DNA of 64,000 nucleotides from a virus. Below the pieces are notes generated by a model that was not told where the DNA came from, ran no database searches, and saw nothing but the letters and a program-made list of their open reading frames with translations. Shown here in pieces: positions 1-64,000 of this stretch (its first letter is position 1; every line of letters begins with the position of its first letter). The DNA lies in the IMG/VR virus record IMGVR_UViG_3300037137_001027, positions 95,508 through 159,507 of that record. The stretch is one strand, 5' to 3'. Both the position numbers and the translations under genes were made by a program.

Positions 1-2
1 TT

Positions 3-413
3 TGCAAGCAATGCAAGAGAGAAGCATCTTTAAAGTTATTAGATAATCCAAATAGAAAGAGATATAAGACAAAGAATTCCACATATCGGCAGCACACAAA
101 TTTCAAAAAGATATACAAGGCTTATCATTCTGCTAAAAAGAGAGCAAAAAATAAGAACAGGGAGTTTGATATAAGCATAGATGATTTAATAAACTTATGG
201 GATAGTCAACAAGGGCGATGCGTACTGTCTGGTGAAAAATTTCATGAAGAACACGGAGCATATTCCGCAAGTTTAGATAGAATAGATAGTAAGAAAGGAT
301 ACACAAAGGGCAACATAAGGTTTATATTATTTGCTCTTAATTCTGCTCTTTTGGATTACGGAATAGAAACATATTTAGATATTGCGGAAGCGGTGAAAAA
401 AAATATGAGTTAG
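3..413 (+). CDS. HNH endonuclease, 5' end outside window
   Basis: The frame is open from the left edge to TAG at 411, so the start is outside the window and 136 residues are visible. The second half has hallmarks of phage HNH enzymes: a GRCVLSG segment, then ASLDRID followed by KGYTKGNIRF. The visible N-terminus reads CKQCKRE, possibly half a zinc knuckle. Enzymes of this family cut DNA and usually behave as free-standing homing endonucleases. The next frame is open upstream of its first ATG (back to 341), so this gene may have inserted beside or inside another gene; no exon border can be seen. Confidence 0.75.
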   Translation, partial: CKQCKREASLKLLDNPNRKRYKTKNSTYRQHTNFKKIYKAYHSAKKRAKNKNREFDISIDDLINLWDSQQGRCVLSGEKFHEEHGAYSASLDRIDSKKGYTKGNIRFILFALNSALLDYGIETYLDIAEAVKKNMS

Positions 414-475
414 CATTGTTTTTCCCTGAAAATCAGTTATCATGGTTTTTGACCAATTCAACAAGGGTCCAACCA

Positions 476-1126
476 ATGTACGATATTAAATCACTTGCCT
501 ACGGTTTCACCACTGAACAGGCACATGTTCTATCTTTGCCGCTCAAATTCCCTATTTGTGTATTCGACAGGGAAGCCACGTTTTACGAAAACTACTATCA
601 GAAAATTGATTTCTGGTGGTATATTGGTAGAACTCTTGCATCAACGGATGTAAAGATAGACAGGAGTGTTAATCGTTATGATGATGAGAGCAGTGATGTT
701 ATTAGCACTGCTGAGTTTATTGGCATATCTGGTCATCCTGGTTCTATACTCGGCAAAGCCGATCATATGGATTTAAGATATAAGAAAACTAGCTTCAAGA
801 AATTTAAGAAAATTAATTTGGTAAAATTATGTCATAATTGTCAGTTAAATGATCCGCATGAGCCTATAAAGAAGTATAGTGGGAGGAGCATACCGCCCAA
901 TTTATTTTATTACAGGGTAAGTGAGCCTGACGAGTTGCTTTTTAATTTCTTGTGGGGGAGGGCATTGGAGATACCGCATCAGAGTTATGATATTCCAGAG
1001 GAATTTCTGGCTAAGGAAGAACGGTTTTTGGATTATATTAAGGCTGTGCCTAAGACGTTATTTAAGATGAACGATTACAGGCATGATTTAGGTGTAATCA
1101 AGGAGTTATGGAATAGAAATGCGTAG
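476..1126 (+). CDS. hypothetical protein, 216 aa
   Basis: Function not recognised. The ATG at 476 is preceded by AAGGG seven bases upstream. A TTG at 416 would add 20 residues, and the frame stays open back to 341, overlapping the end of the HNH gene. The product is rich in aromatic residues, with a single LCHNC knuckle about 120 residues in and an acidic C-terminal third. Its stop overlaps the next start by 8 bases, so the two are probably translated together. It could be the 3' part of a gene split by the upstream endonuclease; the sequence alone does not settle this. Confidence 0.6.
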   Translation: MYDIKSLAYGFTTEQAHVLSLPLKFPICVFDREATFYENYYQKIDFWWYIGRTLASTDVKIDRSVNRYDDESSDVISTAEFIGISGHPGSILGKADHMDLRYKKTSFKKFKKINLVKLCHNCQLNDPHEPIKKYSGRSIPPNLFYYRVSEPDELLFNFLWGRALEIPHQSYDIPEEFLAKEERFLDYIKAVPKTLFKMNDYRHDLGVIKELWNRNA

Positions 1127-1514
1127 TAGACAAACATTTGAGGGCAAGTTTGGTGATTGCAGTATTGTTACGACGAGGGTTAGGGTAACGGCATCGCCAA
1201 CGGAAGAAAATACTTTTCATGTTATTTTATTTGATGTTGAATGCGATATAAAGAATTTCTTTTTACACACGTCGCCAATCCCGAAGGGGGAGGCGAGTGT
1301 TAAGTGGTATGCTAAGGTTCCGCCTAAGTGTCCAAATTGTGGGCATGAATTATACAATATGGGATTGGATCATTATGAATTAAAGGAATCTGACAGTTAC
1401 AATTATAAGGGTGTAACGGCAGAAGTGATTCAATCATATGAAGAAGATATTTTGGAACTTAAACTTCACTATGAGGTGATGGAATATGTTACCCAAGGGC
1501 AAGCAATTGGTTAA
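1119..1514 (+). CDS. hypothetical protein with one zinc-ribbon half, 131 aa
   Basis: Unrecognised small protein. A KCPNCGHEL segment near residue 70 looks like one half of a zinc ribbon, but no second cysteine pair is visible; the only other cysteines lie near the N-terminus (GDCS, VECD). The C-terminal half is acidic. It overlaps the previous gene by 8 bases and the next by 29, a tightly packed plus-strand operon. Small accessory protein of unknown role. Confidence 0.6.
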   Translation: MRSRQTFEGKFGDCSIVTTRVRVTASPTEENTFHVILFDVECDIKNFFLHTSPIPKGEASVKWYAKVPPKCPNCGHELYNMGLDHYELKESDSYNYKGVTAEVIQSYEEDILELKLHYEVMEYVTQGQAIG

Positions 1515-1902
1515 AATGCTCAAGGAAGCGGAAATAAGAAATGCCAATGAAGCAGAAGAGAAGCGTATCAAAGCTGAAATAGCAAAGGAAAAGAAGATGA
1601 AGGCAGAAGAAGTGAAGTTGAAGAAGGATGTAGAGGGTATAATTAAGCATATAGAGGAAGATATTTTTAATGCGATTAAGAAGGGGAAGAGGGAGACTGA
1701 GTTACGTTTTGGGGATGGTCACACAAGGGAGCCAGCGTGGGAGATGGCGGTTGCGCAGTTGGGGAGGTTGAACAAGGCATACAAGTTTAAGATTGATGCT
1801 ATTAGTATTCATTGTGATAATCATATAGAAGCGGCGAATGTAGATTATGTAACGGCTAGGGATTGGTATGAACCTAGATGGGAGGTAAAGATAAAATGGT
1901 AG
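1486..1902 (+). CDS. hypothetical coiled-coil protein, 138 aa
   Basis: Residues about 10-50 are almost all Lys, Glu, Ala and Ile in heptad-like order and should form a charged coiled coil. The C-terminal part (from about residue 60) looks globular, with several Trp and a HCDNH stretch. No family recognised. The ATG overlaps the preceding gene by 29 bases. The gene ends a few bases into the following small membrane-protein gene, whose ribosome binding site lies inside its 3' end. Confidence 0.55.
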   Translation: MLPKGKQLVKMLKEAEIRNANEAEEKRIKAEIAKEKKMKAEEVKLKKDVEGIIKHIEEDIFNAIKKGKRETELRFGDGHTREPAWEMAVAQLGRLNKAYKFKIDAISIHCDNHIEAANVDYVTARDWYEPRWEVKIKW

Positions 1903-2042
1903 ATTGGAAACAAACAGTTATTATATGTGTAGTTGCTATTTGTTGTACTGTTGTTTTTGGGATAGTGGTAACTGGTTGTCATGGGTGTATGCAGCAGGAC
2001 AGGGAATATAGGTTGAAGTATTTGGAGCAGCAGCGTAAATGA
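1896..2042 (+). CDS. small membrane or lipoprotein-like protein, 48 aa
   Basis: ATG at 1896 follows a strong GGGAGG ribosome binding site at 1880-1885. The product begins MVDWKQ, then has about 20 hydrophobic residues ending in VVTGCHGC, and a charged Arg/Glu/Lys tail. VTGC fits a lipobox, so this could be a small lipoprotein of the kind used as outer-membrane spanin, or simply a one-span membrane protein. It overlaps the upstream gene by 7 bases. Function is inference only. Confidence 0.5.
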   Translation: MVDWKQTVIICVVAICCTVVFGIVVTGCHGCMQQDREYRLKYLEQQRK

Positions 2043-2084
2043 TTACATTACTTATGGGATACCTGAAGAGGTAGTGAATGATTT

Positions 2085-2630
2085 ATGGAACAGTTAAGGG
2101 TTATTTTGGAAGCTCCTGGTGCCGAGGGATGTGGATTTCCAGCTAAAGACAAGTTAGAAGATCGTTTATTATTATTTGCTTTGGTATATGGATTGAAGCC
2201 AAAGGCATGTTTAGAAATAGGTTGTTATAAAGGTGGTTCTACTGAGATTATAGTAGCGGCTGGTGGGCGGGTTTTTTCCATTGACCCTGATCCGCAGATA
2301 TCGGATGAAACTTGGGGAAAAATCAAAGATCATTGTGTAATAATTAAGGGTTATTCACCAGAGAAAATTTGTGAAGCACACGCTTTGGCTAAGGCTAATT
2401 TTGATTTTATATTTATAGATGGCGACCACAACAAGGCTTACGATGATATTAGGGGTATAATGCCATATCTTGCTGACAGTGCTTATATTTTACTACATGA
2501 TTGTTATTATGTTGCTGGTGCTATTCAGAAGGCGGTCAAGGAGTTTGGTTTAGTAGATTGTGGTATATTGGGTATAAAGAGTAAGGATGGGTGGTTAGGT
2601 TCTCAGTTATTGAGATATAGCGTTACATAG
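2085..2630 (+). CDS. class I SAM-dependent methyltransferase
   Basis: 181 residues with the fold signature of the Methyltransf_24 / macrocin-O-methyltransferase-like group: SAM-binding motif I LEIGCYKGGST (about residues 43-53), an acidic end of strand 2 at FSIDPD, FIFIDGDHNKAYDDI (about 108-122, the usual metal and substrate loop) and LLHDCYY. It would transfer a methyl group from SAM to a small molecule or sugar; the substrate is unknown. The gene converges on the next gene and overlaps it tail to tail by 24 bases. Sugar O-methylation would fit the glycosyltransferases elsewhere in the window. Confidence 0.75.
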   Translation: MEQLRVILEAPGAEGCGFPAKDKLEDRLLLFALVYGLKPKACLEIGCYKGGSTEIIVAAGGRVFSIDPDPQISDETWGKIKDHCVIIKGYSPEKICEAHALAKANFDFIFIDGDHNKAYDDIRGIMPYLADSAYILLHDCYYVAGAIQKAVKEFGLVDCGILGIKSKDGWLGSQLLRYSVT

Positions 2631-3020
2631 TTCAATCGTCTTATATTTCCAGGTGACTTCCAAATTTACGGTAGGGTCGGAACTAAAGCATAGTTCCCCG
2701 AAGTTAACGGAGTGTGGCCAGACGCCTATGAAGTGGTAACTGAAGTTGGACTTTGCTTTATTTCCTAGCCAGATTTCGCCTAATTGCATACGAAGTTTAG
2801 CGGCCACGTCATCGCCACTAACTTTACCTTTCTCAAAGTAATCGGCTCCGAATTGATAGAATTCGGCAAATATATTCATTAGGGATTGACTTCTTTCTTC
2901 GCTCCATTCATTAATGGCGGGGAAGGTCGTTATTAGGCCGTTTTCGAAAGATTCATTTTTTAACGTCACTTGACCTATGAAGTGATGGTTAGGGAATTGT
3001 ACATTGATATTGTATAGCAT
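2607..3020 (-). CDS. possible tail-tube-like structural protein, 137 aa
   Basis: The C-terminal part, with a GVWPHSVNFGEL segment followed by acidic strands and LEVTWKYK, resembles the end of T4-type tube proteins (gp19 and the tube-like domains of gp48/gp54), which finish with a strand of the type VTFAYD. Size is slightly below gp19. The resemblance is by eye and weak, so a different virion or cytoplasmic role is possible. The start codon overlaps the stop of a tiny upstream ORF (TAATG). Convergent with the methyltransferase gene. Confidence 0.4.
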   Translation of the reverse strand: MLYNINVQFPNHHFIGQVTLKNESFENGLITTFPAINEWSEERSQSLMNIFAEFYQFGADYFEKGKVSGDDVAAKLRMQLGEIWLGNKAKSNFSYHFIGVWPHSVNFGELCFSSDPTVNLEVTWKYKTIELCNAISQ

Positions 3021-3109
3021 TATTTTTTCCTATTGAGTAATTTACCGAGGCCATAGCCAAAGGCATAGCCAGCGATGGAGGCGACAGCTAGGAGGAGTAG
3101 GTGGTTCAT
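3020..3109 (-). CDS. tiny one-span membrane protein, 29 aa
   Basis: A short minus-strand ORF whose TAA overlaps the ATG of the downstream gene (TAATG), a typical coupling arrangement. It encodes MNHLLLLAVASIAGYAFG followed by a short Lys/Arg-rich end, giving one hydrophobic helix with a positive C-terminus. The ribosome binding site is weak. The coupling and clean helix favour a real gene; the length keeps confidence low. Confidence 0.35.
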   Translation of the reverse strand: MNHLLLLAVASIAGYAFGYGLGKLLNRKK

Positions 3110-3175
3110 AGATATAGAGTAGTGTGGTTAAATTAATAAATTTAGATTTTGACGTTGGGATCAATAGATAAAACC

Positions 3176-3880
3176 ATGATGACTTTCAGGGAATATGTAG
3201 TTAGACGGGAGGCGAGTTCTAACATATTTCAAAATGCGGGGGCTGGAAGGGGGAGTATGGCTAGTGACGCCAGGGATGTAGTAAGTACACTTGGTTTTGC
3301 TCCTGCTGGAGCGATTGCGGCACCTTATGCAGCGGCGAAGGGATTTTTAGGAACGACTCCTGGCAAGTATCGTTCGATGGTGCGTGGTAATCCATATCTT
3401 TCAGACACGCCAGAGAGGACGAAGGTATTAGCTGGGAAGGCGTATGAAGACAGTAGTAGTTGGTTGTTAGATCGTGTTGAGCGAGAGAAGGTGCCACAGG
3501 TAAGGGGCAGGTTAATAACATCTTTACAGCAGGCGGTACAGGAATTGGACCAACATTTTCATTCTCAGCAACCGACGAAGATTACGGCTACGGGGCAGAT
3601 GGTAGGTCAGCAGGCAACGGGAATGAGTAATTTCTTTGCATTACCAGCTTCGATTATTGCGGGTATTAAGCAGGCGGCGAAGAATGTCATAGACACGTTA
3701 AATCCTGCGTATCAGAATCAATCAAATGAGTGGGCAGAGAGTGTAAACAAGATGGTATTATCTTTGGATGCTTTGAGGTCGGTATTACCAATGGAGTTGG
3801 TAGACTCATATATTAAGACATTTTTACATAATTTGGAGAAGGGCTGGGGATCAAGGGCTAGAGAAATAGGAAGGAGTTAA
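3176..3880 (+). CDS. putative head-packaged protein with capsid-targeting-like N-terminus
   Basis: The product starts MMTFREYVVRREAS, which closely resembles the T4 capsid-targeting sequence of internal proteins (M-K-T-aromatic-x-E-F-I). After that it is Ala/Gly-rich to about residue 65, then predicted helical with many Gln and no recognised domain. ATG at 3176 is followed directly by another ATG at 3179; a TTG at 3149 is also in frame. Known T4 proteins with this leader are packaged inside the prohead and cleaved by the gp21 protease. That role is inferred here. A paralogous leader starts the next gene. Confidence 0.6.
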   Translation: MMTFREYVVRREASSNIFQNAGAGRGSMASDARDVVSTLGFAPAGAIAAPYAAAKGFLGTTPGKYRSMVRGNPYLSDTPERTKVLAGKAYEDSSSWLLDRVEREKVPQVRGRLITSLQQAVQELDQHFHSQQPTKITATGQMVGQQATGMSNFFALPASIIAGIKQAAKNVIDTLNPAYQNQSNEWAESVNKMVLSLDALRSVLPMELVDSYIKTFLHNLEKGWGSRAREIGRS

Positions 3881-3888
3881 TATATAAT
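3881..3888 (+). promoter_or_regulatory. late-promoter-like box TATATAAT
   Basis: The octamer lies 4 bases before the ATG at 3893. It resembles T4 late promoters (TATAAATA). It belongs to a set of similar boxes close to start codons in this window; prediction by eye only. Confidence 0.3.
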
Positions 3889-3892
3889 CATT

Positions 3893-4114
3893 ATGGTTAA
3901 GACATTTTTAGATTGGGTAAAGATCAAGGAATCGACGGCTGCTAAGAGGGCAAGACGGGCTGCTGCTGGTATTGACATAGGTAAAGGACCGAGTATTGCA
4001 GATGCAGCAATTAATAGTTACTCTACTGCACCGCCTGCAATAAAGGATGCTATTGTAAAGCGTAACAAGCATGAGAAGAAGAAGGGTTGCGACTCTAAGC
4101 TTCCGCCGAAGTAA
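3893..4114 (+). CDS. small basic protein with capsid-targeting-like N-terminus, 73 aa
   Basis: Starts MVKTFLDWVKIKEST, matching the F-x-x-aromatic-aliphatic leader also found at 3176, 13790 and 59112. The remainder is Ala/Lys/Arg-rich and ends KKKGCDSKLPPK. The size and basic character would suit a small internal head protein that neutralises DNA, as T4 internal proteins do; this is inference. An AAGGAG lies 16 bases upstream of the ATG, further than usual. The 3' end overlaps the convergent gene by 20 bases. Confidence 0.55.
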   Translation: MVKTFLDWVKIKESTAAKRARRAAAGIDIGKGPSIADAAINSYSTAPPAIKDAIVKRNKHEKKKGCDSKLPPK

Positions 4115-4442
4115 GTCGGTGTTCCCATTCTTGTAGTCGATGGCCTTTAATTCTCTTTGCACCTTTACAGGTATCGCAAATGCCATTACTTTCAAAGCCT
4201 GCACGGAAGCCAGTAGGGATACCTTTTAGGTCTTTACAATCACGGCAATGCAGACCTTTTTCTTCGATTTCATTTTCTCTGAGCCAAGTCATAAGGCAGT
4301 TAGTATTACAGAAATAAAAGGGCCAAGTTTCCATTTCATGATGGTGGCACTTTTCGCACAAATGGCTTTCAATATAGAACTTAAGTTCAAAGTCGAACAT
4401 GCCTGATTTCTTGCATTGGTCGCAATGGATGATACTAAGCAT
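4095..4442 (-). CDS. multi-zinc-knuckle protein, 115 aa
   Basis: The ATG at 4442 has an AAGGAG site just upstream; a longer frame to 4472 lacks one. The protein carries four cysteine pairs: CDQC near the start, CEKCHHHE, CRDC and CDTC, plus an FCNTNC, consistent with several zinc-binding knuckles. The last two pairs (CRDC ... CDTCKGAKRI) look like half of a DnaJ-type zinc domain. Binding to nucleic acid or protein is likely but not shown. It is the last gene of the long minus-strand operon descending from 9907. Confidence 0.6.
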   Translation of the reverse strand: MLSIIHCDQCKKSGMFDFELKFYIESHLCEKCHHHEMETWPFYFCNTNCLMTWLRENEIEEKGLHCRDCKDLKGIPTGFRAGFESNGICDTCKGAKRIKGHRLQEWEHRLTSAEA

Positions 4443-4450
4443 AAAGCTCC

Positions 4451-4681
4451 TTAATCTGGATCGCCCCACCAACCAGGAGGGCAGCCTGCTTTTTGGTATT
4501 CCTCCATCATTTTTTTATCGTGTTCTTTGCTTGCCAGGTCTAATTGTTCTTCATAATCAACATGGGCGCTCCAACCGAGGAGCGCCCAATGTTTTACGGA
4601 GTTTCTTTTTGGGGCTGGGACTTTATGTTTATAATTGTCCCACCATTCTTGGAAGCCTTCAGGAATTTTTGCTTTTGTCAT
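4451..4681 (-). CDS. hypothetical protein, 76 aa
   Basis: Unrecognised small protein with five Trp, including a GFQEWWDNY segment near the N-terminus and GWWGD at the end. Its ATG overlaps the TAA of the upstream gene (TAATG), so translation is coupled. The coding sequence contains a perfect 10-bp inverted repeat at 4563-4588. Part of the minus-strand early-type cluster. Confidence 0.55.
   Translation of the reverse strand: MTKAKIPEGFQEWWDNYKHKVPAPKRNSVKHWALLGWSAHVDYEEQLDLASKEHDKKMMEEYQKAGCPPGWWGDPD
4563..4588. repeat. perfect 10-bp inverted repeat inside a gene
   Basis: TGGGCGCTCC and its complement are separated by the six bases AACCGA. The stem is GC-rich in an AT-rich genome and lies inside the gene at 4451-4681. 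There is no T-tract, so it is not a standard terminator. It may be an mRNA stability or processing structure. Confidence 0.6.
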
Positions 4682-5007
4682 TAGACACTCACAGCAGCTA
4701 GACTTTGCTTAGTTAAGAGGGCTGGATAGTCACCACTATCGAACTTTTCAATGAATTTAGAGACTGCCGATGGGTAGGCAACGACATGATCTTCACCTTT
4801 ATAGGTGAATTCTAGTTCTGACGTTACAGAAAGTCCCTTCAAATTCTTGAATTGTTTTCTGATGACTTTAGCGATTGGACAATTATTACCATCAGCCAGT
4901 ACGCCCTTGATTTTCAATGCAGTAAGATTTTCTGCAATCTTATTGGGGCCAGAACCTAGTGTCTTCAAGAAAGTTACAATTTCTTTGTCAATTTGTGTTG
5001 CAGCCAT
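4681..5007 (-). CDS. hypothetical protein, 108 aa
   Basis: Small soluble protein, no family recognised. Helical N-terminal half (DKEIVTFLKTLG ... IAENLTALKIKGVLA), then NNCPIAKVIRKQF and a short beta-rich section (ELEFTYKGEDHVVAYP). The single Cys in NNCPIAK stands at the start of a helix. Its 5' end overlaps the upstream gene by 20 bases and its TAA overlaps the next ATG, so it is fully embedded in the minus-strand operon. Unknown role. Confidence 0.6.
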   Translation of the reverse strand: MAATQIDKEIVTFLKTLGSGPNKIAENLTALKIKGVLADGNNCPIAKVIRKQFKNLKGLSVTSELEFTYKGEDHVVAYPSAVSKFIEKFDSGDYPALLTKQSLAAVSV

Positions 5008-5419
5008 GTTTCACGTCCTTTTTCCATTTACAGTAGGTTAATAGTGAAGATACAATCAATCCAAACAGGATCATACCACCGAATATCCAATCATGGTAGA
5101 GAAATTGAGTCTTTTTGTCAACAAAAAAATCTATGGTTAGTGCGACAAGGAAAGCGAAGCCAAACCAATACAAAAAGAACGATCTGAAAAGGTCTGCTCT
5201 TTTTTCTTTCCTGTTACGTTCGGTCTGTGCTTGTTCCGTCTGGCCTGTAAGTTCGTCTAGCTTATCAGCCAGTAATCTGACTTCATTAATCAGGAAAGTA
5301 GTTTCTTTTACATGGTGGTTGTCCAAGTCTTTATAACGATCTTCCCAGGACTTGGATTCGTCCTCGGTATATCGTTTAACTTTGATCCACTTATAATCGG
5401 CATAGTGTTCTTTGTTCAT
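4988..5419 (-). CDS. two-span membrane protein with coiled coil, 143 aa
   Basis: The start at 5419 overlaps the TGA of the upstream gene (ATGA), so translation is probably coupled. Residues 1-75 are polar with a Leu/Gln/Glu-rich coiled-coil stretch, followed by two hydrophobic segments at about 82-101 and 112-131 and a Lys-rich cytoplasmic tail. It is one of several small membrane proteins in a row. Possible roles are holin-like, superinfection exclusion or membrane remodelling; none can be chosen from sequence. Confidence 0.6.
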   Translation of the reverse strand: MNKEHYADYKWIKVKRYTEDESKSWEDRYKDLDNHHVKETTFLINEVRLLADKLDELTGQTEQAQTERNRKEKRADLFRSFFLYWFGFAFLVALTIDFFVDKKTQFLYHDWIFGGMILFGLIVSSLLTYCKWKKDVKHGCNTN

Positions 5420-5754
5420 AGGATAAAAGCGAAAAAGATAAATGTTAAAGCTAGAAATATCACACAAAGACGCCAGATGGTTCCCCACCATCCTAAAGCC
5501 AAGCCGTTTGGATGGTCTATTTGCCATTCACAATAATCCATTGAACGTTCTCGTTCCATCCAACCATAGTCTATAAACTCTGTTAATTTGCCGTTAATAT
5601 ACAATTTAGTAGGATTTCCGTTTGGATCAAGAGAGGCATCTATTTCTGCCCAATTACCATTTTTCTCATATCGCAGGACATTACGGATTTCATCTAACTT
5701 CCATTTGGTTACAGGGTCTTTATTAGTATATCGCGTGCTTAGATAGTCTTTCAT
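5416..5754 (-). CDS. C-terminally anchored membrane protein, 112 aa
   Basis: A polar domain of about 90 residues (a beta-type stretch with KLYINGKLTEFIDYGW) is followed by one strongly hydrophobic C-terminal helix rich in Phe, Leu and Ile that ends the protein, so it is probably tail-anchored with the main domain in the cytoplasm. Its stop overlaps the start of the downstream membrane-protein gene. No family recognised. An AAAGGAG lies upstream of the ATG. Confidence 0.6.
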   Translation of the reverse strand: MKDYLSTRYTNKDPVTKWKLDEIRNVLRYEKNGNWAEIDASLDPNGNPTKLYINGKLTEFIDYGWMERERSMDYCEWQIDHPNGLALGWWGTIWRLCVIFLALTFIFFAFIL

Positions 5755-5879
5755 TTCGACATACTCCTTTGTTGGTTTACCAGGAACCCCAAGATCAAAA
5801 AGCCACAGCCATTAGGTAATATAAGTCCAGATTTCCCTGGAAGTGCAAAGCCAATTACCTAACTGAATTCCCAGCCTTA

Positions 5880-6026
5880 CTATAACATTTCGGACAAAGT
5901 GTGACATACCTCTGCATGAGTGCAAGTTGCGATTCCTTCATCCTTTTTAAGTTTCTTGTCGCACCAAGAACACTTCTTTTTAGGATGGCCCTCGCCAACA
6001 CCCGCAGATACTATTTTAATTTTCAT
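5880..6026 (-). CDS. small zinc-knuckle protein, 48 aa
   Basis: A short ORF starting MKIKIVSAGVGEGHPKKKC. The C-x2-C pair (CSWC) and a later C-T-H-A-E-V-C cluster make a plausible single zinc site. It lies between two membrane-protein genes of the same strand, and only a weak GGGAA ribosome binding site is seen. The conserved-looking cysteine layout supports a real gene. Possibly a regulator or adaptor. Confidence 0.5.
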   Translation of the reverse strand: MKIKIVSAGVGEGHPKKKCSWCDKKLKKDEGIATCTHAEVCHTLSEML

Positions 6027-6051
6027 GGTGGCACGGATTCCCAATAAGGTT

Positions 6052-6216
6052 TCATCGTGGTTTAATGAGTTCTTGTACTTTATAATGGTATTCGTATTCT
6101 GCCTTTTGACAACAGACGCCGCCTATTACTAATGCAATACCTAGAATGGTTGCACAAATAATAAAAATGATGGTTGTAGTTTTATCGTTAGTTAGTCTAT
6201 CCCATATGTCTGCCAT
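6052..6216 (-). CDS. one-span membrane protein, 54 aa
   Basis: Starts MADIWDRLTNDKTT at 6216; the longer open frame upstream belongs to the neighbouring gene. One long hydrophobic helix (about residues 15-37) contains several Ile, Gly and two Cys, followed by a charged, Tyr-rich tail. It starts one base after the stop of the upstream two-span membrane protein. Probably a small inner-membrane protein expressed together with it. Confidence 0.55.
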   Translation of the reverse strand: MADIWDRLTNDKTTTIIFIICATILGIALVIGGVCCQKAEYEYHYKVQELIKPR

Positions 6217-6217
6217 T

Positions 6218-6424
6218 TTATTCTGCCTTCTTCCTTCCCCAAACGTCGTGTTTCCACTCGTAATAGACGATCCACAAACCACCTAATACACCGCAAGCGA
6301 TAGCGGTTTTATCGGCCACGTCTTTATCAAATATGGCAACGATGCTACAGATGATTAGTGTTGGGGCTAGCACAATCAAGTATAGCTTTAGGGTTCGTTT
6401 CAGGTCTATCCAGAATTTACGCAT
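6218..6424 (-). CDS. two-span membrane protein, 68 aa
   Basis: Positively charged N-terminus (MRKFWIDLKRTLK), a hydrophobic helix at about residues 14-33, a short polar loop (DKDVADKT), a second helix at about 41-56, and a basic tail (GRKKAE). The size and topology fit small phage holin-like or toxin-like membrane proteins, but no family was recognised. It is the first of three closely packed genes for small membrane or zinc proteins. Confidence 0.55.
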   Translation of the reverse strand: MRKFWIDLKRTLKLYLIVLAPTLIICSIVAIFDKDVADKTAIACGVLGGLWIVYYEWKHDVWGRKKAE

Positions 6425-6427
6425 AGA

Positions 6428-6661
6428 TTATGGCCGCGCCTGTCTATTTAAATCAAAATATTGCTTGGCAACGTCGGGGTAAATTTTGGTAAGTACCTTT
6501 AGCACCCGTAGTTCAGCGGCAGCATATTCTCCACCTTCTGGTCTGCCTTCGATAGCGTGGTTATTTTCGATGAGGCTACTCATGCCTTCGAAAGAGGCCA
6601 CACTAAAGGCACCTAAAATAACATGCGCCATATCACGATCAATAGGAATAGTAATGTCCAT
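6428..6661 (-). CDS. hypothetical protein, 77 aa
   Basis: The start at 6661 is set by an AAGGAG seven bases upstream, rather than a longer frame to 6706. The protein begins MDITIPIDRDMAHVILGAF and is mostly helical, with an Ala/Glu-rich middle. No domain recognised. It lies three bases before the two-span membrane protein gene in the same operon. Confidence 0.55.
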   Translation of the reverse strand: MDITIPIDRDMAHVILGAFSVASFEGMSSLIENNHAIEGRPEGGEYAAAELRVLKVLTKIYPDVAKQYFDLNRQARP

Positions 6662-6674
6662 TAGTTGCTCCTTA

Positions 6675-6851
6675 TTAGTACCCTTCAAATTCAGGCAACA
6701 AATCATATTCTTCTTGTGTCATTTCTTTAAGAATGATCTTAACTTCTTTGACACCATCAACTAAGTGCATTTTTACTTCTTCTAAAGCTTCATCTATATT
6801 GTCAAAAGAACAAGCGGCGAAGTCTTTAGGTTTTACATAATAAACGTCCAT
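6675..6851 (-). CDS. hypothetical acidic protein, 58 aa
   Basis: Begins MDVYYVKPKDFAACSFDNID and continues as an acidic alpha/beta protein ending EYDLLPEFEGY. The ATG at 6851 sits one base after the stop of the upstream gene, so the operon continues. Clean codon structure and tight spacing support it. No family recognised. Confidence 0.5.
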   Translation of the reverse strand: MDVYYVKPKDFAACSFDNIDEALEEVKMHLVDGVKEVKIILKEMTQEEYDLLPEFEGY

Positions 6852-6852
6852 T

Positions 6853-7437
6853 TCAATCCTTAAATTTATTATATCTAAAGTTATTGCTCCAGATATCGTT
6901 CACTACATAATCGAGTTGGTTTCCTTCAATGATGCCTTGTCCTTGATTTCCATTGGAAATTCTTGGAGCGCCGTTGAAGTCTGCTGTTTGTCCAACTATA
7001 CCATGTGGTCGAACATTTCCATTATATATAATGGCGTCAAACTTAAAAAAATAAGGCAACATTACGCTGCAATTTTTATTTCTAACGATATTAAAGCAGT
7101 ATTTAACTGCATTGATAAGGAGGCTATTAACAGGAGTATTGCCATTTTCGGTAGCTGAGATTAAGGGTTTTATTTCGACAAAAGAATGATAAGCTTGATT
7201 ATCAACAGTGATATAAGAACGATGATGAAGTTTCTGACCATTGATTTCTGGCTTACCATCTTGTGCTGACCATTTTATTTTTGAATTACCAATTTTGATG
7301 CCGATTTCGTCTATTCTTTTATGCGAGTTGAAGTGTGCATTTACCTGGATGTTTTCATCTGTTAGAAGATTGAAAAATTTATTTGGGATTCCATCAAATT
7401 GAAACTCTTCCCCTTCGAACCCGCTAAAAATCGGCAT
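6853..7437 (-). CDS. vWFD/root-cap-like domain protein, 194 aa
   Basis: The C-terminal third has HGIVGQT followed by GQGIIEG, then DYVVNDIWSNNFRYNKF. This order (H-G-x-x-G-x-T, acidic spacer, G-x-x-x-x-Y-x-V, then S-x-x-F-x-Y-N-x-F) resembles the end of von Willebrand type D-like domains of the root-cap/LEA-like family. Most of the rest is predicted beta strand. No signal peptide is seen, so an exported role is unsupported. It sits between zinc-knuckle and small acidic genes. The family call is by eye and tentative. Confidence 0.45.
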   Translation of the reverse strand: MPIFSGFEGEEFQFDGIPNKFFNLLTDENIQVNAHFNSHKRIDEIGIKIGNSKIKWSAQDGKPEINGQKLHHRSYITVDNQAYHSFVEIKPLISATENGNTPVNSLLINAVKYCFNIVRNKNCSVMLPYFFKFDAIIYNGNVRPHGIVGQTADFNGAPRISNGNQGQGIIEGNQLDYVVNDIWSNNFRYNKFKD

Positions 7438-7439
7438 AG

Positions 7440-7760
7440 TTACTCCAGGTGGTCTTCAGTAATCCAAAATCTATTATCAGTAGTTCTTATTTCATATAAA
7501 ACACCAATTGATGATAACTGTCTATTTACTATTTCGCCTTCCACATTTTGTGGTTTAACCAAAACTTTTTGGCAAACTTTAAAAGTAAAGTCACCTTTGT
7601 ACTCTACAGGTTCAACGTTAGCCATTGGGCATGGGTCAGTATCGTTCTTACGGGCGGGATTAGAACACTGGCCACAGGAGTAATGTTTACAGTTTGGGCA
7701 ATAGATTTTTATTTGCCAATCTGAGATAATTGGCAATTCATCCATTTTGGGGCAACGCAT
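7440..7760 (-). CDS. Cys-rich zinc-binding-like protein, 106 aa
   Basis: A knuckle reading CPNCKHYSCGQC followed by NPARKNDTDPCP lies at about residues 21-45 and should bind one or two metal ions. The C-terminal half is beta-rich (KVCQKVLVKPQNVEGEIV), like an SH3-type or small OB barrel. No family name can be given. Starts with an AAGGAG about seven bases upstream. Likely an early regulatory or adaptor protein. Confidence 0.55.
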   Translation of the reverse strand: MRCPKMDELPIISDWQIKIYCPNCKHYSCGQCSNPARKNDTDPCPMANVEPVEYKGDFTFKVCQKVLVKPQNVEGEIVNRQLSSIGVLYEIRTTDNRFWITEDHLE

Positions 7761-7769
7761 AAAAACTCC

Positions 7770-8009
7770 TTACTGGTCTGATTTATACCGACCCAACTGG
7801 TCACTCTGTTCTAGGATTTCCATTGTTGACATACACCAATCGTCTTCGCTATTGCTATCAAAGCCAATTTCGCTTACAATAGTAATACTACTTAAACTTG
7901 GCACTGGATTACTTTCTAATGTTCTAAAGGCTTCTATAGCTGCATTGGTGGGGGTTTTTTCGTCAATTATTTTACGAAAGTCACCAGCATCTACATAATA
8001 TTTTGGCAT
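7770..8009 (-). CDS. hypothetical acidic protein, 79 aa
   Basis: Small acidic protein starting MPKYYVDAGDFRKIIDEKTP; Ser/Asp/Glu-rich in the second half with a single Trp-Cys pair. It has a GGAG-type ribosome binding site upstream. Its beginning (a lysine-poor strand then a helix with FRKIID) hints at a compact alpha/beta fold. Unknown function; member of the minus-strand cluster. Confidence 0.5.
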   Translation of the reverse strand: MPKYYVDAGDFRKIIDEKTPTNAAIEAFRTLESNPVPSLSSITIVSEIGFDSNSEDDWCMSTMEILEQSDQLGRYKSDQ

Positions 8010-8069
8010 CTTTTTCTCCGCTTTTTGACAGGCATTTATATCCTATCACAAATCAACAGGTAAAGCAAA

Positions 8070-8297
8070 TTATTCATTGTCGGATTCAGCCAATTGCTGG
8101 AAATGGGCTACTGCATCTTCCAAGAGGTCGGCCACCTGTTGATTGGTCAATTTGGAATAAGTAATATCCCAATTTTGATGGATCGTAACACTACAATTTT
8201 TTACTTCTTTATGAGAGCGAAGAATGATGCCTGCAAAGGTTGTACGTTTGGCGATTTCATCAACAAGTTCTTCGGTTGTATAAAACTCAAGTTCCAT
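8070..8297 (-). CDS. hypothetical protein, 75 aa
   Basis: Starts MELEFYTTEELVDEIAKRT with an AAGGAG upstream. Predicted alpha-beta-alpha with a helical, acidic end (QQVADLLEDAVAHFQQLAE). The layout is similar to small phage regulators, but no helix-turn-helix can be claimed. It lies 9 bases after the ClpP-like gene. Confidence 0.5.
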   Translation of the reverse strand: MELEFYTTEELVDEIAKRTTFAGIILRSHKEVKNCSVTIHQNWDITYSKLTNQQVADLLEDAVAHFQQLAESDNE

Positions 8298-8306
8298 TTT
8301 AACTCC

Positions 8307-8918
8307 TTAACCAAATTTGTAATCTACAGATATTTTAACATTAAAACTAGGTACAGCGATATGGTTACACAGATTATGTTTTTTGGCTTCCTTTGCTGTA
8401 AGATACCAGTCTGCGTGGCCTCTTTCGTGGATTATATCCAAGAAAAAGTGCTTGGATTTACCGCAATTTTTTGACAGAAGTTCAAAGATATAGGTATTTA
8501 AACGATCCGTTTCATCAACATCTGCTTTCAAATCCTCTACTTTACCAAATTGAAAACTTGAAACCTCATGGATCATCAACGTAGCATGAGGGGCCATATA
8601 TCGCAAGCCATCATTGCCTAGTCCAAAAAGAATTGCACCTGCGGAAAAAGCTTTGGATTCAACGATGGTAGCTACGGGCAATTGTACATTTTGAAGTTCT
8701 GCGATCATGCCTAAGACAGAATAAACTTGCCCGCCATAGGAATCTACAACTATGGGAATAATTGGCTGGCCTGTCTCATGGGCTTTATTTAAGTCTTCTG
8801 AGAACTTATCAGTGCTTTCTTCATTGAATTTCTTAAGTCTAATAACGATAGGTTGTTCAATTAAATCTGCTAAATTCTTAACTTTGATGCGTGGATCAAC
8901 TTCGATTTTCTTGAGCAT
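8307..8918 (-). CDS. ClpP-like serine protease
   Basis: 203 residues with the full ClpP pattern: VVDSYGGQVYSVLGM (the oxyanion-side strand and helix), nucleophile Ser92 in FSAGAILFG, His117 in PHATLMIHEVS and Asp170 in ERGHADWYLTAKEA. The spacing between these three residues is close to that in bacterial ClpP. ClpP forms a barrel that degrades unfolded proteins delivered by an AAA+ ATPase; no ATPase partner is visible in this window, so it would use the host ClpX/A/C or act alone. ClpP-fold enzymes also serve as prohead proteases in some phages, but here the neighbours are early-type genes, not capsid genes. Confidence 0.8.
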   Translation of the reverse strand: MLKKIEVDPRIKVKNLADLIEQPIVIRLKKFNEESTDKFSEDLNKAHETGQPIIPIVVDSYGGQVYSVLGMIAELQNVQLPVATIVESKAFSAGAILFGLGNDGLRYMAPHATLMIHEVSSFQFGKVEDLKADVDETDRLNTYIFELLSKNCGKSKHFFLDIIHERGHADWYLTAKEAKKHNLCNHIAVPSFNVKISVDYKFG

Positions 8919-9522
8919 TAATATCCTTTGCTAGCCATATAAGCCTGTTTTGATGTATATAGGTTATACTACAATTAACAACGAAATTCAACTGTTCTTT
9001 TATCAGGTGAGTAAGTGCAAGAATCTTTTGGATAAAATCAGTATGGGTAATTAGAACCGATCTAGGCGGAAGAATATCTAGTGTTTCTGTGATACGATTT
9101 TCAAAATCGTGGTAATCTTCGAATGGTGTTCGCTTACAAAGATGGTTGTCAGCTTCAAACGAGATAGAACATATTTCCCTGATTATTGCAGAAGTTTGTT
9201 TACATCTTAGATAAGGACTAGAAAAACCAACATAACCAGCAAGATGAAGTTCCCTTAAGAACTCTGCTGCACGAAATGCTTGCGCACGTCCGCTTGATGT
9301 AATTGAACCATCCTCTACCCGAAGATCACTTTGAGCATGTCGTAAGATGATAATATCTTTGAGATAGATCGTCTCATCTTCGGTGACGAACTTATTATGT
9401 TCGTTATCAAGGAAGCCACTTAGGAGTTCACCGTTCTTTTCCTGGTCGCTGAGCTTGGAAAACGCATCTCCATGATGCGAACCAGTAACAACCTTGTCCC
9501 CGATAAAAAGTGCTGGCACCAT
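8896..9522 (-). CDS. histidine phosphatase family protein
   Basis: 208 residues. From about residue 57 it reads ILRHAQSD (the RHG-type motif with the nucleophilic His), then SSPYLRCKQTS (phosphate-binding Arg) and LITHTDFIQ (second His), which is the catalytic set of the phosphoglycerate mutase/SixA-like superfamily. The first 55 residues are extra and not recognised. It would remove phosphate from a small molecule or phosphohistidine protein. It overlaps the ClpP-like gene by 23 bases, so the two are likely made together. TAAATATAAA lies about 20 bases upstream of the start. Confidence 0.7.
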   Translation of the reverse strand: MVPALFIGDKVVTGSHHGDAFSKLSDQEKNGELLSGFLDNEHNKFVTEDETIYLKDIIILRHAQSDLRVEDGSITSSGRAQAFRAAEFLRELHLAGYVGFSSPYLRCKQTSAIIREICSISFEADNHLCKRTPFEDYHDFENRITETLDILPPRSVLITHTDFIQKILALTHLIKEQLNFVVNCSITYIHQNRLIWLAKDINAQENRS

Positions 9523-9598
9523 CCTTCACTCCCTGGTTTATATTTACTTTGAGCAAAAAAATTTGATGGCATTCATTCGGTAAATATTTTACGCTATT

Positions 9599-9907
9599 CT
9601 AGTCATTGTTCACGAATCTTCCAAGAAATAATCGGTAAACTTTGCTATAAGCTCTGCCCCAATTTGGCCCATGAATATCTGCGTCCTTATCCCAAGCCAC
9701 AGCATGGGCGACTTCGTGTATTAGCACATCAATGGAGTAGTTCTCATTAAGATTTGAATTAACCTTTATCATAAATTTGTCATTCTTTTTTTCACATAGT
9801 CCATCATAGCCTTCGCGTATCTTTACACGCCTTACACTAATAGATTCATCCACTAAATTAGAGTTCTTAAAGAAACTAGCTACTTCTCGGAAGTAATCAT
9901 ATGCCAT
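9599..9907 (-). CDS. SprT/WLM-like zinc metallopeptidase
   Basis: About 102 residues with DVLIHEVAHAVAW (HExxH zinc motif) and a following HGPNWG that supplies a third ligand, the arrangement of small SprT/WLM-type zincins. Some members of these families cut proteins crosslinked to DNA; that role is only a possibility here. The ATG at 9907 is preferred to a GTG at 9913. It heads the long minus-strand operon and is divergent from the glycosyltransferase at 9992. Confidence 0.65.
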   Translation of the reverse strand: MAYDYFREVASFFKNSNLVDESISVRRVKIREGYDGLCEKKNDKFMIKVNSNLNENYSIDVLIHEVAHAVAWDKDADIHGPNWGRAYSKVYRLFLGRFVNND

Positions 9908-9991
9908 AGTCACCCCGAAAACAAAAGATTATAGCTATCTAGTTTTTGTTTATAGGAAAATATATAAGTTAGGATTTTGCAAGGAGGCAGA

Positions 9992-10972
9992 GTGCAGTAT
10001 GCTGGTATTTCCGTAGTCAAAAATGAAGCAGATATTATAGAAGTCTTTATAAGACATAACCTTAAGTATCTAAACAAGTTATACATTGTTGAACACAATA
10101 GCCAGGACAATACGCCTGAAATCATTAATAGCCTAAAAACAGAAGGTTATAACATAGAAATTTATACCAATCAGTCGTCTAGACATATACAGGCAGAAGA
10201 ATTTAATAATCTAATAAGAAAAACTGATGCCGACTTCATTACTTTCCTTGATGCCGACGAGTTCATTATTTCACTAGATTTCACAAAAGAATTGGCTAAA
10301 TTGCCTACGGATGTAGTTTCGTTTTTAACCTGGCACAACTATATGCCACAAACTACAGATGACAAGACCGAGATAAACGTTCTTAAAAGGATTCAGCACA
10401 AGCTTTATCCAGTCGATACCAACCAGCACAAGGCGATTATACCTAAATCAATTTATTCAAGACCAGATAGCTTTGTATTGCTGGGCGGTCACGAAATATA
10501 CTATAAGAACGAAGAACTCGTTCCTGCACCTTACCAAGTGATTTCTTCAATCCACCTGGCACATTTCCCTATCAGAAGCCTCAACCAAATCAAGGTTAAA
10601 GCATTTGCTAATTGGCTCGCCAAACTAGCCGACCCGCTCCATCAATCAGGAAGATTGCATGATGGTAAAATTCCAACCTGGCATCATTGGAAAGTATTAT
10701 TTGATTTATTCAAGAATAATCCCGCGATTACTGAAGCTGAAGCTGTGGAAGCTGTAACCACTGTTTACATGAAGTATTCTAAATTAAAAGGCGAGTTAAA
10801 GTTAGTGGTAGACCCTGTTGTTAACGAAGATGAAATTCGTTATCAAATCAAGGAGCTTACGCCTTTATTGGCGTTAGCGAACACTGCTGAGCAGCAAGTA
10901 GTTATGTTGCAGAAAGCGAACAAGTTTATTTTGAATTTGCTAAACGAGGTTAAGACTTTGGACGCAATTTAG
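9992..10972 (+). CDS. glycosyltransferase, family 2-like
   Basis: GTG start at 9992, placed by an ideal AAGGAGG at 9981-9987. The N-terminus (GISVVKNEADIIEVFIRHN, then EHNSQDNTPEII) and the DADFITFLDADEFI segment with its D-A-D metal motif match the Glyco_tranf_2_4 type of GT-A glycosyltransferases. The C-terminal 100 residues are helical and less typical. It would transfer a sugar from a nucleotide donor to an unknown acceptor. Convergent with the radical SAM gene, overlapping by 23 bases. Confidence 0.75.
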   Translation: MQYAGISVVKNEADIIEVFIRHNLKYLNKLYIVEHNSQDNTPEIINSLKTEGYNIEIYTNQSSRHIQAEEFNNLIRKTDADFITFLDADEFIISLDFTKELAKLPTDVVSFLTWHNYMPQTTDDKTEINVLKRIQHKLYPVDTNQHKAIIPKSIYSRPDSFVLLGGHEIYYKNEELVPAPYQVISSIHLAHFPIRSLNQIKVKAFANWLAKLADPLHQSGRLHDGKIPTWHHWKVLFDLFKNNPAITEAEAVEAVTTVYMKYSKLKGELKLVVDPVVNEDEIRYQIKELTPLLALANTAEQQVVMLQKANKFILNLLNEVKTLDAI

Positions 10973-11765
10973 TCAATAGTTCGCCAATGGTGATTAAAGG
11001 GGATGGTTTTTCGAAGCGGTCAATTTCCGCAGGACACATCTCGCAAATAGATTCGTGTTTTCTGGAAATAAAATTATCAAGTTCTTCATCAGTTGCCGTA
11101 TGTTCTAAAGGCTTATATTCTAGGTAATGGTCCCATTTAGGTGAAATGTCGGGCCAACGTTTCTTTTGCAGTTGAAGATAAGCAATCATTGGACACTTAT
11201 AGATTTTACCATCTAGTATTTGCAAACAGTATTTACAGGGGCAGATTTTCCAACTATCTTCGGGGCGATTATCTTCATAGGGCAAAACATCTGGTCCAAA
11301 GCCCTTATAACGGCGTGTCCAATTTTTGCCATCCCTGATACTAAAAGTAATTTCGTTATCATGTAGAAAACTTATAACTTTGTTCCACTGTTGATTAAAC
11401 TCATTTGATTCACCATGTTTAGTAATAATTAGGTTAATTTTTAGTTCCTTGAGAAGTGGTCCCAGGTTTGGAAATTTGGGAAGTAGGAAGCCATTAGTAA
11501 TGAGTTCAATATTACATTTCCAATGGTTCCGAGCAATCCGAACAAATTCTTCAATTCTAGGGTTAAGTAAGGGTTCACCACCCAATATACAAAATGTTTT
11601 GGGGTTTAATCTCTTGCTCCACAAGCCCATTTGGTGGTCAGCGTCTTCTGGAGTAATAAAACCTTTATGACCATTGTTAGAGAAGTGGCTACAGCTTTCG
11701 CATGTGAAGTTACATGCATGAGAAGCATGAATTTCTAGTTTAATAATGTCTTTCAAGGAACTCAT
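10950..11765 (-). CDS. radical SAM enzyme with extra C-terminal cysteines
   Basis: 271 residues. C18-x3-C22-x2-C25 in ACNFTCESC is the [4Fe-4S]/SAM site, followed by FCILGGEPLLNP, the GGE motif that contacts SAM. Later clusters CPCKYC, KCP and CEMCP resemble a SPASM-like auxiliary iron-sulfur region, although shorter than the classical one. Such enzymes modify peptides, nucleotides or sugars by radical chemistry. The substrate is unknown. Overlaps the small HAD-like gene upstream (ATGA-type overlap) and converges on a glycosyltransferase. Confidence 0.75.
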   Translation of the reverse strand: MSSLKDIIKLEIHASHACNFTCESCSHFSNNGHKGFITPEDADHQMGLWSKRLNPKTFCILGGEPLLNPRIEEFVRIARNHWKCNIELITNGFLLPKFPNLGPLLKELKINLIITKHGESNEFNQQWNKVISFLHDNEITFSIRDGKNWTRRYKGFGPDVLPYEDNRPEDSWKICPCKYCLQILDGKIYKCPMIAYLQLQKKRWPDISPKWDHYLEYKPLEHTATDEELDNFISRKHESICEMCPAEIDRFEKPSPLITIGELLTKLRPKS

Positions 11766-12091
11766 AGGTTGTAGTCTCTGTGCTGACGAACATCATGAAT
11801 CACAACCGATTGCAAATTAGGCCATTTTGCTCTTAGGGTTTTACCAAGTTGCACGAAAGCAGGAATGTGTTCTTCCCTATCATCGAAAATTTCTACCATT
11901 TGCACTTCTTGATTTATAAGGCGGTTTAGGATTACAAATTCTTTATAGTCATAGGTATCACCTTTATGTGGGTAGTTTGGGTGTTGGGTAAGGTCTTTTT
12001 GCCCACGAAAGAAGTATTCGTCTGGATGGATTCCGTACTTGTTCAATATTTCTTTGACTTGATTTTCAAATTTAGCTATACGGCCTGTCAT
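11762..12091 (-). pseudogene. C-terminal half of HAD / Swiss-army-knife RNA-repair-like protein
   Basis: The product begins MTGRIAKFENQVKEILNKYG and contains TYDYKEFVILNRL and MVEIFDDREEHIPAF, matching the second half of the HAD_SAK family (T-G-R motif, then the D-R-x-x-H motif). The N-terminal strand with the catalytic D-x-D is missing from this frame. The same frame is open 15 codons upstream (WYQKNCVVV) without a good start, and a short ORF just before it ends in KRIVL, as expected right before a HAD D-x-D. An internal deletion is the simplest explanation. Translation could still occur from the ATG. Confidence 0.55.
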
Positions 12092-12093
12092 TA

Positions 12094-12159
12094 CTACAAC
12101 ACAATTCTTTTGATACCAGGAGATACTGCCTCAACAAATTTTCTGAATTTTAGTTGCAA
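12094..12159 (-). CDS. 21-aa ORF, possible leader remnant of the HAD gene
   Basis: TTG start at 12159 is placed by GAGGAG six bases upstream, inside the 3' end of the CCA-transferase-like gene. The peptide begins QLKFRKFVEAVSPG, close to the capsid-targeting-like leaders of this window (F-x-x-F-V-E-A), and ends GIKRIVL, the usual first strand of a HAD domain. Two bases separate its stop from the next ATG. Best read as the 5' fragment of a gene that has lost its D-x-D segment. Confidence 0.35.
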   Translation of the reverse strand: MQLKFRKFVEAVSPGIKRIVL

Positions 12160-12161
12160 TA

Positions 12162-13790
12162 TTACTCCTCGGTATCATCGCCATGATCTTCGTCGTGGTT
12201 GTAATGATCGTCATGATCTTCTTCTTCATGATCGTCATGATCTTCTTCTTCATGATCTTCGCCACCAGATAGGGCTTCATCTTTTGAACTAAGTCTCTTG
12301 CGGAACTTGTCGGTTTCTAGCCATTTAATTGCGTCTGAGAATTCTGAACCTTGTGGAGTACGACCACCGAAAAGTTTGGCAATTGATGGGTTAATACTTT
12401 TCTTACCTTTTTCATCGGAAACAAAACCTTTAGTGTCAAGTTCATGATTTAGGAAGTGATGCAGAACATCTTCTGGTTGCTTGTTCATGCTGCCCCATTG
12501 TTTTACTAAACTTGGCACCATGCCAGTCTTATGAAAATTCTTCTTCATGTCGAAGAACTTATCCAAGAACAGTTTTGGATTCTTGCCATGTTCACTCATC
12601 CATTTTGAGAATTCAATAAGTGTAACAATATCACGCACTTCGTCATCTGACCAAGCGCCCTGGTGGAGCATTTTCTCTACTTTAGCAGGTGGATTAGCTC
12701 TTAGCAACCATGCAATTGCCAATCGCTTTTCTTTTTTATCAGAGAAGTCTTCGGCTGAGTCAAGTTTGAAAGTCATATCAGGGAACACGGTATCTAATAG
12801 ACCCATTTCCTTATACATTTTAACATATTGGACAGGATCGGTGTCTGGATGTTGTAAGCCTTTAAGGAATTCTTCTTTAATCTTTTCACGGCTAATTGAT
12901 GGTAAATCTTTGATATCTTTGATAGCAGACTTAACATCGTCGCCAATCTTGGTATTTTTGCCGTGTGAAGCGACCTGGCGCACATATCTCAATACGCGGC
13001 CTTGATCTTCTCCAAGTCTTTCTTTCGGGTTGCCTACGAATTCAATTTCACCACGGCGCAAGTGATGTGCGCCACCGTGCGGATCGACAAGTTTAGCATT
13101 AGCCCCGTCAGCACTTGTCAAAGGAATGTACATAGCATTAACAGTAAAGTCTCTTCTGGCTGCATCGTCATCCAAAGTACCGAACTCCATGCTGTCTGGA
13201 GTCTTGCCGTCACCGCTGCCTTTGGAACCTTTTCTAAATGTGGCTATTTCGAATTCTTCTCCATTGACTCTGGCGTTAAATACATATTCTTTTCCACCAC
13301 GATCCCAGCCCTTTGCGTGGAAAACCTTGTTCTTTTGTCCTGCTTCTGGATGCTTGTCATATTTGGTGGTTTGTGACTTACCATCGCCTTGTGGTTTAAC
13401 TTCAGTAAATCCAGCGCTTCTCAGGATTAAACGAATTTCATCTGGTCCTGCATCCGTTACTAAATTGTAGTCTCTAGGAGTTTTGCCCAAGAGGTGGTCA
13501 CGGACTGCGCCACCAGTAAGATACAATCCCTTCTTCTTTAGACGTGGGGAGGTTTCACCTTTTGCTGGGTCAATGGTGGTTAACTTTTGCGGATAACCGT
13601 CAGGACCAGGCAGGGAAACCTTATCACTATCTAAGAAAGCTTTAGCAATAACCCTTAAATTAGGGTGATTTTCACCATCAATAACAAATGGCTTGAAGTC
13701 TGTATCATCAGCCAGTTTGACTTCTGAAGATGCCTTCTTAGCTTCTGTATTCTCTTTCAATCCAACAAATTCTAAAAATGTTTTTCTCAT
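12162..13790 (-). CDS. tRNA nucleotidyltransferase/poly(A) polymerase-like protein with targeting leader
   Basis: About 542 residues. The N-terminus MRKTFLEFVGLKENTEAKK resembles the T4 capsid-targeting sequence. From residue 93 the class II CCA-adding/poly(A) polymerase head appears: GGAVRDHLLGKTPRDYNLVTD, followed by RRDFTVNAMY and a neck/body domain. The metal motif, normally D-x-D, is D107-Y-N109, so the second carboxylate is replaced. The C-terminus is an Asp/Glu/His-rich tail with an 8-residue repeat. Start at 13790 (ATG) preferred; a GTG at 13802 is possible. Head packaging and altered catalysis are inferences. Confidence 0.75.
   Translation of the reverse strand: MRKTFLEFVGLKENTEAKKASSEVKLADDTDFKPFVIDGENHPNLRVIAKAFLDSDKVSLPGPDGYPQKLTTIDPAKGETSPRLKKKGLYLTGGAVRDHLLGKTPRDYNLVTDAGPDEIRLILRSAGFTEVKPQGDGKSQTTKYDKHPEAGQKNKVFHAKGWDRGGKEYVFNARVNGEEFEIATFRKGSKGSGDGKTPDSMEFGTLDDDAARRDFTVNAMYIPLTSADGANAKLVDPHGGAHHLRRGEIEFVGNPKERLGEDQGRVLRYVRQVASHGKNTKIGDDVKSAIKDIKDLPSISREKIKEEFLKGLQHPDTDPVQYVKMYKEMGLLDTVFPDMTFKLDSAEDFSDKKEKRLAIAWLLRANPPAKVEKMLHQGAWSDDEVRDIVTLIEFSKWMSEHGKNPKLFLDKFFDMKKNFHKTGMVPSLVKQWGSMNKQPEDVLHHFLNHELDTKGFVSDEKGKKSINPSIAKLFGGRTPQGSEFSDAIKWLETDKFRKRLSSKDEALSGGEDHEEEDHDDHEEEDHDDHYNHDEDHGDDTEE
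12209..12256. repeat. two 24-bp direct repeats (acidic/His tail)
   Basis: Two perfect 24-bp copies encode the repeated EDHDDHEE units in the C-terminal tail of the CCA-transferase-like protein. They arise within a longer stretch of Asp, Glu and His codons. Confidence 0.75.
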
Positions 13791-13814
13791 ATACCTGCTC
13801 ACCTATTATTATAT

Positions 13815-14201
13815 TTACGGCTTAAGGCCCAATTTCCACAAAATTATACTGCCAATTACTACCACACCAACCTTGAAAATAAAATCAACGATACTAGACC
13901 ACTTATTATTTGTTTGCATCATCTCTTTCTCGACATGAACTAATCGTTCTGAAAGATGCTCAATCTTACCATCTATTATATTAACGTCGTTCTTAAGATC
14001 AGTGATTAATTGTGTGCCATTTTTGTTTTCTAGTATAGCAATACGATTTATTAAAGTCATCTGATTTTCATAGAGCTTCTCGATTCTATCCTTAGACTCG
14101 TTGTTGCTCTCGATAAGCACTTTCATCCTCTCGTCAATACGAGCGGTCATTTCGAAAACAAGTTTCAGGGAATCATTAACTTCTTTAAATTTTTCTTCCA
14201 T
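13815..14201 (-). CDS. coiled-coil protein with C-terminal membrane anchor, 128 aa
   Basis: ATG at 14201 is preceded by AAGGA eight bases upstream; an ATG at 14216 is also in frame. About 100 residues of heptad-patterned coiled coil (ARIDERMKVLIE, LSERLVHVEKEM) are followed by one hydrophobic helix (FIFKVGVVVIGSIILWKLG) at the end. The layout resembles XhlA-type lysis accessory proteins, which sit on the inner membrane next to a holin. No holin was recognised beside it, so the role stays open. Confidence 0.55.
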   Translation of the reverse strand: MEEKFKEVNDSLKLVFEMTARIDERMKVLIESNNESKDRIEKLYENQMTLINRIAILENKNGTQLITDLKNDVNIIDGKIEHLSERLVHVEKEMMQTNNKWSSIVDFIFKVGVVVIGSIILWKLGLKP

Positions 14202-14254
14202 AGATATCCTTGCCATATATAGTTTTAATAAGCTTACAAAATAGATGTACCTGC

Positions 14255-14262
14255 CATAAATA
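14255..14262 (+). promoter_or_regulatory. late-promoter-like box CATAAATA
   Basis: The octamer lies 5 bases upstream of the ATG at 14268, which has no Shine-Dalgarno. It closely resembles TATAAATA, the T4 late promoter. It would drive the plus-strand virion genes. Confidence 0.35.
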
Positions 14263-14267
14263 ATTAT

Positions 14268-14726
14268 ATGGACGATAAAGAATTGGAAAATTTAATTCCC
14301 CAAATGAATGTAAATATTCCAGCACAACCCCAAGAAGAAGAGAAGGCTCTTATTCCTGACGAAGTATGGATGGGCTGGTGTAATGAGGTCATGAATAATT
14401 TACGCCAGGAGCGACAAGAAGTAGATGAAGTTAAGCATAATTTTATAGAAATGGTTATTAACGAAGGTGATTCTACCAGTGCAAGTAAGGAGGCATTGAC
14501 TAAACTCTTTGAGATTAAAGCAGGAATTTCTGAGAAAATGACTAAAGTTCTCGATTTGGCAACTAGAGTTAAATTGAAAGAACGAGATACGTTCCCTAGA
14601 TACTTAGCAGCGCACCAGAACAATACTATAAACTTGGGTGATAGTTCTGCCAAGAGGGAGCTAATCAAGCAAATTAATAAGATTCAAAAGCAAAAGGAAG
14701 CAAATGACGGACAGAATAAATCTTGA
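14268..14726 (+). CDS. possible small terminase or virion assembly protein, 152 aa
   Basis: Acidic, helical protein. A central region with SASKEALTKLFEIKAGISEK and LATRVKLKERDTFP precedes an AAHQNN segment and a Gln/Lys-rich tail. Helical hairpins of this kind followed by a polar tail occur in T4-type small terminase (gp16) proteins, but the match is not specific. It starts the plus-strand virion-gene block and overlaps the next gene by 23 bases. No Shine-Dalgarno precedes the ATG. Confidence 0.35.
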   Translation: MDDKELENLIPQMNVNIPAQPQEEEKALIPDEVWMGWCNEVMNNLRQERQEVDEVKHNFIEMVINEGDSTSASKEALTKLFEIKAGISEKMTKVLDLATRVKLKERDTFPRYLAAHQNNTINLGDSSAKRELIKQINKIQKQKEANDGQNKS

Positions 14727-16035
14727 GGATTGGTTAGACAATGTTAAAAAGAAGCTAACTGAGCAAGGCACTTATGCTACAGGTACAGGTCCAGGCGATC
14801 AAGCTGGCGGTTTGGCCACTGATCCTTATAGTCCAACGGGGGCAAACGCTCCTGCTGCGTCCCCAGGTGGCGATCCAAATGTAGCCAATATGCCGCCTGA
14901 CCAGATGGATACACACCCAGGCGAAGAAGATTTTTCGGCTGATCCACAGTATCCAGACATGCCAGAAGAAAAGAAACATCTCGACTTTGAACAATGGAAA
15001 AAAGAATTCATGAATTCATCCATCAAAGGTGATGTTCAAGAAATGAAGGGAATGATTATGGATGTTCGTGATAGGAATTTAGACCCCTATCAAAGAAAGT
15101 TCGTAGAAGACAACCTACAAATTATCTTCTTGAGAGAACATTCAAACATCGAAAAAGCTTCAAAAGAAATCAAGAAACTAATCAAGGATGATTTAGACCA
15201 TACTAATCCAGGCACATCTGTCTCCAACCATATAGTTGAAGTTTTGCAGACTCAACCAATGTTGAATAACGTTTTCATTAAACTCACTGGTTTGTACAGT
15301 ATGAAGGCAGACATGCATCGCAAATTCATTGCGGCACTAACTGGCTCCGTGCAAGTTGGCAGTGGCGCATCTACAGAAGACCTTATTTACAATGAAAAAG
15401 ATTTCTCTATTCGCATGTCCACAAGATTTAATTCCAGGTTTGGTGATCTTTATATTGGCAATTGGAGTCTAAGGACAGATGATCCACAAAGATATCTTAA
15501 AGCACCAGAGTTGCAAAGACTAGAGGATGGCAGTCCAGAAGAAAAGGATGTACTGCGTAAGCGTATTGTAATGGAGTCAATTTCTGAAACCTTCAAAACA
15601 AGAGCTTTCATTATTAATGTTACTGGCACTGATGGGACAGTATATTCAGTAGGTTGGGACATTGCTACTTCTTTGAAGGCAGCTTACACGGATGGTCGTT
15701 TAGTTGTTCGCACAAAGCAGGATGACGGCTCAGAAGCCATGATTGATGACGATGGAGCAATTATTAGTTTCGTTGATCTTAAAATCATGTATATGAAGAA
15801 CAGTGGTGAAGTAGACGAAGATGGTAAACCCTATAAGAAAGAGCATGAATTTATTGTAAGGCGTCAGGGGCAATTGTTCTTGACTGCAAATATGCAGATT
15901 ATCAAGGAAGCAGCTTCGAGTTTTCCTGGTATCGTCATAAGGGAAACTCCTTATACTGGCAACCCAAGTGATCTGCGAGTTTTGCAGCGATGCGTGCCAA
16001 ATGCGCCAGAAATATTAATGAGACAGTGTGGATAA
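14704..16035 (+). CDS. virion-associated protein, unknown, 443 aa
   Basis: N-terminus TDRINLEDWLDNVKKKLTEQ carries a targeting-like L-x-x-W-L motif, followed by a Pro/Gly/Asp-rich linker to about residue 95, a second similar motif (LDFEQWKKEF) and a mixed alpha/beta domain of about 340 residues (IYNEKDFSIRMSTRFNS, VTGTDGTVYSVGW). No known family. Context, directly before an HNH insertion and the tail genes, suggests a structural or packaging-related protein. Overlaps the upstream gene by 23 bases. Confidence 0.5.
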   Translation: MTDRINLEDWLDNVKKKLTEQGTYATGTGPGDQAGGLATDPYSPTGANAPAASPGGDPNVANMPPDQMDTHPGEEDFSADPQYPDMPEEKKHLDFEQWKKEFMNSSIKGDVQEMKGMIMDVRDRNLDPYQRKFVEDNLQIIFLREHSNIEKASKEIKKLIKDDLDHTNPGTSVSNHIVEVLQTQPMLNNVFIKLTGLYSMKADMHRKFIAALTGSVQVGSGASTEDLIYNEKDFSIRMSTRFNSRFGDLYIGNWSLRTDDPQRYLKAPELQRLEDGSPEEKDVLRKRIVMESISETFKTRAFIINVTGTDGTVYSVGWDIATSLKAAYTDGRLVVRTKQDDGSEAMIDDDGAIISFVDLKIMYMKNSGEVDEDGKPYKKEHEFIVRRQGQLFLTANMQIIKEAASSFPGIVIRETPYTGNPSDLRVLQRCVPNAPEILMRQCG

Positions 16036-16038
16036 AAA

Positions 16039-16392
16039 TTATTGCAGTCCTCTTTGTTTTCTGGTTTTGTAGTGTTTTTGTTGTTTGGTTATTAAACGAT
16101 GGCAATTAGCACAAATATATTCCAAATTATCTGGATTATTGTTGTGCTTATTGCCATCTTTATGATTTACGTCAATTTGACATTTATCCTCAGCAACAAA
16201 TGGGCAACGTTGGCATTTGTTTGGAGTCTTTAATCTAGCATTTCTATGTGTGTCCCAACGATATCCTGATATCGAACATCGCCACGCCAATCCATTTCCT
16301 TTTCGCCTAATGTGAACAGGGCCACACGATGAACAAATGGCTGTACGCAACTCTTCATTAATTTCTGAAAGTCTATGTAGCCATTTGCCCAT
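16039..16392 (-). CDS. HNH endonuclease
   Basis: The ATG at 16392 begins MGKWLHRLSEINEELRTAICSSCG. It has C-x2-C (CSSCG), CQRC, then DVNHKDGNKHNNNPDNLEYIC and CANCHR, the H-N-H core flanked by two structural cysteine pairs. The gene is on the opposite strand to the virion genes and fits exactly into the gap after 16035, typical for a free-standing homing endonuclease. An upstream TTG in the same frame (16437) overlaps the neighbouring gene and is not preferred. Confidence 0.85.
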   Translation of the reverse strand: MGKWLHRLSEINEELRTAICSSCGPVHIRRKGNGLAWRCSISGYRWDTHRNARLKTPNKCQRCPFVAEDKCQIDVNHKDGNKHNNNPDNLEYICANCHRLITKQQKHYKTRKQRGLQ

Positions 16393-16408
16393 CGAGTGGC
16401 CTTTTTTG

Positions 16409-17050
16409 TTATTTGATACCCTTATAAGGGGGATCAATCTTTCGACCTTTGGCCGCGATCATGGCGAGTTTATTATATTCATCCATGACTTCTGGCCACA
16501 TCTCGCGTGGCACTGGAATCCGTTGGAAGGTGGGTAATCCTTCCAGGTCGGGATAAGTTACACAGACGGTTGCCCCTCTGTGTTCCATATCACCTGTTTT
16601 ATAGTTGCGGGACCAACGGTGGTACAGTTTATATAGTTCATTTGCGGTGCGAGTTAATTGGGTCAAATCGCACTTCTTTTCAATGATATTTTCAACTGCA
16701 TCTGTTGATAGGTGCCGACCAAAAATAATGTCGGTGATCCACCCATCTTCCTCATAAATCATTAGGTGGGCAACCCATTTGCCCTCTTTATATGTCCAAC
16801 CACTGCCAATTGGACCTTGGAAAGAAGCGCACACTTCCAACCAAGTTCGATGAGGTCCAGCGCTCTTACGAGCTTTTGTGTCGTCTTCCTCACCGTTAAG
16901 ACGGCGGAAGTCTACGCCTCCGCAATCCTCTTCAATAGAAGTTTCGTTGAATCCTACACGATAGTAATTCAACACCTTTCGATAAAGGTTTTCGGCAAAA
17001 TCGCCTTCTCTACTTTGACCTTTTTTCGCATACGGACTTTGATAAGCCAT
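16409..17050 (-). CDS. hypothetical protein, 213 aa
   Basis: Start at 17050 is set by AAAGGGAG about eight bases upstream. A segment CGGVDFRRLNGEEDDTKARK followed by TWLEVCAS is reminiscent of PD-(D/E)XK nuclease cores (D, then E-x-x), but the catalytic Lys is not obvious, so this is a weak hint. The C-terminal half is helical, with TDAVENIIEKKC and EMWPEVMDEYNKLAM. Upstream is a divergent 130-bp gap. Confidence 0.5.
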   Translation of the reverse strand: MAYQSPYAKKGQSREGDFAENLYRKVLNYYRVGFNETSIEEDCGGVDFRRLNGEEDDTKARKSAGPHRTWLEVCASFQGPIGSGWTYKEGKWVAHLMIYEEDGWITDIIFGRHLSTDAVENIIEKKCDLTQLTRTANELYKLYHRWSRNYKTGDMEHRGATVCVTYPDLEGLPTFQRIPVPREMWPEVMDEYNKLAMIAAKGRKIDPPYKGIK

Positions 17051-17180
17051 ATACAAACTCCCTTTCAATTACATTACATATTACTATCTCCATTTCCAAA
17101 GCAACAACAAGTTTCATTGGTAGCGAAGCAGCATGACAAAAAGATACTAAAATTCACTACCGAGTGCAATAGATATTCCG

Positions 17181-17669
17181 ATGATAAAGTTTATTGAATT
17201 CATTGACAAAAAGGAAAGAGAGACGAAGAAACAACTCAAGATCATTGAGCATATCCTTCTCGCTCACGAAATGAACGTCAAAAGTCATCTGGATGACGAT
17301 GATCCATACCTTTTTGTTTACAACACAAAGAAAAACACTTTCTTCGAAGGTATTAGAATTTACAAAGTTGGCGATCAAATCTCTTTCAGGGTTCAAAAAG
17401 ACGAAAAAACAGAACCTTTTGGTCGTGCATACCCGATGGACATTGAAGAAATGTTTGAAGATTTAGTTACAGATTATAAACCTGAAGAAGCTGGCAGGAA
17501 AATAATGGCAGCAGTTACCACCGAGGTTAAGAAATTTTTTGACCGAAGTGCTATTGCTGAAAAAGAGTTGCGTGACAAAGAGTTTGAACGTGATCCGTGG
17601 GGCAAGGTGGTTGTCCGAAGTTCCGATTATGGGATGGATTACAGCAACCTCACATATATGAAGGCTTAA
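17181..17669 (+). CDS. hypothetical protein with targeting-like N-terminus, 162 aa
   Basis: Begins MIKFIEFIDKKERETKK, again a F-x-x-F-I motif followed by charged residues, comparable to the leaders at 3176, 3893 and 13790. The rest is an alpha/beta domain with YLFVYNTKKNTFFEGIRIYK and a helical acidic part. No recognised family and no Shine-Dalgarno. It leads a three-gene block toward the tape measure, so a virion role is plausible. Confidence 0.5.
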   Translation: MIKFIEFIDKKERETKKQLKIIEHILLAHEMNVKSHLDDDDPYLFVYNTKKNTFFEGIRIYKVGDQISFRVQKDEKTEPFGRAYPMDIEEMFEDLVTDYKPEEAGRKIMAAVTTEVKKFFDRSAIAEKELRDKEFERDPWGKVVVRSSDYGMDYSNLTYMKA

Positions 17670-17671
17670 AG

Positions 17672-18001
17672 ATGGGTGGGTTCCAAGAGTGGGTGGGCAA
17701 GAAGCGAGTTGTTGATAATTTTGAATTAGGGCTTGGAAAATCTATACCAGAAAACAAAAACGCTGGTGGTGGCTTTGATCCCACAAGCAAAGAACAAGTT
17801 AAAAAATTCAAGAAAGTAGATTTAATAACGTTACCCGTTGAAGGAACTAACTGTGGCAACTGTATGTTTATGGTTCCAGTTGATAAGGCAAAAGGTGTCG
17901 GTTGGTGTAATCACAAGGATGTTTTAGAGTTTGTTACCCCAAAAATGTGTTGTGCAATGTGGAATCACACAGATGTTAAACGGCAGTGGGAAACTAAATA
18001 A
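17672..18001 (+). CDS. four/five-cysteine protein with targeting-like N-terminus, 109 aa
   Basis: ATG at 17672, three bases after the previous stop, gives MGGFQEWVGKKRVVDNF, matching the recurring F-x-x-W-V leader. The C-terminal half has NCGNCMFMVP, GWCNH and KMCCAMWNH, five cysteines spaced like a HiPIP- or zinc-type metal site. This layout fits a small virion-associated metalloprotein; metal type and role are unknown. Confidence 0.5.
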   Translation: MGGFQEWVGKKRVVDNFELGLGKSIPENKNAGGGFDPTSKEQVKKFKKVDLITLPVEGTNCGNCMFMVPVDKAKGVGWCNHKDVLEFVTPKMCCAMWNHTDVKRQWETK

Positions 18002-18004
18002 GAT

Positions 18005-18535
18005 ATGCCAATTACTCCACGGCAAGTTCAACAATTGGGTAGTTTCTGGAAGGCTATCGACTATCCAACTCCTGCTGTGCCAACCCCGAAAATAGTTCAC
18101 AAAGGTAGTATTGTAAATTTTCACTATGCTGGGCAGCGGACGAACAAGATGGTCCACGACCCTTACCCGTTGGTATTAGTATCAGATATATACAGTGATG
18201 CTATAAGAGGTGTGAATTTAAATTACTTAACAGTCCCTTACGTTAAGTATATGATTAACACTTATTTAGACAAACCATTCGCTTACTCCTTTATAAAAGG
18301 CAATGCTTACTTAACAGGCGGGAAGGATGACCCTGGTACGTTCAGAACTTATAAGAGGAGTGGGATTAGTCAACTAAGAATGATGGACAGTGATTTCTTG
18401 AGGGGTATTGCGGCAGTGTCGAGGACTTTAGATGCAAATGAATTGGACCAAATAAGGATGCAGATAGAAGAGTTAATAAAGTATCAATTAAATCAACCTG
18501 TTGCTCAACCAGGAGAGGTACAACAAAATTACTGA
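18005..18535 (+). CDS. possible gp2-like DNA end protector, 176 aa
   Basis: Contains DPYPLVLVSDIYSD followed by RGVNLNYLTVPYVKY and FRTYKRSGISQLRM. The order P-L-V-[LI]-V ... G-x-N-L-x-Y-L ... K-R-S resembles a family of T4-like virion proteins sometimes annotated as DNA end protectors. That name is uncertain. The C-terminus is Gln/Pro-rich and disordered. It closes the small-protein block just before the tape-measure gene and follows the previous stop by 3 bases. Confidence 0.45.
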   Translation: MPITPRQVQQLGSFWKAIDYPTPAVPTPKIVHKGSIVNFHYAGQRTNKMVHDPYPLVLVSDIYSDAIRGVNLNYLTVPYVKYMINTYLDKPFAYSFIKGNAYLTGGKDDPGTFRTYKRSGISQLRMMDSDFLRGIAAVSRTLDANELDQIRMQIEELIKYQLNQPVAQPGEVQQNY

Positions 18536-18601
18536 TATCTGCATAGATACTGTAATTCCTTTTCGCAATTCATTTTATTAATTAATAGTTTTTTAGAAAG
18601 A

Positions 18602-18609
18602 GATAAATA
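18602..18609 (+). promoter_or_regulatory. late-promoter-like box GATAAATA
   Basis: Lies 5 bases before the ATG at 18615, in a 79-bp AT-rich gap. No Shine-Dalgarno precedes the ATG. It differs from TATAAATA by the first base. Confidence 0.35.
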
Positions 18610-18614
18610 ACAAT

Positions 18615-21600
18615 ATGCCAGTCGATGTATTTGACCGTAAGGTAAGTGCCAGTATTGACGAGATTAAGGCAGCATTACTTGGTGATGTTGGCAACAAAAA
18701 GACTGCGCAAAAAAAGGATGAAAACACCGAACAACTTAAAAAGCTCAATGATAATCTAGAAAAGATTGTTGGAAATGACCTTGACAGGGAATTAAAAGCT
18801 CTTAACAAATTAATCAAGCGAGTAGCAGATTGTTGTGAAGAACAGTCTGGCAAACGAAGTCAAAATCTTGATAAAGAAGCAAAAGCTTATGCTAAGGCAG
18901 TTGCCAAAGCATTAAAGCCAGCTAATGGTGGCGACATATCAAAAGTAATTAAAGATACATTTGGCGGTATCAAACCAGCGTTCGATAAAATTACTGATAA
19001 AACGATGGATTTTGGTAAGGCTCTGGAAAGAAGCCAAAGAAGATTTAGTGCTGCATTCGGTATGATCGGCAAGGACTTCACAAAAACTTTTGGCGATATA
19101 GGGAAACTAAATCCTTTCAAGTGGTTTCAAAAAGAGGGGGAGAAGGCGACTAAAGAATCCCAAAACATGTTCCGCAGTGGGTGGAACACAACCATAAGTT
19201 TTTTCAAAGATAACTGGCAGCGCATGACTACTGCCGTCTCAAGTAAAGCTTCTGCTTTGTGGGAAGGAGTTACGAGTAAAGCTTCTGCTTTGTGGGAAGG
19301 AGTTACGAGTAAAGCTTCTGCTTTGTGGGAAGGAGTTACGAGTAAAGCTTCTGCTTTGTGGGAAGGAGTTACAAATAGGGTTTCTGGCTGGTGGAAAAAG
19401 ACCACCGATGTAGCTTCTGATTTATGGGGTAAAGTTACAAAAAGGGTTTCAGATAGTTGGGTCGGCAAAACATTTGGTTTTATAGGGCGTTCTGTTGATA
19501 CGCTGGGTAAGGCTGTAGGCGGTACAGTTAGAAATTTATTAAATTTGGGCAAAACCACAGGAACAGGAAAGCAAAAGAAATCTCAAAGCGATATAGATGA
19601 TTTAACTGGCAAGGGTAGAACAGTGCATGGTGAAGGAACGCCAGTTGGTAAAGGGCGTAAAACAAAAGGAGCAGGTGGTACATCTGATTTATGTCGTTGT
19701 ATTTGCAGATGTATAGGAAAGCTACTTGGAGTAACCAAAGAAGGAGTAAAACAATCTAAGCAAGGAGTTAAGCACTCTAAAGATATCAGTAAAATTGGGT
19801 CAAGTCAATTGCGGCAGGGCGCGAAAAAAGACATGACATTAAAACCAGCTACAGACACAGGTGAAGACATTCGTAAATCCCTGGAGGAGGAGAATGACAG
19901 GCGTGAAAAACTAGAAAGAAAAAGGGCAAATTGGGAAAGACGTAGCCAGGATGTAAAAGGCCACATAAAGACGGCTACTGGTTTCCTTAGTCAAGTCATG
20001 TCAGCAGATAAGGGTGACACTGCGAGAGTAATAGCTCAAGGCTTGGCTAACAGCATATCAAAAGCTGCTGGATATATAGTTGGCAAGCCACTTGAGGTAT
20101 TAGGTGGCTTTTTAGAGAAACAAAACGTTGAAATCCTTGGTTTTGGTGGCAACTTAGCTTTTCTTGGCGCTCCAATTAAATTCTTGGGTGAAGCTCTTGG
20201 TGGTCTTGCTGAAGGTATAACAAGTTTAGTTTTACAGCCATTAGCGGATGAAGTGGTTAATTTCCAAGAAGAAATGCAGGCCATGTATATTACCAGAGGT
20301 GCAACCAGAGGTGGTCGAGTTGCTGGAGGTGTTGGTGCGCCAGGTCTTACTGGAATGGCTCAAGGGGTTCAGGATTGGACTAACAACATAGATATTGCGG
20401 CAAAAAAAGAAGAGATGTTGGGGCGTAATGCTGCGGAAATTGCTGAAACAGGGCAGAAATTATCAACGATCCAGAAACAGCACGTCAAAAACCTGAAAAT
20501 GGGTATTAGAGAAGAAGATAAGTTTAACAAAGCCTCTAATATTGGTTTAAGGGCATCTTCTCAAATAGGTTCTAATGCTGAGCAAACAGCAGATATGTTC
20601 GCTGAGTGGAAACAGAATTTAGGCGCATCAAATGTACAATTAGGGATGATGGAACGTGGTTTACTAAGCATTGCCAGGTCTACAGGCATATTTGGAGACA
20701 ATTTAATTAAGGTTGCAAGGTCGTCTCAAAAATTCATGGAATATATGAGAATGTCTGGTACTTTTACAGCCAAAGCATCCAACAACATTGTAGGTTTGAT
20801 GGCTGAAGCACAAAAACGTGGTGTTAGCAAAGGTATGGAAAATTTATTAGAGGTTTTTAAGCAAAGTTTGCTTAGTCCAGAAGGCGGTGGTTTAAAAGAT
20901 TTCGTAACAGCATCAATTGGAGGTGATGAGCCATTAAGGGAACGTATGATAACGGGGACGTTGATGCAAGATCGTGGTTCACAAAAGATGCTTGCTCAAA
21001 ATATGAGTAAAAAGTTCAATGAATGGGCTGCGGACATGTTCCAAGGTAAGAAATTTGACCAATTAAGCATTGAAGAAAAGGGCTTGTTTGATGTTTTCAT
21101 AAGGCAAATAACAAAGAATCAAGCTGGAGCGGAAGAGTTAAATCAGCTTATAAAAGGCATGATAGAAAATACAAAAAACTTCTCTGAAAGCATGAAAGAC
21201 TTAGAAGCTGGTGCGAAGAAAGGCAAAGCGGGTTTAACCGAACAGGAAAAAACTACACAAAGACAACAACTCATCTATAACACAAGTGATGAAATACTAG
21301 AAGATTATACGCGAGCATTAAAAGAGTCAACAGATGCAATGGGCAAAGCAGACGTTGGCAAGGCTTTCGAAAAGCTTAAAGAGAGTTCAGAGGATTTAAC
21401 CAGTTTTTATGAAAGCCAAAGCATCGACATGAATAAGGGTGCCGCCTCGATTGGCGATATTCTAAGAAAACAGGTAGAACAAGTCCGTAAAAGGGCAGAG
21501 AAAGAAGGTTTAACAGCACAGATGATAGGAGCAGCAGGCATTGAAAAAGAAGATATAGACAATGCATTAAAGGAACTAGAAAAAGGCAATACAAAAGATT

Positions 21601-24137
21601 TTGAAGATTTAAGGGCAAAAATGACTGCTCTCGAAGGCAAGACAAGAGAAGAAATGAGACAGAATGCTGATCCGATTACCAAAATACAAATGTTAGTATT
21701 CAAGATGGAAGGCCATCTTAGACTCATTATGAGAACCTTAATTACTGAAATTGCGCCTGAAATACAAGGATTGATGAATGATTTCGACGTGGTTATGGAT
21801 CGAGCCGCGAAGGAATATGCTAAAGGTAACACGGAAGAAGCTGTCAAAATCATTGGGGATTATATGAAGAAAATCCCTGAAGATATCACAAAAAGCAGAG
21901 AACAAATAGACAAAATGCCAAGGGCATCGACTGCACAGAAAGGTTTCGCAGGTTTCCTTGAAGGTATCATCGGTAAAGGTTCTTTGGGTGGTGGCGCGCT
22001 AGAAGGATTGGGTACGACGATTCAGAAAAATGCTAAGGAAATATCAGACGCCATTAAGGATATTACAGAGAAGATCAAGATGCTCAAAGATAACATATCA
22101 TCAATAGCCAAAGTGTTTGGTGTGTTAGCCGCTGTGGTAGCAGGTGGTACTATTGCTGTGCTAATCATGGGTATTGTTGCGGCATTAGGACCGATGGGCT
22201 TACTTGGCGTGCTTGCGGGGGGTGGTATTGCCTATGCTATTTGGGATATTGTACAAAATCTTAAAGAAATAAAGAGAATAAAGGACGAAGAAAGAGGCGT
22301 TCAGGCAAAAGTTCAACAACAAGTAGAAGCTACCCAAAGACGGAATGTTGAAACCGCCGCTGATTTGGCAAAACGTGGTGAAGTAGAATTGTTGGAAGTG
22401 CAACGAGCGAGACTTAAATTAGAGCTTGAACAACAAAAAACAGCGCTTAAAGGAAATGAGAAGACAGCAAAAGAAGCCAACCAAGCTGCCGTAGATGGAG
22501 AGTGGTATTTGCATGAAGTATTCACTGAAACTTTTACACGATCCTGGGGAGAGCAACAGGCGGAAAGAGATGTTACAGCCAGTACAGCTAAAACAGCATT
22601 AGAGCATAGAAAGAAAGAAGTTGAGTCCCGTGAAAAGGCACTTGCCGATTTAGAAAAAAACTTAGCGATTGCTAGGGAAAATGCTGCCAAATTACCAAAA
22701 AGTGCAGAAAGGGATTTGGCTAATTGGACGGCACAATGGGAAAAATTCTTTCTAGAACACAAGCCCGAAGCATTATCGCCTATACAGCAAAGAAAAAAGA
22801 AGGCCATCATGATTAGTGGAACTCAATGGGATGCTTCAGAGGCTGGTAAATATGGAGAATCATCAGACGAACAATATGTGAGACGATCTTTGGCAATAAA
22901 AGCACCTCAGCAAAGACTCTTGGGGGTTACGAAAAAGGATATTCCACAATATAAAGAACTTAGTCAAATTTTATGGACCAAAGGATATGATGAAGCGGTT
23001 GCGTATGTTAAAAAGAATGCTGAAACTTTAAACATGGATATTGCACAAGCAATGTTTGATGCATATGGTGAGAAGCTTCCCGCTGATCTTAGAAAAAAAC
23101 TGATTTCTTATGAGCCAGCCGCCCTTGCGAATCTTCAAAAAGCAGCCCAAGAATCAGGCTGGTTGAAAAAAGCCCAGCTTGGGCCAGGGGGCAAAGTAAT
23201 TCAAAAAGAGGAGGTTTTAAGCGCTGAAACGTTTATGAAAGCCAGAGAATTAGCAAGGGCGAGGGGTGCGGAAACCCCTGAACTTGCTGATGTTCAGAAA
23301 GTATTATCTAATCCAGAAATTGTTCAACTAAACCAAAAACAACTTGAGTATTTAAAAAAGATGGTTGAAGCCAATGACACAGCAAATGCAATTGCTAAAT
23401 CAAAAAATATGCCTATCTCCGAAGACAAAGCATTTATAGCTTCGCCTGAGACGCTTAAAAAGTTACAGAGCATAGGAACACCAACTGCGGCAACCACAAG
23501 CGGACAAGCACCACCAGTTGCCCGTGGCCCAACTTCTGAAGAACTTCGGGCAATGCAAGAGAGAATAAATGGATTGCAAGAACAATTAAGGAATAAGTCT
23601 ACCAAATTCGGTGATCCAAACTTTGTTGGACCACCTTCGTTAGAAGATATGGCGAAGGAAGCAATAACCCCGACAGGAGGTGGCTCTATTTATACACATG
23701 ATAAACGATTAGAAAATCTTGCAAAAGAAGAGTTAAAACAACAAGAAAACTCTATAATTGCGAAGCCAGAGCTTATGGGACCGCCAATGACAGATGAAGT
23801 TAAAGCAGCAGTAAATAAAGAGATTAGTGTTAGTCCAACGTTGCCAGGCATGTCTAGTGCCGCAGAGGATGAAATTCGTCGCAGAAATGCGGAAATGCAG
23901 AACAGTGGTGATGTGGATATGGCAAAAACAGAAGAAAACACAGGTACTACCGCAGCTAACACAAGGGCAATGGCTAAAATGCTGGGTCAAATAGGAAGGA
24001 TATTAACCAAAAAACGCAGTAATGACCTTGGTTTAGAAGGACCAGATTATCCAGTAGAAGCTTTCTTTGAAGAAGTTCTAAATACAAATTGGGATAGCGC
24101 AGGCATAGGCAGAAGTGGCGGTTTAGAGTTTGAATAA
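18615..24137 (+). CDS. tape measure protein, 1840 aa
   Basis: By far the largest gene of the block, placed just before the hub and baseplate genes. The product is almost wholly helical: an N-terminal coiled coil (EQLKKLNDNLEKI), tandem 11-residue Trp repeats at about 210-255, long Ala/Lys/Glu-rich helices, and hydrophobic stretches at about 1180-1205 (VLAAVVAGGTIAVLIMGIVA). Tape measures set tail length, fill the tube and can form a pore during ejection. At about 0.15 nm per residue the predicted tail is near 270 nm, an inference that ignores processing. Known members range from 600 to over 2000 residues. Confidence 0.8.
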   Translation: MPVDVFDRKVSASIDEIKAALLGDVGNKKTAQKKDENTEQLKKLNDNLEKIVGNDLDRELKALNKLIKRVADCCEEQSGKRSQNLDKEAKAYAKAVAKALKPANGGDISKVIKDTFGGIKPAFDKITDKTMDFGKALERSQRRFSAAFGMIGKDFTKTFGDIGKLNPFKWFQKEGEKATKESQNMFRSGWNTTISFFKDNWQRMTTAVSSKASALWEGVTSKASALWEGVTSKASALWEGVTSKASALWEGVTNRVSGWWKKTTDVASDLWGKVTKRVSDSWVGKTFGFIGRSVDTLGKAVGGTVRNLLNLGKTTGTGKQKKSQSDIDDLTGKGRTVHGEGTPVGKGRKTKGAGGTSDLCRCICRCIGKLLGVTKEGVKQSKQGVKHSKDISKIGSSQLRQGAKKDMTLKPATDTGEDIRKSLEEENDRREKLERKRANWERRSQDVKGHIKTATGFLSQVMSADKGDTARVIAQGLANSISKAAGYIVGKPLEVLGGFLEKQNVEILGFGGNLAFLGAPIKFLGEALGGLAEGITSLVLQPLADEVVNFQEEMQAMYITRGATRGGRVAGGVGAPGLTGMAQGVQDWTNNIDIAAKKEEMLGRNAAEIAETGQKLSTIQKQHVKNLKMGIREEDKFNKASNIGLRASSQIGSNAEQTADMFAEWKQNLGASNVQLGMMERGLLSIARSTGIFGDNLIKVARSSQKFMEYMRMSGTFTAKASNNIVGLMAEAQKRGVSKGMENLLEVFKQSLLSPEGGGLKDFVTASIGGDEPLRERMITGTLMQDRGSQKMLAQNMSKKFNEWAADMFQGKKFDQLSIEEKGLFDVFIRQITKNQAGAEELNQLIKGMIENTKNFSESMKDLEAGAKKGKAGLTEQEKTTQRQQLIYNTSDEILEDYTRALKESTDAMGKADVGKAFEKLKESSEDLTSFYESQSIDMNKGAASIGDILRKQVEQVRKRAEKEGLTAQMIGAAGIEKEDIDNALKELEKGNTKDFEDLRAKMTALEGKTREEMRQNADPITKIQMLVFKMEGHLRLIMRTLITEIAPEIQGLMNDFDVVMDRAAKEYAKGNTEEAVKIIGDYMKKIPEDITKSREQIDKMPRASTAQKGFAGFLEGIIGKGSLGGGALEGLGTTIQKNAKEISDAIKDITEKIKMLKDNISSIAKVFGVLAAVVAGGTIAVLIMGIVAALGPMGLLGVLAGGGIAYAIWDIVQNLKEIKRIKDEERGVQAKVQQQVEATQRRNVETAADLAKRGEVELLEVQRARLKLELEQQKTALKGNEKTAKEANQAAVDGEWYLHEVFTETFTRSWGEQQAERDVTASTAKTALEHRKKEVESREKALADLEKNLAIARENAAKLPKSAERDLANWTAQWEKFFLEHKPEALSPIQQRKKKAIMISGTQWDASEAGKYGESSDEQYVRRSLAIKAPQQRLLGVTKKDIPQYKELSQILWTKGYDEAVAYVKKNAETLNMDIAQAMFDAYGEKLPADLRKKLISYEPAALANLQKAAQESGWLKKAQLGPGGKVIQKEEVLSAETFMKARELARARGAETPELADVQKVLSNPEIVQLNQKQLEYLKKMVEANDTANAIAKSKNMPISEDKAFIASPETLKKLQSIGTPTAATTSGQAPPVARGPTSEELRAMQERINGLQEQLRNKSTKFGDPNFVGPPSLEDMAKEAITPTGGGSIYTHDKRLENLAKEELKQQENSIIAKPELMGPPMTDEVKAAVNKEISVSPTLPGMSSAAEDEIRRRNAEMQNSGDVDMAKTEENTGTTAANTRAMAKMLGQIGRILTKKRSNDLGLEGPDYPVEAFFEEVLNTNWDSAGIGRSGGLEFE
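19242..19373. repeat. four 33-bp tandem repeats in tape measure gene
   Basis: Four almost perfect 33-bp copies begin at 19242, 19275, 19308 and 19341, each encoding SKASALWEGVT. They are followed by diverged copies (ASDLWGKVT) to about 19460. An 11-residue spacing of Trp is typical of tape-measure helices. Confidence 0.9.
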
Positions 24138-24151
24138 TAACAAGGAGGATA

Positions 24152-24769
24152 ATGCCAAGAGGAACTAAAAATGATGGGTCATTAGCCCCATTACAATATA
24201 CATCAATAGGTGGTGGAAAATGTGAAATACAAACACCTTGCGGATGTATTACATTAAAAATACTTCCAGAAATTACGGATAGTAAAGGAGCGCAATATGT
24301 CAATGACCCTGCCCCTGGCAGATCAAGCCCAATGTTGACTTATGCCTACTCAGAGTCTAGAAATATAAATACAGAATTACACTTCATGATAACCACATTT
24401 GACGATATATCCGAAAACATCAGAGCAATTAGAATTATCCAAAATTTAGTTTACCCAGGTGCAGGCACAGGGATAGCTCCTTTTACGCCGCCGCCTGTGA
24501 TTAAATTTGTTTGTGGTCAACTATTAGATGGACCTGATGGATTATGTATGGTACTTAAAAGTTATAACATACGTTATCCTACGGAAGTGGCGTGGGATGT
24601 AAAAACTTTTCTACCTTATAAATTTTCGATTAGTTGTAATTGGGAAGTTGTTTATCCGTGTAACAAATTGCCAGTTAATAAGTGTATAAACAGGGACAGT
24701 GGTGATGCTATTTTGTTCCCTGGAGACGATTTCTCGCCAGGAGAATTCCCACAGTTTTATCAAAAGTAA
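24152..24769 (+). CDS. baseplate/tail-hub structural protein, 205 aa
   Basis: Strong AAGGAGG ribosome binding site upstream. Begins MPRGTKNDGSLAPLQYTSIG, then has LPEITDSKGAQYVNDPAPGR, YAYSESRNINTELHFMITT, VCGQLLDGPDGLCMVLKSYN and a C-terminal WEVVY strand. This pattern of beta segments, placed between tape measure and the gp53-like gene, matches tube-initiator or hub-adaptor proteins of large myoviruses. Eight cysteines, unusual for a tail protein, are shared with the neighbouring hub protein. Confidence 0.55.
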   Translation: MPRGTKNDGSLAPLQYTSIGGGKCEIQTPCGCITLKILPEITDSKGAQYVNDPAPGRSSPMLTYAYSESRNINTELHFMITTFDDISENIRAIRIIQNLVYPGAGTGIAPFTPPPVIKFVCGQLLDGPDGLCMVLKSYNIRYPTEVAWDVKTFLPYKFSISCNWEVVYPCNKLPVNKCINRDSGDAILFPGDDFSPGEFPQFYQK

Positions 24770-24784
24770 GCATAAGGAGACTAC

Positions 24785-25108
24785 ATGCCTAAACCAATTG
24801 AATATTCCAAGATGGAAGGAAGGTCTTATGTTCCTCCGACAAGTAGGTACGCTATGACTCCAATAATATATTACGAAGGCAAATTAGCATATCCTATATA
24901 CAGGAAGAAAAAAGCATCATTTAGTTCACAAGATCAACACTATGAAATAACAAAGGAAGTAGAATTCCGACCAGATATTGTATCATATAGGACATATGGC
25001 GCACCCGATTACTGGTGGAAGATAATGGAAATGAACGGAATGAAAGATATTTTGGAGTTCAGAGCAGGAAGAAACATTATCCTGCCTGGCGGTAGTTTAA
25101 TGTTTTAA
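24785..25108 (+). CDS. baseplate wedge protein, gp53-like
   Basis: 107 residues with AAGGAG upstream. The C-terminal part DIVSYRTYGAPDYWWKIMEM, then EFRAGRNIILPG, is a LysM-like fold with the Y-x-x-P-x-x-W-W-x-I pattern found in T4 gp53 and its relatives, which join the wedges of the baseplate. Length is about half that of T4 gp53 and close to many gp53-like proteins in other myoviruses. Operon position between hub proteins supports the call. Confidence 0.65.
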   Translation: MPKPIEYSKMEGRSYVPPTSRYAMTPIIYYEGKLAYPIYRKKKASFSSQDQHYEITKEVEFRPDIVSYRTYGAPDYWWKIMEMNGMKDILEFRAGRNIILPGGSLMF

Positions 25109-25116
25109 GGAGAAGT

Positions 25117-27312
25117 ATGGCTGTTCCACCTGTTCCACCTATAGAACCTGTGTGTTCATATGATATAGACCCTAATTTTCCACTTGTTTGCGATGTAGAT
25201 TATACAAAAGCATATTGTTGTAATCCTGCGCCTACAAGTGGGGATAAATTCGTGATATGCAAGGAAGAAGTCGGTGATTGTGTTGTTGGCATACCTGGCC
25301 CTGGCGCTCAGTACATGACTTTCCCCATCAGGAATAGTGATGACCAACCAATGTTAAAAACCGCATTGAATGGCACCACAATGTCAGCTTGGGTAAAGAT
25401 AGCTTTCCAACAATATTGCGGTCCTATTGAATATGCGCCCACAACTGCTCAAACCATTATTACGATGGGTAACTTGTCTCAACCATGTAATCCAGAACAA
25501 TGTAAAGCTATTATTAAGGCTTTTCAATATGGGTGGGGTACTGTTGACCAGGGCAATAAAGTCCGAGTCACAATTATGGATCAAAAAGGCAGTGAATTCC
25601 AACAATGGGTCCAAAGAATGGGCATTAACCCTGAAGGTAACTCAACACCAATTCAAGGTAAATATCGTATGAAAGTACAATGGGGTTGGTATGTTACTGG
25701 TGGCGCAGATGAAGATATTTGTGGTCAACCACCAATGCCTTTAGGCGACCCTGATTGTGGAAATAATACAGATTTAACTCCAGGTGGTCATCTTCCTATA
25801 ATTCCCGCAGCGCCAGGTTTTAATTCAGCATTCATAATTTGTAGTCCAGTATTATATTTTTTAACTGACTGGATTAACGTGCATTACGAAAATGGCAAGT
25901 TTATATATGAAGTCGAGGGTACAGATACATTACAACGTGGTCAAGAGAACAAAATTCAACAGATTTTTGGACGCTCTGGCAAACATTTCTACTTTACCAA
26001 GGCTGTTGAATTACTAGGGCAGGTTTCTTTCCCGCAGTTTCGTGTTGAATTTAAATGTTTAGATTCGAATGGTAAGGAAACGGACATAGAATTTGTAAAA
26101 CCAAATGGTGATACTACCTGTAGAGAAAAAAAATCAGAAGATACTGATTGTCTAGGATACGGACCATATAAAATTTACAGGGCCGATACCCGTGGGCCAC
26201 TTGAAATAATACGGGAGTGGCTCAACCAAGGTGTTTTGGCGAGAGACAAAACTGGTAAAGTTACCTCAGATAAACAAAGAGTTGGTATTACATTAAATTA
26301 TGACCCAACATATAAGTTTGTCCCAGCGGACGACATTAAGGACAAAACCACAAATGATAAATGTGCTACATGTACCTCTTCTCAACCACAATATGGAAGG
26401 TTGCTTGTGTGGGCGAACGCCATACCTTATTGTCAAGGAAACTTTACTGAAAGTCAAATTAACACTAGGTTAAAAGCTGTTTATATAGTTAACGGTGGAA
26501 ATTGCTCACCAGTATTAGCATTTGCTCCTACGTTCAGATGGCACGCAATGGCTGCACAACGAACCGCTGGTAACTCCACGCCAGTTGTAGGTACAAATGT
26601 CGATCAGAGAATAGGTTTCCGTAGAGTTAACTGTCCAATTGCTGCTGGCAGCGGCCCTAACAAGAATGCCGTACCAACAGGTACTCAAGAAGTTCAAATA
26701 ACTACTACACCTAGCACCCAAACGCAAGAGGCAGTATTTCACCACGTTATGGCTAACTTAATGATTGGTGCTATTGAAGCAGACTTAAGAGTTCAAGGTG
26801 ATCCTTCTAAGTGGTTATGTAGTCCAATTTATGGGTATGGAAGATGTGTTGGTATAGTGTTCGTTAATCCATTCTTCTTGGTAGACGACCCAAACTCAGC
26901 AATTAAATGCCCTGGATGGTTTGCAACTGATCCTGATAGTCCAAATGCTGCATTTAAAAGCAGTATTAACGAATTGCTTACGAGTAAAGGATGGTTTATA
27001 TTTGGTGTAGATCATCAAATTAAAGATGGTCAATACATAACTACTATAAAACTTAAACTAATTGCGCCTGGCGCTGAATTAAATCAAGCTGGTTCTGTTG
27101 TAAATCTTGGTGCGTGGGATGGCACAAGTATAGATGAAGGCACACCAATGCCATTTGGCGGTAGATTTGGTTGCTTGGATAAATTCTTAGTTGGTAATGC
27201 TGGTACTGCTTGGGGACAATCAGGGGATTGCCCTGGACACGTCACATGGATTGGTGGTGGGACAGCATGTTCTGATAACTATGTAACTGATCCTAACTCG
27301 CCACCAGATTAA
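25117..27312 (+). CDS. baseplate hub protein, 731 aa
   Basis: Starts after an AAGGAG 8 bases past the previous stop. A beta-rich domain with KVRVTIMDQKGSEFQQWVQR and KYRMKVQWGWYVTGG is followed by a domain with TDWINVHYENGKFIYEVEG, typical of hub proteins (gp27/gpD class) that bind the spike. There are more than 25 cysteines, many near the N-terminus and in CATCTSSQ; this is unusual for a cytoplasm-assembled structure. Placement directly before the gp5-like gene fits the T4 gp27-gp5 pairing. Confidence 0.5.
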   Translation: MAVPPVPPIEPVCSYDIDPNFPLVCDVDYTKAYCCNPAPTSGDKFVICKEEVGDCVVGIPGPGAQYMTFPIRNSDDQPMLKTALNGTTMSAWVKIAFQQYCGPIEYAPTTAQTIITMGNLSQPCNPEQCKAIIKAFQYGWGTVDQGNKVRVTIMDQKGSEFQQWVQRMGINPEGNSTPIQGKYRMKVQWGWYVTGGADEDICGQPPMPLGDPDCGNNTDLTPGGHLPIIPAAPGFNSAFIICSPVLYFLTDWINVHYENGKFIYEVEGTDTLQRGQENKIQQIFGRSGKHFYFTKAVELLGQVSFPQFRVEFKCLDSNGKETDIEFVKPNGDTTCREKKSEDTDCLGYGPYKIYRADTRGPLEIIREWLNQGVLARDKTGKVTSDKQRVGITLNYDPTYKFVPADDIKDKTTNDKCATCTSSQPQYGRLLVWANAIPYCQGNFTESQINTRLKAVYIVNGGNCSPVLAFAPTFRWHAMAAQRTAGNSTPVVGTNVDQRIGFRRVNCPIAAGSGPNKNAVPTGTQEVQITTTPSTQTQEAVFHHVMANLMIGAIEADLRVQGDPSKWLCSPIYGYGRCVGIVFVNPFFLVDDPNSAIKCPGWFATDPDSPNAAFKSSINELLTSKGWFIFGVDHQIKDGQYITTIKLKLIAPGAELNQAGSVVNLGAWDGTSIDEGTPMPFGGRFGCLDKFLVGNAGTAWGQSGDCPGHVTWIGGGTACSDNYVTDPNSPPD

Positions 27313-27324
27313 TAAGGATAAAAA

Positions 27325-29598
27325 ATGGCATCTAAAAACGTAAAAGAGCATATTAAAGCTTTATATGACTTAGTTCAAGCTCATGAAAAAAGACTAAGGG
27401 AGATGAACTTTCAGGCTAATTATAAAAAGATATTCAAGAAGAAGCTCCAATATTACCAACAGAGGATATCGTATCGCGGACTACACTTAGCTTTATGCGT
27501 AGATACACGCGATCCACTAAAACAGAACAGAGTTAGATATTTCAGTCCAATCTTGCATAATGGCTTAATGTTTAGCCAAAAAGCTCTATTTGATGGGCAG
27601 CCTGGCGAGAGCCAAGTTACTAAATTAGAGGCTTTAGATTGGGCGTGGCCTGTTTCCTCAATGGGTGGTTTTGACGATACTGGATTAAATTGGGTTCCAC
27701 CTCCAGGGTCAATGTTATGTTTAATGTTTCTGCATGGCTCCCCACAAATGGTATTTTACTTAGGTAGCACTTGGTACAGAGATAAGGGACCAATCCAGCA
27801 CGACAATTGGAACTATCACATCCAAGAATATTACAAGATTTGGGAAGGACACCGTAATGGTTACATGGTAGGCGCAAACGATGAATCACAGGTTTACCCA
27901 CACAACAACACTGATAATTACCAAGGTTACGATGTAGACACACAAACAGATGTGGAGTTCTCCCCCGACTCGGTTACTAAAACTACCTGGCCACATCAAT
28001 ACAGTATTTCCAGTCCAGAAAAACACCGCGTTATCATGGACGACGGTGATCCAAAGTGTAATAGAAGATGGAAGAGATTAGAAGTAATTTCAAGTATGGG
28101 TAATCTTTTATTAATGAAAGATGACCCATATCATCCATGTGGTGAATGGCTAAATCCACAATGTTTTATTTCTTATGTTGACGTAGTGCCAAAAATTTGC
28201 GCTGTGTCGATGACAATTTATACTGATCCTCTCAACAATATAATAAAATTTGTTCCAACCGATGTACCTTATACTTGTCCGCAAGGTCCAGAAAACTGTA
28301 ATACAATTCCAGAAACTCCAAGTTTAACAGTAGACCAAGAATATGTTGGGACTGGCACTTTCTCCTTTCCGTCAGGTGGCGTGACAGGCGTTGGATACGG
28401 TGGCGCTCGCATCCCTGTCGTGGTAGGGAGAGAAGATTGGTGTCCACCAAAGACGCCATTTCCTGACGTTATTCTACCAGAAATACCGAAAGATTGTTTA
28501 CATGGCATTATCGACGGTCTAACCGACTTTTGTTTCAAATTTAACAACTATGGTAAGAACAAATATCAAAAACACAGACACGATTGTTACCCATATTATT
28601 GTCAAGATTGCGGGTTAAATCAGTCGGGCATTCAAGTTCGTTCTCGTTCAGGGGCCACTATAGTATTTGATGATTCTGTGGAGGAGCCAAGGGAAAAGCC
28701 AGAATGGGAACGAACTTTGAAGCCTTTCGATTATGACGGTTGCACAGGTAATTTCCGTGGTAGAACTTACTGGCGTTCCGCAACAGGTCATTATATCGAA
28801 ATGGTTGACTATGAAGACCAACCACACTTACGAAGTAAACGCAATGGTATTAACATCGTTACTGCTTGTGGTAATCAAATTTGTTTGAATGATGAAACAC
28901 TGCCAGGCTGTGTTGCTGGGCCATTGCGCGGAATTCACATGAAAAGTACAGCCAATCATACTTTTGATATGGTTGACGAACTTAATAAACAATGCAGTGC
29001 TGACCGTAATGGTTGTTCTAAGACTGGTCCTTACGCAAAGAAAGCGTTCGTAAGACTTCGAAGTGGTTACGGAATAACGGTAACATTATGCGATTTCCAT
29101 GACCAGACGAAGACTGACCAGCAGTATTTCCAGATTATGTCGCCTCAAAAGGATAATCTTATTCGTGGCCCACACGTTCTTCATATGCAAGAACGCCCAC
29201 ATGGGCCAGGACAAATCTTCCTGCGTGCAGGTGGAGATTATATCGTTTACTCTTACGACAAATTCGTGGAAGTCGTGGGAGAAGAGAAGGATAATCCATC
29301 CGACAAAATGGAGTTTATTTCTCGCCATAAGTTAGTGAGCGTTAAAGACGTTTATTATAATCGTGCTGGCACTCATGTATTTTGGGCTGACGACTATATA
29401 TTCTTACTGGCTGGAAAGGATTGCGAGCCACAAAGCCCTGTTGGACAGGGGCAACCTTGTGTGTATCCAGTTGTAGTCGCTTTCCAACAAATTCCTGAGT
29501 ATGTCTCTGCTGTTACAGGACTTAAGGCAAGCGAACATGTGTTTGCTTCCGCACTACATGAGCCAGAGCCGTGTGAAGGAATAGCCAGCGATACTTGA
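27325..29598 (+). CDS. central spike/gp5-like OB-fold protein, 757 aa
   Basis: Short coiled N-terminus, then an OB-fold domain at about 55-145: HLALCVDTRDPLKQNRVRYF, DWAWPVSSMGG, GSMLCLMFLHG and VFYLGSTW. This is the gp5/VgrG-type start that anchors the spike to the hub. No lysozyme motif is visible. The remaining 600 residues are beta-rich, with repeated R-S-x-x-G-x-x-[IV]-x-[FM]-D-type strands (IQVRSRSGATIVFDD, MKSTANHTFDMVD), as expected for a spike shaft. It should form the membrane-puncturing tip together with the hub. Confidence 0.65.
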   Translation: MASKNVKEHIKALYDLVQAHEKRLREMNFQANYKKIFKKKLQYYQQRISYRGLHLALCVDTRDPLKQNRVRYFSPILHNGLMFSQKALFDGQPGESQVTKLEALDWAWPVSSMGGFDDTGLNWVPPPGSMLCLMFLHGSPQMVFYLGSTWYRDKGPIQHDNWNYHIQEYYKIWEGHRNGYMVGANDESQVYPHNNTDNYQGYDVDTQTDVEFSPDSVTKTTWPHQYSISSPEKHRVIMDDGDPKCNRRWKRLEVISSMGNLLLMKDDPYHPCGEWLNPQCFISYVDVVPKICAVSMTIYTDPLNNIIKFVPTDVPYTCPQGPENCNTIPETPSLTVDQEYVGTGTFSFPSGGVTGVGYGGARIPVVVGREDWCPPKTPFPDVILPEIPKDCLHGIIDGLTDFCFKFNNYGKNKYQKHRHDCYPYYCQDCGLNQSGIQVRSRSGATIVFDDSVEEPREKPEWERTLKPFDYDGCTGNFRGRTYWRSATGHYIEMVDYEDQPHLRSKRNGINIVTACGNQICLNDETLPGCVAGPLRGIHMKSTANHTFDMVDELNKQCSADRNGCSKTGPYAKKAFVRLRSGYGITVTLCDFHDQTKTDQQYFQIMSPQKDNLIRGPHVLHMQERPHGPGQIFLRAGGDYIVYSYDKFVEVVGEEKDNPSDKMEFISRHKLVSVKDVYYNRAGTHVFWADDYIFLLAGKDCEPQSPVGQGQPCVYPVVVAFQQIPEYVSAVTGLKASEHVFASALHEPEPCEGIASDT

Positions 29599-29605
29599 GG
29601 AATAG

Positions 29606-30019
29606 ATGAGATATAAAGGCATAGCTTATCCGCTCGTTAAACATCCGCAAGGATATTTTCACAATGCTGCTAACGATGTGGCTCAAATAAAGTCTAATCT
29701 TGCAGCAATTATACTTACGGAGCCAAATGATAGGATATTTATTCCTTTTTTTGGCGTGGGATTAAGAAAGGTTAATTTCAATGCGCCTATAGAAATAGTC
29801 AGAAGCGAAATTAAGGTCAAAATAGCAGTGGCTATTAAGAAATGGGAACAGCGAATTCAAGTTGAAGATATTGTTGTGGACTTGGCCAGAAATGAAGAAA
29901 ATAAATTTATAATTAAAGTTACTGTTTTGTTTATTGATCCTCTTAACGTCAATAATATTGAAAGCTTAGTAGTTTATAAATCTCTTGGAGGAATTGATGG
30001 CAGAAATATGCCCTTTTGA
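29606..30019 (+). CDS. baseplate wedge protein gp25-like
   Basis: 137 residues of the gp25/GPW lysozyme-like family. The core reads IKSNLAAIILTEPNDRIFIP followed by FGVGLRKVNF, the E-P-x-x-R motif that binds the sheath initiation ring, then a helix with IRRSEIKVKIAVAI-like character and a C-terminal strand pair. In T4 and other contractile tails gp25 starts sheath assembly. GAGGAA precedes the ATG. The gene overlaps the next by 23 bases. Confidence 0.85.
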   Translation: MRYKGIAYPLVKHPQGYFHNAANDVAQIKSNLAAIILTEPNDRIFIPFFGVGLRKVNFNAPIEIVRSEIKVKIAVAIKKWEQRIQVEDIVVDLARNEENKFIIKVTVLFIDPLNVNNIESLVVYKSLGGIDGRNMPF

Positions 30020-31562
30020 TGTAACACCATTGGCCGTGCCTAGATTTATAAATAATTTACCTGTTTATAGTGTAAATTATACTAATCAGGATTTTCCATC
30101 CATCAGAGTGCGCACGTTGGAGTTGTTGAAAAACAACTTTGGCAATGAATTTAATGATATAAATGAGTCATCATTGGCAGTCATGCTTGTCGAATGTTGG
30201 GCAGCAATGGCTGACATGTTATCTTTCAAGATAGACCAACTGGCCAATGAACTTTATATTGATACTGTTACAGAACTAGAAAATGCTTTCAGACTAGCCA
30301 AACTGGTAGGTTACAAACCAACACCACCATTACCAGCAAAGTCTATGTTTTTTGCTAAAATAAATACAGTGTACTCAAAAGACCTTATAATAAAGACTCC
30401 AATATTAATCAATCTGGATGGATTAGGTTTTGATATAGCATATGAACTATTTGCATCCGATGGTGAAAATAACCCAATTTTTGGTGCAGATATCATTATT
30501 CCTGCTGGTGCCATGTTTACAGAGGCAGTTGTTGGTTTGGAAGGCATGTCGAGACAGACCACTTTCACCAGCACAGGCAAAGCAAACCAAATATTTACAT
30601 TGCCTTTTGAGAATGTATTTTTAGGTTCAATTAAAGTGATTGTTAACAACTTGGCATGGAACGAAGTTGAGCATTTTACAGAATCGAAAGCTAAAGCAGA
30701 ATATATTATTGAATGCGATGCATATTACAAGCCTTCTATCATATTCGGTGATAACAGAACGGGGCTTGTGCCACCAATTGACTCCAACGTTACAGTAAGT
30801 TTTCGTTTGCCTAACCGAGTCACAACAGAAATTATTAGTGGTGCTTTTGACACAAAAGTTTTCGGTGGCATACCTGGAATCACTGACCATGTAATCATTA
30901 ATGTTAAGAACTATACAAAAAGCGAATATGGATATCCAGGCGACTCTATAAATGATATTAGAAAAAAGTTACCTGCATATTTGCGCTCGCAGAACCGCGC
31001 GGTTACAGGCGCGGATTACAAATACATTACAGACAGTTTTACAACACCACATGATGGCATGATTGGCAAATCCAACATAGTTTTAAGAAGTCATGGATGT
31101 GCGGCTAACGTAATAGATGTAATTATACTGGCGCAAACTGGAGACTATAGACTCGTAAAGGCTAATGATAATCTGAAAGCCAGTTTGCTTGAGATGATAA
31201 ATAACAAAAAAATATTTACTGATTATGTATGTATCAAAGATGGTGAGGTAATTTACACTGACATAAATGTTAATGTTTATCTGAACAAGAACATGAAGAA
31301 ATTTGAGACAGAAATTAGAAACAAAATAATCGAGAAGTTAGAACAATATTTTGACTTAAATAATTGGGAGTTTGGACAACCTCTGAAAGAGAAAGACATT
31401 GTAAAAAGTTTAGCCACTATCAAGGAGGCGAAACAATTTGACATTGGATTTGTCACCAACCAACCAACGCATGATAAAGTTTCAGAGAACATAGTTGTTG
31501 CAAAGCATAATGAAATTATAAGACCAGATAATTTAAATATAAATTTCACATACGAAAAATGA
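29997..31562 (+). CDS. baseplate wedge protein, gp6/baseplate J-like
   Basis: About 521 residues. The ATG at 29997 follows GGAGG and is preferred to a TTG at 29985. The N-terminal part, with DINESSLAVMLVECWAAMAD and LYIDTVTELENAF, then KLVGYKPTPPLPA, is the standard start of gp6/J proteins. Later, ITGADYKYI-like text (AVTGADYKYITDSF) and the C-terminal VNVYLNKNMK domain match the J family. gp6 dimers hold the wedges together with gp7 and gp53. Follows gp25 as in most myoviruses. Confidence 0.8.
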   Translation: MAEICPFDVTPLAVPRFINNLPVYSVNYTNQDFPSIRVRTLELLKNNFGNEFNDINESSLAVMLVECWAAMADMLSFKIDQLANELYIDTVTELENAFRLAKLVGYKPTPPLPAKSMFFAKINTVYSKDLIIKTPILINLDGLGFDIAYELFASDGENNPIFGADIIIPAGAMFTEAVVGLEGMSRQTTFTSTGKANQIFTLPFENVFLGSIKVIVNNLAWNEVEHFTESKAKAEYIIECDAYYKPSIIFGDNRTGLVPPIDSNVTVSFRLPNRVTTEIISGAFDTKVFGGIPGITDHVIINVKNYTKSEYGYPGDSINDIRKKLPAYLRSQNRAVTGADYKYITDSFTTPHDGMIGKSNIVLRSHGCAANVIDVIILAQTGDYRLVKANDNLKASLLEMINNKKIFTDYVCIKDGEVIYTDINVNVYLNKNMKKFETEIRNKIIEKLEQYFDLNNWEFGQPLKEKDIVKSLATIKEAKQFDIGFVTNQPTHDKVSENIVVAKHNEIIRPDNLNINFTYEK

Positions 31563-31570
31563 GGTTCGTT

Positions 31571-33379
31571 ATGAAATATGTAAGAAGTATAGATCATCCA
31601 AAAACAGACGATACAGTAGGTTTTCTATTAGAAACCTACAATGATGATGGTCTATTGAAAAATCCATATACTTTAGAACAAATTTACATATATCGAATAG
31701 AAAGACGAACAACAGGCAATGACCGATTTATAGAGTTTAAAAAATGGCATCCAGAAATAGAGAACGAACACGCAGCCCTGGCGTCACAACAGAATGCGGA
31801 TACCAGCAGGTTGCTTAAGCTTAAAAAAACTGCTACGGATAATAAAATTTCTTATTCAGAAGCTAAAATTGTGTTAGAAACAACAAATCCATTGTGGCAA
31901 CGAGAAGGTAAAAGTTTAGTTTTCAACATCACAGACGACAATAAAAAGGAAATTGAAGGCAAGTTTTTGTTCTTGTGGCAGCCAAAAGGAATGCGAGAAG
32001 GAAGTTACCTGATACAGTGGCATTGGAAAAATACAAAAAACGGGAAACTAAACTCTGCACAGAAGTTGTTTACACTTTATCCAGCGTTGGAAAAAATAAA
32101 CAGCATTTATAGAAACTTCGTACCAAGGCAGAAATATAACTTCCTTTTCGACAAGTATATTCCGCCGATGTATCGCACTCAAACAACCATGACGGATATT
32201 ACTCCTGAAGTGCTTGTGAAGTTTAACAAATCAATCGCTCAGTTTTTGTTAGAGTTAGATGATTTGGCCGTAGGATTAATTGACCTAATCAGTCCTACGT
32301 TTATACCAGAGGGTTTCTTGCCAGCTTTAGCAAACTTTTTCAATCTACAATTAAGGTCTGATAATGTTGCTGCATGGCGCAACCAGATTAAACACGCAAT
32401 GCTTTTGTACAAAAAGAAAGGGACAAAACAAGGATTATCGGAAGCTTTAGATCAAGCTGGAATTAAATTGCTGAAATTAACCAATTTGTGGCAAGTAATC
32501 TCGCCGTGTACATGGACAGATGGCTTCGTAATTAATGCAGATATGCAGCAAGGCACAACACTAGGTCACTTAAGTAGAAAACCAGTAGACAAAACAATAG
32601 AAGTTTCAATTAAGTCAGTAGAAACAGATGAATACTTTATTTTGCCAAACAATATAATAAGTTTACAAGAAATGTCAATTCCAGAACCACAAATAGCGGT
32701 TATATGGTTGGGTGACTCGCATTCAGAACCAATTAACTTGTTCAAGGGTGACGTTGTAAGAGTAAAATACAAGTACAATAAAATGCCAGAAAGTTTAAAG
32801 GAAATAGAAAACTACATTCAAACTTTACCGCTAGCAGACCAAAGAGATGAGACAAAGGTTAAATACCCATTGAAAAATTGGAATGTGAAATTGATTGAAG
32901 AAGATGATCCTTTATTCGACTTGCTGATTCCAGAAAGACATTCTTTCCATAATCCAGTCACTTTCGGTAAGATTAGGACTACGTTCCTATACAGTGAAAA
33001 AGCTTTTAATATGGACACATATAACGGTAGTCTATATAACTCTAATAATCCATGCGACATGGACAAAGACTTTGTAGACCCGTGTAGTGGTGGGCAAAGC
33101 AGTAAGTTCAACGTTCACCTTGAATTTGACCAAGCGAGTGATGAAAAAATAGAAGAGGCGAAAGAAATCATAGAAGATTATTCTCCGTTTCATGCGGTGT
33201 TACACAATATGAAAATAAGCAGCAAGACCACTGAATTCATAATTCCGCCTACAGAAAAAGTAAAGAGTAAAGTAAAGAATAAAAACTCAAATATAAGTGA
33301 AAATGTTAGTTGTTCTGAAGCTATCTATTGTCAAATAAAATACAAGGATGGTAAAGTAGAACATGGGAGATTAATCTAG
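31571..33379 (+). CDS. baseplate wedge protein with tail protein I-like domain, 602 aa
   Basis: Two starts are possible: 31559 (overlapping the gp6-like stop) and 31571 (GAGG upstream). The middle part, with YNFLFDKYIPPMYRTQ, SPTFIPEGFLPALANFFN and LLYKKKGTKQGLSEAL, is the tail_P2_I pattern (Y-L-P-x-x-[YF], P-E-x-x-L-P-x-L-A, L-Y-x-x-K-G-T). The flanking parts are unique. It would be the third wedge subunit (gp7/gpI position) connecting the baseplate to fibres. Follows gp25 and gp6 as in P2-like and T4-like tails. Confidence 0.75.
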   Translation: MKYVRSIDHPKTDDTVGFLLETYNDDGLLKNPYTLEQIYIYRIERRTTGNDRFIEFKKWHPEIENEHAALASQQNADTSRLLKLKKTATDNKISYSEAKIVLETTNPLWQREGKSLVFNITDDNKKEIEGKFLFLWQPKGMREGSYLIQWHWKNTKNGKLNSAQKLFTLYPALEKINSIYRNFVPRQKYNFLFDKYIPPMYRTQTTMTDITPEVLVKFNKSIAQFLLELDDLAVGLIDLISPTFIPEGFLPALANFFNLQLRSDNVAAWRNQIKHAMLLYKKKGTKQGLSEALDQAGIKLLKLTNLWQVISPCTWTDGFVINADMQQGTTLGHLSRKPVDKTIEVSIKSVETDEYFILPNNIISLQEMSIPEPQIAVIWLGDSHSEPINLFKGDVVRVKYKYNKMPESLKEIENYIQTLPLADQRDETKVKYPLKNWNVKLIEEDDPLFDLLIPERHSFHNPVTFGKIRTTFLYSEKAFNMDTYNGSLYNSNNPCDMDKDFVDPCSGGQSSKFNVHLEFDQASDEKIEEAKEIIEDYSPFHAVLHNMKISSKTTEFIIPPTEKVKSKVKNKNSNISENVSCSEAIYCQIKYKDGKVEHGRLI

Positions 33380-33390
33380 GAGAAATTATT

Positions 33391-33852
33391 ATGGATGTAA
33401 TTAAACTAAAAGGTTTTATAGAAGCAAAAATAACACATAAAAACACTGATAGGATAGACGTAATCAAGTTTAACAATAGTGTTTTGACTGGCGGTAAAAC
33501 ATACTTGGCAAGATGTTTATTGGAGGAACCAACGAAACTTCATGTCGCTCACATGTTGTTTGGCGACGGTGGTACAACGAATGGTAATCCAAAGGAAGTA
33601 TCCCCTTTTCAAGATAAGCTTTTTGGAGTAACAAGAATCAAAAAGCCAGTAATTGCTCAAGTTGACCATGAAATGCCAACGCAAGTTATTTTTAGCGTAA
33701 TTGTTACCGACAATGAAGGTAATGATTTCCCCTTAAATGAAATGGGATTAGAATTATCTGATGGTACTCTTTTCAATCTTTCAACTTTTGCTGATTTGAA
33801 TAAAACAGATCAAATGGAGATTGCCTGGAGTTGGTTTGTTTGTTTCGTTTAA
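33391..33852 (+). CDS. baseplate/tail structural protein, 153 aa
   Basis: AGGAG lies upstream. The text MLFGDGGTTNGNPKEVSPFQ and the C-terminal EMGLELSDGTLFNLSTF are typical of small phage tail proteins found directly after tail protein I, often at the base of tail fibres. No catalytic motif. It ends the wedge operon and is followed by a glycosyltransferase-like gene that has no ribosome binding site. Confidence 0.5.
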   Translation: MDVIKLKGFIEAKITHKNTDRIDVIKFNNSVLTGGKTYLARCLLEEPTKLHVAHMLFGDGGTTNGNPKEVSPFQDKLFGVTRIKKPVIAQVDHEMPTQVIFSVIVTDNEGNDFPLNEMGLELSDGTLFNLSTFADLNKTDQMEIAWSWFVCFV

Positions 33853-33856
33853 TAGT

Positions 33857-34399
33857 ATGACTAATTTATATAAATACAAACCCTTAAAATTTGGGTTTAT
33901 AGTATTGTGTCCAAATTTAAATTTGGGCCATTTGACCAACACAATTAGCTCTATAAATATATATTTTCCAGAAGCTAAAACTGTTATTATTTTGCCTAGC
34001 AACTGTAAAAAAGAAGACTTAGATACAGCGTCTAGTTTCAAGAAGAGTTACAAAGGTGGTAAAACAACAGCCGCAATGATTAACGCTGGTATGACGCACA
34101 CCCTCTGTAACGAATGGAACTTTATACTCTTCTCAAAAGGCTGGGTCAGGAACAGATTAGACATTAAGTATTCTTATTTCGTGGAAAATGAACAAGACAT
34201 TCTATTTCCGATCATCAACCGCAATCTCACTTTCGCTTATTCAGACATGAACGGACTCTTTATTCACAAAAAATCTTTTCAAGACATTGGCGACTTCCCC
34301 GATATGGACCCATTAGATTCAAGCAAAATAATTTGGGCGAGTAACGCAATACAAAAAGGATACAGGTTCAAGGGAATCATAGGTGGCAAGGTGTTTTAA
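33857..34399 (+). CDS. possible truncated glycosyltransferase, 180 aa
   Basis: Begins MTNLYKYKPLKFGFIVLCPN. IVLCPNLNLGHLTNTISSIN resembles the start of a GT-A fold, and the later ILFSKGWVRNRLD and NGLFIHKKSFQDIGDF segments parallel the [LF]-F-x-x-x-x-x-x-x-x-G-x-F/DE region of family 2 enzymes, but no clear D-x-D is present. Its last 81 bases overlap the antisense HNH gene, so its 3' end may have been altered by that insertion. A glycosyltransferase role is inference; confidence is low. Confidence 0.4.
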   Translation: MTNLYKYKPLKFGFIVLCPNLNLGHLTNTISSINIYFPEAKTVIILPSNCKKEDLDTASSFKKSYKGGKTTAAMINAGMTHTLCNEWNFILFSKGWVRNRLDIKYSYFVENEQDILFPIINRNLTFAYSDMNGLFIHKKSFQDIGDFPDMDPLDSSKIIWASNAIQKGYRFKGIIGGKVF

Positions 34400-35179
34400 A
34401 TCCGCTAACGTGGTCAATTTAAGATTTGGATACTTATTATAGAAACGATCAAGCAAACCATTTTCTTGCAAAAAAGAATACATTGAACGTTCCATTCTCG
34501 CATGATGTTTGTGATGTTCACCATTATTTGATATTATTGCCAGGTTATCTAACTTGTTGTTTAACTTATTCCCATCAACATGATGCACCACCAATTTTTC
34601 GCTCCATTCCTTATTTTTCAGCATGAATAATTTTTTTGCTTCATGGAGATGCAAAAGTTCTTTTGTTTTAATTATTCTACAATATTTAAATTTGCCATAC
34701 GAAACAGATATTTTTTCTCCATCTATTTCACTAATAAAAATTTGTTCATTTTTTCTTCTAATACAGCCGCACGATCTAATATGTTTTATTTTTAGTCGAA
34801 CCAGGCTACTTTTTACCTCATTGCCACAATCACAATTCAAAACAAACCAAGTACCCTTATATTTTGGATGATGGTAAATTTCTTTAACTGTCAGCCTATC
34901 AAATTTTTTTCCGATATATTCTTCTGCAATTACTTTATCTTTATTCCTCCTTCTAGTTTTTATCATTTTTTCTATTTGAGCTTCATTTTTTATTGATAAA
35001 AGGCACCCACATGATTTAATTTTACCAGATTTCAATTGGTCATAACGAATTACTTTTTTACTTCCGCACTCACAAAGGCAATAAACATACCTTCTATTCT
35101 CTTCAGTCAGAACCTCTTCAATAATCTCTAATTTATTATATTTTTTACCAATGGGCAACAAGCGTTTTTGATAAGGCAT
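34319..35179 (-). CDS. HNH homing endonuclease with zinc ribbons
   Basis: 286 residues. Two N-terminal zinc-ribbon repeats (CLCECGSKKVIRYDQLKSGK then SCGC; NCDCG then SCGC) are followed by an H-N-H core: LVVHHVDGNKLNNKLDNLA with HKHHARM. Layout matches phage and mobile-intron endonucleases with Cys-based DNA-binding repeats. It is antisense to its neighbour and overlaps it by 81 bases. Stop and the next gene's stop are adjacent, and it probably inserted after the wedge operon. Confidence 0.85.
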   Translation of the reverse strand: MPYQKRLLPIGKKYNKLEIIEEVLTEENRRYVYCLCECGSKKVIRYDQLKSGKIKSCGCLLSIKNEAQIEKMIKTRRRNKDKVIAEEYIGKKFDRLTVKEIYHHPKYKGTWFVLNCDCGNEVKSSLVRLKIKHIRSCGCIRRKNEQIFISEIDGEKISVSYGKFKYCRIIKTKELLHLHEAKKLFMLKNKEWSEKLVVHHVDGNKLNNKLDNLAIISNNGEHHKHHARMERSMYSFLQENGLLDRFYNKYPNLKLTTLADLKHLATYDSLEPVSFLYCVTRPNYFA

Positions 35180-35719
35180 TTAAATTTCTCCATATATAAA
35201 ACTCCATCTGTTGTTGTGTTTATGCTTACCATCATTTACTTCTGTTAAATAAAAAAACAATGCATCCCACCCAGCAAACATAAACTCTGGTGGTATAAAA
35301 CCGAAATACCATAATGGTATATATGTAATATTGTCTAAATTTGTCACTAATAATGTAGGTTTTTTTGCATTATTACTATTAATGATTTCATGATGGGTTC
35401 CAGTGGTTGGAATCTTATAAGGAAGGTAAGCAATTAATAAATCGCTTCTATCAACAAGAGACAAATCTTTGCGCACAAAGTTTTTTGCAATACGAACTAT
35501 TGTCTCCACATCTTTATTTTTTTGTGCCTCGGTTAATGTCGGCACCCATTGTTGTTTGGGGTCTGCAAAAGGATCAAAAATCTGTAAGCCAAATTTTTGG
35601 GTGAGGATATCTTTAGGCTTGTCTCGCCAGTTAGATTCATCACCAAACTGGATTGGACCAGATAAATAAACTCTCTTGTCAGCAAGTGGTTTGTTTGCAA
35701 GTGGTTTGTTTGCAATCAT
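35180..35719 (-). CDS. nucleoside 2-deoxyribosyltransferase-like protein
   Basis: After a repeated N-terminus (ANKPLANKPLADK) it reads RVYLSGPIQFGDESNWR, LQIFDPFADPKQQ and DLSLVDRSDLLIAYLPYKIP followed by TTGTHHEI. The Y-L-[SA]-G-P start, D-[RS]-[SA]-D and [TG]-[TS]-[GA]-x-x-x-E pattern are those of the NDT-like superfamily, which swaps or hydrolyses bases on deoxynucleosides. It may feed modified-base metabolism. It ends at the base before the HNH start codon. Confidence 0.65.
   Translation of the reverse strand: MIANKPLANKPLADKRVYLSGPIQFGDESNWRDKPKDILTQKFGLQIFDPFADPKQQWVPTLTEAQKNKDVETIVRIAKNFVRKDLSLVDRSDLLIAYLPYKIPTTGTHHEIINSNNAKKPTLLVTNLDNITYIPLWYFGFIPPEFMFAGWDALFFYLTEVNDGKHKHNNRWSFIYGEI
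35682..35711. repeat. two 15-bp tandem repeats at gene start
   Basis: Two perfect 15-bp copies (GCAAGTGGTTTGTTT) followed by a third partial copy encode ANKPL in the first 13 residues of the deoxyribosyltransferase-like protein. This is an easy site for slippage without frameshift. Confidence 0.85.
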
Positions 35720-35761
35720 TGTAACCTCCGAAACTATAATAAATAACCAGGAGAAAATAAA

Positions 35762-36454
35762 ATGTCAAGTAATGAAGAGTTTTTCGAGAAGATTGATAAG
35801 GTTTTGGAACGCGCACCTGAAAACCGACACAGTTTCTACCAGTTGAAGTATTTCGTACTAGGCAAAGAGCCTACCACACAAGCACAATTATGGCAATGTC
35901 TAAAAGAGCTTCAATCAAGAAAAGAAACCATCGAGACACTAGCCCTTCAAATCGAAGATACTAAGGACGAAATCGAACTAATCAAAATAGATCACGAAAA
36001 GTTCTATTCCGATACCGATTTAACTTATCTAAACACAAAATTAAACGAAATTTGCAAGCGTGAACAGACAATAAAATCAAGGAGACTAAAAAGGAAGGTA
36101 GAATCCCTTTTAAATAACATAGATAAGATGCAAAAAAAGCTAGAATTTGAAATTCAGGAAGCGAAGTTCTTTCTTCAGGCATTTGAAGCTTTAGAGAAGG
36201 TAGAAGAACTAAAAGATTACGATGACCATGAAGCACAACAGGAATTTTGGGAAGCGAAAATTTCAGAAGAAATTAATTTGCGAATTTTAACCAAACAGCC
36301 ATTGCCATCGGACTTACTTAGAACGGCATTATCTCTACATGAAAAGTCTGGGGTTAAGGCGCAAGTTATCAATCTTTTAGAAGGCTGTAAAGCTCAAATA
36401 CAAGTTGCATGTGAAAAGGAGAATAATGTCCGAAAACAAATTAACAATAAATAA
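35762..36454 (+). CDS. coiled-coil protein, 230 aa
   Basis: AGGAG nine bases upstream, and a TAATAAATA box about 20 bases upstream. Starts MSSNEEFFEKIDKVLERAPE. Residues 40-150 are heptad-rich (IEDTKDEIELIKIDHEKF), with a helical tail. No family recognised. It is the first gene of the fibre operon and overlaps the next by 29 bases; it may be a fibre chaperone or connector. Confidence 0.5.
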   Translation: MSSNEEFFEKIDKVLERAPENRHSFYQLKYFVLGKEPTTQAQLWQCLKELQSRKETIETLALQIEDTKDEIELIKIDHEKFYSDTDLTYLNTKLNEICKREQTIKSRRLKRKVESLLNNIDKMQKKLEFEIQEAKFFLQAFEALEKVEELKDYDDHEAQQEFWEAKISEEINLRILTKQPLPSDLLRTALSLHEKSGVKAQVINLLEGCKAQIQVACEKENNVRKQINNK

Positions 36455-37421
36455 GAGTTCAACGCCAGGCCATTTATCCGTTTTCCCGAAAGCAAAAGAC
36501 ACCCCGTTTAACCTACATTATGCGACAAATAAAGCTCAGGATACGCTTAGATATACACTGTCTGTTAATGGCAAATACATAGTCTTGAATGATGCAAGCA
36601 GTTTCCCGAATAGTGGCATAATTAAAATTACACCATCTAATTCAGATACATTGCTTGGAATTAATGAAGTGGTTTTCTATGGTAAAAAAATTGGGGATCA
36701 GTTGCATTTGTTACATAGAGGCTACAGCGGCACCTCTACACATACATGGCCAACAGGGAGTAAAGTTACTTGTCCATTAATGGCCGAACACCATAATGCA
36801 ATTAAAGACGCCATCATCCAGATTGAAAAGAAAATAGGATTAAAAGAACATCCAAGTGACGACTCGATTAATGGAATTTTGAACTACCTGGAAAACAAAT
36901 GGCTAGCACCAAAACCAGTGTTTAGAGGCTATCCTCGAATGGGTGCAGCACCATTAATCGTAACATTTCACAATTTTTCAACAGGCTATGGCGGCAGGTA
37001 TTTGTGGGACTTTGGAGACGGAGAAACAAGCAATCAAGAAAATCCTATTCACACCTATTCGACCGAAGGTAAATTTACAGTGCGATTAACCATGACTTCC
37101 GTTAACCAAGGGCAAGGTTTAACAGAAAAAACTGACTATATAGAGATAAATAATAATCAACTCCCTTCTTTCTTTTATGTAACTCCACTTCAGGGCAGCA
37201 CAGATACTGAGTTCTCTTTTGTAGACCAAAGTGATGGGGATATAGTTGAAAGACACTGGTTTTTTGGAGATGGGGTAGATATCACAGTAACTAACCCAAA
37301 TATTCATAGTGTTACTCACAAATATAGCAAAAAAGGCAGTTATACACCATCTCTGATACTTAGATTGTCGGATAACAAAATTAAGAAGGTCGTATTACCA
37401 GAAGGAATAGACATAGTATGA
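36426..37421 (+). CDS. fibre-type protein with two PKD domains, 331 aa
   Basis: ATG at 36426 follows AAAGGAG. Residues 1-155 form a module with VNGKYIVLNDASSFPNSG, LLHRGYSGTSTHTWPTGS and HNAIKDAIIQIEKKIG that recurs in the next two genes. Two PKD domains follow: FRGYPRMGAAPL ... YLWDFGDGETSNQENPIHTY, and PSFFYVTPLQGST ... ERHWFFGDG. PKD domains are Ig-like spacers of secreted and virion adhesins. It probably forms part of a tail fibre. Overlaps the next start by four bases. Confidence 0.65.
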   Translation: MSENKLTINKSSTPGHLSVFPKAKDTPFNLHYATNKAQDTLRYTLSVNGKYIVLNDASSFPNSGIIKITPSNSDTLLGINEVVFYGKKIGDQLHLLHRGYSGTSTHTWPTGSKVTCPLMAEHHNAIKDAIIQIEKKIGLKEHPSDDSINGILNYLENKWLAPKPVFRGYPRMGAAPLIVTFHNFSTGYGGRYLWDFGDGETSNQENPIHTYSTEGKFTVRLTMTSVNQGQGLTEKTDYIEINNNQLPSFFYVTPLQGSTDTEFSFVDQSDGDIVERHWFFGDGVDITVTNPNIHSVTHKYSKKGSYTPSLILRLSDNKIKKVVLPEGIDIV

Positions 37422-39538
37422 TGAAACTACCCCAAGGCAGTTATTATCCAGAATCCTTAGACAACGATGAAAATTTGTACTTGGTGCATGATGCATTAAG
37501 AGTACCATTAGGGTTCGACTACCATCCTGGTAGCAGCATGATATTGGCTGACGGCGACATTAGTAAATTCCCAGCATCTGGAATCATAACCTTAGTCGAG
37601 CAGCACAATTCCCCAAAGGAAAGAGCCGTTTCTCTGTATTATGGTGCAAGAACTAACAGAGAATTCACCAACTTGGAGTTATTGCCAGACTCCATTGATT
37701 GTATGAAGCCTAAAAAAATCACAATGATAACTCTTCAGGCAATGGCAAATCACAGGGAAGCATTAAAAGAAGCTATCTTGGCTATAGAAAAATTCTTAGG
37801 CCCAAAACATTCGGTTGAGAGTGAACCCAAGATTGGAACCATATTTGGAAGATTAAACTTCATGAAAAAGATTTTATTCTCTCCTAAGGCGTGGTTCGAA
37901 GCAGATAGATCAATAGGCGCGGCACCATTTACAACAAAATTTGTTTTTACTGGCTCTGGTAATGTAGGACCAGTTGGTGATGTTACATACGAATGGAAAT
38001 TCAATGATGAAGAAATAACAACATTTGAACCAGTGGTTGAAAAAATATTCCTTAGCCCTGGAAATTATACTGTCTCACTTACTGTTAAAAACTATTATGG
38101 AGAAGATACAGTTACTTTTGTCGATATGGTCAAAATCAAAGGTCAAGCTCCTGACCAAGCCAGCATAAAATTCTTGCCATTCGAGAACCAAATCCACCTT
38201 GATGATATTATCCCTAAAATCCGTACTCCAGTTAACCAGCCTGTCTTAATTGAAATTCCACAAAAATCTGTTGAAAATAATAAGAAAACTTTTGCTGGTG
38301 AACTCATCGACCCAAAAACAAACAAAGCAACAGATGCTGTTACAAGTTATACCTGGACCCTAAGCGATGACCTACCACACGCCAATGCCCATAAAACAAA
38401 GGCGCTTTTCACAGTCGGAGGCTTTCACGATTTGGTAGTGCGGACAGATACTGACTTAGGTGCTTACAGAATAACGACTTACGAAAATGCCATAGATGTT
38501 GTGGAGCCGACAAACCTATGGATTTGGGGCAATGAGAACAAGCAAAGAGTTAGGTCTTATGAGTTTGGTTTAGTAAGTGAGGTATTGAAAACTTCAAACA
38601 ATACTTACGCTTTAAGATCAAGTGACAAGTTTATTGATGACAAGCCCGAAAATCAAAGACAAATATTTGAATTTTGGAGGAACAATGGCGCGGCCAAGAA
38701 GGACAGTCTTAAATCTGGAGAAGGTGGTGAATGTTTGCTATTTTGGGCAAGCGGAAGAACCATAACAGATTTGCCTGACGAGGAACGCATAAACTTTGCA
38801 ACCTACAATGGATTTAGCGATCATTACAAGGTTGAACATTCTATTAACAGACCTTGGAATTGGGCAGCGTTGGCGTCCAACAAGGATATATACTTTATAT
38901 GTGGATTGCCAACAACCGAGCAACTACCTACATTGTCATTGACTAATAAAACAAAAACTACATATAACATTGCGGCAGAGATAAGTGCTAATGACACTCT
39001 TGAGTACAGTAATTTCAAAAATGGCGCACATGATCTAACGGTTAATCCTGGCGTATTTGATTCAAAATACGACGCTCCATATGGACATTATTCTGCTTAC
39101 AGAACGACTTGGAAAGATGACGTTGGTTATATGGTAAGAACTGTTGGGTTGGGAGAACACTTCGCATTTCAGAATTTCTACAAGACAGAAGGTACGCTAG
39201 GACTGCCGTTCAGGAATATCGTCAAACTTCCAGATATGCCTGGAGAGGGAAATAAAGAAGGTTCTTTAATTGGTTTGAATAATGGAATTTATTTCTTTAA
39301 TAACCACGGTGGCTCTTATTGTTTTAATACGACAACTGGCACTTGGGAACTGGTTAATTCCCACAATAAAATAGCAAGGAGTGATTTAAATAGTTTGTTA
39401 GCTGCATCTGATTTGGAGTCAAAGGCATATATAAGCATTGAGGATACAGCGTTCTTCAAGTTTAATGAACTAGATATGTCCTATGTCACTTTCAGTCAAA
39501 GTCCTATAAATAAACAGTGGTTAATGACAATTTTTTAA
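37418..39538 (+). CDS. fibre-type protein with PKD domain, 706 aa
   Basis: Residues 1-130 repeat the module of the previous gene (HPGSSMILADGDISKFPASG ... HREALKEAILAIEKFLG). A PKD-like domain follows (AWFEADRSIGAAPFTTKFVF ... YEWKFNDEEITTFEP). The last 400 residues are beta-rich (WIWGNENKQRVRS, FATYNGFSDHYKVE), possibly a propeller or receptor-binding head. The start overlaps the previous stop (ATGATGA). Probable tail fibre or adhesin; the receptor is unknown. Confidence 0.6.
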   Translation: MMKLPQGSYYPESLDNDENLYLVHDALRVPLGFDYHPGSSMILADGDISKFPASGIITLVEQHNSPKERAVSLYYGARTNREFTNLELLPDSIDCMKPKKITMITLQAMANHREALKEAILAIEKFLGPKHSVESEPKIGTIFGRLNFMKKILFSPKAWFEADRSIGAAPFTTKFVFTGSGNVGPVGDVTYEWKFNDEEITTFEPVVEKIFLSPGNYTVSLTVKNYYGEDTVTFVDMVKIKGQAPDQASIKFLPFENQIHLDDIIPKIRTPVNQPVLIEIPQKSVENNKKTFAGELIDPKTNKATDAVTSYTWTLSDDLPHANAHKTKALFTVGGFHDLVVRTDTDLGAYRITTYENAIDVVEPTNLWIWGNENKQRVRSYEFGLVSEVLKTSNNTYALRSSDKFIDDKPENQRQIFEFWRNNGAAKKDSLKSGEGGECLLFWASGRTITDLPDEERINFATYNGFSDHYKVEHSINRPWNWAALASNKDIYFICGLPTTEQLPTLSLTNKTKTTYNIAAEISANDTLEYSNFKNGAHDLTVNPGVFDSKYDAPYGHYSAYRTTWKDDVGYMVRTVGLGEHFAFQNFYKTEGTLGLPFRNIVKLPDMPGEGNKEGSLIGLNNGIYFFNNHGGSYCFNTTTGTWELVNSHNKIARSDLNSLLAASDLESKAYISIEDTAFFKFNELDMSYVTFSQSPINKQWLMTIF

Positions 39539-39560
39539 TATATAGTATAAAGGAGTAGAA

Positions 39561-42500
39561 GTGCCGCGAGGGATACCGAAACCAGTATATCCAATTGCTC
39601 TCGATTCAGATTACACGCTGTTCAACGTAAAAAACAGTACGCAGGCCACTTTGTCCAAAGATTTAGAAAGACTAGACGATTTACTCAACATTGTTCCCCA
39701 AGATGCTAATTCAGTAGAAATATGGCCTGAAAACGGTTTCGTAACCATCGCTGACGAGCTAATTTATTATGATGCAGTGAACTTTGATGAAAATAGAAAA
39801 ATAAATCAGTTAAAAGATTGTATCCGTGGAGTCGAGGGTGAACCACAATCATATTATGAAGGTACAGCAATATACTCAAATGTGGTGGCACAGACCCACA
39901 ACCAATTAGTAGATGCTGTTATAGCAATTGAAGAGGCAATTGGTGATATTAGTGATGTATTAAAGGTAGGACCACAACTTAAAACTCAACAAAGTGTAAG
40001 AAAAAACTTATTGCCCCCACAAATTCAAAAAATGAATGCGTTGGCAGTTAGTCCAGACGCCTTACATGCAGCCCCACTAACTTCATCAATTTCTTCAATG
40101 GTAGGATGCTGCCCACAGGTGGGCGATGACGCCTGCCCCGATGTTGAATTTGAATTCAATAACACAGGTGGTTTAGCCGAATATTGCATACGAATTTTTG
40201 GCAACTATCTTTCTTTTGAACTTGATTTTGGCGACGGCTTCAAAGAAAACACTCAGCTATCTGGAGTTCATCAATACATAAGTGCTGGCCCTTACAATCC
40301 TACTGTAATGGTTGAAGGAGCAACTTGCTGTATAGTACAAAGTCCAACACCACCAAATGAATTCTGCTGCGGTATTAATCTACCAAATCCTTCTGTGCCA
40401 TTTGTGGTTCATATTCCTGACATACCAGCTTTTCCAGAGTTTATAGCTCCAAAACAAATATGCCCTGGACCGTTACTGAACTTGCCACCTATTTTATTGC
40501 CAGAAGTAAACTTATGTCCTTCACAGATATCAATGTCACAAATATCTTGTTGTGTGTCTGTAATTGAAGCGTGTAAAACACCACAGGTTATACAAATAGT
40601 TAGTCCATGCAAAATTAGCGTAATATCATTAGAAGGATGCCATTTGCCTAGCGTTATATCGCTGATTGGCTGTTGTATGCCAAGCATCGTGTCCTTCGAC
40701 GTAGTTATAGATTTGAGTATCGAGCCTGTATGCTTCTGTGAACCACCAAGCTTCGCCCCTATTAGCTTCGAGCCTGTATGCTTCTGTGAACCACCAAGGT
40801 TTGATGTGATTAGCTTCGCACCATTCCCAAGCTTTGACAGAATATCCTTCGACGTAGTTATAGATTTGAGTATCGAGCCTGTATGCTTCTGTGAACCACC
40901 AAGCTTTGGTGTAATTAGCTTCGCACCATTCCCAAATATTAAACCAGTGTCATTTGATGTAGCTATAGATTTAAGCATAGAACCTATATGCTTCTGTCAG
41001 CCGCCAAAATTTGATCCCATATCATTAGACTTAAACATAGACTTAAGCATAGAACCTATATGCTTCTGTGAACCACCAAGCTTTGGTGTAATTAGCTTCG
41101 CACCATTCCCAAATATTAAACCAGTGTCATTCGACGTAGCTATAGACTTAAGTATCGAGCCTGTATGCTTCTGTGAACCACCAAGCTTTGCTCTTATTAG
41201 TTTCGCACCATTCCCAAGCATTCAACCAGTGTCATTTGATGTAGCTATAGATTTAACCATAGAACCTGTATGCTTTTGTGAACCACCAAGCTTTGCTCCT
41301 ATTAGTTTCGCACCATTGCCAGCGTTTGACAGAATATCATTCGACGTAGCTGTAGGATTAAGTTTGGAACCTATATGCTTCTGTGAACCACCAAGCTTTG
41401 GTGTAATTAGCTTTGCGCCATTACCAGTATTTGACAGAATATCATTCGACGTAGCTGTAGGATTAAGCATGGAACCTATTTGCTTCTGTGAACCACCAAG
41501 CTTTCAATGCATAAGTTTCTGTCCAGTGCCAAGTTTTGCACCTATTAGTTTTGCGCCATTACCAGTATTTGACAGAATATCATTCGACGTAGCTGTAGGA
41601 CTAAGTATAGAACCTATTTGTTTTTGCGAACCACCAAAATTTGACTGCGTTAGCTTCTGTAATGTACCAAGTTTCGGCAACATTAGTTTTGGGCCATTAC
41701 CAGTATTTGACAGAATATCATTCGACGTAGCTGTAGGACTAAGTATAGAACCTATTTGTTTTTGCGAACCACCAAAATTTGACTGCATAAGCTTCTGCTC
41801 ATTGCCAAGTTTTGCACCTATTAGTTTTGGGCCATTACCAGTATTTGACAGAATATCATTCGACGTAGCTGTAGGACTAAGTATAGAGCCTATTTGTTTT
41901 TGCGAACCACCGAGTTTCCAGTGCGTTAGCTTCTGTCCACCGCCAGATTTTCATTGTATTAGCTTCTGTCCATCGCCAGTGTTTGCACCTATTAGTTTTG
42001 CTCCATTCCCTGTTATATCTCCTGTTAAGTTTGACGTAATTGTGGATTTGAGTATAGAACCTGTGTGTTTTTGCGAACCACCGAGTTTCCAGTGTATTAG
42101 CTTCTGCCCAGCGCCAGATTTTCATTGTATTAGCTTCTGTCCATCGCCAGTGTTTGCGCCTATTAGTTTTGCTCCATTACCTGTTATATCTCCTGTTAAG
42201 TTTGACGTAATTGTGGATTTGAGTATAGAACCTGTGTGCTTCTGTGAACCACCTAGTTTCCAGTGTATTAGTTTCTGCCCAGCGCCAGATTTTCATTGTA
42301 TTAGCTTCTGTCCACCGCCAATGTTTGCACCTATTAGTTTTGCTCCATTACCAGTGTTTGATAAGATATCTTTGGATGTGGCTGTAAACGTAAAGATAAG
42401 TCCTATCTGTTTTTGCGAGCCGCCTAGCATTAATTGCATTAGTTTTTGTCCATTCCCTATTGTGCCAGCAATTAGTTTTGCTCCATTCCCTGTTATATCT

Positions 42501-43775
42501 CCTGTTAATTTTGACGTAATTGTGGATTTGAGTATAGAACCTGTGTGCTTCTGTGAACCACCGAGTTTCCAGTGCGTTAGCTTCTGTCCACCGCCAGATT
42601 TCCCGTGCGTTAACTTCTGCCCACCGCCAGATTTCCCGTGCGTTAACTTCTGCCCACCGCCAACTTTCCAGTGTATTAGCTTCTGTCCACCGCCAACTTT
42701 CCAGTGTATTAGCTTCTGTCCACCGCCAATGTTTGCGCCTATTAGTTTTGCTCCATTACCTGTTATACCTCCTGTTAAGTTTGACGTAATTGTGGATTTG
42801 AGTATAGAACCTGTGTGCTTCTGTGAGCCGCCTAGCTTTCAGTGTATTAGCTTTTGTACACCACCAACCTTTACTTGTATTAGTTTCTGCGTACCAGAAG
42901 ATTTGTGCATTAGCTTCTGCCCAGCGCCAGATTTGTGCATTAGTTTCTGCACACCGCCAACTTTCCCGTGCGTTAACTTCTGCCCACCGCCAACTTTCCA
43001 GTGTATTAGCTTCTGCCCACCGCCAACTTTCCAGTGTATTAACTTCTGTACGCCGCCAACTTTCCCGTGCATTAGTTTCTGTCCACCACCGAGCTTCCCG
43101 TGCATTAACTTCTGTCCACCACCAGTCATTTCGGTTAATTGGGGTACGCCGCCAGTCGTAACCGTACAGGTTGTATGTCCATCTACTTCAATGGCTTTTG
43201 GGGCTGCACCGCCAATGACTGTCGCTCCAAATAAACGACAAATGACAGAGGAGATTGATGATGATAATTTGGCTATTAATTTAAGTGAATTGTTGCCTTC
43301 TGAAATTAAGTTAATAGTGCCTAAAATTAATGATATAAAGGTAATGCATGATTTGCCCCAAGAAATTTTCTTAAGAGGAAATTTACCAGCGGAAATTAAA
43401 GTTATAGGTCCAAGTCAGCCTATACCAGATACAATCCTTATTCGTGGAGATATTCCAAAGAGCATCGAGATAGTTCATAATCTGCCAGAGAGGATTATCC
43501 TTGATGCGAAAGATGTTCCTCGTAGAATTTTGGTCGAACCAGCACCTAATTTCCCAACTTCTATTAAACTGGAAGTTACAGGGATGCCACAAACTCTCCA
43601 AGTTACGGGCATACCAAAAACCATCGAAATCATCGAAAATATTCCAAGGACTATTCAATTACTAATGCCTGAGAATCCAGAAGTCATCATGCGATGGAAC
43701 GGGGTGCCAGTGGAATTAAAGCCAAGTCCAGATTTAGAAAAATTGTTGACTAACTTAGTTATTCCACAAAGATAA
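39561..43775 (+). CDS. giant Cys/Pro-repeat fibre protein, 1404 aa
   Basis: GTG start after AAGGAG. Residues 1-135 contain the third copy of the shared module (LKDCIRGVEGEPQSYYEGTA, HNQLVDAVIAIEEAIG). Residues about 375-1190 are an extreme repeat array: a 46-residue unit such as RISFDVAVGLSIEPICFC followed by EPPKFDCVSFC and ISFGPLPVFD, and in the second half 11-residue units like CISFCPPPTFQ. The C-terminal 190 residues use a related P-x-x-I-x-L-x-G repeat (DLPQEIFLRGNLPAEIKVIG). A long beta-strand-turn fibre is likely. Cys-x3-Cys spacing invites disulfide or metal pairing. No homologue recognised. Confidence 0.65.
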   Translation: MPRGIPKPVYPIALDSDYTLFNVKNSTQATLSKDLERLDDLLNIVPQDANSVEIWPENGFVTIADELIYYDAVNFDENRKINQLKDCIRGVEGEPQSYYEGTAIYSNVVAQTHNQLVDAVIAIEEAIGDISDVLKVGPQLKTQQSVRKNLLPPQIQKMNALAVSPDALHAAPLTSSISSMVGCCPQVGDDACPDVEFEFNNTGGLAEYCIRIFGNYLSFELDFGDGFKENTQLSGVHQYISAGPYNPTVMVEGATCCIVQSPTPPNEFCCGINLPNPSVPFVVHIPDIPAFPEFIAPKQICPGPLLNLPPILLPEVNLCPSQISMSQISCCVSVIEACKTPQVIQIVSPCKISVISLEGCHLPSVISLIGCCMPSIVSFDVVIDLSIEPVCFCEPPSFAPISFEPVCFCEPPRFDVISFAPFPSFDRISFDVVIDLSIEPVCFCEPPSFGVISFAPFPNIKPVSFDVAIDLSIEPICFCQPPKFDPISLDLNIDLSIEPICFCEPPSFGVISFAPFPNIKPVSFDVAIDLSIEPVCFCEPPSFALISFAPFPSIQPVSFDVAIDLTIEPVCFCEPPSFAPISFAPLPAFDRISFDVAVGLSLEPICFCEPPSFGVISFAPLPVFDRISFDVAVGLSMEPICFCEPPSFQCISFCPVPSFAPISFAPLPVFDRISFDVAVGLSIEPICFCEPPKFDCVSFCNVPSFGNISFGPLPVFDRISFDVAVGLSIEPICFCEPPKFDCISFCSLPSFAPISFGPLPVFDRISFDVAVGLSIEPICFCEPPSFQCVSFCPPPDFHCISFCPSPVFAPISFAPFPVISPVKFDVIVDLSIEPVCFCEPPSFQCISFCPAPDFHCISFCPSPVFAPISFAPLPVISPVKFDVIVDLSIEPVCFCEPPSFQCISFCPAPDFHCISFCPPPMFAPISFAPLPVFDKISLDVAVNVKISPICFCEPPSINCISFCPFPIVPAISFAPFPVISPVNFDVIVDLSIEPVCFCEPPSFQCVSFCPPPDFPCVNFCPPPDFPCVNFCPPPTFQCISFCPPPTFQCISFCPPPMFAPISFAPLPVIPPVKFDVIVDLSIEPVCFCEPPSFQCISFCTPPTFTCISFCVPEDLCISFCPAPDLCISFCTPPTFPCVNFCPPPTFQCISFCPPPTFQCINFCTPPTFPCISFCPPPSFPCINFCPPPVISVNWGTPPVVTVQVVCPSTSMAFGAAPPMTVAPNKRQMTEEIDDDNLAINLSELLPSEIKLIVPKINDIKVMHDLPQEIFLRGNLPAEIKVIGPSQPIPDTILIRGDIPKSIEIVHNLPERIILDAKDVPRRILVEPAPNFPTSIKLEVTGMPQTLQVTGIPKTIEIIENIPRTIQLLMPENPEVIMRWNGVPVELKPSPDLEKLLTNLVIPQR
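40690..43130. repeat. complex 138-bp and 33-bp repeat array in fibre gene
   Basis: The 138-bp unit (46 residues) is seen with copies starting near 41581, 41719 and 41857, with more diverged copies upstream from about 40690. From about 42590 units of 33 bp (11 residues) dominate, with near-identical pairs at about 42601 and 42634. Copies keep Cys, Pro and Phe positions. Confidence 0.9.
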
Positions 43776-43776
43776 T

Positions 43777-44604
43777 ATGCTAATTAAAAATCACATAAAC
43801 AAGAATGAATATTGTTTGTCAAGAAGCGGTCATTGGGTTAGAAATTTTACCAAACCTATAATTAAGCCCATTGACATAAATGACATTACGCCTTTAGAAG
43901 ATATTAAGCTCATTGTAGAGAATGAATTCAAAAACAGTCTCAAAAAGTATCCACCTTGGGAAGAAGGTTCGCATGAAAAAGCAGTCATAATAGGTGATGG
44001 TTACGGGTTTGACGAAAGTTTGAAAGCCATTGAAGAACTGCCATCGGATGTAGTAATCATTGGGGTCAATAAAGCATTTGCCAAATGGCAAAGTCAGCGA
44101 AGGTTGAATTATTATGTAGTAAACAACCCATACCAGGAATGTTTATATTATTATCCGCAGATAATTAGGTCTTGGCCAAAATGCATTGCTTCTACAAGAA
44201 CTTTTGCCCATTTTCTAGAAGTTTATAAAGGTTCATTAAACACTTACTCACCTACGGCTGGTGACTTTTATAACGGTCCATTCTTGGACCAAAGTAATTT
44301 TATTGATGATTATAGAAATCCAGTATGTGCTGCCGTAGGGATATCTTATAAACTTAATGTAAAGAAATTAGCCCTTATGTCAACTTTAGAAATGTACAAT
44401 GATGAGCGGCCTGGAGTGGATAAAATAAGGGATGGATTATGGATTTATCCACAACAAAAGGTAGCACACAACTTAATTGACGCTAATTTATATTGGATGC
44501 AAAAAGCAAAAATTAATGTAGCTTACACTAACCACGATCCAGTTTATGAATTTGCTACATATATAAAATTAGATGATTTGAAAAGGTTTTTCAATGATGG
44601 ATAA
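43777..44604 (+). CDS. DUF115/Maf-like carbohydrate enzyme
   Basis: 275 residues. KAVIIGDGYGFDESLKAIEE, DVVIIGVNKAFAKWQ and YYVVNNPYQECLYYYP match the MptE-like/DUF115 fold: a G-[DG]-G-x-S-x-x loop, a V-x-x-x-N-x-A strand, then a P-D/NNP segment. The family includes flagellin-glycosylation factors (Maf) and pterin kinases. It starts one base after the fibre gene stop, so it may modify that fibre. No Shine-Dalgarno. Confidence 0.6.
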   Translation: MLIKNHINKNEYCLSRSGHWVRNFTKPIIKPIDINDITPLEDIKLIVENEFKNSLKKYPPWEEGSHEKAVIIGDGYGFDESLKAIEELPSDVVIIGVNKAFAKWQSQRRLNYYVVNNPYQECLYYYPQIIRSWPKCIASTRTFAHFLEVYKGSLNTYSPTAGDFYNGPFLDQSNFIDDYRNPVCAAVGISYKLNVKKLALMSTLEMYNDERPGVDKIRDGLWIYPQQKVAHNLIDANLYWMQKAKINVAYTNHDPVYEFATYIKLDDLKRFFNDG

Positions 44605-44917
44605 AAATAATAGGAAGGAACCTAATTTTTCACTAAATGATTTTAGAAAGTGGATGAGCAAACAAAAAAAGTTTGAGTCTCGTAAGCCGAAGTACCGTGG
44701 ATGCATTGTTGAATCAAAAGTAAGTTTTAAAAGACTTATCACTAAGATGGACGTTGACCAAGGTGATCTTCAAGAAATGGCGAAGGACTTCAAGCGTAGA
44801 GGTGGGACCATCCTAGAGTGTGACGGAGATAATATATTGCTGGTCGAAGTTAAATCAGGGACATTCCGAATACCTAAATTCTTCGTAAATATACTTAGCT
44901 CATACGGCGAGTCATAA
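44594..44917 (+). CDS. small basic protein with targeting-like motif, 107 aa
   Basis: MMDKNNRKEPNFSLNDFRKW places the F-x-x-F-x-x-W motif at residue 12 rather than at the very start. The rest is an alpha/beta domain with basic surface (CIVESKVSFKRLITKM, KRRGGTILEC). Overlaps the upstream gene by 11 bases and converges with the next gene, overlapping by 23 bases. Head packaging is possible but unsupported beyond the motif. Confidence 0.5.
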   Translation: MMDKNNRKEPNFSLNDFRKWMSKQKKFESRKPKYRGCIVESKVSFKRLITKMDVDQGDLQEMAKDFKRRGGTILECDGDNILLVEVKSGTFRIPKFFVNILSSYGES

Positions 44918-45251
44918 CCTTATTTTTATTGAGTTTTACTGCTGTAGCCTTCGGAAGTTCCGTTGCTTTAAAGTTAAAGATAGGGGTATTTGACGGTGGT
45001 GCATTGATCCCCCGCTTAATCAATTTTTCTTTTAAGTCTTGGTAGTTCTCGGCACTTTCTATCCAGGGTTCCCACTCCAGAAGATAACCAGAAACAATCA
45101 TCTTCAATTCGTCTCTATCCCCTGCTGACAAGCCCAAGTGACCAATTTCATTCAGCCTTGATGCATGAATTTGTTGAGAACTAAGAATCGTTCCAATGAT
45201 TCTTACGTCACTCTTATTCCTTCTTGTCAGGTAAATGTAAACGTTGCCCAT
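44895..45251 (-). CDS. hypothetical protein, 118 aa
   Basis: Unrecognised. Starts MGNVYIYLTRRNKSDVRIIG, a beta strand and a basic turn; the middle has LSAGDRDELKMIVSGYLLEW, then a helix and a Lys-rich end. Cotranscribed with the 56-residue gene just upstream, overlapping by 38 bases. Shares a convergent end with the plus-strand gene at 44594. Confidence 0.5.
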   Translation of the reverse strand: MGNVYIYLTRRNKSDVRIIGTILSSQQIHASRLNEIGHLGLSAGDRDELKMIVSGYLLEWEPWIESAENYQDLKEKLIKRGINAPPSNTPIFNFKATELPKATAVKLNKNKVMTRRMS

Positions 45252-45384
45252 TTTTTTTCTCCAAAATAACCTTAAATAAAATCTCTAGTACCATTTTACT
45301 ATGATAATCAAAAGGCTCAAGCTGTTTAAATAAACAACCAAAGCTTTCATGTACTAATTTAGTTTTTTCCTGAGATTCTGTCAT
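45214..45384 (-). CDS. hypothetical protein, 56 aa
   Basis: Starts MTESQEKTKLVHESFGCLFK with AAGG upstream of the ATG at 45384. Short helical protein with a Lys/Glu-rich end. Its start codon shares the palindrome TCATGA with the start of the divergent plus-strand gene at 45383. No family recognised. Confidence 0.45.
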   Translation of the reverse strand: MTESQEKTKLVHESFGCLFKQLEPFDYHSKMVLEILFKVILEKKNGQRLHLPDKKE

Positions 45385-45697
45385 GACAATACCTTTCAAC
45401 AAATATCTAGAGATCAAGGATAACTATTGCCTGTCATATTTTGGTGAAGATAAAGACATTATAGCAGAAATCCTATGGGCTAGAATGTATATCGAGAAGG
45501 AATTAAAAGGGATAAAAGTGTTCATTGCTTGCAATGATGCCTTTAAAAATGAAATGCATGGCAAGAGAAACATAATTTTAGAGTCAAAAATGGGTAATTA
45601 TGCAGGAAAAATGGCTCATACTTGTAATTTGGAAAAAAAAGATGACTTAAAAGCACTTTTAGTGAATGCAAAAATACCAATTCCTGAAAATTTTTAA
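45383..45697 (+). CDS. hypothetical protein, 104 aa
   Basis: Starts MTIPFNKYLEIKDNYCLSYF, weakly like the targeting-type leaders. The rest is alpha/beta with LWARMYIEKELKGIKVFIAC and a C-terminal KIPIPENF. Its ATG overlaps the divergent ATG in TCATGA, and it has no Shine-Dalgarno. Unknown function. Confidence 0.5.
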   Translation: MTIPFNKYLEIKDNYCLSYFGEDKDIIAEILWARMYIEKELKGIKVFIACNDAFKNEMHGKRNIILESKMGNYAGKMAHTCNLEKKDDLKALLVNAKIPIPENF

Positions 45698-45757
45698 ACA
45701 ACAGTTCTATATACACTCAGACAGATGGACCAAACTCAAACAAGGAGTTAGTTTAAG

Positions 45758-46360
45758 ATGAGTGTTTTTAAAGTACATTTGAATTACCCAGGCAAGCAGG
45801 GTTATCTAGATTTTAACCCAGCGACAGCATCCCCAGGTTTTTTGGGCAATCAGATGCAGCCTTCAAAACAGCGCACTATGTTTTGTACTGGCCCGAATCG
45901 TATCTATCGTGAATTATTTGACGGCCAGGTATTCACAGACTGCAACTATTGGAAGCGTTTTGCTTTCCCACAGGTTCCTCAGGAAACCGCTTTCATCGAA
46001 ACTTTAGTAGATGATGGTAGTATTTTCTCGGATATCCCAGGTGAAAACACCTTCCCGAAGATTTTCTATCCATATACCGTTCTTGCAGTCGATACATTTG
46101 CAACCAACTTTATCGACATTGTTGGAACATATGGTGCAGCAGCAACCTTCGTACAGATGACCAATTTGGGTACTGTTCCTAACCAGAACATTACTGTTGA
46201 GCTAAACGGCGACGTTGGCGCAGTTATGTTGTTAGCCGCAGGCGATACTCAGGTCTTCAATGCAGGCGACTTGGCAGTAACCAAGCTTGCATTTGACGGC
46301 ACAGTAACAAACACAACCCTACAGATCATTCTAGGTCTAACGGTTCAGTGCAACAGCTAA
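45758..46360 (+). CDS. abundant virion protein candidate, 200 aa
   Basis: A strong CAAGGAG about 10 bases upstream and a rho-independent terminator just after the stop suggest a single highly expressed gene. The product is Gly/Ala/Thr-rich and beta-rich; the C-terminal part (VELNGDVGAVMLLAAGDTQV, then FNAGDLAVTKLAFDG) resembles the jelly-roll end of fibre or decoration proteins. N-terminal half has VPQETAFIETLVDDG. A capsid decoration or short fibre protein is the best guess. Confidence 0.55.
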   Translation: MSVFKVHLNYPGKQGYLDFNPATASPGFLGNQMQPSKQRTMFCTGPNRIYRELFDGQVFTDCNYWKRFAFPQVPQETAFIETLVDDGSIFSDIPGENTFPKIFYPYTVLAVDTFATNFIDIVGTYGAAATFVQMTNLGTVPNQNITVELNGDVGAVMLLAAGDTQVFNAGDLAVTKLAFDGTVTNTTLQIILGLTVQCNS

Positions 46361-46382
46361 TAAGGATTATATCCTTAAAGAG

Positions 46383-46413
46383 AGGCCGCTCTTTTGAGCG
46401 GCCTTTTTCTTTT
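46383..46413 (+). terminator. rho-independent terminator
   Basis: A perfect 9-bp GC-rich stem (AGGCCGCTC / GAGCGGCCT) with a TTTT loop is followed by TTTTCTTTT. It lies 23 bases after the stop of the 200-residue virion protein gene. Confidence 0.9.
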
Positions 46414-46418
46414 ATTAC

Positions 46419-46426
46419 TATATTAA
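46419..46426 (+). promoter_or_regulatory. late-promoter-like box TATATTAA
   Basis: Lies between the terminator and the ATG at 46430, three bases away from the start; no Shine-Dalgarno is visible. A transcription start must be very close to the ATG if this gene has its own promoter. Confidence 0.3.
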
Positions 46427-46429
46427 TTC

Positions 46430-47455
46430 ATGATACTAGGACTCAAAAAGAAACAAAAACCGCTTGAACCCACTCTAAGGGATTTCTACGACAAGAGAAA
46501 CAAAGTGGTAGTAATTCGCAATTCAAGGGGCATTGGTGACATTCTCAATTGCAGGATGCTGTTTAAAAATTTCAAAAACTTACATCCAGACCTACATCTA
46601 ACATTTGCATGTTTTGAGGAGTATGCAGAGTTACTTAAAAATCATCCGTATCTTGATGCTGTGGTTGATGTGGAAAAACTAAACAAAAATGATTATATGA
46701 CTTCTTACGATATTAGCAATTGCTGTATCAAATATGAGTCCCGTGAAATGAGCAAAAACACCAAGCACCGTGCCGAAATTTGGGCAGAGTATTGTGGTAT
46801 TAAACTATTAGATTACGACATGCATCTTCCTTACATCGGCAACGATAAAATAATGGATGGTATTTTAGCATTACGAGAGTTAAGAAATAGGTCTTTATTA
46901 CAGTACAACAAGAATGGTCGAAGTGTGTTTTTCTCTCCATTTGCATATGAAAAATTAAGGTCTTTAACTCTGGAGCAAATTAATGAAACTGTCAAAATGT
47001 TGAGACGTAAGGGTTTGTTTGTTTATTCTGCCCACAATGAGCCTCTAGAAGCATTAAGCAGCCTGGAAGTACCTGTGTTGATTGGAAAAACGATAACAGA
47101 TTGGATGAGTTATATCCATGCCGCAGATTATGTTGTTACGGTTGATACTTCTAACTTTCATTACGCGGGGGCGATAAATAAACCACTTACAGGTATTTTT
47201 ACTCATGTTGACGGTAAATTAAGAGGTAAGTTTTATGACTTTATCCTTGTTCAAAAACACAGAGATAATGGTGATTGGCCCTGTGGTGGACCTTGCTATA
47301 ACTATCTTTATTGTACCCATCCAAAGTGCGATGCTCCTGTTACGGGGCCAAATAACCAAAGAACTCCATTGGGTTTACGACCATGCGTTACTGAATTAAC
47401 ATTGACTGAAATAGAGACAGGAGTTGATAAAATGCTCTCAAAGTGGGCTATATAA
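46430..47455 (+). CDS. glycosyltransferase family 9 (heptosyltransferase-like)
   Basis: 341 residues. VVVIRNSRGIGDILNCRMLF (the GIGD start loop), YLDAVVDVEKLN, and the second-domain YIHAADYVVTVDTSNFHYAG with PLTGIFTHVDG match GT9 ADP-heptose:LPS heptosyltransferase-type enzymes. A cysteine-rich segment CGGPCYNYLYCTHPKC is an addition not typical of bacterial enzymes. It may modify a phage fibre or host surface sugar. It directly follows the virion gene and its terminator. Confidence 0.75.
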   Translation: MILGLKKKQKPLEPTLRDFYDKRNKVVVIRNSRGIGDILNCRMLFKNFKNLHPDLHLTFACFEEYAELLKNHPYLDAVVDVEKLNKNDYMTSYDISNCCIKYESREMSKNTKHRAEIWAEYCGIKLLDYDMHLPYIGNDKIMDGILALRELRNRSLLQYNKNGRSVFFSPFAYEKLRSLTLEQINETVKMLRRKGLFVYSAHNEPLEALSSLEVPVLIGKTITDWMSYIHAADYVVTVDTSNFHYAGAINKPLTGIFTHVDGKLRGKFYDFILVQKHRDNGDWPCGGPCYNYLYCTHPKCDAPVTGPNNQRTPLGLRPCVTELTLTEIETGVDKMLSKWAI

Positions 47456-47456
47456 T
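47449..47456 (+). promoter_or_regulatory. late-promoter-like box TATATAAT
   Basis: Overlaps the stop of the GT9 gene and lies 5 bases before the ATG at 47462, which has no Shine-Dalgarno. Similar to boxes at 3881 and 59102. Confidence 0.3.
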
Positions 47457-47461
47457 AAGTT

Positions 47462-47692
47462 ATGGCAGATTTAATTAGGCCCACAAAAGTCCAGGTAGTA
47501 ACAAAAGAAGGTGAATGTCAGTTAAATATAACAATAGACCTGAACATTAACCTGAATACTGGTACTGTAGATATACAATCTAGCAAAGCTAACAAAATAG
47601 TGGAGAAAGAAGACGATGATAAAGCAGTTTGGGCCATACCGACATTTGAATCGAAAGATAAAGTGAAGTTTGGCAAAAAGAAAGAGGAATAA
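47462..47692 (+). CDS. small protein upstream of actin-like gene, 76 aa
   Basis: MADLIRPTKVQVVTKEGECQ, then a strand-rich stretch NITIDLNINLNTG and a Lys/Glu/Asp-rich tail ending FGKKKEE. Two bases separate it from the actin-like gene, so the two are likely coexpressed; the small protein could be its partner or adaptor, as in ParR-ParM-type pairs. No DNA-binding motif is visible. Partnership is inference. Confidence 0.5.
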   Translation: MADLIRPTKVQVVTKEGECQLNITIDLNINLNTGTVDIQSSKANKIVEKEDDDKAVWAIPTFESKDKVKFGKKKEE

Positions 47693-47694
47693 TT

Positions 47695-48705
47695 ATGGCA
47701 ATCGGTTTTGATGCTGGAACATATAATCTTGTGTGCTGTACAAGAGACGACAAGAAAGATTTTGTTTATGACCGAGAAGTGAATGCCTTTCTTGAAATAG
47801 CCCTAGAGGATCGGCTCGTTTTTCAAATGATGAAGACGGTTGGGGTGCCTTTGATTGAGCGATCAAATAAAGCCTACGCTCTTGGGGAAAAGGCCGTTCG
47901 AATGGCTTATACATTGGCTCAGTTAGAACTAAAACGTCCGATGAAGGATGGCTGTGTAAATTCAAAAGAACGCGATGCTTACGAAGTTATGAGTATTATG
48001 TTACACAGCTTGTTAGAAGGCAATGTCAAGAGTAATAATGATATTCTTTATTTCAGTGTGCCAGCCAACGCGATTAATGAAGAAACGGATGCAGAATTCC
48101 ATACCAATATATTAGACTCCATTTTCAAAGCATATGAATCTGATGAAGGTTACAAAGTCAAAGCATTCCCAATCAACGAAGGTTTGGCTTTGGTCTACGC
48201 TGAATTAAAAGCCGATAATTACACTGGCATTGGTATTTCTTTTGGTGCGGGCATGGTTAATTTATGCTTTGCTATGTTTGGTGTACCAGTTTTTACCTTC
48301 GCCATTGTCAATAGTGGTGACTGGATTGACAAAATGGCAGCTAAGGCTACAGGCGAGAGTATTACTTTCATCAACCAGGAAAAAACTAAAGTTAATCTAA
48401 GTTCTAATCCTGCTAACATTATTGAAAGAGCAATTCAAACGCAGTATCGAATTATGGTTGAAAAGACCGTAACGGTAATCAAGAAGGGTTTAAGTGAAGC
48501 TGGGAAAAAGGCTCGTTCCGACAAACCTGTTGATATTGTTATTGCGGGCGGCACATCACTTCCTGTGGGTTTTGACACCCTATTCCGAGATGTTATCAAG
48601 CAAACAGAACTACCAATTCAGGTCGGGAAAATTGTCCGTCCAGATGACCCATTGTTCAGCGTTGCTAGAGGATGTTTAGTGGCAGCAGAAAATTCTCTGC
48701 AATAA
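47695..48705 (+). CDS. actin/Hsp70-superfamily ATPase
   Basis: 336 residues with the three nucleotide-binding elements: phosphate 1 AIGFDAGTYNLVCC (start), phosphate 2 GIGISFGAGMVNLCF (about 180-195), and adenosine DIVIAGGTSLPVGF (about 280-293), ending with a VARGCLVAA helix. The length is close to MreB/ParM-type actins rather than the much longer Hsp70. It could form filaments that move DNA or assemble phage parts. A bacterial-type helix with FPINEGLALVYAE lies before phosphate 2. Function is inferred. Confidence 0.7.
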   Translation: MAIGFDAGTYNLVCCTRDDKKDFVYDREVNAFLEIALEDRLVFQMMKTVGVPLIERSNKAYALGEKAVRMAYTLAQLELKRPMKDGCVNSKERDAYEVMSIMLHSLLEGNVKSNNDILYFSVPANAINEETDAEFHTNILDSIFKAYESDEGYKVKAFPINEGLALVYAELKADNYTGIGISFGAGMVNLCFAMFGVPVFTFAIVNSGDWIDKMAAKATGESITFINQEKTKVNLSSNPANIIERAIQTQYRIMVEKTVTVIKKGLSEAGKKARSDKPVDIVIAGGTSLPVGFDTLFRDVIKQTELPIQVGKIVRPDDPLFSVARGCLVAAENSLQ

Positions 48706-48851
48706 ATGGTAAAAATTAATAAAAATTACATAGTCAATCATAAATAAAATTGAAAGTCCTTATAGTTGTTCAGGTTGTATGGAATGATTCCATTATATTT
48801 GGGCCTCGTTGCTAGACGAAGTAAGGCATTTTGTTAATTAGAAAGGTGAAA

Positions 48852-49454
48852 ATGAGAGACTATGATGATGATGTAGCAATACATCCTACGGAAGAACCCG
48901 ATGTGGTTGCTTTAGGCGACCAGGACGTGGAAGAAGTTAAAGACATTATCTCTAAGGCTGACAAAGCCAGAGAAGAATGGCGTAAGAAGAAGCATCAAGA
49001 GACACTGGATCACATTCAGGGTGCTTGTGGGTTAAAAGGCAAAGACCCCAGACTCACTTTCTCTGATGAATCGAGTGATTGTTGCCAGCCAGATTTAAGC
49101 ACAGCAAGAGGAAATTGTGGTTTTCGCAGGGATGTTGATGAATTCGCATTATGGCGAAGACTAGCCGATATTAAAGTTGGCGATCCGACTTTAGAACCGC
49201 AAATTTTCTGTCCAACCAAAGACTTAATGGATTACATTCTCCTTAAACTCAATAGGTCTTTCCCTAAATTAGAGCTAGCTTGGAGCGACGAATCTTGGAA
49301 TCCTTGTCTAAAAATCAATGGATGTCCAACCAAGATTAGTATGGAAAAGATAGCTTTGGCATATCAAGGTTTATTAAATATTGCAGAAGAATTAAACGTG
49401 CAAGCTGTAATTTGTAATATTGTTACTAAAAAACTTAAAGAGTTATTCATTTAA
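48852..49454 (+). CDS. hypothetical protein, 200 aa
   Basis: ATG at 48852 with AAAGG upstream; a start at 48831 is in frame but lacks one. Acidic N-terminus (MRDYDDDVAIHPTEEPDVVA), then a helix with ADKAREEWRKKKHQETLD, a cysteine-containing segment (SDCCQPDLSTARGNCGF) and a helical C-terminal domain. It follows a 146-bp gap and ends with a strong terminator, so it is a single gene. Unknown function. Confidence 0.55.
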   Translation: MRDYDDDVAIHPTEEPDVVALGDQDVEEVKDIISKADKAREEWRKKKHQETLDHIQGACGLKGKDPRLTFSDESSDCCQPDLSTARGNCGFRRDVDEFALWRRLADIKVGDPTLEPQIFCPTKDLMDYILLKLNRSFPKLELAWSDESWNPCLKINGCPTKISMEKIALAYQGLLNIAEELNVQAVICNIVTKKLKELFI

Positions 49455-49462
49455 GTGTGGAT

Positions 49463-49496
49463 AAGCCTTGGGGTGACGGCATCCCAAGGCTTTTCT
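49463..49496 (+). terminator. rho-independent terminator
   Basis: A perfect 10-bp stem (AAGCCTTGGG / CCCAAGGCTT) with a 10-base loop and a following TTTTCT closes the gene ending at 49454. Confidence 0.9.
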
Positions 49497-49523
49497 AATA
49501 TTATAGCAATAGAAAGGAATAGA

Positions 49524-49742
49524 ATGGTAATGCAGAAGACAATAGATGATCTAGGTGCAGGTGCTTATTACATGATGCACAAATATGAAGCAATAGGCAA
49601 GAGGGGTAAGGCTATTATTTTTGAAATAGATGAGAAAGACTCGGAAGAGTTTGACCGTCTTTATAGGAAATATCTTAATAGCGAATTTCACCGATTTGAT
49701 TCTTGTATAATGTCCTTGAAAAAACTGCCCCAAATCAACTAA
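49524..49742 (+). CDS. hypothetical protein, 72 aa
   Basis: ATG at 49524 with AAAGGAA seven bases upstream; the longer frame begins inside the terminator. The product MVMQKTIDDLGAGAYYMMHK is followed by a short strand and DEKDSEEFDRLYRKY, so it looks like a compact alpha/beta protein. No family recognised. It ends nine bases before the next ATG. Confidence 0.5.
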   Translation: MVMQKTIDDLGAGAYYMMHKYEAIGKRGKAIIFEIDEKDSEEFDRLYRKYLNSEFHRFDSCIMSLKKLPQIN

Positions 49743-49746
49743 ATAT
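49739..49746 (+). promoter_or_regulatory. late-promoter-like box CTAAATAT
   Basis: The TAAATA core is 5 bases upstream of the ATG at 49751, which has no Shine-Dalgarno. The box overlaps the stop of the preceding gene. Confidence 0.3.
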
Positions 49747-49750
49747 TGGC

Positions 49751-52294
49751 ATGAACAAGTGGCCAAAAATAAAGAGCAGTATTTATCAAGAAAAATTAGA
49801 TGAGGTTTGTAAAGTATTCGTTGATGTAAAAGATAATAGTGCGAGTACAAAGACCCCTCGTTGTGAGTGGACAGTCCCACTGAAAAATTGGACCACTGCA
49901 CAAATCAAGACAGACAATTCGCTCAAATTATCACTGCAAGAATTCGCCCATCTTAGCGGCCAGGTTAATGCCTTGAAAATAGCTATGGCAAACAACCACG
50001 GCAAAGAGAACGAAGTAATACAGGAATATCAGCAGGCTTTTACTAATGATTACTTAAGAATTCTAGAAAGTAAGACCAATGAGTTAAAACTAGAAGTTAC
50101 AGCCGAATTAGTAGAAGAGAAGCAATTTCCACTAGAACTTTTCGTCATTTGGTATGAAGAAGCTCATAAACTACCACCAGAACAATTTAATGAAGAATTA
50201 GGTGACTTTTGGGGAGATGTTTGGAAAAATGCTGGTAAAGGCGCAGGATATGGAGGTTTAATAGGTGGTGCTGCTGGTGGTATTCCTACAGGCGGTATGG
50301 GAACCTTTGCGGGCGCAGGCTTGGGCGGATTAGCAGGCTGGGCGGCTGGTGGATTATATGGCGGCGCTTCACACTTATTAAAGAAAGTTTGGCACTATCG
50401 ACAAACCCAACGTAATTTTGAACAGACAAAACAAAAAGCATTAGAAGCTCTTAAAAATTTGAAAGATTTATCTGATAACTTTGACATGCATCCAAATTTC
50501 ATAAAATCATTAGACACGATGATTGACCAGTTGGGAACTGCAAGAGCGTATCGCACAGCAGGAGCAACACCGCAACCTACAGACCAAAATGCTATACCTG
50601 GAAAGCAAGTTAATACGACAGAACCCCCAACGAGTCCAGAACCAGAAGCTTCACTTGGAACATCAGGAGTTCCTAAAACTACGCCGCCTCCTACTCCAGC
50701 TTCATCGTCAGCGGCGGCAGCTTCACCTCCTGTTTCACCGACCGCACCGCCAGGCGCAACTGCTGCCGCGCCATTAGCACCAAAGCCGACCGCACCGCCA
50801 GGCGCAACTGCTGCCGCGCCATTAGCACCAAAGCCGACCGCACCTGCACCAGTTGTATCAGCGCCAGTTACACCGACCGCACCTGAACCAGTTGTACCTC
50901 CAGTTGTATCAGCACCAGTCAAGCAAAAGAAAGAAGTGAACATAGCAAAGGGAATAATGCTTCAGGGGCGATTGGCATTTAGTAACGGTAGAAAATTAGA
51001 GGATAATCCTTGGCTTAGACCTGAAAAATTAGATAAGCCTAAAGCTGATACTTGGGCATATGGATATAACGCCGCAAAAGAAAAAGCTGAAAAGGGTACT
51101 CCAGGCATCCCACCAGAAGCCACACCCCCTGTAGAAACATCGCCAGAAACTACAACAGCACCTGCTAGAAAAAGATTTGATGAAGAAAAGCATATTTTGG
51201 ATCACTACAAAGATGCTAGTGAAGAAGAATTGGCTAAATTAGGCACAATAGCATTAAATACAATTGGCATCGTACAGGGAGATAACGATAAGCCGCAGTT
51301 GAACAAAATACAAGATATGGACTTTAATACTTTTACTGATGCGTTTCATCAGTTACGCGGCCCGCAGCATGTCCCAACAAATGAAGACGATTTAAAAGAC
51401 ATGGCAAACATTGGTAGACAGTTTTTACAACAACTTACCGATAAAACATCAGGTGGGGCAGGCACCTCAAAAGTAGACACAGGCGCTGGTGCGCCAGTGC
51501 CAAAAGAAGAGAAGCCGTTAAGTAAAGAAGAAGTTTTGGAAACTCTAAGGAAAAAGTTTGATTATCTTAGCCATTTAGCTTCACCTGATCTAAAAGCATT
51601 CATCGCAAAGCACGGCCTTGATGATTTGGCAAAAGATGATAATGACAAGATAACTGTTAGTGGTCCTGGCACCCCAAATCGTAAAGGATTTGTAAGAGAT
51701 TTAGCAGTTAAACTAAATCGGTCGTTAGGTGGCCCTGAAGAACCACCATCGCCAGAATTAGCAGAACTAAATCCAGCAGCGCCTGTTGCACCGCCAGCAG
51801 CAGCGGCAGCAAAGGCAACAGAGCCAGGTGAAGCTACACCACCTAAGCCAAAAGAACCAGAAGTGACGGCTACGCCGCCAGCGGCTAGCACTGTTAGTAG
51901 GCCACAACCCAAAAAAGAAGCCCCAACGGGAGAACCAGTTAGAGATTATAAAAAACACACAGATGAAGAACTTGAAAAGTTATCAAATAAAGAACTGAAA
52001 AAAATAGGTATGCACTTAGACTTGGACACAGACATTAAAGATGCTAGAAACAGACGTGACATTATTAATATCTTGGGACAATTCTATAGTATGCCAGATG
52101 CATCTGAAGGTGACAGAACAAGAACCGCAAAAGCAAAAGCTGAAAAGTGGGCAGCGGAAAACTTATTAAAAGGCAAACAAGAGTCCGCAATGGAAAAATA
52201 CGGCAGAATTCTCCATGAGCGAAAACTGGCTGCATTACCTATGAATGAAAAGGTGGGATATTTGAAATCTTTACTTAGTTGCCGTGGTAGCTAG
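49751..52294 (+). CDS. virion-type protein with Gly zipper, Pro/Ala linkers and RMF-like motif, 847 aa
   Basis: ATG at 49751. Helical N-terminus to about 150; residues 155-210 form a glycine-zipper (GGLIGGAAGGIPTGGMGTFA), often membrane-inserting; Pro/Ala-rich linker at 280-395 with a 16-residue tandem repeat. At about 397-448 AKGIMLQGRLAFSNGRK then NPWLRP and WAYGYNAAKEKAEKG match the ribosome modulation factor-like fold (G-x-x-A-x-x-x-G, N-P-[WY], W-x-x-G-[YW]). Two further helical domains are split by another Pro/Ala linker. A virion ejection role is inferred from layout. Confidence 0.55.
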   Translation: MNKWPKIKSSIYQEKLDEVCKVFVDVKDNSASTKTPRCEWTVPLKNWTTAQIKTDNSLKLSLQEFAHLSGQVNALKIAMANNHGKENEVIQEYQQAFTNDYLRILESKTNELKLEVTAELVEEKQFPLELFVIWYEEAHKLPPEQFNEELGDFWGDVWKNAGKGAGYGGLIGGAAGGIPTGGMGTFAGAGLGGLAGWAAGGLYGGASHLLKKVWHYRQTQRNFEQTKQKALEALKNLKDLSDNFDMHPNFIKSLDTMIDQLGTARAYRTAGATPQPTDQNAIPGKQVNTTEPPTSPEPEASLGTSGVPKTTPPPTPASSSAAAASPPVSPTAPPGATAAAPLAPKPTAPPGATAAAPLAPKPTAPAPVVSAPVTPTAPEPVVPPVVSAPVKQKKEVNIAKGIMLQGRLAFSNGRKLEDNPWLRPEKLDKPKADTWAYGYNAAKEKAEKGTPGIPPEATPPVETSPETTTAPARKRFDEEKHILDHYKDASEEELAKLGTIALNTIGIVQGDNDKPQLNKIQDMDFNTFTDAFHQLRGPQHVPTNEDDLKDMANIGRQFLQQLTDKTSGGAGTSKVDTGAGAPVPKEEKPLSKEEVLETLRKKFDYLSHLASPDLKAFIAKHGLDDLAKDDNDKITVSGPGTPNRKGFVRDLAVKLNRSLGGPEEPPSPELAELNPAAPVAPPAAAAAKATEPGEATPPKPKEPEVTATPPAASTVSRPQPKKEAPTGEPVRDYKKHTDEELEKLSNKELKKIGMHLDLDTDIKDARNRRDIINILGQFYSMPDASEGDRTRTAKAKAEKWAAENLLKGKQESAMEKYGRILHERKLAALPMNEKVGYLKSLLSCRGS
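50740..50835. repeat. two perfect 48-bp tandem repeats
   Basis: Two identical 48-bp copies encode TAPPGATAAAPLAPKP in the Pro/Ala linker of the Gly-zipper protein; a partial third copy follows from 50836. Low-complexity DNA typical of flexible linkers. Confidence 0.9.
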
Positions 52295-53192
52295 TTAGCC
52301 AACGGACTGTTCCGCTTTCTGATCGCATAAATACGCTATTGGTAATTGGGCCGAATTCACTAAAACGAACCCCTTTCAGAAGGCTACCGTCCGTTATTCC
52401 AGTTGCTGCAAATACACAATGTCCAACTACTAGATCATCCTGATGATAAACCTTATCATCAAGTTTATTGCCATCTTTATCGCATAATTGTGCTTGAAAG
52501 CCACCGCCCAAGCATTTCACAGCACATGCAGTCAAAACTCCTTCGGGTGCGCCACCCGCGCCATACAACAAATCAATACCCCTATCTGGCAAACAAGCTG
52601 CTATAGCTCCACTAACATCGCAGTCCTGTATCAGCTTAATCCTAACGCCCATTTTTCTCATTCTTGCTATCACTTCAACATGGCGTGGTCTATCTAAAAT
52701 ACAAACCATAATGTCAGTCATTTTCTTGCCAGTAGCAAGTGCTAATAACTGTATCGTTCTCTCAATAGGATCGTTTATATTCAACTGGACAGTTTTGGCG
52801 ATAGAAGCTCCAAAAGCCAGTTTGTTCATATAGAACTCATGCGTCCGAAACATGCTGCCGCCATCGGCTACAGCTATTGTAGACATGGCTTCTGGACCAG
52901 AAGTAACGGTTGGTCTTGTACCTTCGATTGGATCAACTGCTATGTCTAATGCAGGAGTTTGTTCTGTCCTTAAACTACCAACATCTTCGCCGCAATAAAG
53001 ACCAAATGATTCATCTTTTTTACCTTCACCAATGGCTATGGTGCCACGGAACTCCATCTTATTTAGTCGGCGTCTCATTGCTTCGGTGGCAGCTTTATCT
53101 GCTTCTAGTTTATCACCGCTACCGATCCAATGAGAGGCGGCGATGGCGGCGTTCTCGGTAGTACGCACTATATCAAGACCCAACAATTTCAT
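52275..53192 (-). CDS. glpX-like: fructose-1,6-bisphosphatase class II, GlpX-like
   Basis: 305 residues with the GlpX signature in order: AADKAATEAMR (Asp32), IAIGEGKKDES (Glu56), DIAVDPIEGTRPTVTSGPEA (Asp87, Glu90), ILDRPRH, LLYGAGGAPEGVLTACAVKC (Glu217) and VFAATGITDGSLLKGVRF. Class II FBPase removes the 1-phosphate from fructose 1,6-bisphosphate in gluconeogenesis or the Calvin cycle. A loop between the APEG motif and the TGIT motif is shorter than in cellular GlpX. An N-terminal GLDIVRTTENAAIAAS is also conserved. Minus strand, overlapping the neighbouring ends by 20 bases and 4 bases. The substrate-shape residues look intact. Confidence 0.85.
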   Translation of the reverse strand: MKLLGLDIVRTTENAAIAASHWIGSGDKLEADKAATEAMRRRLNKMEFRGTIAIGEGKKDESFGLYCGEDVGSLRTEQTPALDIAVDPIEGTRPTVTSGPEAMSTIAVADGGSMFRTHEFYMNKLAFGASIAKTVQLNINDPIERTIQLLALATGKKMTDIMVCILDRPRHVEVIARMRKMGVRIKLIQDCDVSGAIAACLPDRGIDLLYGAGGAPEGVLTACAVKCLGGGFQAQLCDKDGNKLDDKVYHQDDLVVGHCVFAATGITDGSLLKGVRFSEFGPITNSVFMRSESGTVRWLTSYHGN

Positions 53193-53587
53193 TTCTTTTC
53201 CTCGGTAAAAGCTTGTTTTGCTTTCTTGGCCATTTCAGCCAAAGCAGCAGGATTAACAAGTGGCGAGGCTTCTTGCATTTTCATCGACGGGACAGCATGT
53301 TTTACAGCCGTTAATGGTTTTTCCTTCCGATATTCTGCAATGATTTTAGCATGTTCAGGATTATCTTCAAAGAGCATTTGCTCCTCGGTAATTGAAACAA
53401 TGTGTGGGAACAGTATGTAGCTGTGGCAATTGGTCATGGGATGAACCAACCAGATGCCTTTGTCGTCAACAGTTTCAACAAATCCCATAAAATAATCCAT
53501 CATTGCTTCTTCTTTGAAGCGAAAATTGATTTGGATTGTCGTGATTGTGCAGGCTTTGCCTATGAAATACTTCAAATACTCTTTCAT
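53189..53587 (-). CDS. hypothetical protein, possibly Sm-like, 132 aa
   Basis: MKEYLKYFIGKACTITTIQI, then YFMGFVETVDDKGIWLVHP and SYILFPHIVSITEEQ: a string of beta strands with G-x-V-x-x-[VI]-D-D-x-G-[IV]-x-[LV] typical of Sm/LSm or small beta-barrel RNA-binding folds; C-terminal part is a Lys/Ala helix (PAALAEMAKKAKQAF). It overlaps the GlpX-like gene start by four bases, so they are coexpressed. The fold call is tentative. Confidence 0.45.
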   Translation of the reverse strand: MKEYLKYFIGKACTITTIQINFRFKEEAMMDYFMGFVETVDDKGIWLVHPMTNCHSYILFPHIVSITEEQMLFEDNPEHAKIIAEYRKEKPLTAVKHAVPSMKMQEASPLVNPAALAEMAKKAKQAFTEEKK

Positions 53588-53603
53588 AAAATTAATATAG
53601 TAA

Positions 53604-53611
53604 CGTAAATA
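53604..53611 (+). promoter_or_regulatory. late-promoter-like box CGTAAATA
   Basis: Lies 7 bases before the ATG at 53619, which has no Shine-Dalgarno. The region is shared with the divergent gene starting at 53587. Confidence 0.35.
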
Positions 53612-53618
53612 GATTATT

Positions 53619-53951
53619 ATGCCAGGACCAGATCACAAAGCATATGCAGGTTTTAGGGGTACGATTCGAGCAATGTTGACTCATCACCCTGACAAGTTCA
53701 GTAAGGAAGCCTGTGGCAAGAAGGGTACGGGCAAACTTTGCCCTTATGCTATTGCCACCAAGGAAAAAGAAGAAGGTGACACGGCCCATTATAAAGAACT
53801 GCCACATACAACAAAAGGCGAACCTAAAAAGAAGCCAGAATTCAAGGATGAATCTTTTGCTGCTTATGTCGAGCATCGGGACTTAACGGAAGCTAAAAAG
53901 AAAAAGAAAATGACTGTTAGTATGCTAAATGCAACTGGCGGGATGCCTTAA
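53619..53951 (+). CDS. small protein with C-terminal targeting-like motif, 110 aa
   Basis: MPGPDHKAYAGFRGTIRAML leads into a helix and a KKGTGKLCPYAIATKEKEE stretch. Near the C-terminus DESFAAYVEHRDLTEAKKKK repeats the F-x-x-Y-V motif that elsewhere sits at N-termini. Basic throughout. It couples to the next gene by a TAATG overlap. Typical of small virion or internal head proteins; a targeting role for the C-terminal motif is inference. Confidence 0.5.
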   Translation: MPGPDHKAYAGFRGTIRAMLTHHPDKFSKEACGKKGTGKLCPYAIATKEKEEGDTAHYKELPHTTKGEPKKKPEFKDESFAAYVEHRDLTEAKKKKKMTVSMLNATGGMP

Positions 53952-54139
53952 TGCCATTCAAAAGTAAATCACAAAGACGTGCGTGTTATGCTGCACATGA
54001 TCCTAATTGGGATTGTGGAGAATGGGAAGCCCACACCAAGGACAAAAAACTCCCTGAAAAAACCAAAAAACAAGAAAATTTTAGTTTTAGAGGTTGGTTA
54101 GATGATTACAGTAATAATTCCAGTATACAACAACGCTGA
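53951..54139 (+). CDS. small virion-type protein, 62 aa
   Basis: Starts MPFKSKSQRRACYAAHDPNW, a start pattern seen in small phage proteins. After a Lys-rich linker it ends NFSFRGWLDDYSNNSSI, containing another F-x-x-W-L motif, this time near the C-terminus. Overlaps the upstream gene by one base (TAATG) and the glycosyltransferase by 38 bases. Function unknown. Confidence 0.5.
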   Translation: MPFKSKSQRRACYAAHDPNWDCGEWEAHTKDKKLPEKTKKQENFSFRGWLDDYSNNSSIQQR

Positions 54140-54800
54140 TTATACTGAACAATGTATCAAATCTATTTGTTTAAAAAATATTCAAGAAATCATAGTGGTT
54201 GATAATGGATCAACTGACAATACTCCCCAATTACTCCAATCCTTGCCAGTTAAAGTAATAACATTAGAAAAAAACATAGGATTTGGCAAAGCTTGTAATA
54301 TGGGTCTGCATAATGCTAAAAGTGAATACATCTATTTCCTGAACAACGACACCATTTTGAACACAACCACTATTACAACTTTACTTGATAGAATTCAAGA
54401 TAATAGACTTGGTGCAGTTGGGTCTAAGGTTATATCACCTGAAGGAAAGATAAGAGAAGCGGGCGGCAACATTAACAGTAGTTATACATGGCAAAGGGGA
54501 ATAGGCTCAGATGGTAACGAGTATAATGATTTTGAAATAGTTGATTATTGTTCTGCCTGTAGTTTACTAACTAGAAAATCATTAATTACAAAAGGCTTTG
54601 ATGAAGTGTATGGGTATGGATATTATGAAGATGTAGACTTATGTATGCAAATAAAAAAACAAGGATATCTTATAGGTTATGAGCCATTATCAACAATTAT
54701 ACATTTTGAACAAACAACAAGTAGAAATGTAATCAAAGATGTTACTCATTTATCGAATACTAATAGATCAAGATTCTTACACAAGTGGGAATTAGTGTAA
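54102..54800 (+). CDS. glycosyltransferase family 2
   Basis: 232 residues with a complete GT-A pattern: ITVIIPVYNNADYTEQCIKS, EIIVVDNGSTDNTPQLL, NIGFGKACNMGL, YFLNNDTIL (D-x-D equivalent N-N-D) and GFDEVYGYGYYEDVDLCMQI with the catalytic E-D. It resembles rhamnosyl- or related transferases of O-antigen clusters (WbbL-type). It transfers a sugar from NDP donor to an unknown acceptor. Convergent with the next gene. Confidence 0.85.
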   Translation: MITVIIPVYNNADYTEQCIKSICLKNIQEIIVVDNGSTDNTPQLLQSLPVKVITLEKNIGFGKACNMGLHNAKSEYIYFLNNDTILNTTTITTLLDRIQDNRLGAVGSKVISPEGKIREAGGNINSSYTWQRGIGSDGNEYNDFEIVDYCSACSLLTRKSLITKGFDEVYGYGYYEDVDLCMQIKKQGYLIGYEPLSTIIHFEQTTSRNVIKDVTHLSNTNRSRFLHKWELV

Positions 54801-55427
54801 GCTTTCTCCATAATCTGATAAAACTGCATGGCGAACAATAAGTTTTGTGTCACACAAAACCCTACAACCCAAACATTTACCAAATTGGCATACTCCCATA
54901 TGATCGGTAGGATGTGCTGGATTATACAAGTGTTTCGCGCCGCCGCGATAAACAAATGCTGGGACAATGTAAAAACAACCAACACTATCCATGTTTATAA
55001 ATCTTCTCCCAGGCTCCATGCAGTAAGGATAATTAATGTTGGTCCATTTCCAATTTTTAATGAACCCAGCAATATCATAAAATCTATCTTGACCATCAAG
55101 TAAAACCATAGGTGCAACGATTGCATTATATTCAATGCTAGTGCGGTAAATACTACTAATTAAAGTTAAAGAATAATCAATAATATCTGCATCTATCCAC
55201 AAAACGTGAGTATAATGCGGTTGTAAATAGTCTTCAACTATTGATTGTCTTATTTTAGCAGTGTGTCGAACACGATCTTCTAGATTAGTGATACCAGCGT
55301 CACCTGGACCGCGAGCATCTCGCACTACTTCAATAGCGTCACATTGCAGTCTATCTGATAGCTTCTTTGATAACTCACTAAGGACAGGTGACATATTAGG
55401 CTTAACTGGAATGAGAACAAGTATCAT
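54792..55427 (-). CDS. glycosyltransferase, Anp1/GT-A-like
   Basis: 211 residues. ILVLIPVKPNMSPVLSELSK, then HVLWIDADIIDYSLTLISSI (D-x-D metal motif), YNAIVAPMVLLDGQDRFYD, and a C-terminal HPTDHMGVCQFGKCLGC. The pattern matches Mnn9/Anp1-like GT-A enzymes (W-x-D-A-D; [IV]-[VA]-P). An unusual density of Cys near the end may bind metal. GGAAGGG precedes the ATG. Convergent with the GT2 gene. Confidence 0.6.
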   Translation of the reverse strand: MILVLIPVKPNMSPVLSELSKKLSDRLQCDAIEVVRDARGPGDAGITNLEDRVRHTAKIRQSIVEDYLQPHYTHVLWIDADIIDYSLTLISSIYRTSIEYNAIVAPMVLLDGQDRFYDIAGFIKNWKWTNINYPYCMEPGRRFINMDSVGCFYIVPAFVYRGGAKHLYNPAHPTDHMGVCQFGKCLGCRVLCDTKLIVRHAVLSDYGESLH

Positions 55428-55442
55428 TTACCCTTCCATATA

Positions 55443-56447
55443 TCATTTATTTAATAAAAGAGTTATGGCGGTAAAATCATCAAATGATTTTTCATACTGT
55501 TCTATCCAAGCCACGATAATCTCTGTGTTAAATTTGACTAGCATTTTATTCCAATCCTTCACTCCAGCAGGCGGGATAACAAAAGTTATATCGGATATTT
55601 GGTTAAGTATTAGCTTTTTACCCATTTCAATAATACCGTTAAATCCCGCCTCATCTTCATCCAATGCTAGACATATCTTGTAATCTCTTATGAACTCTAT
55701 CTGTTTGTCACTTAAGGTTTTGCCACCACACGCCATGCCATTGAAACCGCATATTTTAAGGGTGAAAGCATCTAACTCACCTTCAGTCAGATATATCTTA
55801 GAGCCTTTATTTGGCCAGCAAGTCGCATAGATTACGTCACCCTTACCAACACCGATCCCCTTTTCAGGACCAAGATATCTCAATCCTTTATTTGACATAT
55901 TGCGGCCATTAAAATAAATAAGCCCGCCTTTAGCATCATAATATGGGATAATTATTCTATTTTTATAGTCTCCAGTCGAACAGACATAAAGACCTTCGGT
56001 TGGCAGCTTTCTTTTGACAAGATAATCTTCTGCTTCCATGCGAAGCAAGCTGCTTTTTGGCAAGCCTGTAATCAAATAAGTGTAAGGCGGAAGTTTGATT
56101 TTAACTTCTTTTGGTATGACTATTTCTTTTTCTTCAAAGAGCTTGTCTAATATATCTTCCAGTATCCTAATGGGCGTGTTGCCTGAAAGTAACTCTTTGG
56201 CTTCTTCGTAACTACAATTATCAACCTCCATGACCAGACCAACAAGAGTACCCTTCTTGTCGGTGTAGAAACAGCGATAGACTCCATCATCCCTATGATG
56301 TTTGCCACCATAAGGATTTGCCCACATGTGGTGTTTATGATCGGGCGCAAATATAGAGTTAAGTCTTACTTCTTTGCCCTTAATGACCACATCACCAGGG
56401 AAGCGATCTTCACACCATGAAACAAAGCTATCAAAATCAATTGACAT
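55443..56447 (-). CDS. DNA primase (CHC2/TOPRIM)
   Basis: 334 residues. The zinc-binding N-terminal region is reduced but recognisable (GVYRCFYTDKKGTLVGLVME, then YEEAKELLSG). The TOPRIM domain has KIYLTEGELDAFTLKI with the Glu, GMACGGKTL, and YKICLALDEDEAGFNG (D-x-D-x-A-G). A basic RNA-primer region with GLPKSSLLRMEAEDYL and NRIIIPYYDAKGGL lies between. It makes RNA primers for replication; no helicase is in this window. Overlaps the methyltransferase-like gene by 11 bases. Confidence 0.8.
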   Translation of the reverse strand: MSIDFDSFVSWCEDRFPGDVVIKGKEVRLNSIFAPDHKHHMWANPYGGKHHRDDGVYRCFYTDKKGTLVGLVMEVDNCSYEEAKELLSGNTPIRILEDILDKLFEEKEIVIPKEVKIKLPPYTYLITGLPKSSLLRMEAEDYLVKRKLPTEGLYVCSTGDYKNRIIIPYYDAKGGLIYFNGRNMSNKGLRYLGPEKGIGVGKGDVIYATCWPNKGSKIYLTEGELDAFTLKICGFNGMACGGKTLSDKQIEFIRDYKICLALDEDEAGFNGIIEMGKKLILNQISDITFVIPPAGVKDWNKMLVKFNTEIIVAWIEQYEKSFDDFTAITLLLNK

Positions 56448-57051
56448 AATCAGGTTTTCTAATCAGCAATTTCCACACTTCTACCACGTCATCACCAAAC
56501 ATCTTGGACGGGACACGAAGATGTGTTCTCAATTCTATAAATTCAGAACAGATGAAATCTCGCGGGTCTTCGATGGACTGGTAGGAATAAATTCCACCAG
56601 TTTCTTTTACCTGTTCTTCTTTTATCTTATTCTCGTAATAAAAGCCAGATACTAACGCCACCTGTATTGGAAATACGTTAAATATCCTACGGTAGAAAGA
56701 AAATTTGTCCCATTTATCCATGCAGCATTCTGTGGAAAACAAACTGACAAAGGCATGGATCGGGAATCCAGCTTTCTCCGTGATTACTTTGTCGGGAACC
56801 CGCTTGTAGTCACAGGCGTAACAGTCGTGATGGGATGGCGGATTCAGGTCCAGGCCAAGATAACCGCTGTGTATTCCATGTTGCCTGTATTCACAACATT
56901 GTCCGCACCCAAAGTCAATAACGTTAAGGGGATACTTCCACTGCGGGAAGGCGGATTCGAAGGTGCGAAGCATGTAATTATGGGCATGTCTGACGGTAGC
57001 TTCCTGTAAGTAATTTTTATATTCATCGAAAAACTCTTGATTGTAACTCAT
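56437..57051 (-). CDS. class I SAM methyltransferase-like protein
   Basis: 204 residues with LNVIDFGCGQCCEYRQHGIH (motif I, G-x-G-x-x), GYLGLDLNPP (motif II) and CYACDYKRVPDK. The rest is typical in order, but acidic motif IV is not obvious (VSLFSTECCMDKW). It may methylate a nucleotide, DNA or a sugar; sequence does not settle which. It sits immediately upstream of the primase gene in the same operon. Confidence 0.6.
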   Translation of the reverse strand: MSYNQEFFDEYKNYLQEATVRHAHNYMLRTFESAFPQWKYPLNVIDFGCGQCCEYRQHGIHSGYLGLDLNPPSHHDCYACDYKRVPDKVITEKAGFPIHAFVSLFSTECCMDKWDKFSFYRRIFNVFPIQVALVSGFYYENKIKEEQVKETGGIYSYQSIEDPRDFICSEFIELRTHLRVPSKMFGDDVVEVWKLLIRKPDYVN

Positions 57052-57071
57052 TTTTATTGTAACCTTTCAAC

Positions 57072-57854
57072 ATGAGGAAAAAACTAGAACTAATGAAAAT
57101 AGAACATTTGAGCGTTTCCAGAGTCGGTGTATGGGAACTTTGCCAACAACAGTACAAGTACAAATACCACGAAAAAATACCATCCCTTGAAGAAGACCCA
57201 ATCTATTTTACTTATGGATCAATTGTACACAAAATTGCCGAAAGATACATAGAAAGTAAAGGCGAAATATTGATTTCTGAGATTGCCAATGATGTTTTGA
57301 ACGGCAAAATACCATTGGATGATGGCAAGAAGAACATCAAACTGCCCCAGGAATATAAGAGCAAGATAGTCGATCATATTCGGGCAATTAAGAAAATATC
57401 TGACCAGCTAGGGTTCGACGGTCACACGGAATGGGAATTCAATTTTGACTTAGACCCACCACACAAAAAGATCGTTATGGGCTATATCGACCGCTTGGTG
57501 CAAAAAGGTGATAAATTCTGGATTTTAGACTATAAAACAACCAAAAAAGGTCCGTGGCGCAAAGGTATAAAAGAGATCACAAATGATTTACAGTTAAAGA
57601 CTTATGCCAGAGTAGTTCAGAAAGAGTTCAATGCCAAAGCGGAAAACATTAAAGCAGCATTATATTACCTTGAAGGGCCAGAGTTAGTAGGCGCGACATT
57701 CAGTGAACAATCCCTGGATCGGGTTGAAGAAGAATTACTAAAATGCTATAATGAAATTGCAAACACTAATCCAAACAAGGTCTTAGGTAACGTCGGACAG
57801 CATTGTAGTAGATGCAACTATAGAAAAATTTGTCCTTTTTATTCATTAACATGA
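57072..57854 (+). CDS. PD-(D/E)XK nuclease, RecB/Cas4-like
   Basis: 260 residues. SVSRVGVWELCQQQYKYKYH (entry with the first Cys), YGSIVHKIAERYIE, GYIDRLVQKGDKFWILDYKT (motifs II and III: D, E/D-x-K) and a C-terminal HCSRCNYRKICPF iron-sulfur cluster. That layout, one early Cys and three late ones, is that of RecB/AddB/Cas4-type nucleases. It should process DNA ends during replication or recombination. ATG at 57072 used; a second at 57093 is possible. Overlaps the next gene by four bases. Confidence 0.8.
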   Translation: MRKKLELMKIEHLSVSRVGVWELCQQQYKYKYHEKIPSLEEDPIYFTYGSIVHKIAERYIESKGEILISEIANDVLNGKIPLDDGKKNIKLPQEYKSKIVDHIRAIKKISDQLGFDGHTEWEFNFDLDPPHKKIVMGYIDRLVQKGDKFWILDYKTTKKGPWRKGIKEITNDLQLKTYARVVQKEFNAKAENIKAALYYLEGPELVGATFSEQSLDRVEEELLKCYNEIANTNPNKVLGNVGQHCSRCNYRKICPFYSLT

Positions 57855-58276
57855 GCTTAACTTTAACAATATCTCATAATATGTTTTTGGACCGTCAACA
57901 ACGCTATGATCTTTTCGAAGGAAAAGAAGTAGATGTTGTTGGGGTCAGTGTTCCAGTGTGGTACTATCAAAAGAAAACATCGGAGCCAGGCAATGAAGTA
58001 TTCTGTAAATACAGACTAATACCTACAGACTATAAGATATTCGTAAAACATAATGATGAAGGATATGAAATATATCTCCCAAAGAAATCTTTTAATCCAG
58101 AAGATAACAGAAACAATCCTTTGACATTAAAAAACATATTGGATCATAAGGATGGCGGAATTGAATGGATAGCTTTTAGGCAATTTGGCAAGGCTAAGAA
58201 AAACAAAAGGTCAGTTGATATCATCCATTTTGTGGAAATTAAAACTATAGAAGAGTTTGAAAAAACTACATCATAA
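57851..58276 (+). CDS. hypothetical protein, 141 aa
   Basis: Starts MSLTLTISHNMFLDRQQRYD at an ATG overlapping the previous stop (ATGA). Beta-rich N-terminus with FEGKEVDVVGVSVPVWYYQK, then helical with DPTLKNI-like text. Coupled to the nuclease, so a partner function is likely, but no family recognised. Converges with the glycosyltransferase, overlapping by six bases. Confidence 0.5.
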   Translation: MSLTLTISHNMFLDRQQRYDLFEGKEVDVVGVSVPVWYYQKKTSEPGNEVFCKYRLIPTDYKIFVKHNDEGYEIYLPKKSFNPEDNRNNPLTLKNILDHKDGGIEWIAFRQFGKAKKNKRSVDIIHFVEIKTIEEFEKTTS

Positions 58277-59086
58277 CATAATTGTTGGTTTCGTTCTTTT
58301 GTTTCTAAAATGTTCTCTAACATTATCTTCACGATACATGTCGGCTTCTGTTGGATGAATAATAGCAGTGTGAGAATGTGTAATTGGAATTAGTCCAGTC
58401 GGCGTTGAGAAGCTTGGCAGCGATTGCCGCCATTTCATTTCCATAATATGTCCTATATTCTCAACCCTGCATACATTACAACCAAGTAACCAAGTCGATA
58501 TCTGGTCGTGGGCAAAGTGGATTAAAGGATATAGTTTGTCAAACTTATCAGCAGGCATTAAGCCAATTTGTTTAAAAAATTTGAAACAATGATTGGTCCA
58601 CATCATACAGGGGCCAGCCGCCATTTCAGTTCTGAAATTATATGTGTACTCACCCATAAATCCAGAAGTTCTTAAAGAACTATGAAACCCAAAATCTTTA
58701 CTAGGAGTATGCCAAATACTGCCAACAAAAAATATGTCTGTATCTACTACCTTGCTGGACATTATATCAATGAATGGTCCGACACATAATGCATCAGAAT
58801 CCATAGTAATAACATGATGATAACCCATCGGTTTAAAGTAATCCAAAGCATGAATGATTGTGCGTAAAATGCCACGTCCCCAACCATTCTGTTCGGAAGA
58901 AACAAATACATGTTCCTTGCCATATCTACTTCTTAATGAAGATGCAGCTTCTTTATTAAAATCAATTGCAAAAACCACATCATAATTTCCCTTGTTATAA
59001 TATCTTATTGAATCGGCAGTATCGACCAAGTAATGTGGGTTTTTGTGACCTACTACCATCACTAGAGTTTTTGGATTTTTTAGCAT
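58271..59086 (-). CDS. glycosyltransferase, GT-A-like
   Basis: 271 residues. NPKTLVMVVGHKNPHYLVDT, YDVVFAIDFNKEAASSLRSR, and HHVITMDSDALCVGPFIDIM with a D-S-D motif. FHSSLRTSGFMGEYTYNFR and HFAHDQISTWLLGCNVC follow. This matches GT-A enzymes of the DUF-type glycosyltransferases near phage fibre clusters. It is divergent from the small protein at 59112 and converges with the nuclease partner gene. Confidence 0.65.
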   Translation of the reverse strand: MLKNPKTLVMVVGHKNPHYLVDTADSIRYYNKGNYDVVFAIDFNKEAASSLRSRYGKEHVFVSSEQNGWGRGILRTIIHALDYFKPMGYHHVITMDSDALCVGPFIDIMSSKVVDTDIFFVGSIWHTPSKDFGFHSSLRTSGFMGEYTYNFRTEMAAGPCMMWTNHCFKFFKQIGLMPADKFDKLYPLIHFAHDQISTWLLGCNVCRVENIGHIMEMKWRQSLPSFSTPTGLIPITHSHTAIIHPTEADMYREDNVREHFRNKRTKPTIML

Positions 59087-59101
59087 CGGCCCCCTCTACC
59101 A

Positions 59102-59109
59102 TATATAAT
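59102..59109 (+). promoter_or_regulatory. late-promoter-like box TATATAAT
   Basis: Lies 2 bases before the ATG at 59112, in the short gap shared with the divergent glycosyltransferase. No Shine-Dalgarno is present. Confidence 0.3.
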
Positions 59110-59111
59110 AC

Positions 59112-59309
59112 ATGGTAAAGTTAAATTTTAGATCATGGTTGGAGTCCGTTTTTGGAGCGGGAGATGTGAATGGGCCAACCCCCGCCTCAGTAGCACCAGA
59201 ATTAATTGCTAAAAATATAGGTGGGGCTTACCCCACCTATGACCTACGCCCGCTACCACATGAAAAACACATGAAAAGAAATACTATGAAGAAGCAAAAG
59301 AAACATTAA
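59112..59309 (+). CDS. small basic protein with targeting-like N-terminus, 65 aa
   Basis: Begins MVKLNFRSWLESVFGAGDVN, a clear F-x-x-W-L leader, followed by a Pro/Ala segment and a Lys/His-rich end (KNTMKKQKKH-like). Similar in size and type to the protein at 3893. It would fit an internal head protein. Overlaps the convergent polyacidic gene by four bases. Confidence 0.5.
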   Translation: MVKLNFRSWLESVFGAGDVNGPTPASVAPELIAKNIGGAYPTYDLRPLPHEKHMKRNTMKKQKKH

Positions 59310-59578
59310 CTGTCGTCATCTTCTTCGTCATCGTCCCAATCGTCATCGTCGTCATCTTCTTCGTCATCGTCCCAATCGTCATCGTCGTCATCTTCTTCGT
59401 CATCGTCGTCGTCATCTTCTTCGTCATCGTCCCAATCGTCATCGTCGTCATCATCTTCGTCGTCATCTTCGGGATCATCTTCATTATCCCATTCTAGATC
59501 GTTAAAGTCTTCATCTTCATCGTTATAGCGATGGCCAGCGAGCATTTTTAGACTCTTCAATAAAGGATCGTCATGCAT
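59306..59578 (-). CDS. polyacidic protein, 90 aa
   Basis: The ATG follows AGGAGAG. After a short N-terminus (MHDDPLLKSLKMLAGHRYND) nearly every residue is Asp or Glu, interrupted only by single Trp at regular spacing. The Asp/Glu run (over 50 residues) with Trp every 12 is unusual: acid tracts may mimic DNA, bind basic proteins or metal. The 36-bp repeats in the gene keep this pattern. An antisense basic reading frame is only a consequence of the repeat. Confidence 0.65.
   Translation of the reverse strand: MHDDPLLKSLKMLAGHRYNDEDEDFNDLEWDNEDDPEDDDEDDDDDDDWDDDEEDDDDDDEEDDDDDDWDDDEEDDDDDDWDDDEEDDDS
59312..59470. repeat. 36-bp tandem repeat in polyacidic gene
   Basis: Three or more near-copies of a 36-bp unit (read on the plus strand as CGTCGTCATCTTCTTCGTC and on) encode the 12-residue DDDDDDWDDDEE pattern, with an internal 21-bp partial unit. 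Confidence 0.8.
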
Positions 59579-59679
59579 GATAATCTCTCCTATTAATATC
59601 TTAATAATTAGTAGGTATATAGTAAAAAATTAACAACTTGGTTTGCTTTTTGCGTTTTGTCCAAAAGTAAATTTTACGT

Positions 59680-61212
59680 TTACTCCCGATGTAATTTTTG
59701 AGTCATACTTAATCGTGTGTTGGCAACTGTAATGGAAGTAACGCCTTTGGTATTACATGTAGGTTTCTTTTTCCCGTTGCAACTACAGCCAGCGTTATTT
59801 TCTGGCTTCCAGCACTTAAGAAATTCAATTTGGTTAGGGTTTGTGCAGTTATTCAGAAAACAGCCCGCAAAATGACTACGAATCAAATTACCATCTGGAG
59901 TAATTTCAAATGGCGTGGCTTTGTCTGCCCTAATCAAACCTTTTTCATGCAAAAAGTCAACACAATCACGGGCATGATCTATCAATTCCATTGGAGATGT
60001 TACCACACTGTCCACACAATTGCCCTGTTGGTCAAATTCGTAATAAGTGTCGTTTGGAACTTCAACATTAACCATAAAATCAGGTAGTGTCAATAGTTCA
60101 ATATTCTTGCTTCTTACCACTGATACCGCACTGTGTTCAATTACTTCGTCTGATGGCTCCAGCATTGCTTTGAACATTGTCCAGTCCATCGAAACCATTG
60201 GACGAACAACCTGTCGCAAAATACCACGCTTGATAAAAGCATCGTTAATTACTTGATTGTACAAATAGTTATTGAGTTTATCCTGCACCAGCATTGCTCT
60301 TGCAAATGCGTCATAAAACCTAATCGTTGCAGGAGCATTAGAGATAGCATTGAATGTGTAAGAAGTCAACACATCTCTTGCATTTATCAATGCGGTTTTT
60401 GCATCTGGAGTAACTTTCCTTTGTGCTTCGTAAATTCCACAAAGGCAATCATACCAAGCACCAAGAAACACACGGGAAAAACTGTGCGGTTCACTCGTCA
60501 ATTGATTGTCTACACCATTTCTAGGTAACTTTTCTGGTTCAATATAGGTAAAATTATTGACCGCATTGCGTAATGCGCCCGCCGTATGACCACCACGCCC
60601 ACCTGTGAGATTGAATATGGCTTGACCCATCTCTTCCGCCAATTTTGTAAGTGTATTGCTTTGGGCAATATTGCCACCCGTCTCATTTAACACCAATTCA
60701 AGAAATTCATCATGCTGCATAGCATTAATGATTGCATTAATGTCACCAAATGCTTCGTGGAAGCCCCAAATTTCATAAGCCTGAACATTGAATAGGTCAG
60801 GCCGTAATGCATCCAAAAGAGCATGACCTAATTCGTGTAAAACTACATCAGATGAATTAACCGCATACACCATATTCCTTGTAACAGGGTCCATTGCATA
60901 AAAGAACCTTAACGCCTGTCGATCATAAAAAGCGTTTAGTTGTTTGCCAGCCCGTGGCTGAACGTATAGAGTTTGCACAGATGACCAGTGATTTAGTAAT
61001 GGAGTCTTTAGATGCTTTCTCATAACATTAATACCTTGTGTAACATTGTAATGACACAAAGCCGCTTGGTGTTCGAGAGTATACATAGTTGTGGTTGCAC
61101 CACGGAATCCATCAATTCTAAAATCCATGCCATTTGGCTTAGGCGGCAAATCAACAGGGATTACTAGACTAGGTGTAGTAGGATCGTTTAAGACATAATT
61201 AATATCTGGCAT
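59680..61212 (-). CDS. M4-type (thermolysin-like) zinc metallopeptidase
   Basis: 510 residues. DVVLHELGHALLDALRPDLF gives His126, Glu127 and His130, and GFHEAFGDINAI gives Glu153 as third zinc ligand, 23 residues after His130. Further down, SEPHSFSRVFLGAWYDCL is the conserved [HY]-x-x-S-x-[VI]-[FL]-x-x-[AG]-[FW]-Y region of this clan. No signal peptide or propeptide is seen, so it would stay cytoplasmic or be virion-borne. It ends with CSCNGKKKPTCNTKG. ATG at 61212 has AGAGG upstream. Confidence 0.75.
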   Translation of the reverse strand: MPDINYVLNDPTTPSLVIPVDLPPKPNGMDFRIDGFRGATTTMYTLEHQAALCHYNVTQGINVMRKHLKTPLLNHWSSVQTLYVQPRAGKQLNAFYDRQALRFFYAMDPVTRNMVYAVNSSDVVLHELGHALLDALRPDLFNVQAYEIWGFHEAFGDINAIINAMQHDEFLELVLNETGGNIAQSNTLTKLAEEMGQAIFNLTGGRGGHTAGALRNAVNNFTYIEPEKLPRNGVDNQLTSEPHSFSRVFLGAWYDCLCGIYEAQRKVTPDAKTALINARDVLTSYTFNAISNAPATIRFYDAFARAMLVQDKLNNYLYNQVINDAFIKRGILRQVVRPMVSMDWTMFKAMLEPSDEVIEHSAVSVVRSKNIELLTLPDFMVNVEVPNDTYYEFDQQGNCVDSVVTSPMELIDHARDCVDFLHEKGLIRADKATPFEITPDGNLIRSHFAGCFLNNCTNPNQIEFLKCWKPENNAGCSCNGKKKPTCNTKGVTSITVANTRLSMTQKLHRE

Positions 61213-61247
61213 ATTTTACCTCTAGTCTATATATTATTAATAACACT

Positions 61248-61820
61248 ATGCTAGAAAAAGAAAAAATAATAAGAGAGCAGAGAGTTGCTCAAGCTACTGA
61301 CAAGAATTATGTAGGATTAGAAGGTAAGTTTGGAGTTATCTTAAAATACCTTGGTAAGCCAATCATATCTCAAGAATCAGCCAACTATAACGTGACGGAT
61401 TGGCAGGATGTTTATGATTTGCAAGAGGAGGATGGCTTCCCTGAACACGATCCTGATGCACCAATAACCGAGATGGGTAAAGTTTTTGATGGACTAAAAT
61501 ATGGTTATCACCTCGAAATTAGCTACCTTAAAGATGGTGCTATTCCTGTTAAAAAAAGTGAATATCGCACTGTATATGAACAAGCATTCAAGGTTTTGAA
61601 AGTATCTTATAAAGGATGCTTAGTTTATTTAGAAGCAGAAAATGAAATTCATATATTTACACCAAATCCAGAATGGGAAGACATGGTGACTAAAATATAT
61701 GAATCTGCACGGAAACTTCAAAATACATACAAATTTAATGTTTCTTTAAATATGCAGACAGAAATTAAAGATAAGAAATTGAACTTATTAGAGAGGCTGA
61801 GAGAGAAGTGGGGAATTTAG
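61248..61820 (+). CDS. hypothetical protein, 190 aa
   Basis: Starts MLEKEKIIREQRVAQATDKN in a gap divergent from the metallopeptidase. Beta-rich centre with GKFGVILKYLGKPIISQESA, EEDGFPEHDPDAPITEMG and YGYHLEISYLKDGAI; C-terminal helix SARKLQNTYKF. No recognised family. It ends just before a long stem-loop terminator, so it is probably a single-gene unit. Confidence 0.5.
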   Translation: MLEKEKIIREQRVAQATDKNYVGLEGKFGVILKYLGKPIISQESANYNVTDWQDVYDLQEEDGFPEHDPDAPITEMGKVFDGLKYGYHLEISYLKDGAIPVKKSEYRTVYEQAFKVLKVSYKGCLVYLEAENEIHIFTPNPEWEDMVTKIYESARKLQNTYKFNVSLNMQTEIKDKKLNLLERLREKWGI

Positions 61821-61869
61821 AAACACAAAAAGTGAAATTAGAATTGGTAGTACGCATCCAAGATGAAAA

Positions 61870-61920
61870 GACGAGTGACAGGTTCGTTAATTTTATAACC
61901 TTGTCACTCGTCATTATTTT
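61870..61920 (+). terminator. bidirectional rho-independent terminator
   Basis: GACGAGTGACA (61870-61880) pairs perfectly with TGTCACTCGTC (61902-61912), extended by GGTT/AACC in the loop. T-rich tracts follow on both strands, so it can end the genes on either side. Confidence 0.85.
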
Positions 61921-61942
61921 TAACCTTATCACAGTTTACCTT

Positions 61943-62260
61943 TTATGCACCAGTAAATAGGTAATCATTGATGCGACTACGCTTGAGCGTGGATATCATC
62001 GGTCCCCGTGAAATAACCAAATAGTCCTTCTTTATTGAAGCTCGCATGTTCTTAACACGGGCAATCTTCCTTCGCAAGAAGGATTTAACAGGTGCAGCAT
62101 TCGGTGGTAGTACCACCTTGCCCGCACGAACTTCGTAACCCGTAATATGAGTATCCGTAGATTCAGTTATCAACACAGTCCTTTGAATTGGATGGGAGTG
62201 ACCACCCTTGTAATAAAAACGTGCTACAGGGTAAGTGTTAACCAGTTTGTACTTTTTCAT
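61943..62260 (-). CDS. small barrel-like protein, 105 aa
   Basis: Starts MKKYKLVNTYPVARFYYKGG; the longer upstream frame belongs to the CYTH gene, which overlaps by 23 bases. Beta-rich with HPIQRTVLITESTDTHITGY and EVRAGKVVLPPN, followed by a basic segment (SFLRRKIARVKNMRASIK). Looks like an SH3-type or small barrel with an RNA-binding-like basic face. Unknown function. Confidence 0.5.
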   Translation of the reverse strand: MKKYKLVNTYPVARFYYKGGHSHPIQRTVLITESTDTHITGYEVRAGKVVLPPNAAPVKSFLRRKIARVKNMRASIKKDYLVISRGPMISTLKRSRINDYLFTGA

Positions 62261-62783
62261 TGGTAAATTCCTTAACAAGTCTATAAAGGTCGCTAGCATA
62301 GCGGATGTCAGCTAATAATTTACTGGCAAACCTACAATCTGTCAAGGGAACTTCAAACAACAAATTTTCTCTGATGAAACGTGGCATAAAATCAGGAGCC
62401 AACTGTCCTTCTGGCATCTCAAATTCCGCTAACGCAAAGTAATTAATGCCGTTATGGTCTTTGAAAAAATCAACTTCCCAAATTTGACCCTGCTTGTCTG
62501 GCACAATGTAACGAACCTTTTCCAGTTTATTCATACATCGCGTCCACAAGTCATTAAAATCTCGTTCGTCAATTTGATTTTCAATTTCTACGACTCGGCC
62601 ATTAACCGTTGATTTAAGGGTTAAATAATGTTTGTTTTTCATTTTACGAAGCCTAAGAGAAGTCCCTTTGCTAGAAAACAAATAGCCTTGTAAGATTAAA
62701 TTCTTACTTTCAGCTAACTTCTGAAACTTCTCTTCGGTATCTTTATGCTCTAGCATGAATTTACATTCATTTTCGGTTGGCAT
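62238..62783 (-). CDS. CYTH domain protein (triphosphate tunnel enzyme)
   Basis: 181 residues. Begins MPTENECKFML, giving the E4-x-E6-x-K8 signature, then QGYLFSSKGTSLRLRKMKNK, YLTLKSTVNGRVVEIENQ, EKVRYIVP, WEVDFFKDHNG and FALAEFEMPEG. These are the strands of the CYTH/TTM beta tunnel, which binds triphosphates with two metal ions. Likely substrates are inorganic tripolyphosphate, thiamine triphosphate or nucleotides (cyclases). Its stop overlaps the previous gene start. Coupled to the ferritin-like gene. Confidence 0.75.
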   Translation of the reverse strand: MPTENECKFMLEHKDTEEKFQKLAESKNLILQGYLFSSKGTSLRLRKMKNKHYLTLKSTVNGRVVEIENQIDERDFNDLWTRCMNKLEKVRYIVPDKQGQIWEVDFFKDHNGINYFALAEFEMPEGQLAPDFMPRFIRENLLFEVPLTDCRFASKLLADIRYASDLYRLVKEFTNEKVQTG

Positions 62784-63226
62784 TACTTGATGTTCCTTTT
62801 GAGGAATTGTACGATTTCATCTAGATCACCACGACTATCTAAAAGCTGGTCTTCCAGAAACAATTCTACATACTTTGCATCACTAATATCAAGCTCTTTA
62901 CTATCCACTATTTCCTCCATACGATGCGCATAGTTCGCAACTACTTCACTCTCAAGCTGTTGCGCATACAAGAAGATTTCATGTGGATCAGTCAAATTGG
63001 GTATGTTTTTGTGGTCTGTTCTAGGCACTCCACCTAGCCCGACAATCACTTTTGCAAACTCCTGAATGTGCTTAAATTCACTTGCAGCATGTTCAGCCAA
63101 CCACTCTGCAACTTCATGTCGATAAGTGCCTTCTACTAAAAACGAGGAATGTAAATAAAAATGCATGTGCGTATATTCATTTACCAAATCATTGTTCAAT
63201 CTAGAAATCAACTCTAACTTATTCAT
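62783..63226 (-). CDS. ferritin-like protein, 147 aa
   Basis: A four-helix ferritin/bacterioferritin-like layout: NEYTHMHFYLHSSFL (Glu17), HAASEFKHIQEFAKVI (Glu50, His53), LGGVP, SEVVANYAHRMEEI (Glu94) and FLEDQLLDSRGDLDEI (Glu125). In bacterioferritin the last motif is E-x-x-H; here Leu128 replaces the His. GAAAGG precedes the ATG. It would bind iron or only keep the fold. It shares a one-base overlap with the CYTH gene. Confidence 0.7.
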   Translation of the reverse strand: MNKLELISRLNNDLVNEYTHMHFYLHSSFLVEGTYRHEVAEWLAEHAASEFKHIQEFAKVIVGLGGVPRTDHKNIPNLTDPHEIFLYAQQLESEVVANYAHRMEEIVDSKELDISDAKYVELFLEDQLLDSRGDLDEIVQFLKRNIK

Positions 63227-63377
63227 TTTTGCCTTTCTTTAACCACCAGCTTCGCAGTGCGTTGCTGGTAAAATAATGTATAACTGCGATCCCAAGTTCA
63301 GATAATAGAGTTCGATACTTAAAATCTTTGCAAGTACATTCTTTTATTGCAAGGAAACATAATTTGGCGGTTTGCAT
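63219..63377 (-). CDS. hypothetical protein, 52 aa
   Basis: Starts MQTAKLCFLAIKECTCKDFK and ends with a Lys-rich HYFTSNALRSWWLKKGKNE. Two closely spaced cysteines (CTC) and a hydrophobic middle are visible; it may be a small zinc or membrane-associated protein. Its stop overlaps the ferritin-like gene start. TATATATT precedes the ATG on this strand. Confidence 0.45.
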   Translation of the reverse strand: MQTAKLCFLAIKECTCKDFKYRTLLSELGIAVIHYFTSNALRSWWLKKGKNE

Positions 63378-63417
63378 AATATATAAAGGTAATTAGTTAG
63401 AAAGGTTTTGTTAAATT

Positions 63418-64000
63418 ATGAACATTGCTGATTCCCTCTGGCGAGGCAAGTACAAAAATTTAGAGGAATATTACAAAGCGGAATATCCATCCGAGTATTA
63501 TAGCCTCACCAAATACGAGTTAGACATTGACCCCGACGAGACTGTTGAAGATTATAACAAGTACGATGTGAATAAGCAACGTATAGAATACGCAAAATGC
63601 GCATTGGACTTTTTTTATTTTGCAAATAAGTATGTCAGGATTTTACACCCGAAACGTGGTGCCGTTCGTTTTCTTTGTTATAAATATCAACACCGTGTAG
63701 TAAATGACTTTGAAAAATATCGTTTCAATCTTATCTCAAAATTCCGTCAAGGTGGACTAACCACGTTGGCTGAGTTGTGGGGTATGTGGCGATGCATGTT
63801 CAAGTTAGATCAACAGATTGTTTTGTTGTCTAAGACAGACACAGAAGCTATCACGGCAGGTGAAATTGTTAATACTGCTGTTAAGAATTTACCAGACTGG
63901 ATGAAACCGACAGCGAATGAAGGTAAATGGAACGATCACCAAAAGCATTTTCCAGGCACGGGCGGGAAAATGATATTTGGTACTCCAGAGCGTGCGCGTG
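63418..64000 (+). CDS. terminase large subunit (gp17-like), N-terminal part
   Basis: ATG at 63418, AGAAAGG upstream. The visible 194 residues contain a T4-type large terminase N-terminus: FYFANKYVRILHPKRGAVRF, then YKYQHRVVNDFEKYRFN, the Walker A-like ISKFRQGGLTTLAELWGM, and IVLLSKTDTEAITAGEIVN followed by GKMIFGTPERA. The P-loop reads RQGGLTTL where classical ones have G-K-T. Known terminases package DNA into the prohead. The gene runs past the right edge. Confidence 0.85.
   Translation, partial: MNIADSLWRGKYKNLEEYYKAEYPSEYYSLTKYELDIDPDETVEDYNKYDVNKQRIEYAKCALDFFYFANKYVRILHPKRGAVRFLCYKYQHRVVNDFEKYRFNLISKFRQGGLTTLAELWGMWRCMFKLDQQIVLLSKTDTEAITAGEIVNTAVKNLPDWMKPTANEGKWNDHQKHFPGTGGKMIFGTPERAR

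Follow-up and report, generated by a model that had tools for sequence, protein, structure and literature searches.

A predicted tail fibre with an 11-residue shaft step and paired cysteines, from a family found in uncultured huge phages

Results

The fibre gene and its surroundings

The stretch of DNA analysed here (the window) makes up the final 64 kb of a 159.5-kb record of an uncultured virus. It carries a gene for a protein of 1404 residues (Table 1), of which 101 are Cys (7.2%), with Pro at 15.8% and Phe at 9.7%; in the other large ORFs checked in the window Cys reaches only 0–4%. The initial annotation had described a long ORF with some 800 residues of Cys/Pro/Phe repeats, and this is borne out: the array spans residues ~373–1193, or ~820 aa. 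Relatives are designated below by the numbers of their loci (L003–L060). Loss of the reading frame in related genomes had been named as grounds for doubting the gene; the frame is open in every complete relative. To judge from substitutions in the array, the ORF is under purifying selection (dN/dS ~0.05–0.09, a rough estimate given the high dS and the chance of mis-paired copies), and differences among CxxxC copies fall mostly at third codon positions (695 of 1341). Since the longest exact repeat in the DNA is 94 nt, gross mis-assembly from ordinary short reads is unlikely, though possible. The feature is real and well conserved.

Table 1. Features of the fibre gene and its immediate neighbours (window coordinates)
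Feature	Position	Strand	Remarks
Neighbouring fibre/PKD protein, 338 aa	36405..37421	+	Start weakly matches the N-terminal domain of the fibre, 33% identity
Neighbouring fibre/PKD protein, 706 aa	37418..39538	+	PKD match
Ribosome-binding site of fibre gene, AAAGGAG	39549..39555	+	From sequence; five bases before GTG
Fibre gene	39561..43775	+	1404 aa; start GTG, stop TAA
N-terminal domain (putative virion attachment), residues 1–135	39561..39965	+	Predicted beta domain 27–107, helix 113–134
PKD-like domain (candidate) with extra Cys, residues ~185–265	40113..40355	+	Clade profile, AF2 strands
Pre-shaft segment, CPGPLLNLPPILLP ... GCC	40356..40676	+	Conserved in relatives' alignment
Shaft array	40677..43139	+	11-residue steps; 24 CxxxC strands, 17 CxC strands (strands predicted)
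Cap motif, PVISVNWGTPPVVTVQVVCPSTS	43140..43211	+	Kept in Cys-free relatives as TISVSWGTPPTVSCVVSVQCPS
C-terminal region, IPxxIxI/L repeats	43290..43772	+	Common to whole family
275-aa protein, function unknown	43777..44604	+	Adjoins fibre in all orthologs checked

The gene sits in a cluster of baseplate and fibre genes, the order of which is retained in relatives. Upstream lie genes for a gp25-like protein, a baseplate wedge, Tail_P2_I and a tail-collar fibre protein, and then two PKD-containing proteins; the sole family match of the 275-aa protein downstream is a weak one, MptE-like. High Cys, at 3.2–3.9%, likewise sets three proteins of the baseplate-hub region (24152–29598; 205, 731 and 757 aa) apart from neighbouring tail genes. 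Elsewhere in the window, tandem repeats of 33 bp (19242–19450) lie inside an 1840-aa ORF that occupies the position of a tape-measure protein, and short, dense tandem repeats of the TCATCG type fall between ORFs (59312–59482).

Domains on either side of the array

The AF2 model of the N-terminal domain is fair only for residues ~27–107 (pLDDT block means ~60–80 across 31–100). A Foldseek search of BFVD with this model returned, together with baseplate proteins, N-termini of phage tail fibres at probability 1.00, among them the Synechococcus S-SM2 Fiber and the ECML-117 tail fibre; the fit is ~3–4 A rmsd over ~85–100 columns and the E values are modest, mostly 1e-3 to 1e-2. The same search of the PDB gave nothing under E 0.1. 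By sequence the domain matches, weakly, a PHROG family of virion-structural proteins. A PKD-like domain is suggested by matches of the clade profile to collagenase PKD (E 0.005); PF18911 scores are 15.4 bits in the window's fibre and 20.1 in L003, below the Pfam cutoff of 27 that neighbouring ORFs pass.

Downstream of the array the P-x-x-I-x-I/L repeat reported earlier is present at residues ~1244–1380. The cap motif (core ISVNWGTPP) and the C-terminal region align with those of Cys-free relatives at an hhalign probability of 100% (E 1.3e-40), and a search of PDB sequences with C-terminal profiles gave chance matches only. No head domain was recognised in the window's fibre; L015, a relative that shares its N-terminus, carries an RCC1 beta-propeller. 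That propeller, the gene neighbourhood and the structural similarity of the N-terminal domain support the original designation of the protein as a fibre, and we consider it very probable that the ORF encodes a phage tail fibre.

The repeat of the shaft

The basic step of the array comprises 11 residues, F1-x2-x3-I4-S5-F6-x7-P8-x9-P10-x11. Autocorrelation peaks at 46, 35, 11 and 57 residues (0.32–0.37, against no more than 0.154 in 300 shuffles). Delimited by the CFC strand, super-repeats measure 16, 24, 35, 46, 57 or 90 residues, mostly 35 plus multiples of 11, and 35, 46 and 57 are the commonest lengths in the window's fibre. Both of the periods first proposed, 46 and 11, are therefore correct, but the list was incomplete: the step is 11 and 46 is one super-repeat among several. 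No Gly-X-Y triplets were seen in the array sequence, as a collagen-like shaft would require, and the period of 11 does not agree with the ~15-residue repeat of a triple beta-spiral. We found no literature on phage fibre repeats of 11 residues.

Beta-strands, and the faces of those strands, are predicted in the shaft from the alternation of I4 and F6. Single-chain AF2 models that took in the shaft (residues 1–480 and 1010–1404) were discarded, with pLDDT mostly 25–45 and no confidence in shaft or C-terminus. Low confidence of this kind, together with the high Pro content, might point to a flexible and mostly unstructured Pro-rich virion protein in place of a fibre shaft; given the strict 11-residue period, the hydrophobic pattern at I4 and F6, the fibre-like N-terminal domain and a strongly conserved C-terminus, we find that reading scarcely credible.

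An unnamed family of fibres

Close relatives of the fibre occur at L004, L005 (with DNA identical to that of L006), L016, L018 (C-terminal part), L007 and L003. The L007 contig, of the same strain, stops inside the array; L003 comes from a 595-kb phage record, LR756511.1, and has only eight CISFC units. Two others differ in their shafts: L013, whose N-terminus matches that of the window's fibre at 44%, builds its shaft from PSVISxxxCC units, and in L015 the common N-terminus and PKD domain are followed by a Pro-rich linker and the propeller.

With L015 as query, 37 loci (L024–L060) were found on contigs of up to 436 kb; L024 is the query's own contig, leaving ~36 beyond it, and a few of the 37 are duplicates. 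In most of them the shaft is made up of IPTLINFGPVN-like units, is almost free of Cys and has 11 residues as its commonest spacing. The Cys-free L027 and the window's fibre both carry PSFAPISFGP. The window's fibre belongs with these proteins by its homologous N-terminus, cap and C-terminus and by the 11-residue step with I4-x-F6. Behind the same N-terminus L042 (7953–10628), L055 and L056 carry other shaft repeats (SPFSITGPEY; ASFDWGDPPDI), so that the family exchanges or remodels its shafts.

No curated repeat family in Pfam, PHROGs or NCBIfam scores against the array. The shafts of relatives have no Pfam or NCBIfam match, and PHROGs gave a single marginal match, of unknown function. The earlier statement that the repeat belongs to no known family thus stands for Pfam, PHROGs, NCBIfam and PDB sequences, but requires amendment: there is an unnamed family in uncultured huge phages, most of whose members are nearly Cys-free. 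This fibre family is widespread in such phages and nameless in the databases searched. Two further identifications were rejected: a leucine-rich repeat in the Cys-free array (E 0.017), Pfam LRR being absent from the proteins scanned, and a host taken from a Dehalococcoidia MAG in a genome collection, based on one weak match that covers just 43 residues of the N-terminal domain.

In a tree of N-terminal domains the Cys-rich loci form a single clade (100/100), while the moderately Cys-bearing L052 and L053 fall within the Cys-poor group; Cys pairs therefore probably arose on more than one occasion, although with midpoint rooting the direction of Cys gain or loss is unproven. The usual shaft of the family is a Cys-free 11-mer, to which Cys was probably added in the window's clade.

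Change in array length

The initial annotation had supposed that recombination changes the length of the array, and relatives lend this support. L036 (7956–11309) and L037 (7956–11276) lie on near-identical contigs, and their fibres differ by exactly one 11-residue unit; orthologous arrays range from ~110 to 924 residues, lengths that are provisional given that they come from metagenome assemblies in which many family contigs stop within the array. Between the window's fibre and L004 the order of super-repeats is nearly the same, apart from small indels and one 31-residue difference.

Cysteines come in pairs

The register of the step was set from the Cys-free unit, P1-T2-L3-I4-N5-F6-G7-P8. On this numbering Cys in the window's fibre occupy positions 3 and 7 of a strand (CISFC) or 5 and 7 (CFC), and each of the 84 array Cys is accounted for by CxxxC, CxC or the GCC directly preceding the array, which contributes two. 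Among the distinct 11-mers of five arrays Cys is present at both 3 and 7 in 81, at neither in 84 and at one only in none, although repeat copies are related through duplication and such counts and tests overstate independence. Aligned Cys are kept in 76 of 76 cases between the window's fibre and L004, its nearest relative, as against 93% of Phe, 88% of Pro and 78% of array residues overall, and the only Cys difference between the two is a joint change at positions 3 and 7 of one strand.

The rule is not universal. In L016 (9983–14137) 7 of 18 CFC strands read RFC, which breaks it for the CxC type. An RFC strand is followed by a CxxxC strand in 7 of 7 cases, compared with 3 of 11 for CFC (Fisher p 0.004, with the RFC copies duplicates of one another). 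Pairing takes other forms elsewhere: L013, on a related branch, groups its Cys into 15 CC doublets and one single, and L052, on a separate branch, has CxC and CC arrangements with at least one single Cys.

The initial annotation had suggested that the cysteines could cross-link or bind metal along the fibre; from sequence comparison, the pair rule speaks for Cys that act two by two. The residue might instead serve as a small, partly hydrophobic packing residue whose pairs reflect the copying of a few unit types; whole-unit duplication does inflate the pair statistics, and relatives manage without Cys. Set against this, Cys is the most conserved residue of the array, 165 distinct units include no strand with a single Cys at 3 or 7, and L013 and L052 hold Cys pairs at other positions. 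We judge a packing role highly improbable.

If the Cys act in pairs, the question is where each finds its partner. Eight Cys strands of the window's fibre are flanked on both sides by strands devoid of Cys, and Cys strands are irregularly spaced. These features disfavour regular partners within a chain and favour partners at the same level in other chains, or metal. Disulfides between neighbouring strands of each chain, in a meander or solenoid, would be conceivable in stretches like the final ten strands, where each Cys strand has Cys-bearing neighbours; with eight strands isolated, the number of strands between Cys strands varying and no regular partner on offer, we regard this arrangement as quite unlikely.

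Discussion

A proposed stapled trimer

We propose that the protein serves an uncultured huge phage as a long tail fibre and has a trimeric shaft in which paired Cys form interchain disulfides at the same level; we hold this proposal to be about evenly poised between right and wrong. The N-terminal domain, judging from structural similarity and gene position, would dock the fibre onto a contractile-type baseplate, and the PKD-like domain would connect it to a shaft built of 11-residue steps, each a beta-strand plus turn. Three chains would run in parallel as a homotrimer, one step making one level of the shaft. At chosen levels each chain would present exactly two Cys (at 3+7 or at 5+7), which would share the outward face of the strand, and the three chains would form three same-level interchain disulfides, stapling the shaft. 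The cap and the IPxxIxI region would terminate the fibre, and gain or loss of whole steps would shift both the length of the array and the number of stapled levels. The sequences themselves show the architecture of the protein, its family, the pair rule, the selection on it and length differences by whole steps; from these we infer the trimer, the strand faces, the disulfides and a receptor role for the protein.

Two considerations recommend the arrangement. With two Cys per strand and chain, all thiols at a level could be satisfied in a symmetric homotrimer; and because eight Cys strands are isolated and spacings of 16–90 residues fit no fixed solenoid stacking, the partners of a Cys are most simply sought on the same strand of the other chains.

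The main alternative to disulfides is metal (Zn, Cu or Fe-S) bound by the Cys pairs of the trimeric shaft. Thiolate sites could be built from the six Cys of a level, CxC and CxxxC are spacings of metal ligands, and pairs that are present or absent as a whole suit chelation as well as they suit disulfides. Moreover, the reducing cytoplasm in which phages assemble would initially favour metal, and any disulfides would consequently form mainly after lysis; the Cys-rich records, themselves fragments, yielded no thioredoxin or glutaredoxin that might assist oxidation. But His is scarce near the Cys (FHC, in three units only of the window's fibre), and the geometry of the ligands varies, with position 3 or 5 joined to 7 and vicinal CC in L013. 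Disulfides are the more likely, and metal binding along the shaft is an unlikely, if serious, contender. A metal-thiolate array that extends over many levels and three chains, and makes the stiffness or adhesion of the fibre dependent on metal or redox state, is very unlikely.

Comparison with known systems

The window's fibre is a new variant of phage fibre, from a family nameless in the libraries searched. What emerges is an unnamed and widespread class of huge-phage fibre with an 11-residue shaft step, to which one clade adds Cys strictly in pairs. Should those pairs cross-link the chains, the fibre would be stapled, with any 11-residue step either plain or stapled. The shaft offers a clear test of the means by which phages make very long fibres stable, and its fold is worth structural work.

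The nearest comparison is with the unnamed family itself (L024–L060, from IMG/VR; LR756511.1), which has in common with the window's fibre the N-terminal and PKD-like domains, the 11-residue step, the WG-PP cap, the IPxxIxI C-terminus and a similar gene order. Most of its shafts are nearly Cys-free with FGP at positions 6–8, whereas the window's clade has Cys in place of x3 and G7 (or at x5 and 7).

Triple beta-spiral fibres, as in adenovirus and reovirus, are trimeric, with beta repeats of ~15 residues, conserved hydrophobic residues, Pro/Gly turns and variable copy number. A beta-repeat shaft with conserved hydrophobics, Pro/Gly turns and variable copy number is common to both, the trimer and the strands being predictions in the present case, but the spiral repeats every ~15 residues rather than 11 and is without a Cys ladder. 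In type III collagen a Cys knot with two Cys per chain gives three interchain disulfides in a homotrimer; that is a single knot ending a Gly-X-Y helix, whereas the window's fibre has many levels along a predicted beta shaft.

Phage Milano offers a precedent, a Cys-rich virion in which a network of interchain disulfides runs through the tail, baseplate and fibre attachment – including the attachment of the tail spike and short tail fibre – and affects tail function (PMC10811340). The bonds of the window's fibre are, by comparison, predicted. Cys makes up 7.2% of this protein against 2.1% of Milano structural proteins (PMC10811340), and while the Milano bonds connect different globular subunits, here it is a Cys-patterned repeat array that extends along one fibre.

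Follow-up and report, generated by a model that had tools for sequence, protein, structure and literature searches.

A phage-encoded class II fructose-1,6-bisphosphatase from a variant clade of huge phages and Omnitrophota

Metabolic genes carried by phages are mostly read as recent loans from their hosts. Here, we ask whether this holds for a glpX-type gene, initially annotated as a phage-encoded class II fructose-1,6-bisphosphatase (FBPase), in a 64,000-nucleotide stretch (the window) of a 159,507-base IMG/VR virus record. Is its product an intact enzyme of this class, and does it look like a borrowed host protein or like an enzyme lineage that phages own?

An intact GlpX in a phage setting

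The open reading frame (ORF) lies where the initial annotation placed it (Table 1). Its product matches the Pfam family FBPase_glpX (PF03320) with an E value of 5e-108 over positions 3 to 307 of 307 (361 bits; cut-off, 27) and exceeds the curated cut-off of the NCBIfam glpX equivalog TIGR00330 (284.6 versus 259.3 bits); two divergent viral relatives, L010 and L014, score just under that cut-off (243 and 245 bits). The closest solved structure is Mycobacterium tuberculosis GlpX (E 1e-75). An AlphaFold model of the window protein (pLDDT 88, pTM 0.87) was used for a Foldseek search, whose 24 PDB matches with E ≤ 0.001 are without exception class II FBPases (GlpX); the TM score to M. tuberculosis 7txb is 0.89. 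The window protein is thus confirmed as an intact class II FBPase by Pfam, TIGR00330, and predicted fold.

Table 1. Features of the window around glpX.
Feature	Coordinates	Strand	Remarks
glpX, viral-clade class II FBPase	52275..53192	-	305 aa; start ATG at 53192, stop ends at 52275, ORF intact; IxDCD at residues 188-192 (C191), E101, nucleophile T92
F3, 132-aa conserved protein, no assigned function	53189..53587	-	Directly upstream of glpX; no Pfam match
DNA primase-like protein (Toprim)	55443..56447	-	PHROG 47, E 4.8e-37; upstream of glpX, syntenic in 13 loci
PD-(D/E)XK exonuclease	57072..57854	+	Pfam PDDEXK_1, E 9.6e-28; syntenic in 11 loci
863-aa low-complexity protein, converging	49703..52294	+	3' end overlaps glpX 3' end by 20 nt
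Actin homologue (Volactin family)	47695..48705	+	Pfam PF25216, E 1.3e-67; near glpX in 12 viral loci

Ten active-site residues have been defined in M. tuberculosis GlpX (D27, E51, D79, D82, T84, Y114, R159, R161, D183, and E208; PMC5892879), and all ten have counterparts in the window protein (D32, E56, D87, E90, T92, Y121, R168, R170, D192, and E217). These cover the metal ligands (D32, E56, D87, E90, and E217), the threonine nucleophile (T92), the Arg-Pro-Arg motif for the 6-phosphate (R168-P169-R170), and the counterpart of Escherichia coli Tyr119 (Y121). The metal and phosphate motifs described in the initial annotation are therefore in place, with no key residue missing from the alignment. 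Shared with the GlpX enzymes of E. coli, M. tuberculosis, and Francisella tularensis (TIGR00330, PF03320) are the fold, length, metal ligands, threonine nucleophile, R-P-R grip, and C-terminal half; the phage protein differs from cellular GlpX in carrying IxDCD for IxDGD and Glu101 for the usual Asn, in a loop before TGIT that is about 10 residues shorter, and in being encoded by a phage. The class is further defined by a 222 homotetramer and by fructose-1,6-bisphosphate hydrolysis.

Across the 38 viral rows of our alignment, the ten catalytic positions are conserved, the only exception being end gaps in one partial row. Position 90 is Glu or Asp, as among cellular enzymes, and both arginines of R-P-R and the Y121-type tyrosine occur in every viral row. 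Furthermore, dN/dS between near relatives is 0.04-0.07; glpX is under purifying selection. One might propose that catalysis has been lost or is unneeded and that the protein serves a structural, regulatory, or metabolite-sensing role, since the gene is dispensable in one phage (LR756511, below) and adjoins replication and structural genes rather than a metabolic operon. The invariance of catalytic residues across viral sequences that are otherwise only ~50% identical argues against this proposal, which we consider highly improbable.

Genes for a primase, an exonuclease, a tape measure, a baseplate wedge, and a head protease flank glpX on its two sides. On the strength of the first four and of collinearity with a 595-kb phage, the phage setting of the gene is certain. 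That class II FBPases are rarely if ever mentioned in phages, as had been stated, is nearly right: viral glpX is entered as an auxiliary metabolic gene in soil and trench viromes (PMC12615777 and PMC12448302, the former calling it new in viruses), and a review marks it "not validated" (PMC12713726). In the portions of these three papers available to us, the gene stands on viral contigs as a list entry only, and its clade, motif change, and huge-phage synteny are not described.

A variant clade shared with Omnitrophota

Two IMG/VR searches yielded ~38 distinct viral GlpX homologues on contigs of up to 532,729 bases, several of them on contigs of 220-533 kb. Among cultured phages there was no true phage match (five records were fragments from bacteria, contigs labelled as phage, or unverified entries), PHROGs holds no family for GlpX, and a viral structure library gave no match to the model.

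The nearest relatives in reference genomes come from Candidatus Omnitrophota, at 61-66% identity and in ordinary chromosomal surroundings. The phage-type protein is found in only 12 of 384 Omnitrophota genomes, with scores of 468-506 bits, against best scores of ≤349 bits in 349 Pseudomonadota genomes (the phylum of L053) and ≤327 bits in 145 genomes of the phylum of L058. Because the initial scan of genomes relied on exact query peptides and wide sampling was limited to three phyla, cellular members elsewhere may be missed by these counts.

Phylogeny with bacterial GlpX, which had been suggested as a check on the annotation, places the viral proteins and the 12 chromosomal Omnitrophota copies in one clade (support 100) on a long stem branch (0.63-0.91), apart from the 37 other GlpX in the tree. 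The Omnitrophota copies form one group nested inside the viral rows. Viral monophyly with Omnitrophota merely as sister appears in 0% of bootstraps but survives the AU test (p 0.065). Transfer of glpX from phage to Omnitrophota is therefore only likely, since the AU test leaves viral monophyly standing; the gene is a candidate for phage-to-bacterium flow of a gluconeogenic enzyme. None of the 12 Omnitrophota carriers has a class I FBPase, and 11 also lack a class V match, the remaining one having weak class V matches within a long ORF. This absence of the other FBPase families tested fits phage-type GlpX doing FBPase work in these bacteria. Weak GlpX-like stretches (42-50 bits) also occur in giant Omnitrophota frames of 3967-8764 aa (G044:C49, G148:C20, and G070:C43; loci L150, L145, and L144).

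The clade departs from the rest of the family at two positions. All 50 viral and Omnitrophota rows (38 and 12, respectively) have C191, giving IxDCD, where the 37 other cellular rows have Gly; both Asp of IxDGD are retained. Likewise, position 101 is Glu in 50/50 of these rows and in 0/37 of the others, 32 of which have Asn. IxDGD has been termed strictly conserved across the class and critical for contacts with furanose hydroxyls (PMC10289334). Because the protein lacks this motif, we class it, by sequence, as belonging to a variant clade of the family and not as a standard member. The glycine-to-cysteine change falls between the pair of aspartates that reportedly hold the furanose hydroxyls, and an altered substrate preference or regulation through C191 is therefore a real possibility. 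In metagenomes, IxDCD could also serve as a marker that separates glpX of the viral type from the cellular type.

That the loop before TGIT (G230-F261 in the window protein) is shorter had already been pointed out, and the alignment bears this out: median lengths are 32 residues for viral and 42 for cellular rows, with overlapping ranges (29-50 viral versus 42-55 cellular), and the Salmonella loop has 55 residues. M. tuberculosis GlpX is itself 13 residues short in this loop relative to E. coli (PMC5892879). A change of IGEGE to IGEGK was considered as a viral signature and ruled out, since Lys also occurs in 11/37 cellular rows.

The two replaced positions raise the alternative that the viral clade applies GlpX chemistry to another sugar bisphosphate or phosphate ester, such as sedoheptulose-1,7-bisphosphate (SBP) or another ketose or pyranose bisphosphate, with C191 and E101 as the specificity changes. 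The clean split at C191, the near-clean one at E101, the reported furanose contacts of IxDGD, and the long stem branch would all suit such a shift, as would the acceptance of SBP by cyanobacterial members of the fold (3roj and 5a5l). Nevertheless, every catalytic and phosphate-binding residue is kept, Cys is tolerable at such a site, and among the families tested GlpX is the only recognised FBPase of the Omnitrophota carriers; we regard a different substrate as rather unlikely. A broader scenario is that a sugar bisphosphatase with altered substrate preference evolved in viruses, was long kept in huge phages, and passed to Omnitrophota, a phylum with no other recognised FBPase, to serve there as a chromosomal one; this is speculative, and we put it forward only tentatively.

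Inheritance in a huge-phage lineage

In the window's phage group, the row exonuclease-primase-F3-glpX faces the converging gene, a 95-aa protein, the actin homologue, and a glycosyltransferase. This row recurs in phages whose GlpX is only ~58% identical. The stop of F3 overlaps the start of glpX by 4 nt (ATGA), both in the window and in six relatives, and coupling of the two genes is likely because of this overlap. Pairwise GlpX identity tracks that of the primase, actin, F3, exonuclease, and GT9 proteins (r 0.88-0.93; Mantel, 0 of 2000). Thus, glpX appears from its sequence record to be an old, stably inherited core gene of a huge-phage lineage and not a recent theft from a host.

The gene order of LR756511.1 (595 kb), an uncultured, metagenomic huge phage, follows that of the window, and most proteins are 42-83% identical; at the place of glpX, exactly this gene is lacking. 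Loss is the simpler account of this absence, because distant members of the group carry glpX in the same place; LR756511 can therefore be seen as a natural deletion of the gene. The gene is old and useful, yet non-essential. An auxiliary metabolic gene is taken to be one that sits in a true phage genome without being essential and that alters the metabolism of the host in infection; on the first two points, phage genes lie on both sides, and a collinear phage does without glpX.

Could the gene instead be an ordinary auxiliary metabolic gene, captured recently from the present, possibly phototrophic, host? Phages often acquire metabolic genes, and some neighbours of glpX differ between viral groups. 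Against this, the best cellular match is just 66% identical, all close ones are Omnitrophota and nested inside the viral rows, the protein has diverged together with phage core genes, and the gene keeps its position; recent capture is improbable. Rather, glpX looks like a phage-owned enzyme lineage, and positions C191 and E101 make it a clean test case of whether viruses reshape central-carbon enzymes. Missed by the initial annotation were the place of glpX as an old core gene of huge phages, its separate clade, and the break in a class-wide motif.

Several further features were seen around viral glpX genes. The Volactin Pfam family is named for a haloarchaeal actin; the window's actin homologue has no PHROG and is 79% identical to its counterpart in LR756511. 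A trio of membrane proteins, one of them MotA/TolQ/ExbB-like (E 5e-7), adjoins or lies near glpX in either orientation at eight loci (L009, L014, L018, L096, L105, L114, L116, and L125). In a second viral group (L013, L014, L018, L114, and L116), a cupin lies immediately or nearly immediately upstream of glpX and has weak profile similarity to D-lyxose ketol-isomerase (D-lyxose/D-mannose isomerases; E 9e-5). Two frames near viral glpX seem to be broken by intein-like or homing-endonuclease-like inserts (L089:3736-6231 and L105:2224-3850); the genes concerned are a structural gene and a GMP-reductase/IMPDH-like gene.

Probable role during infection

We infer the enzyme activity, the exact substrate, the direction of flux, and the benefit. 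In the reading we favour, with a probability of roughly 0.7, phage GlpX is an active sugar-bisphosphatase, most likely converting fructose-1,6-bisphosphate (FBP) to fructose-6-phosphate (F6P), that supplies sugar in infection. The huge tailed phage would make a metal-dependent enzyme of GlpX fold, in which T92 would act as the nucleophile, D32, E56, D87, E90, and E217 would hold the metal, and R168-P-R170 would grip the 6-phosphate, releasing F6P and phosphate. This one-way step might push the carbon of the infected cell toward F6P and from there into pentoses, hexosamines, and sugar nucleotides. We count in favour of the sugar-supply role that the same record encodes glycosyltransferases and an RmlC epimerase and that the isomerase-like cupin adjoins glpX in the second viral group. 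Counted against this reading are the altered class-wide motif, the two relatives below the TIGR00330 cut-off, and the existence of LR756511 without the gene. In its remodelled pocket, FBP is the probable rather than the certain substrate.

Like the carbon-flux module of cyanophages (talC, zwf, gnd, and cp12), glpX is a phage-encoded gene of central carbon metabolism. A cyanophage-like pentose module was nevertheless rejected: transaldolase, the hallmark enzyme of that module, is absent from the 19 viral records searched, some of which are fragments, and neither transaldolase nor another clear pathway partner lies near glpX in the window's group. The initial annotation had also raised a contribution to Calvin-cycle flux, an idea that finds no support here, as the closest cellular relatives are Omnitrophota and not phototrophs, and the ORFs read contain no look-alike of RuBisCO or phosphoribulokinase. 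Cyanobacterial dual FBPase/SBPases (3roj and 5a5l) belong to the same family and adopt the same fold (TM 0.91-0.92, query-normalised) at 36-38% identity, with no sign of a phototroph setting for the phage protein.

As to the host, a CRISPR spacer search that compared 368 Omnitrophota genomes with 20 kb of the window produced only chance-level matches of ≤46 bits, several of them within a single part of a putative HNH gene. We treat an Omnitrophota-like host as no more than a lead.

Among other genes of the same virus record are those for a glutamine-dependent NAD synthetase (L022:6141-7841), the dTDP-sugar epimerase RmlC (L021:10682-11197), and a dihydroorotate-dehydrogenase-like protein (L021:19174-19986). 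The window also encodes a 1404-aa protein (39561-43775, plus strand) with many Cys-rich repeats like CFCEPPSFxxISFxP; with 674 aa, the LR756511 relative of this protein has about half its length.
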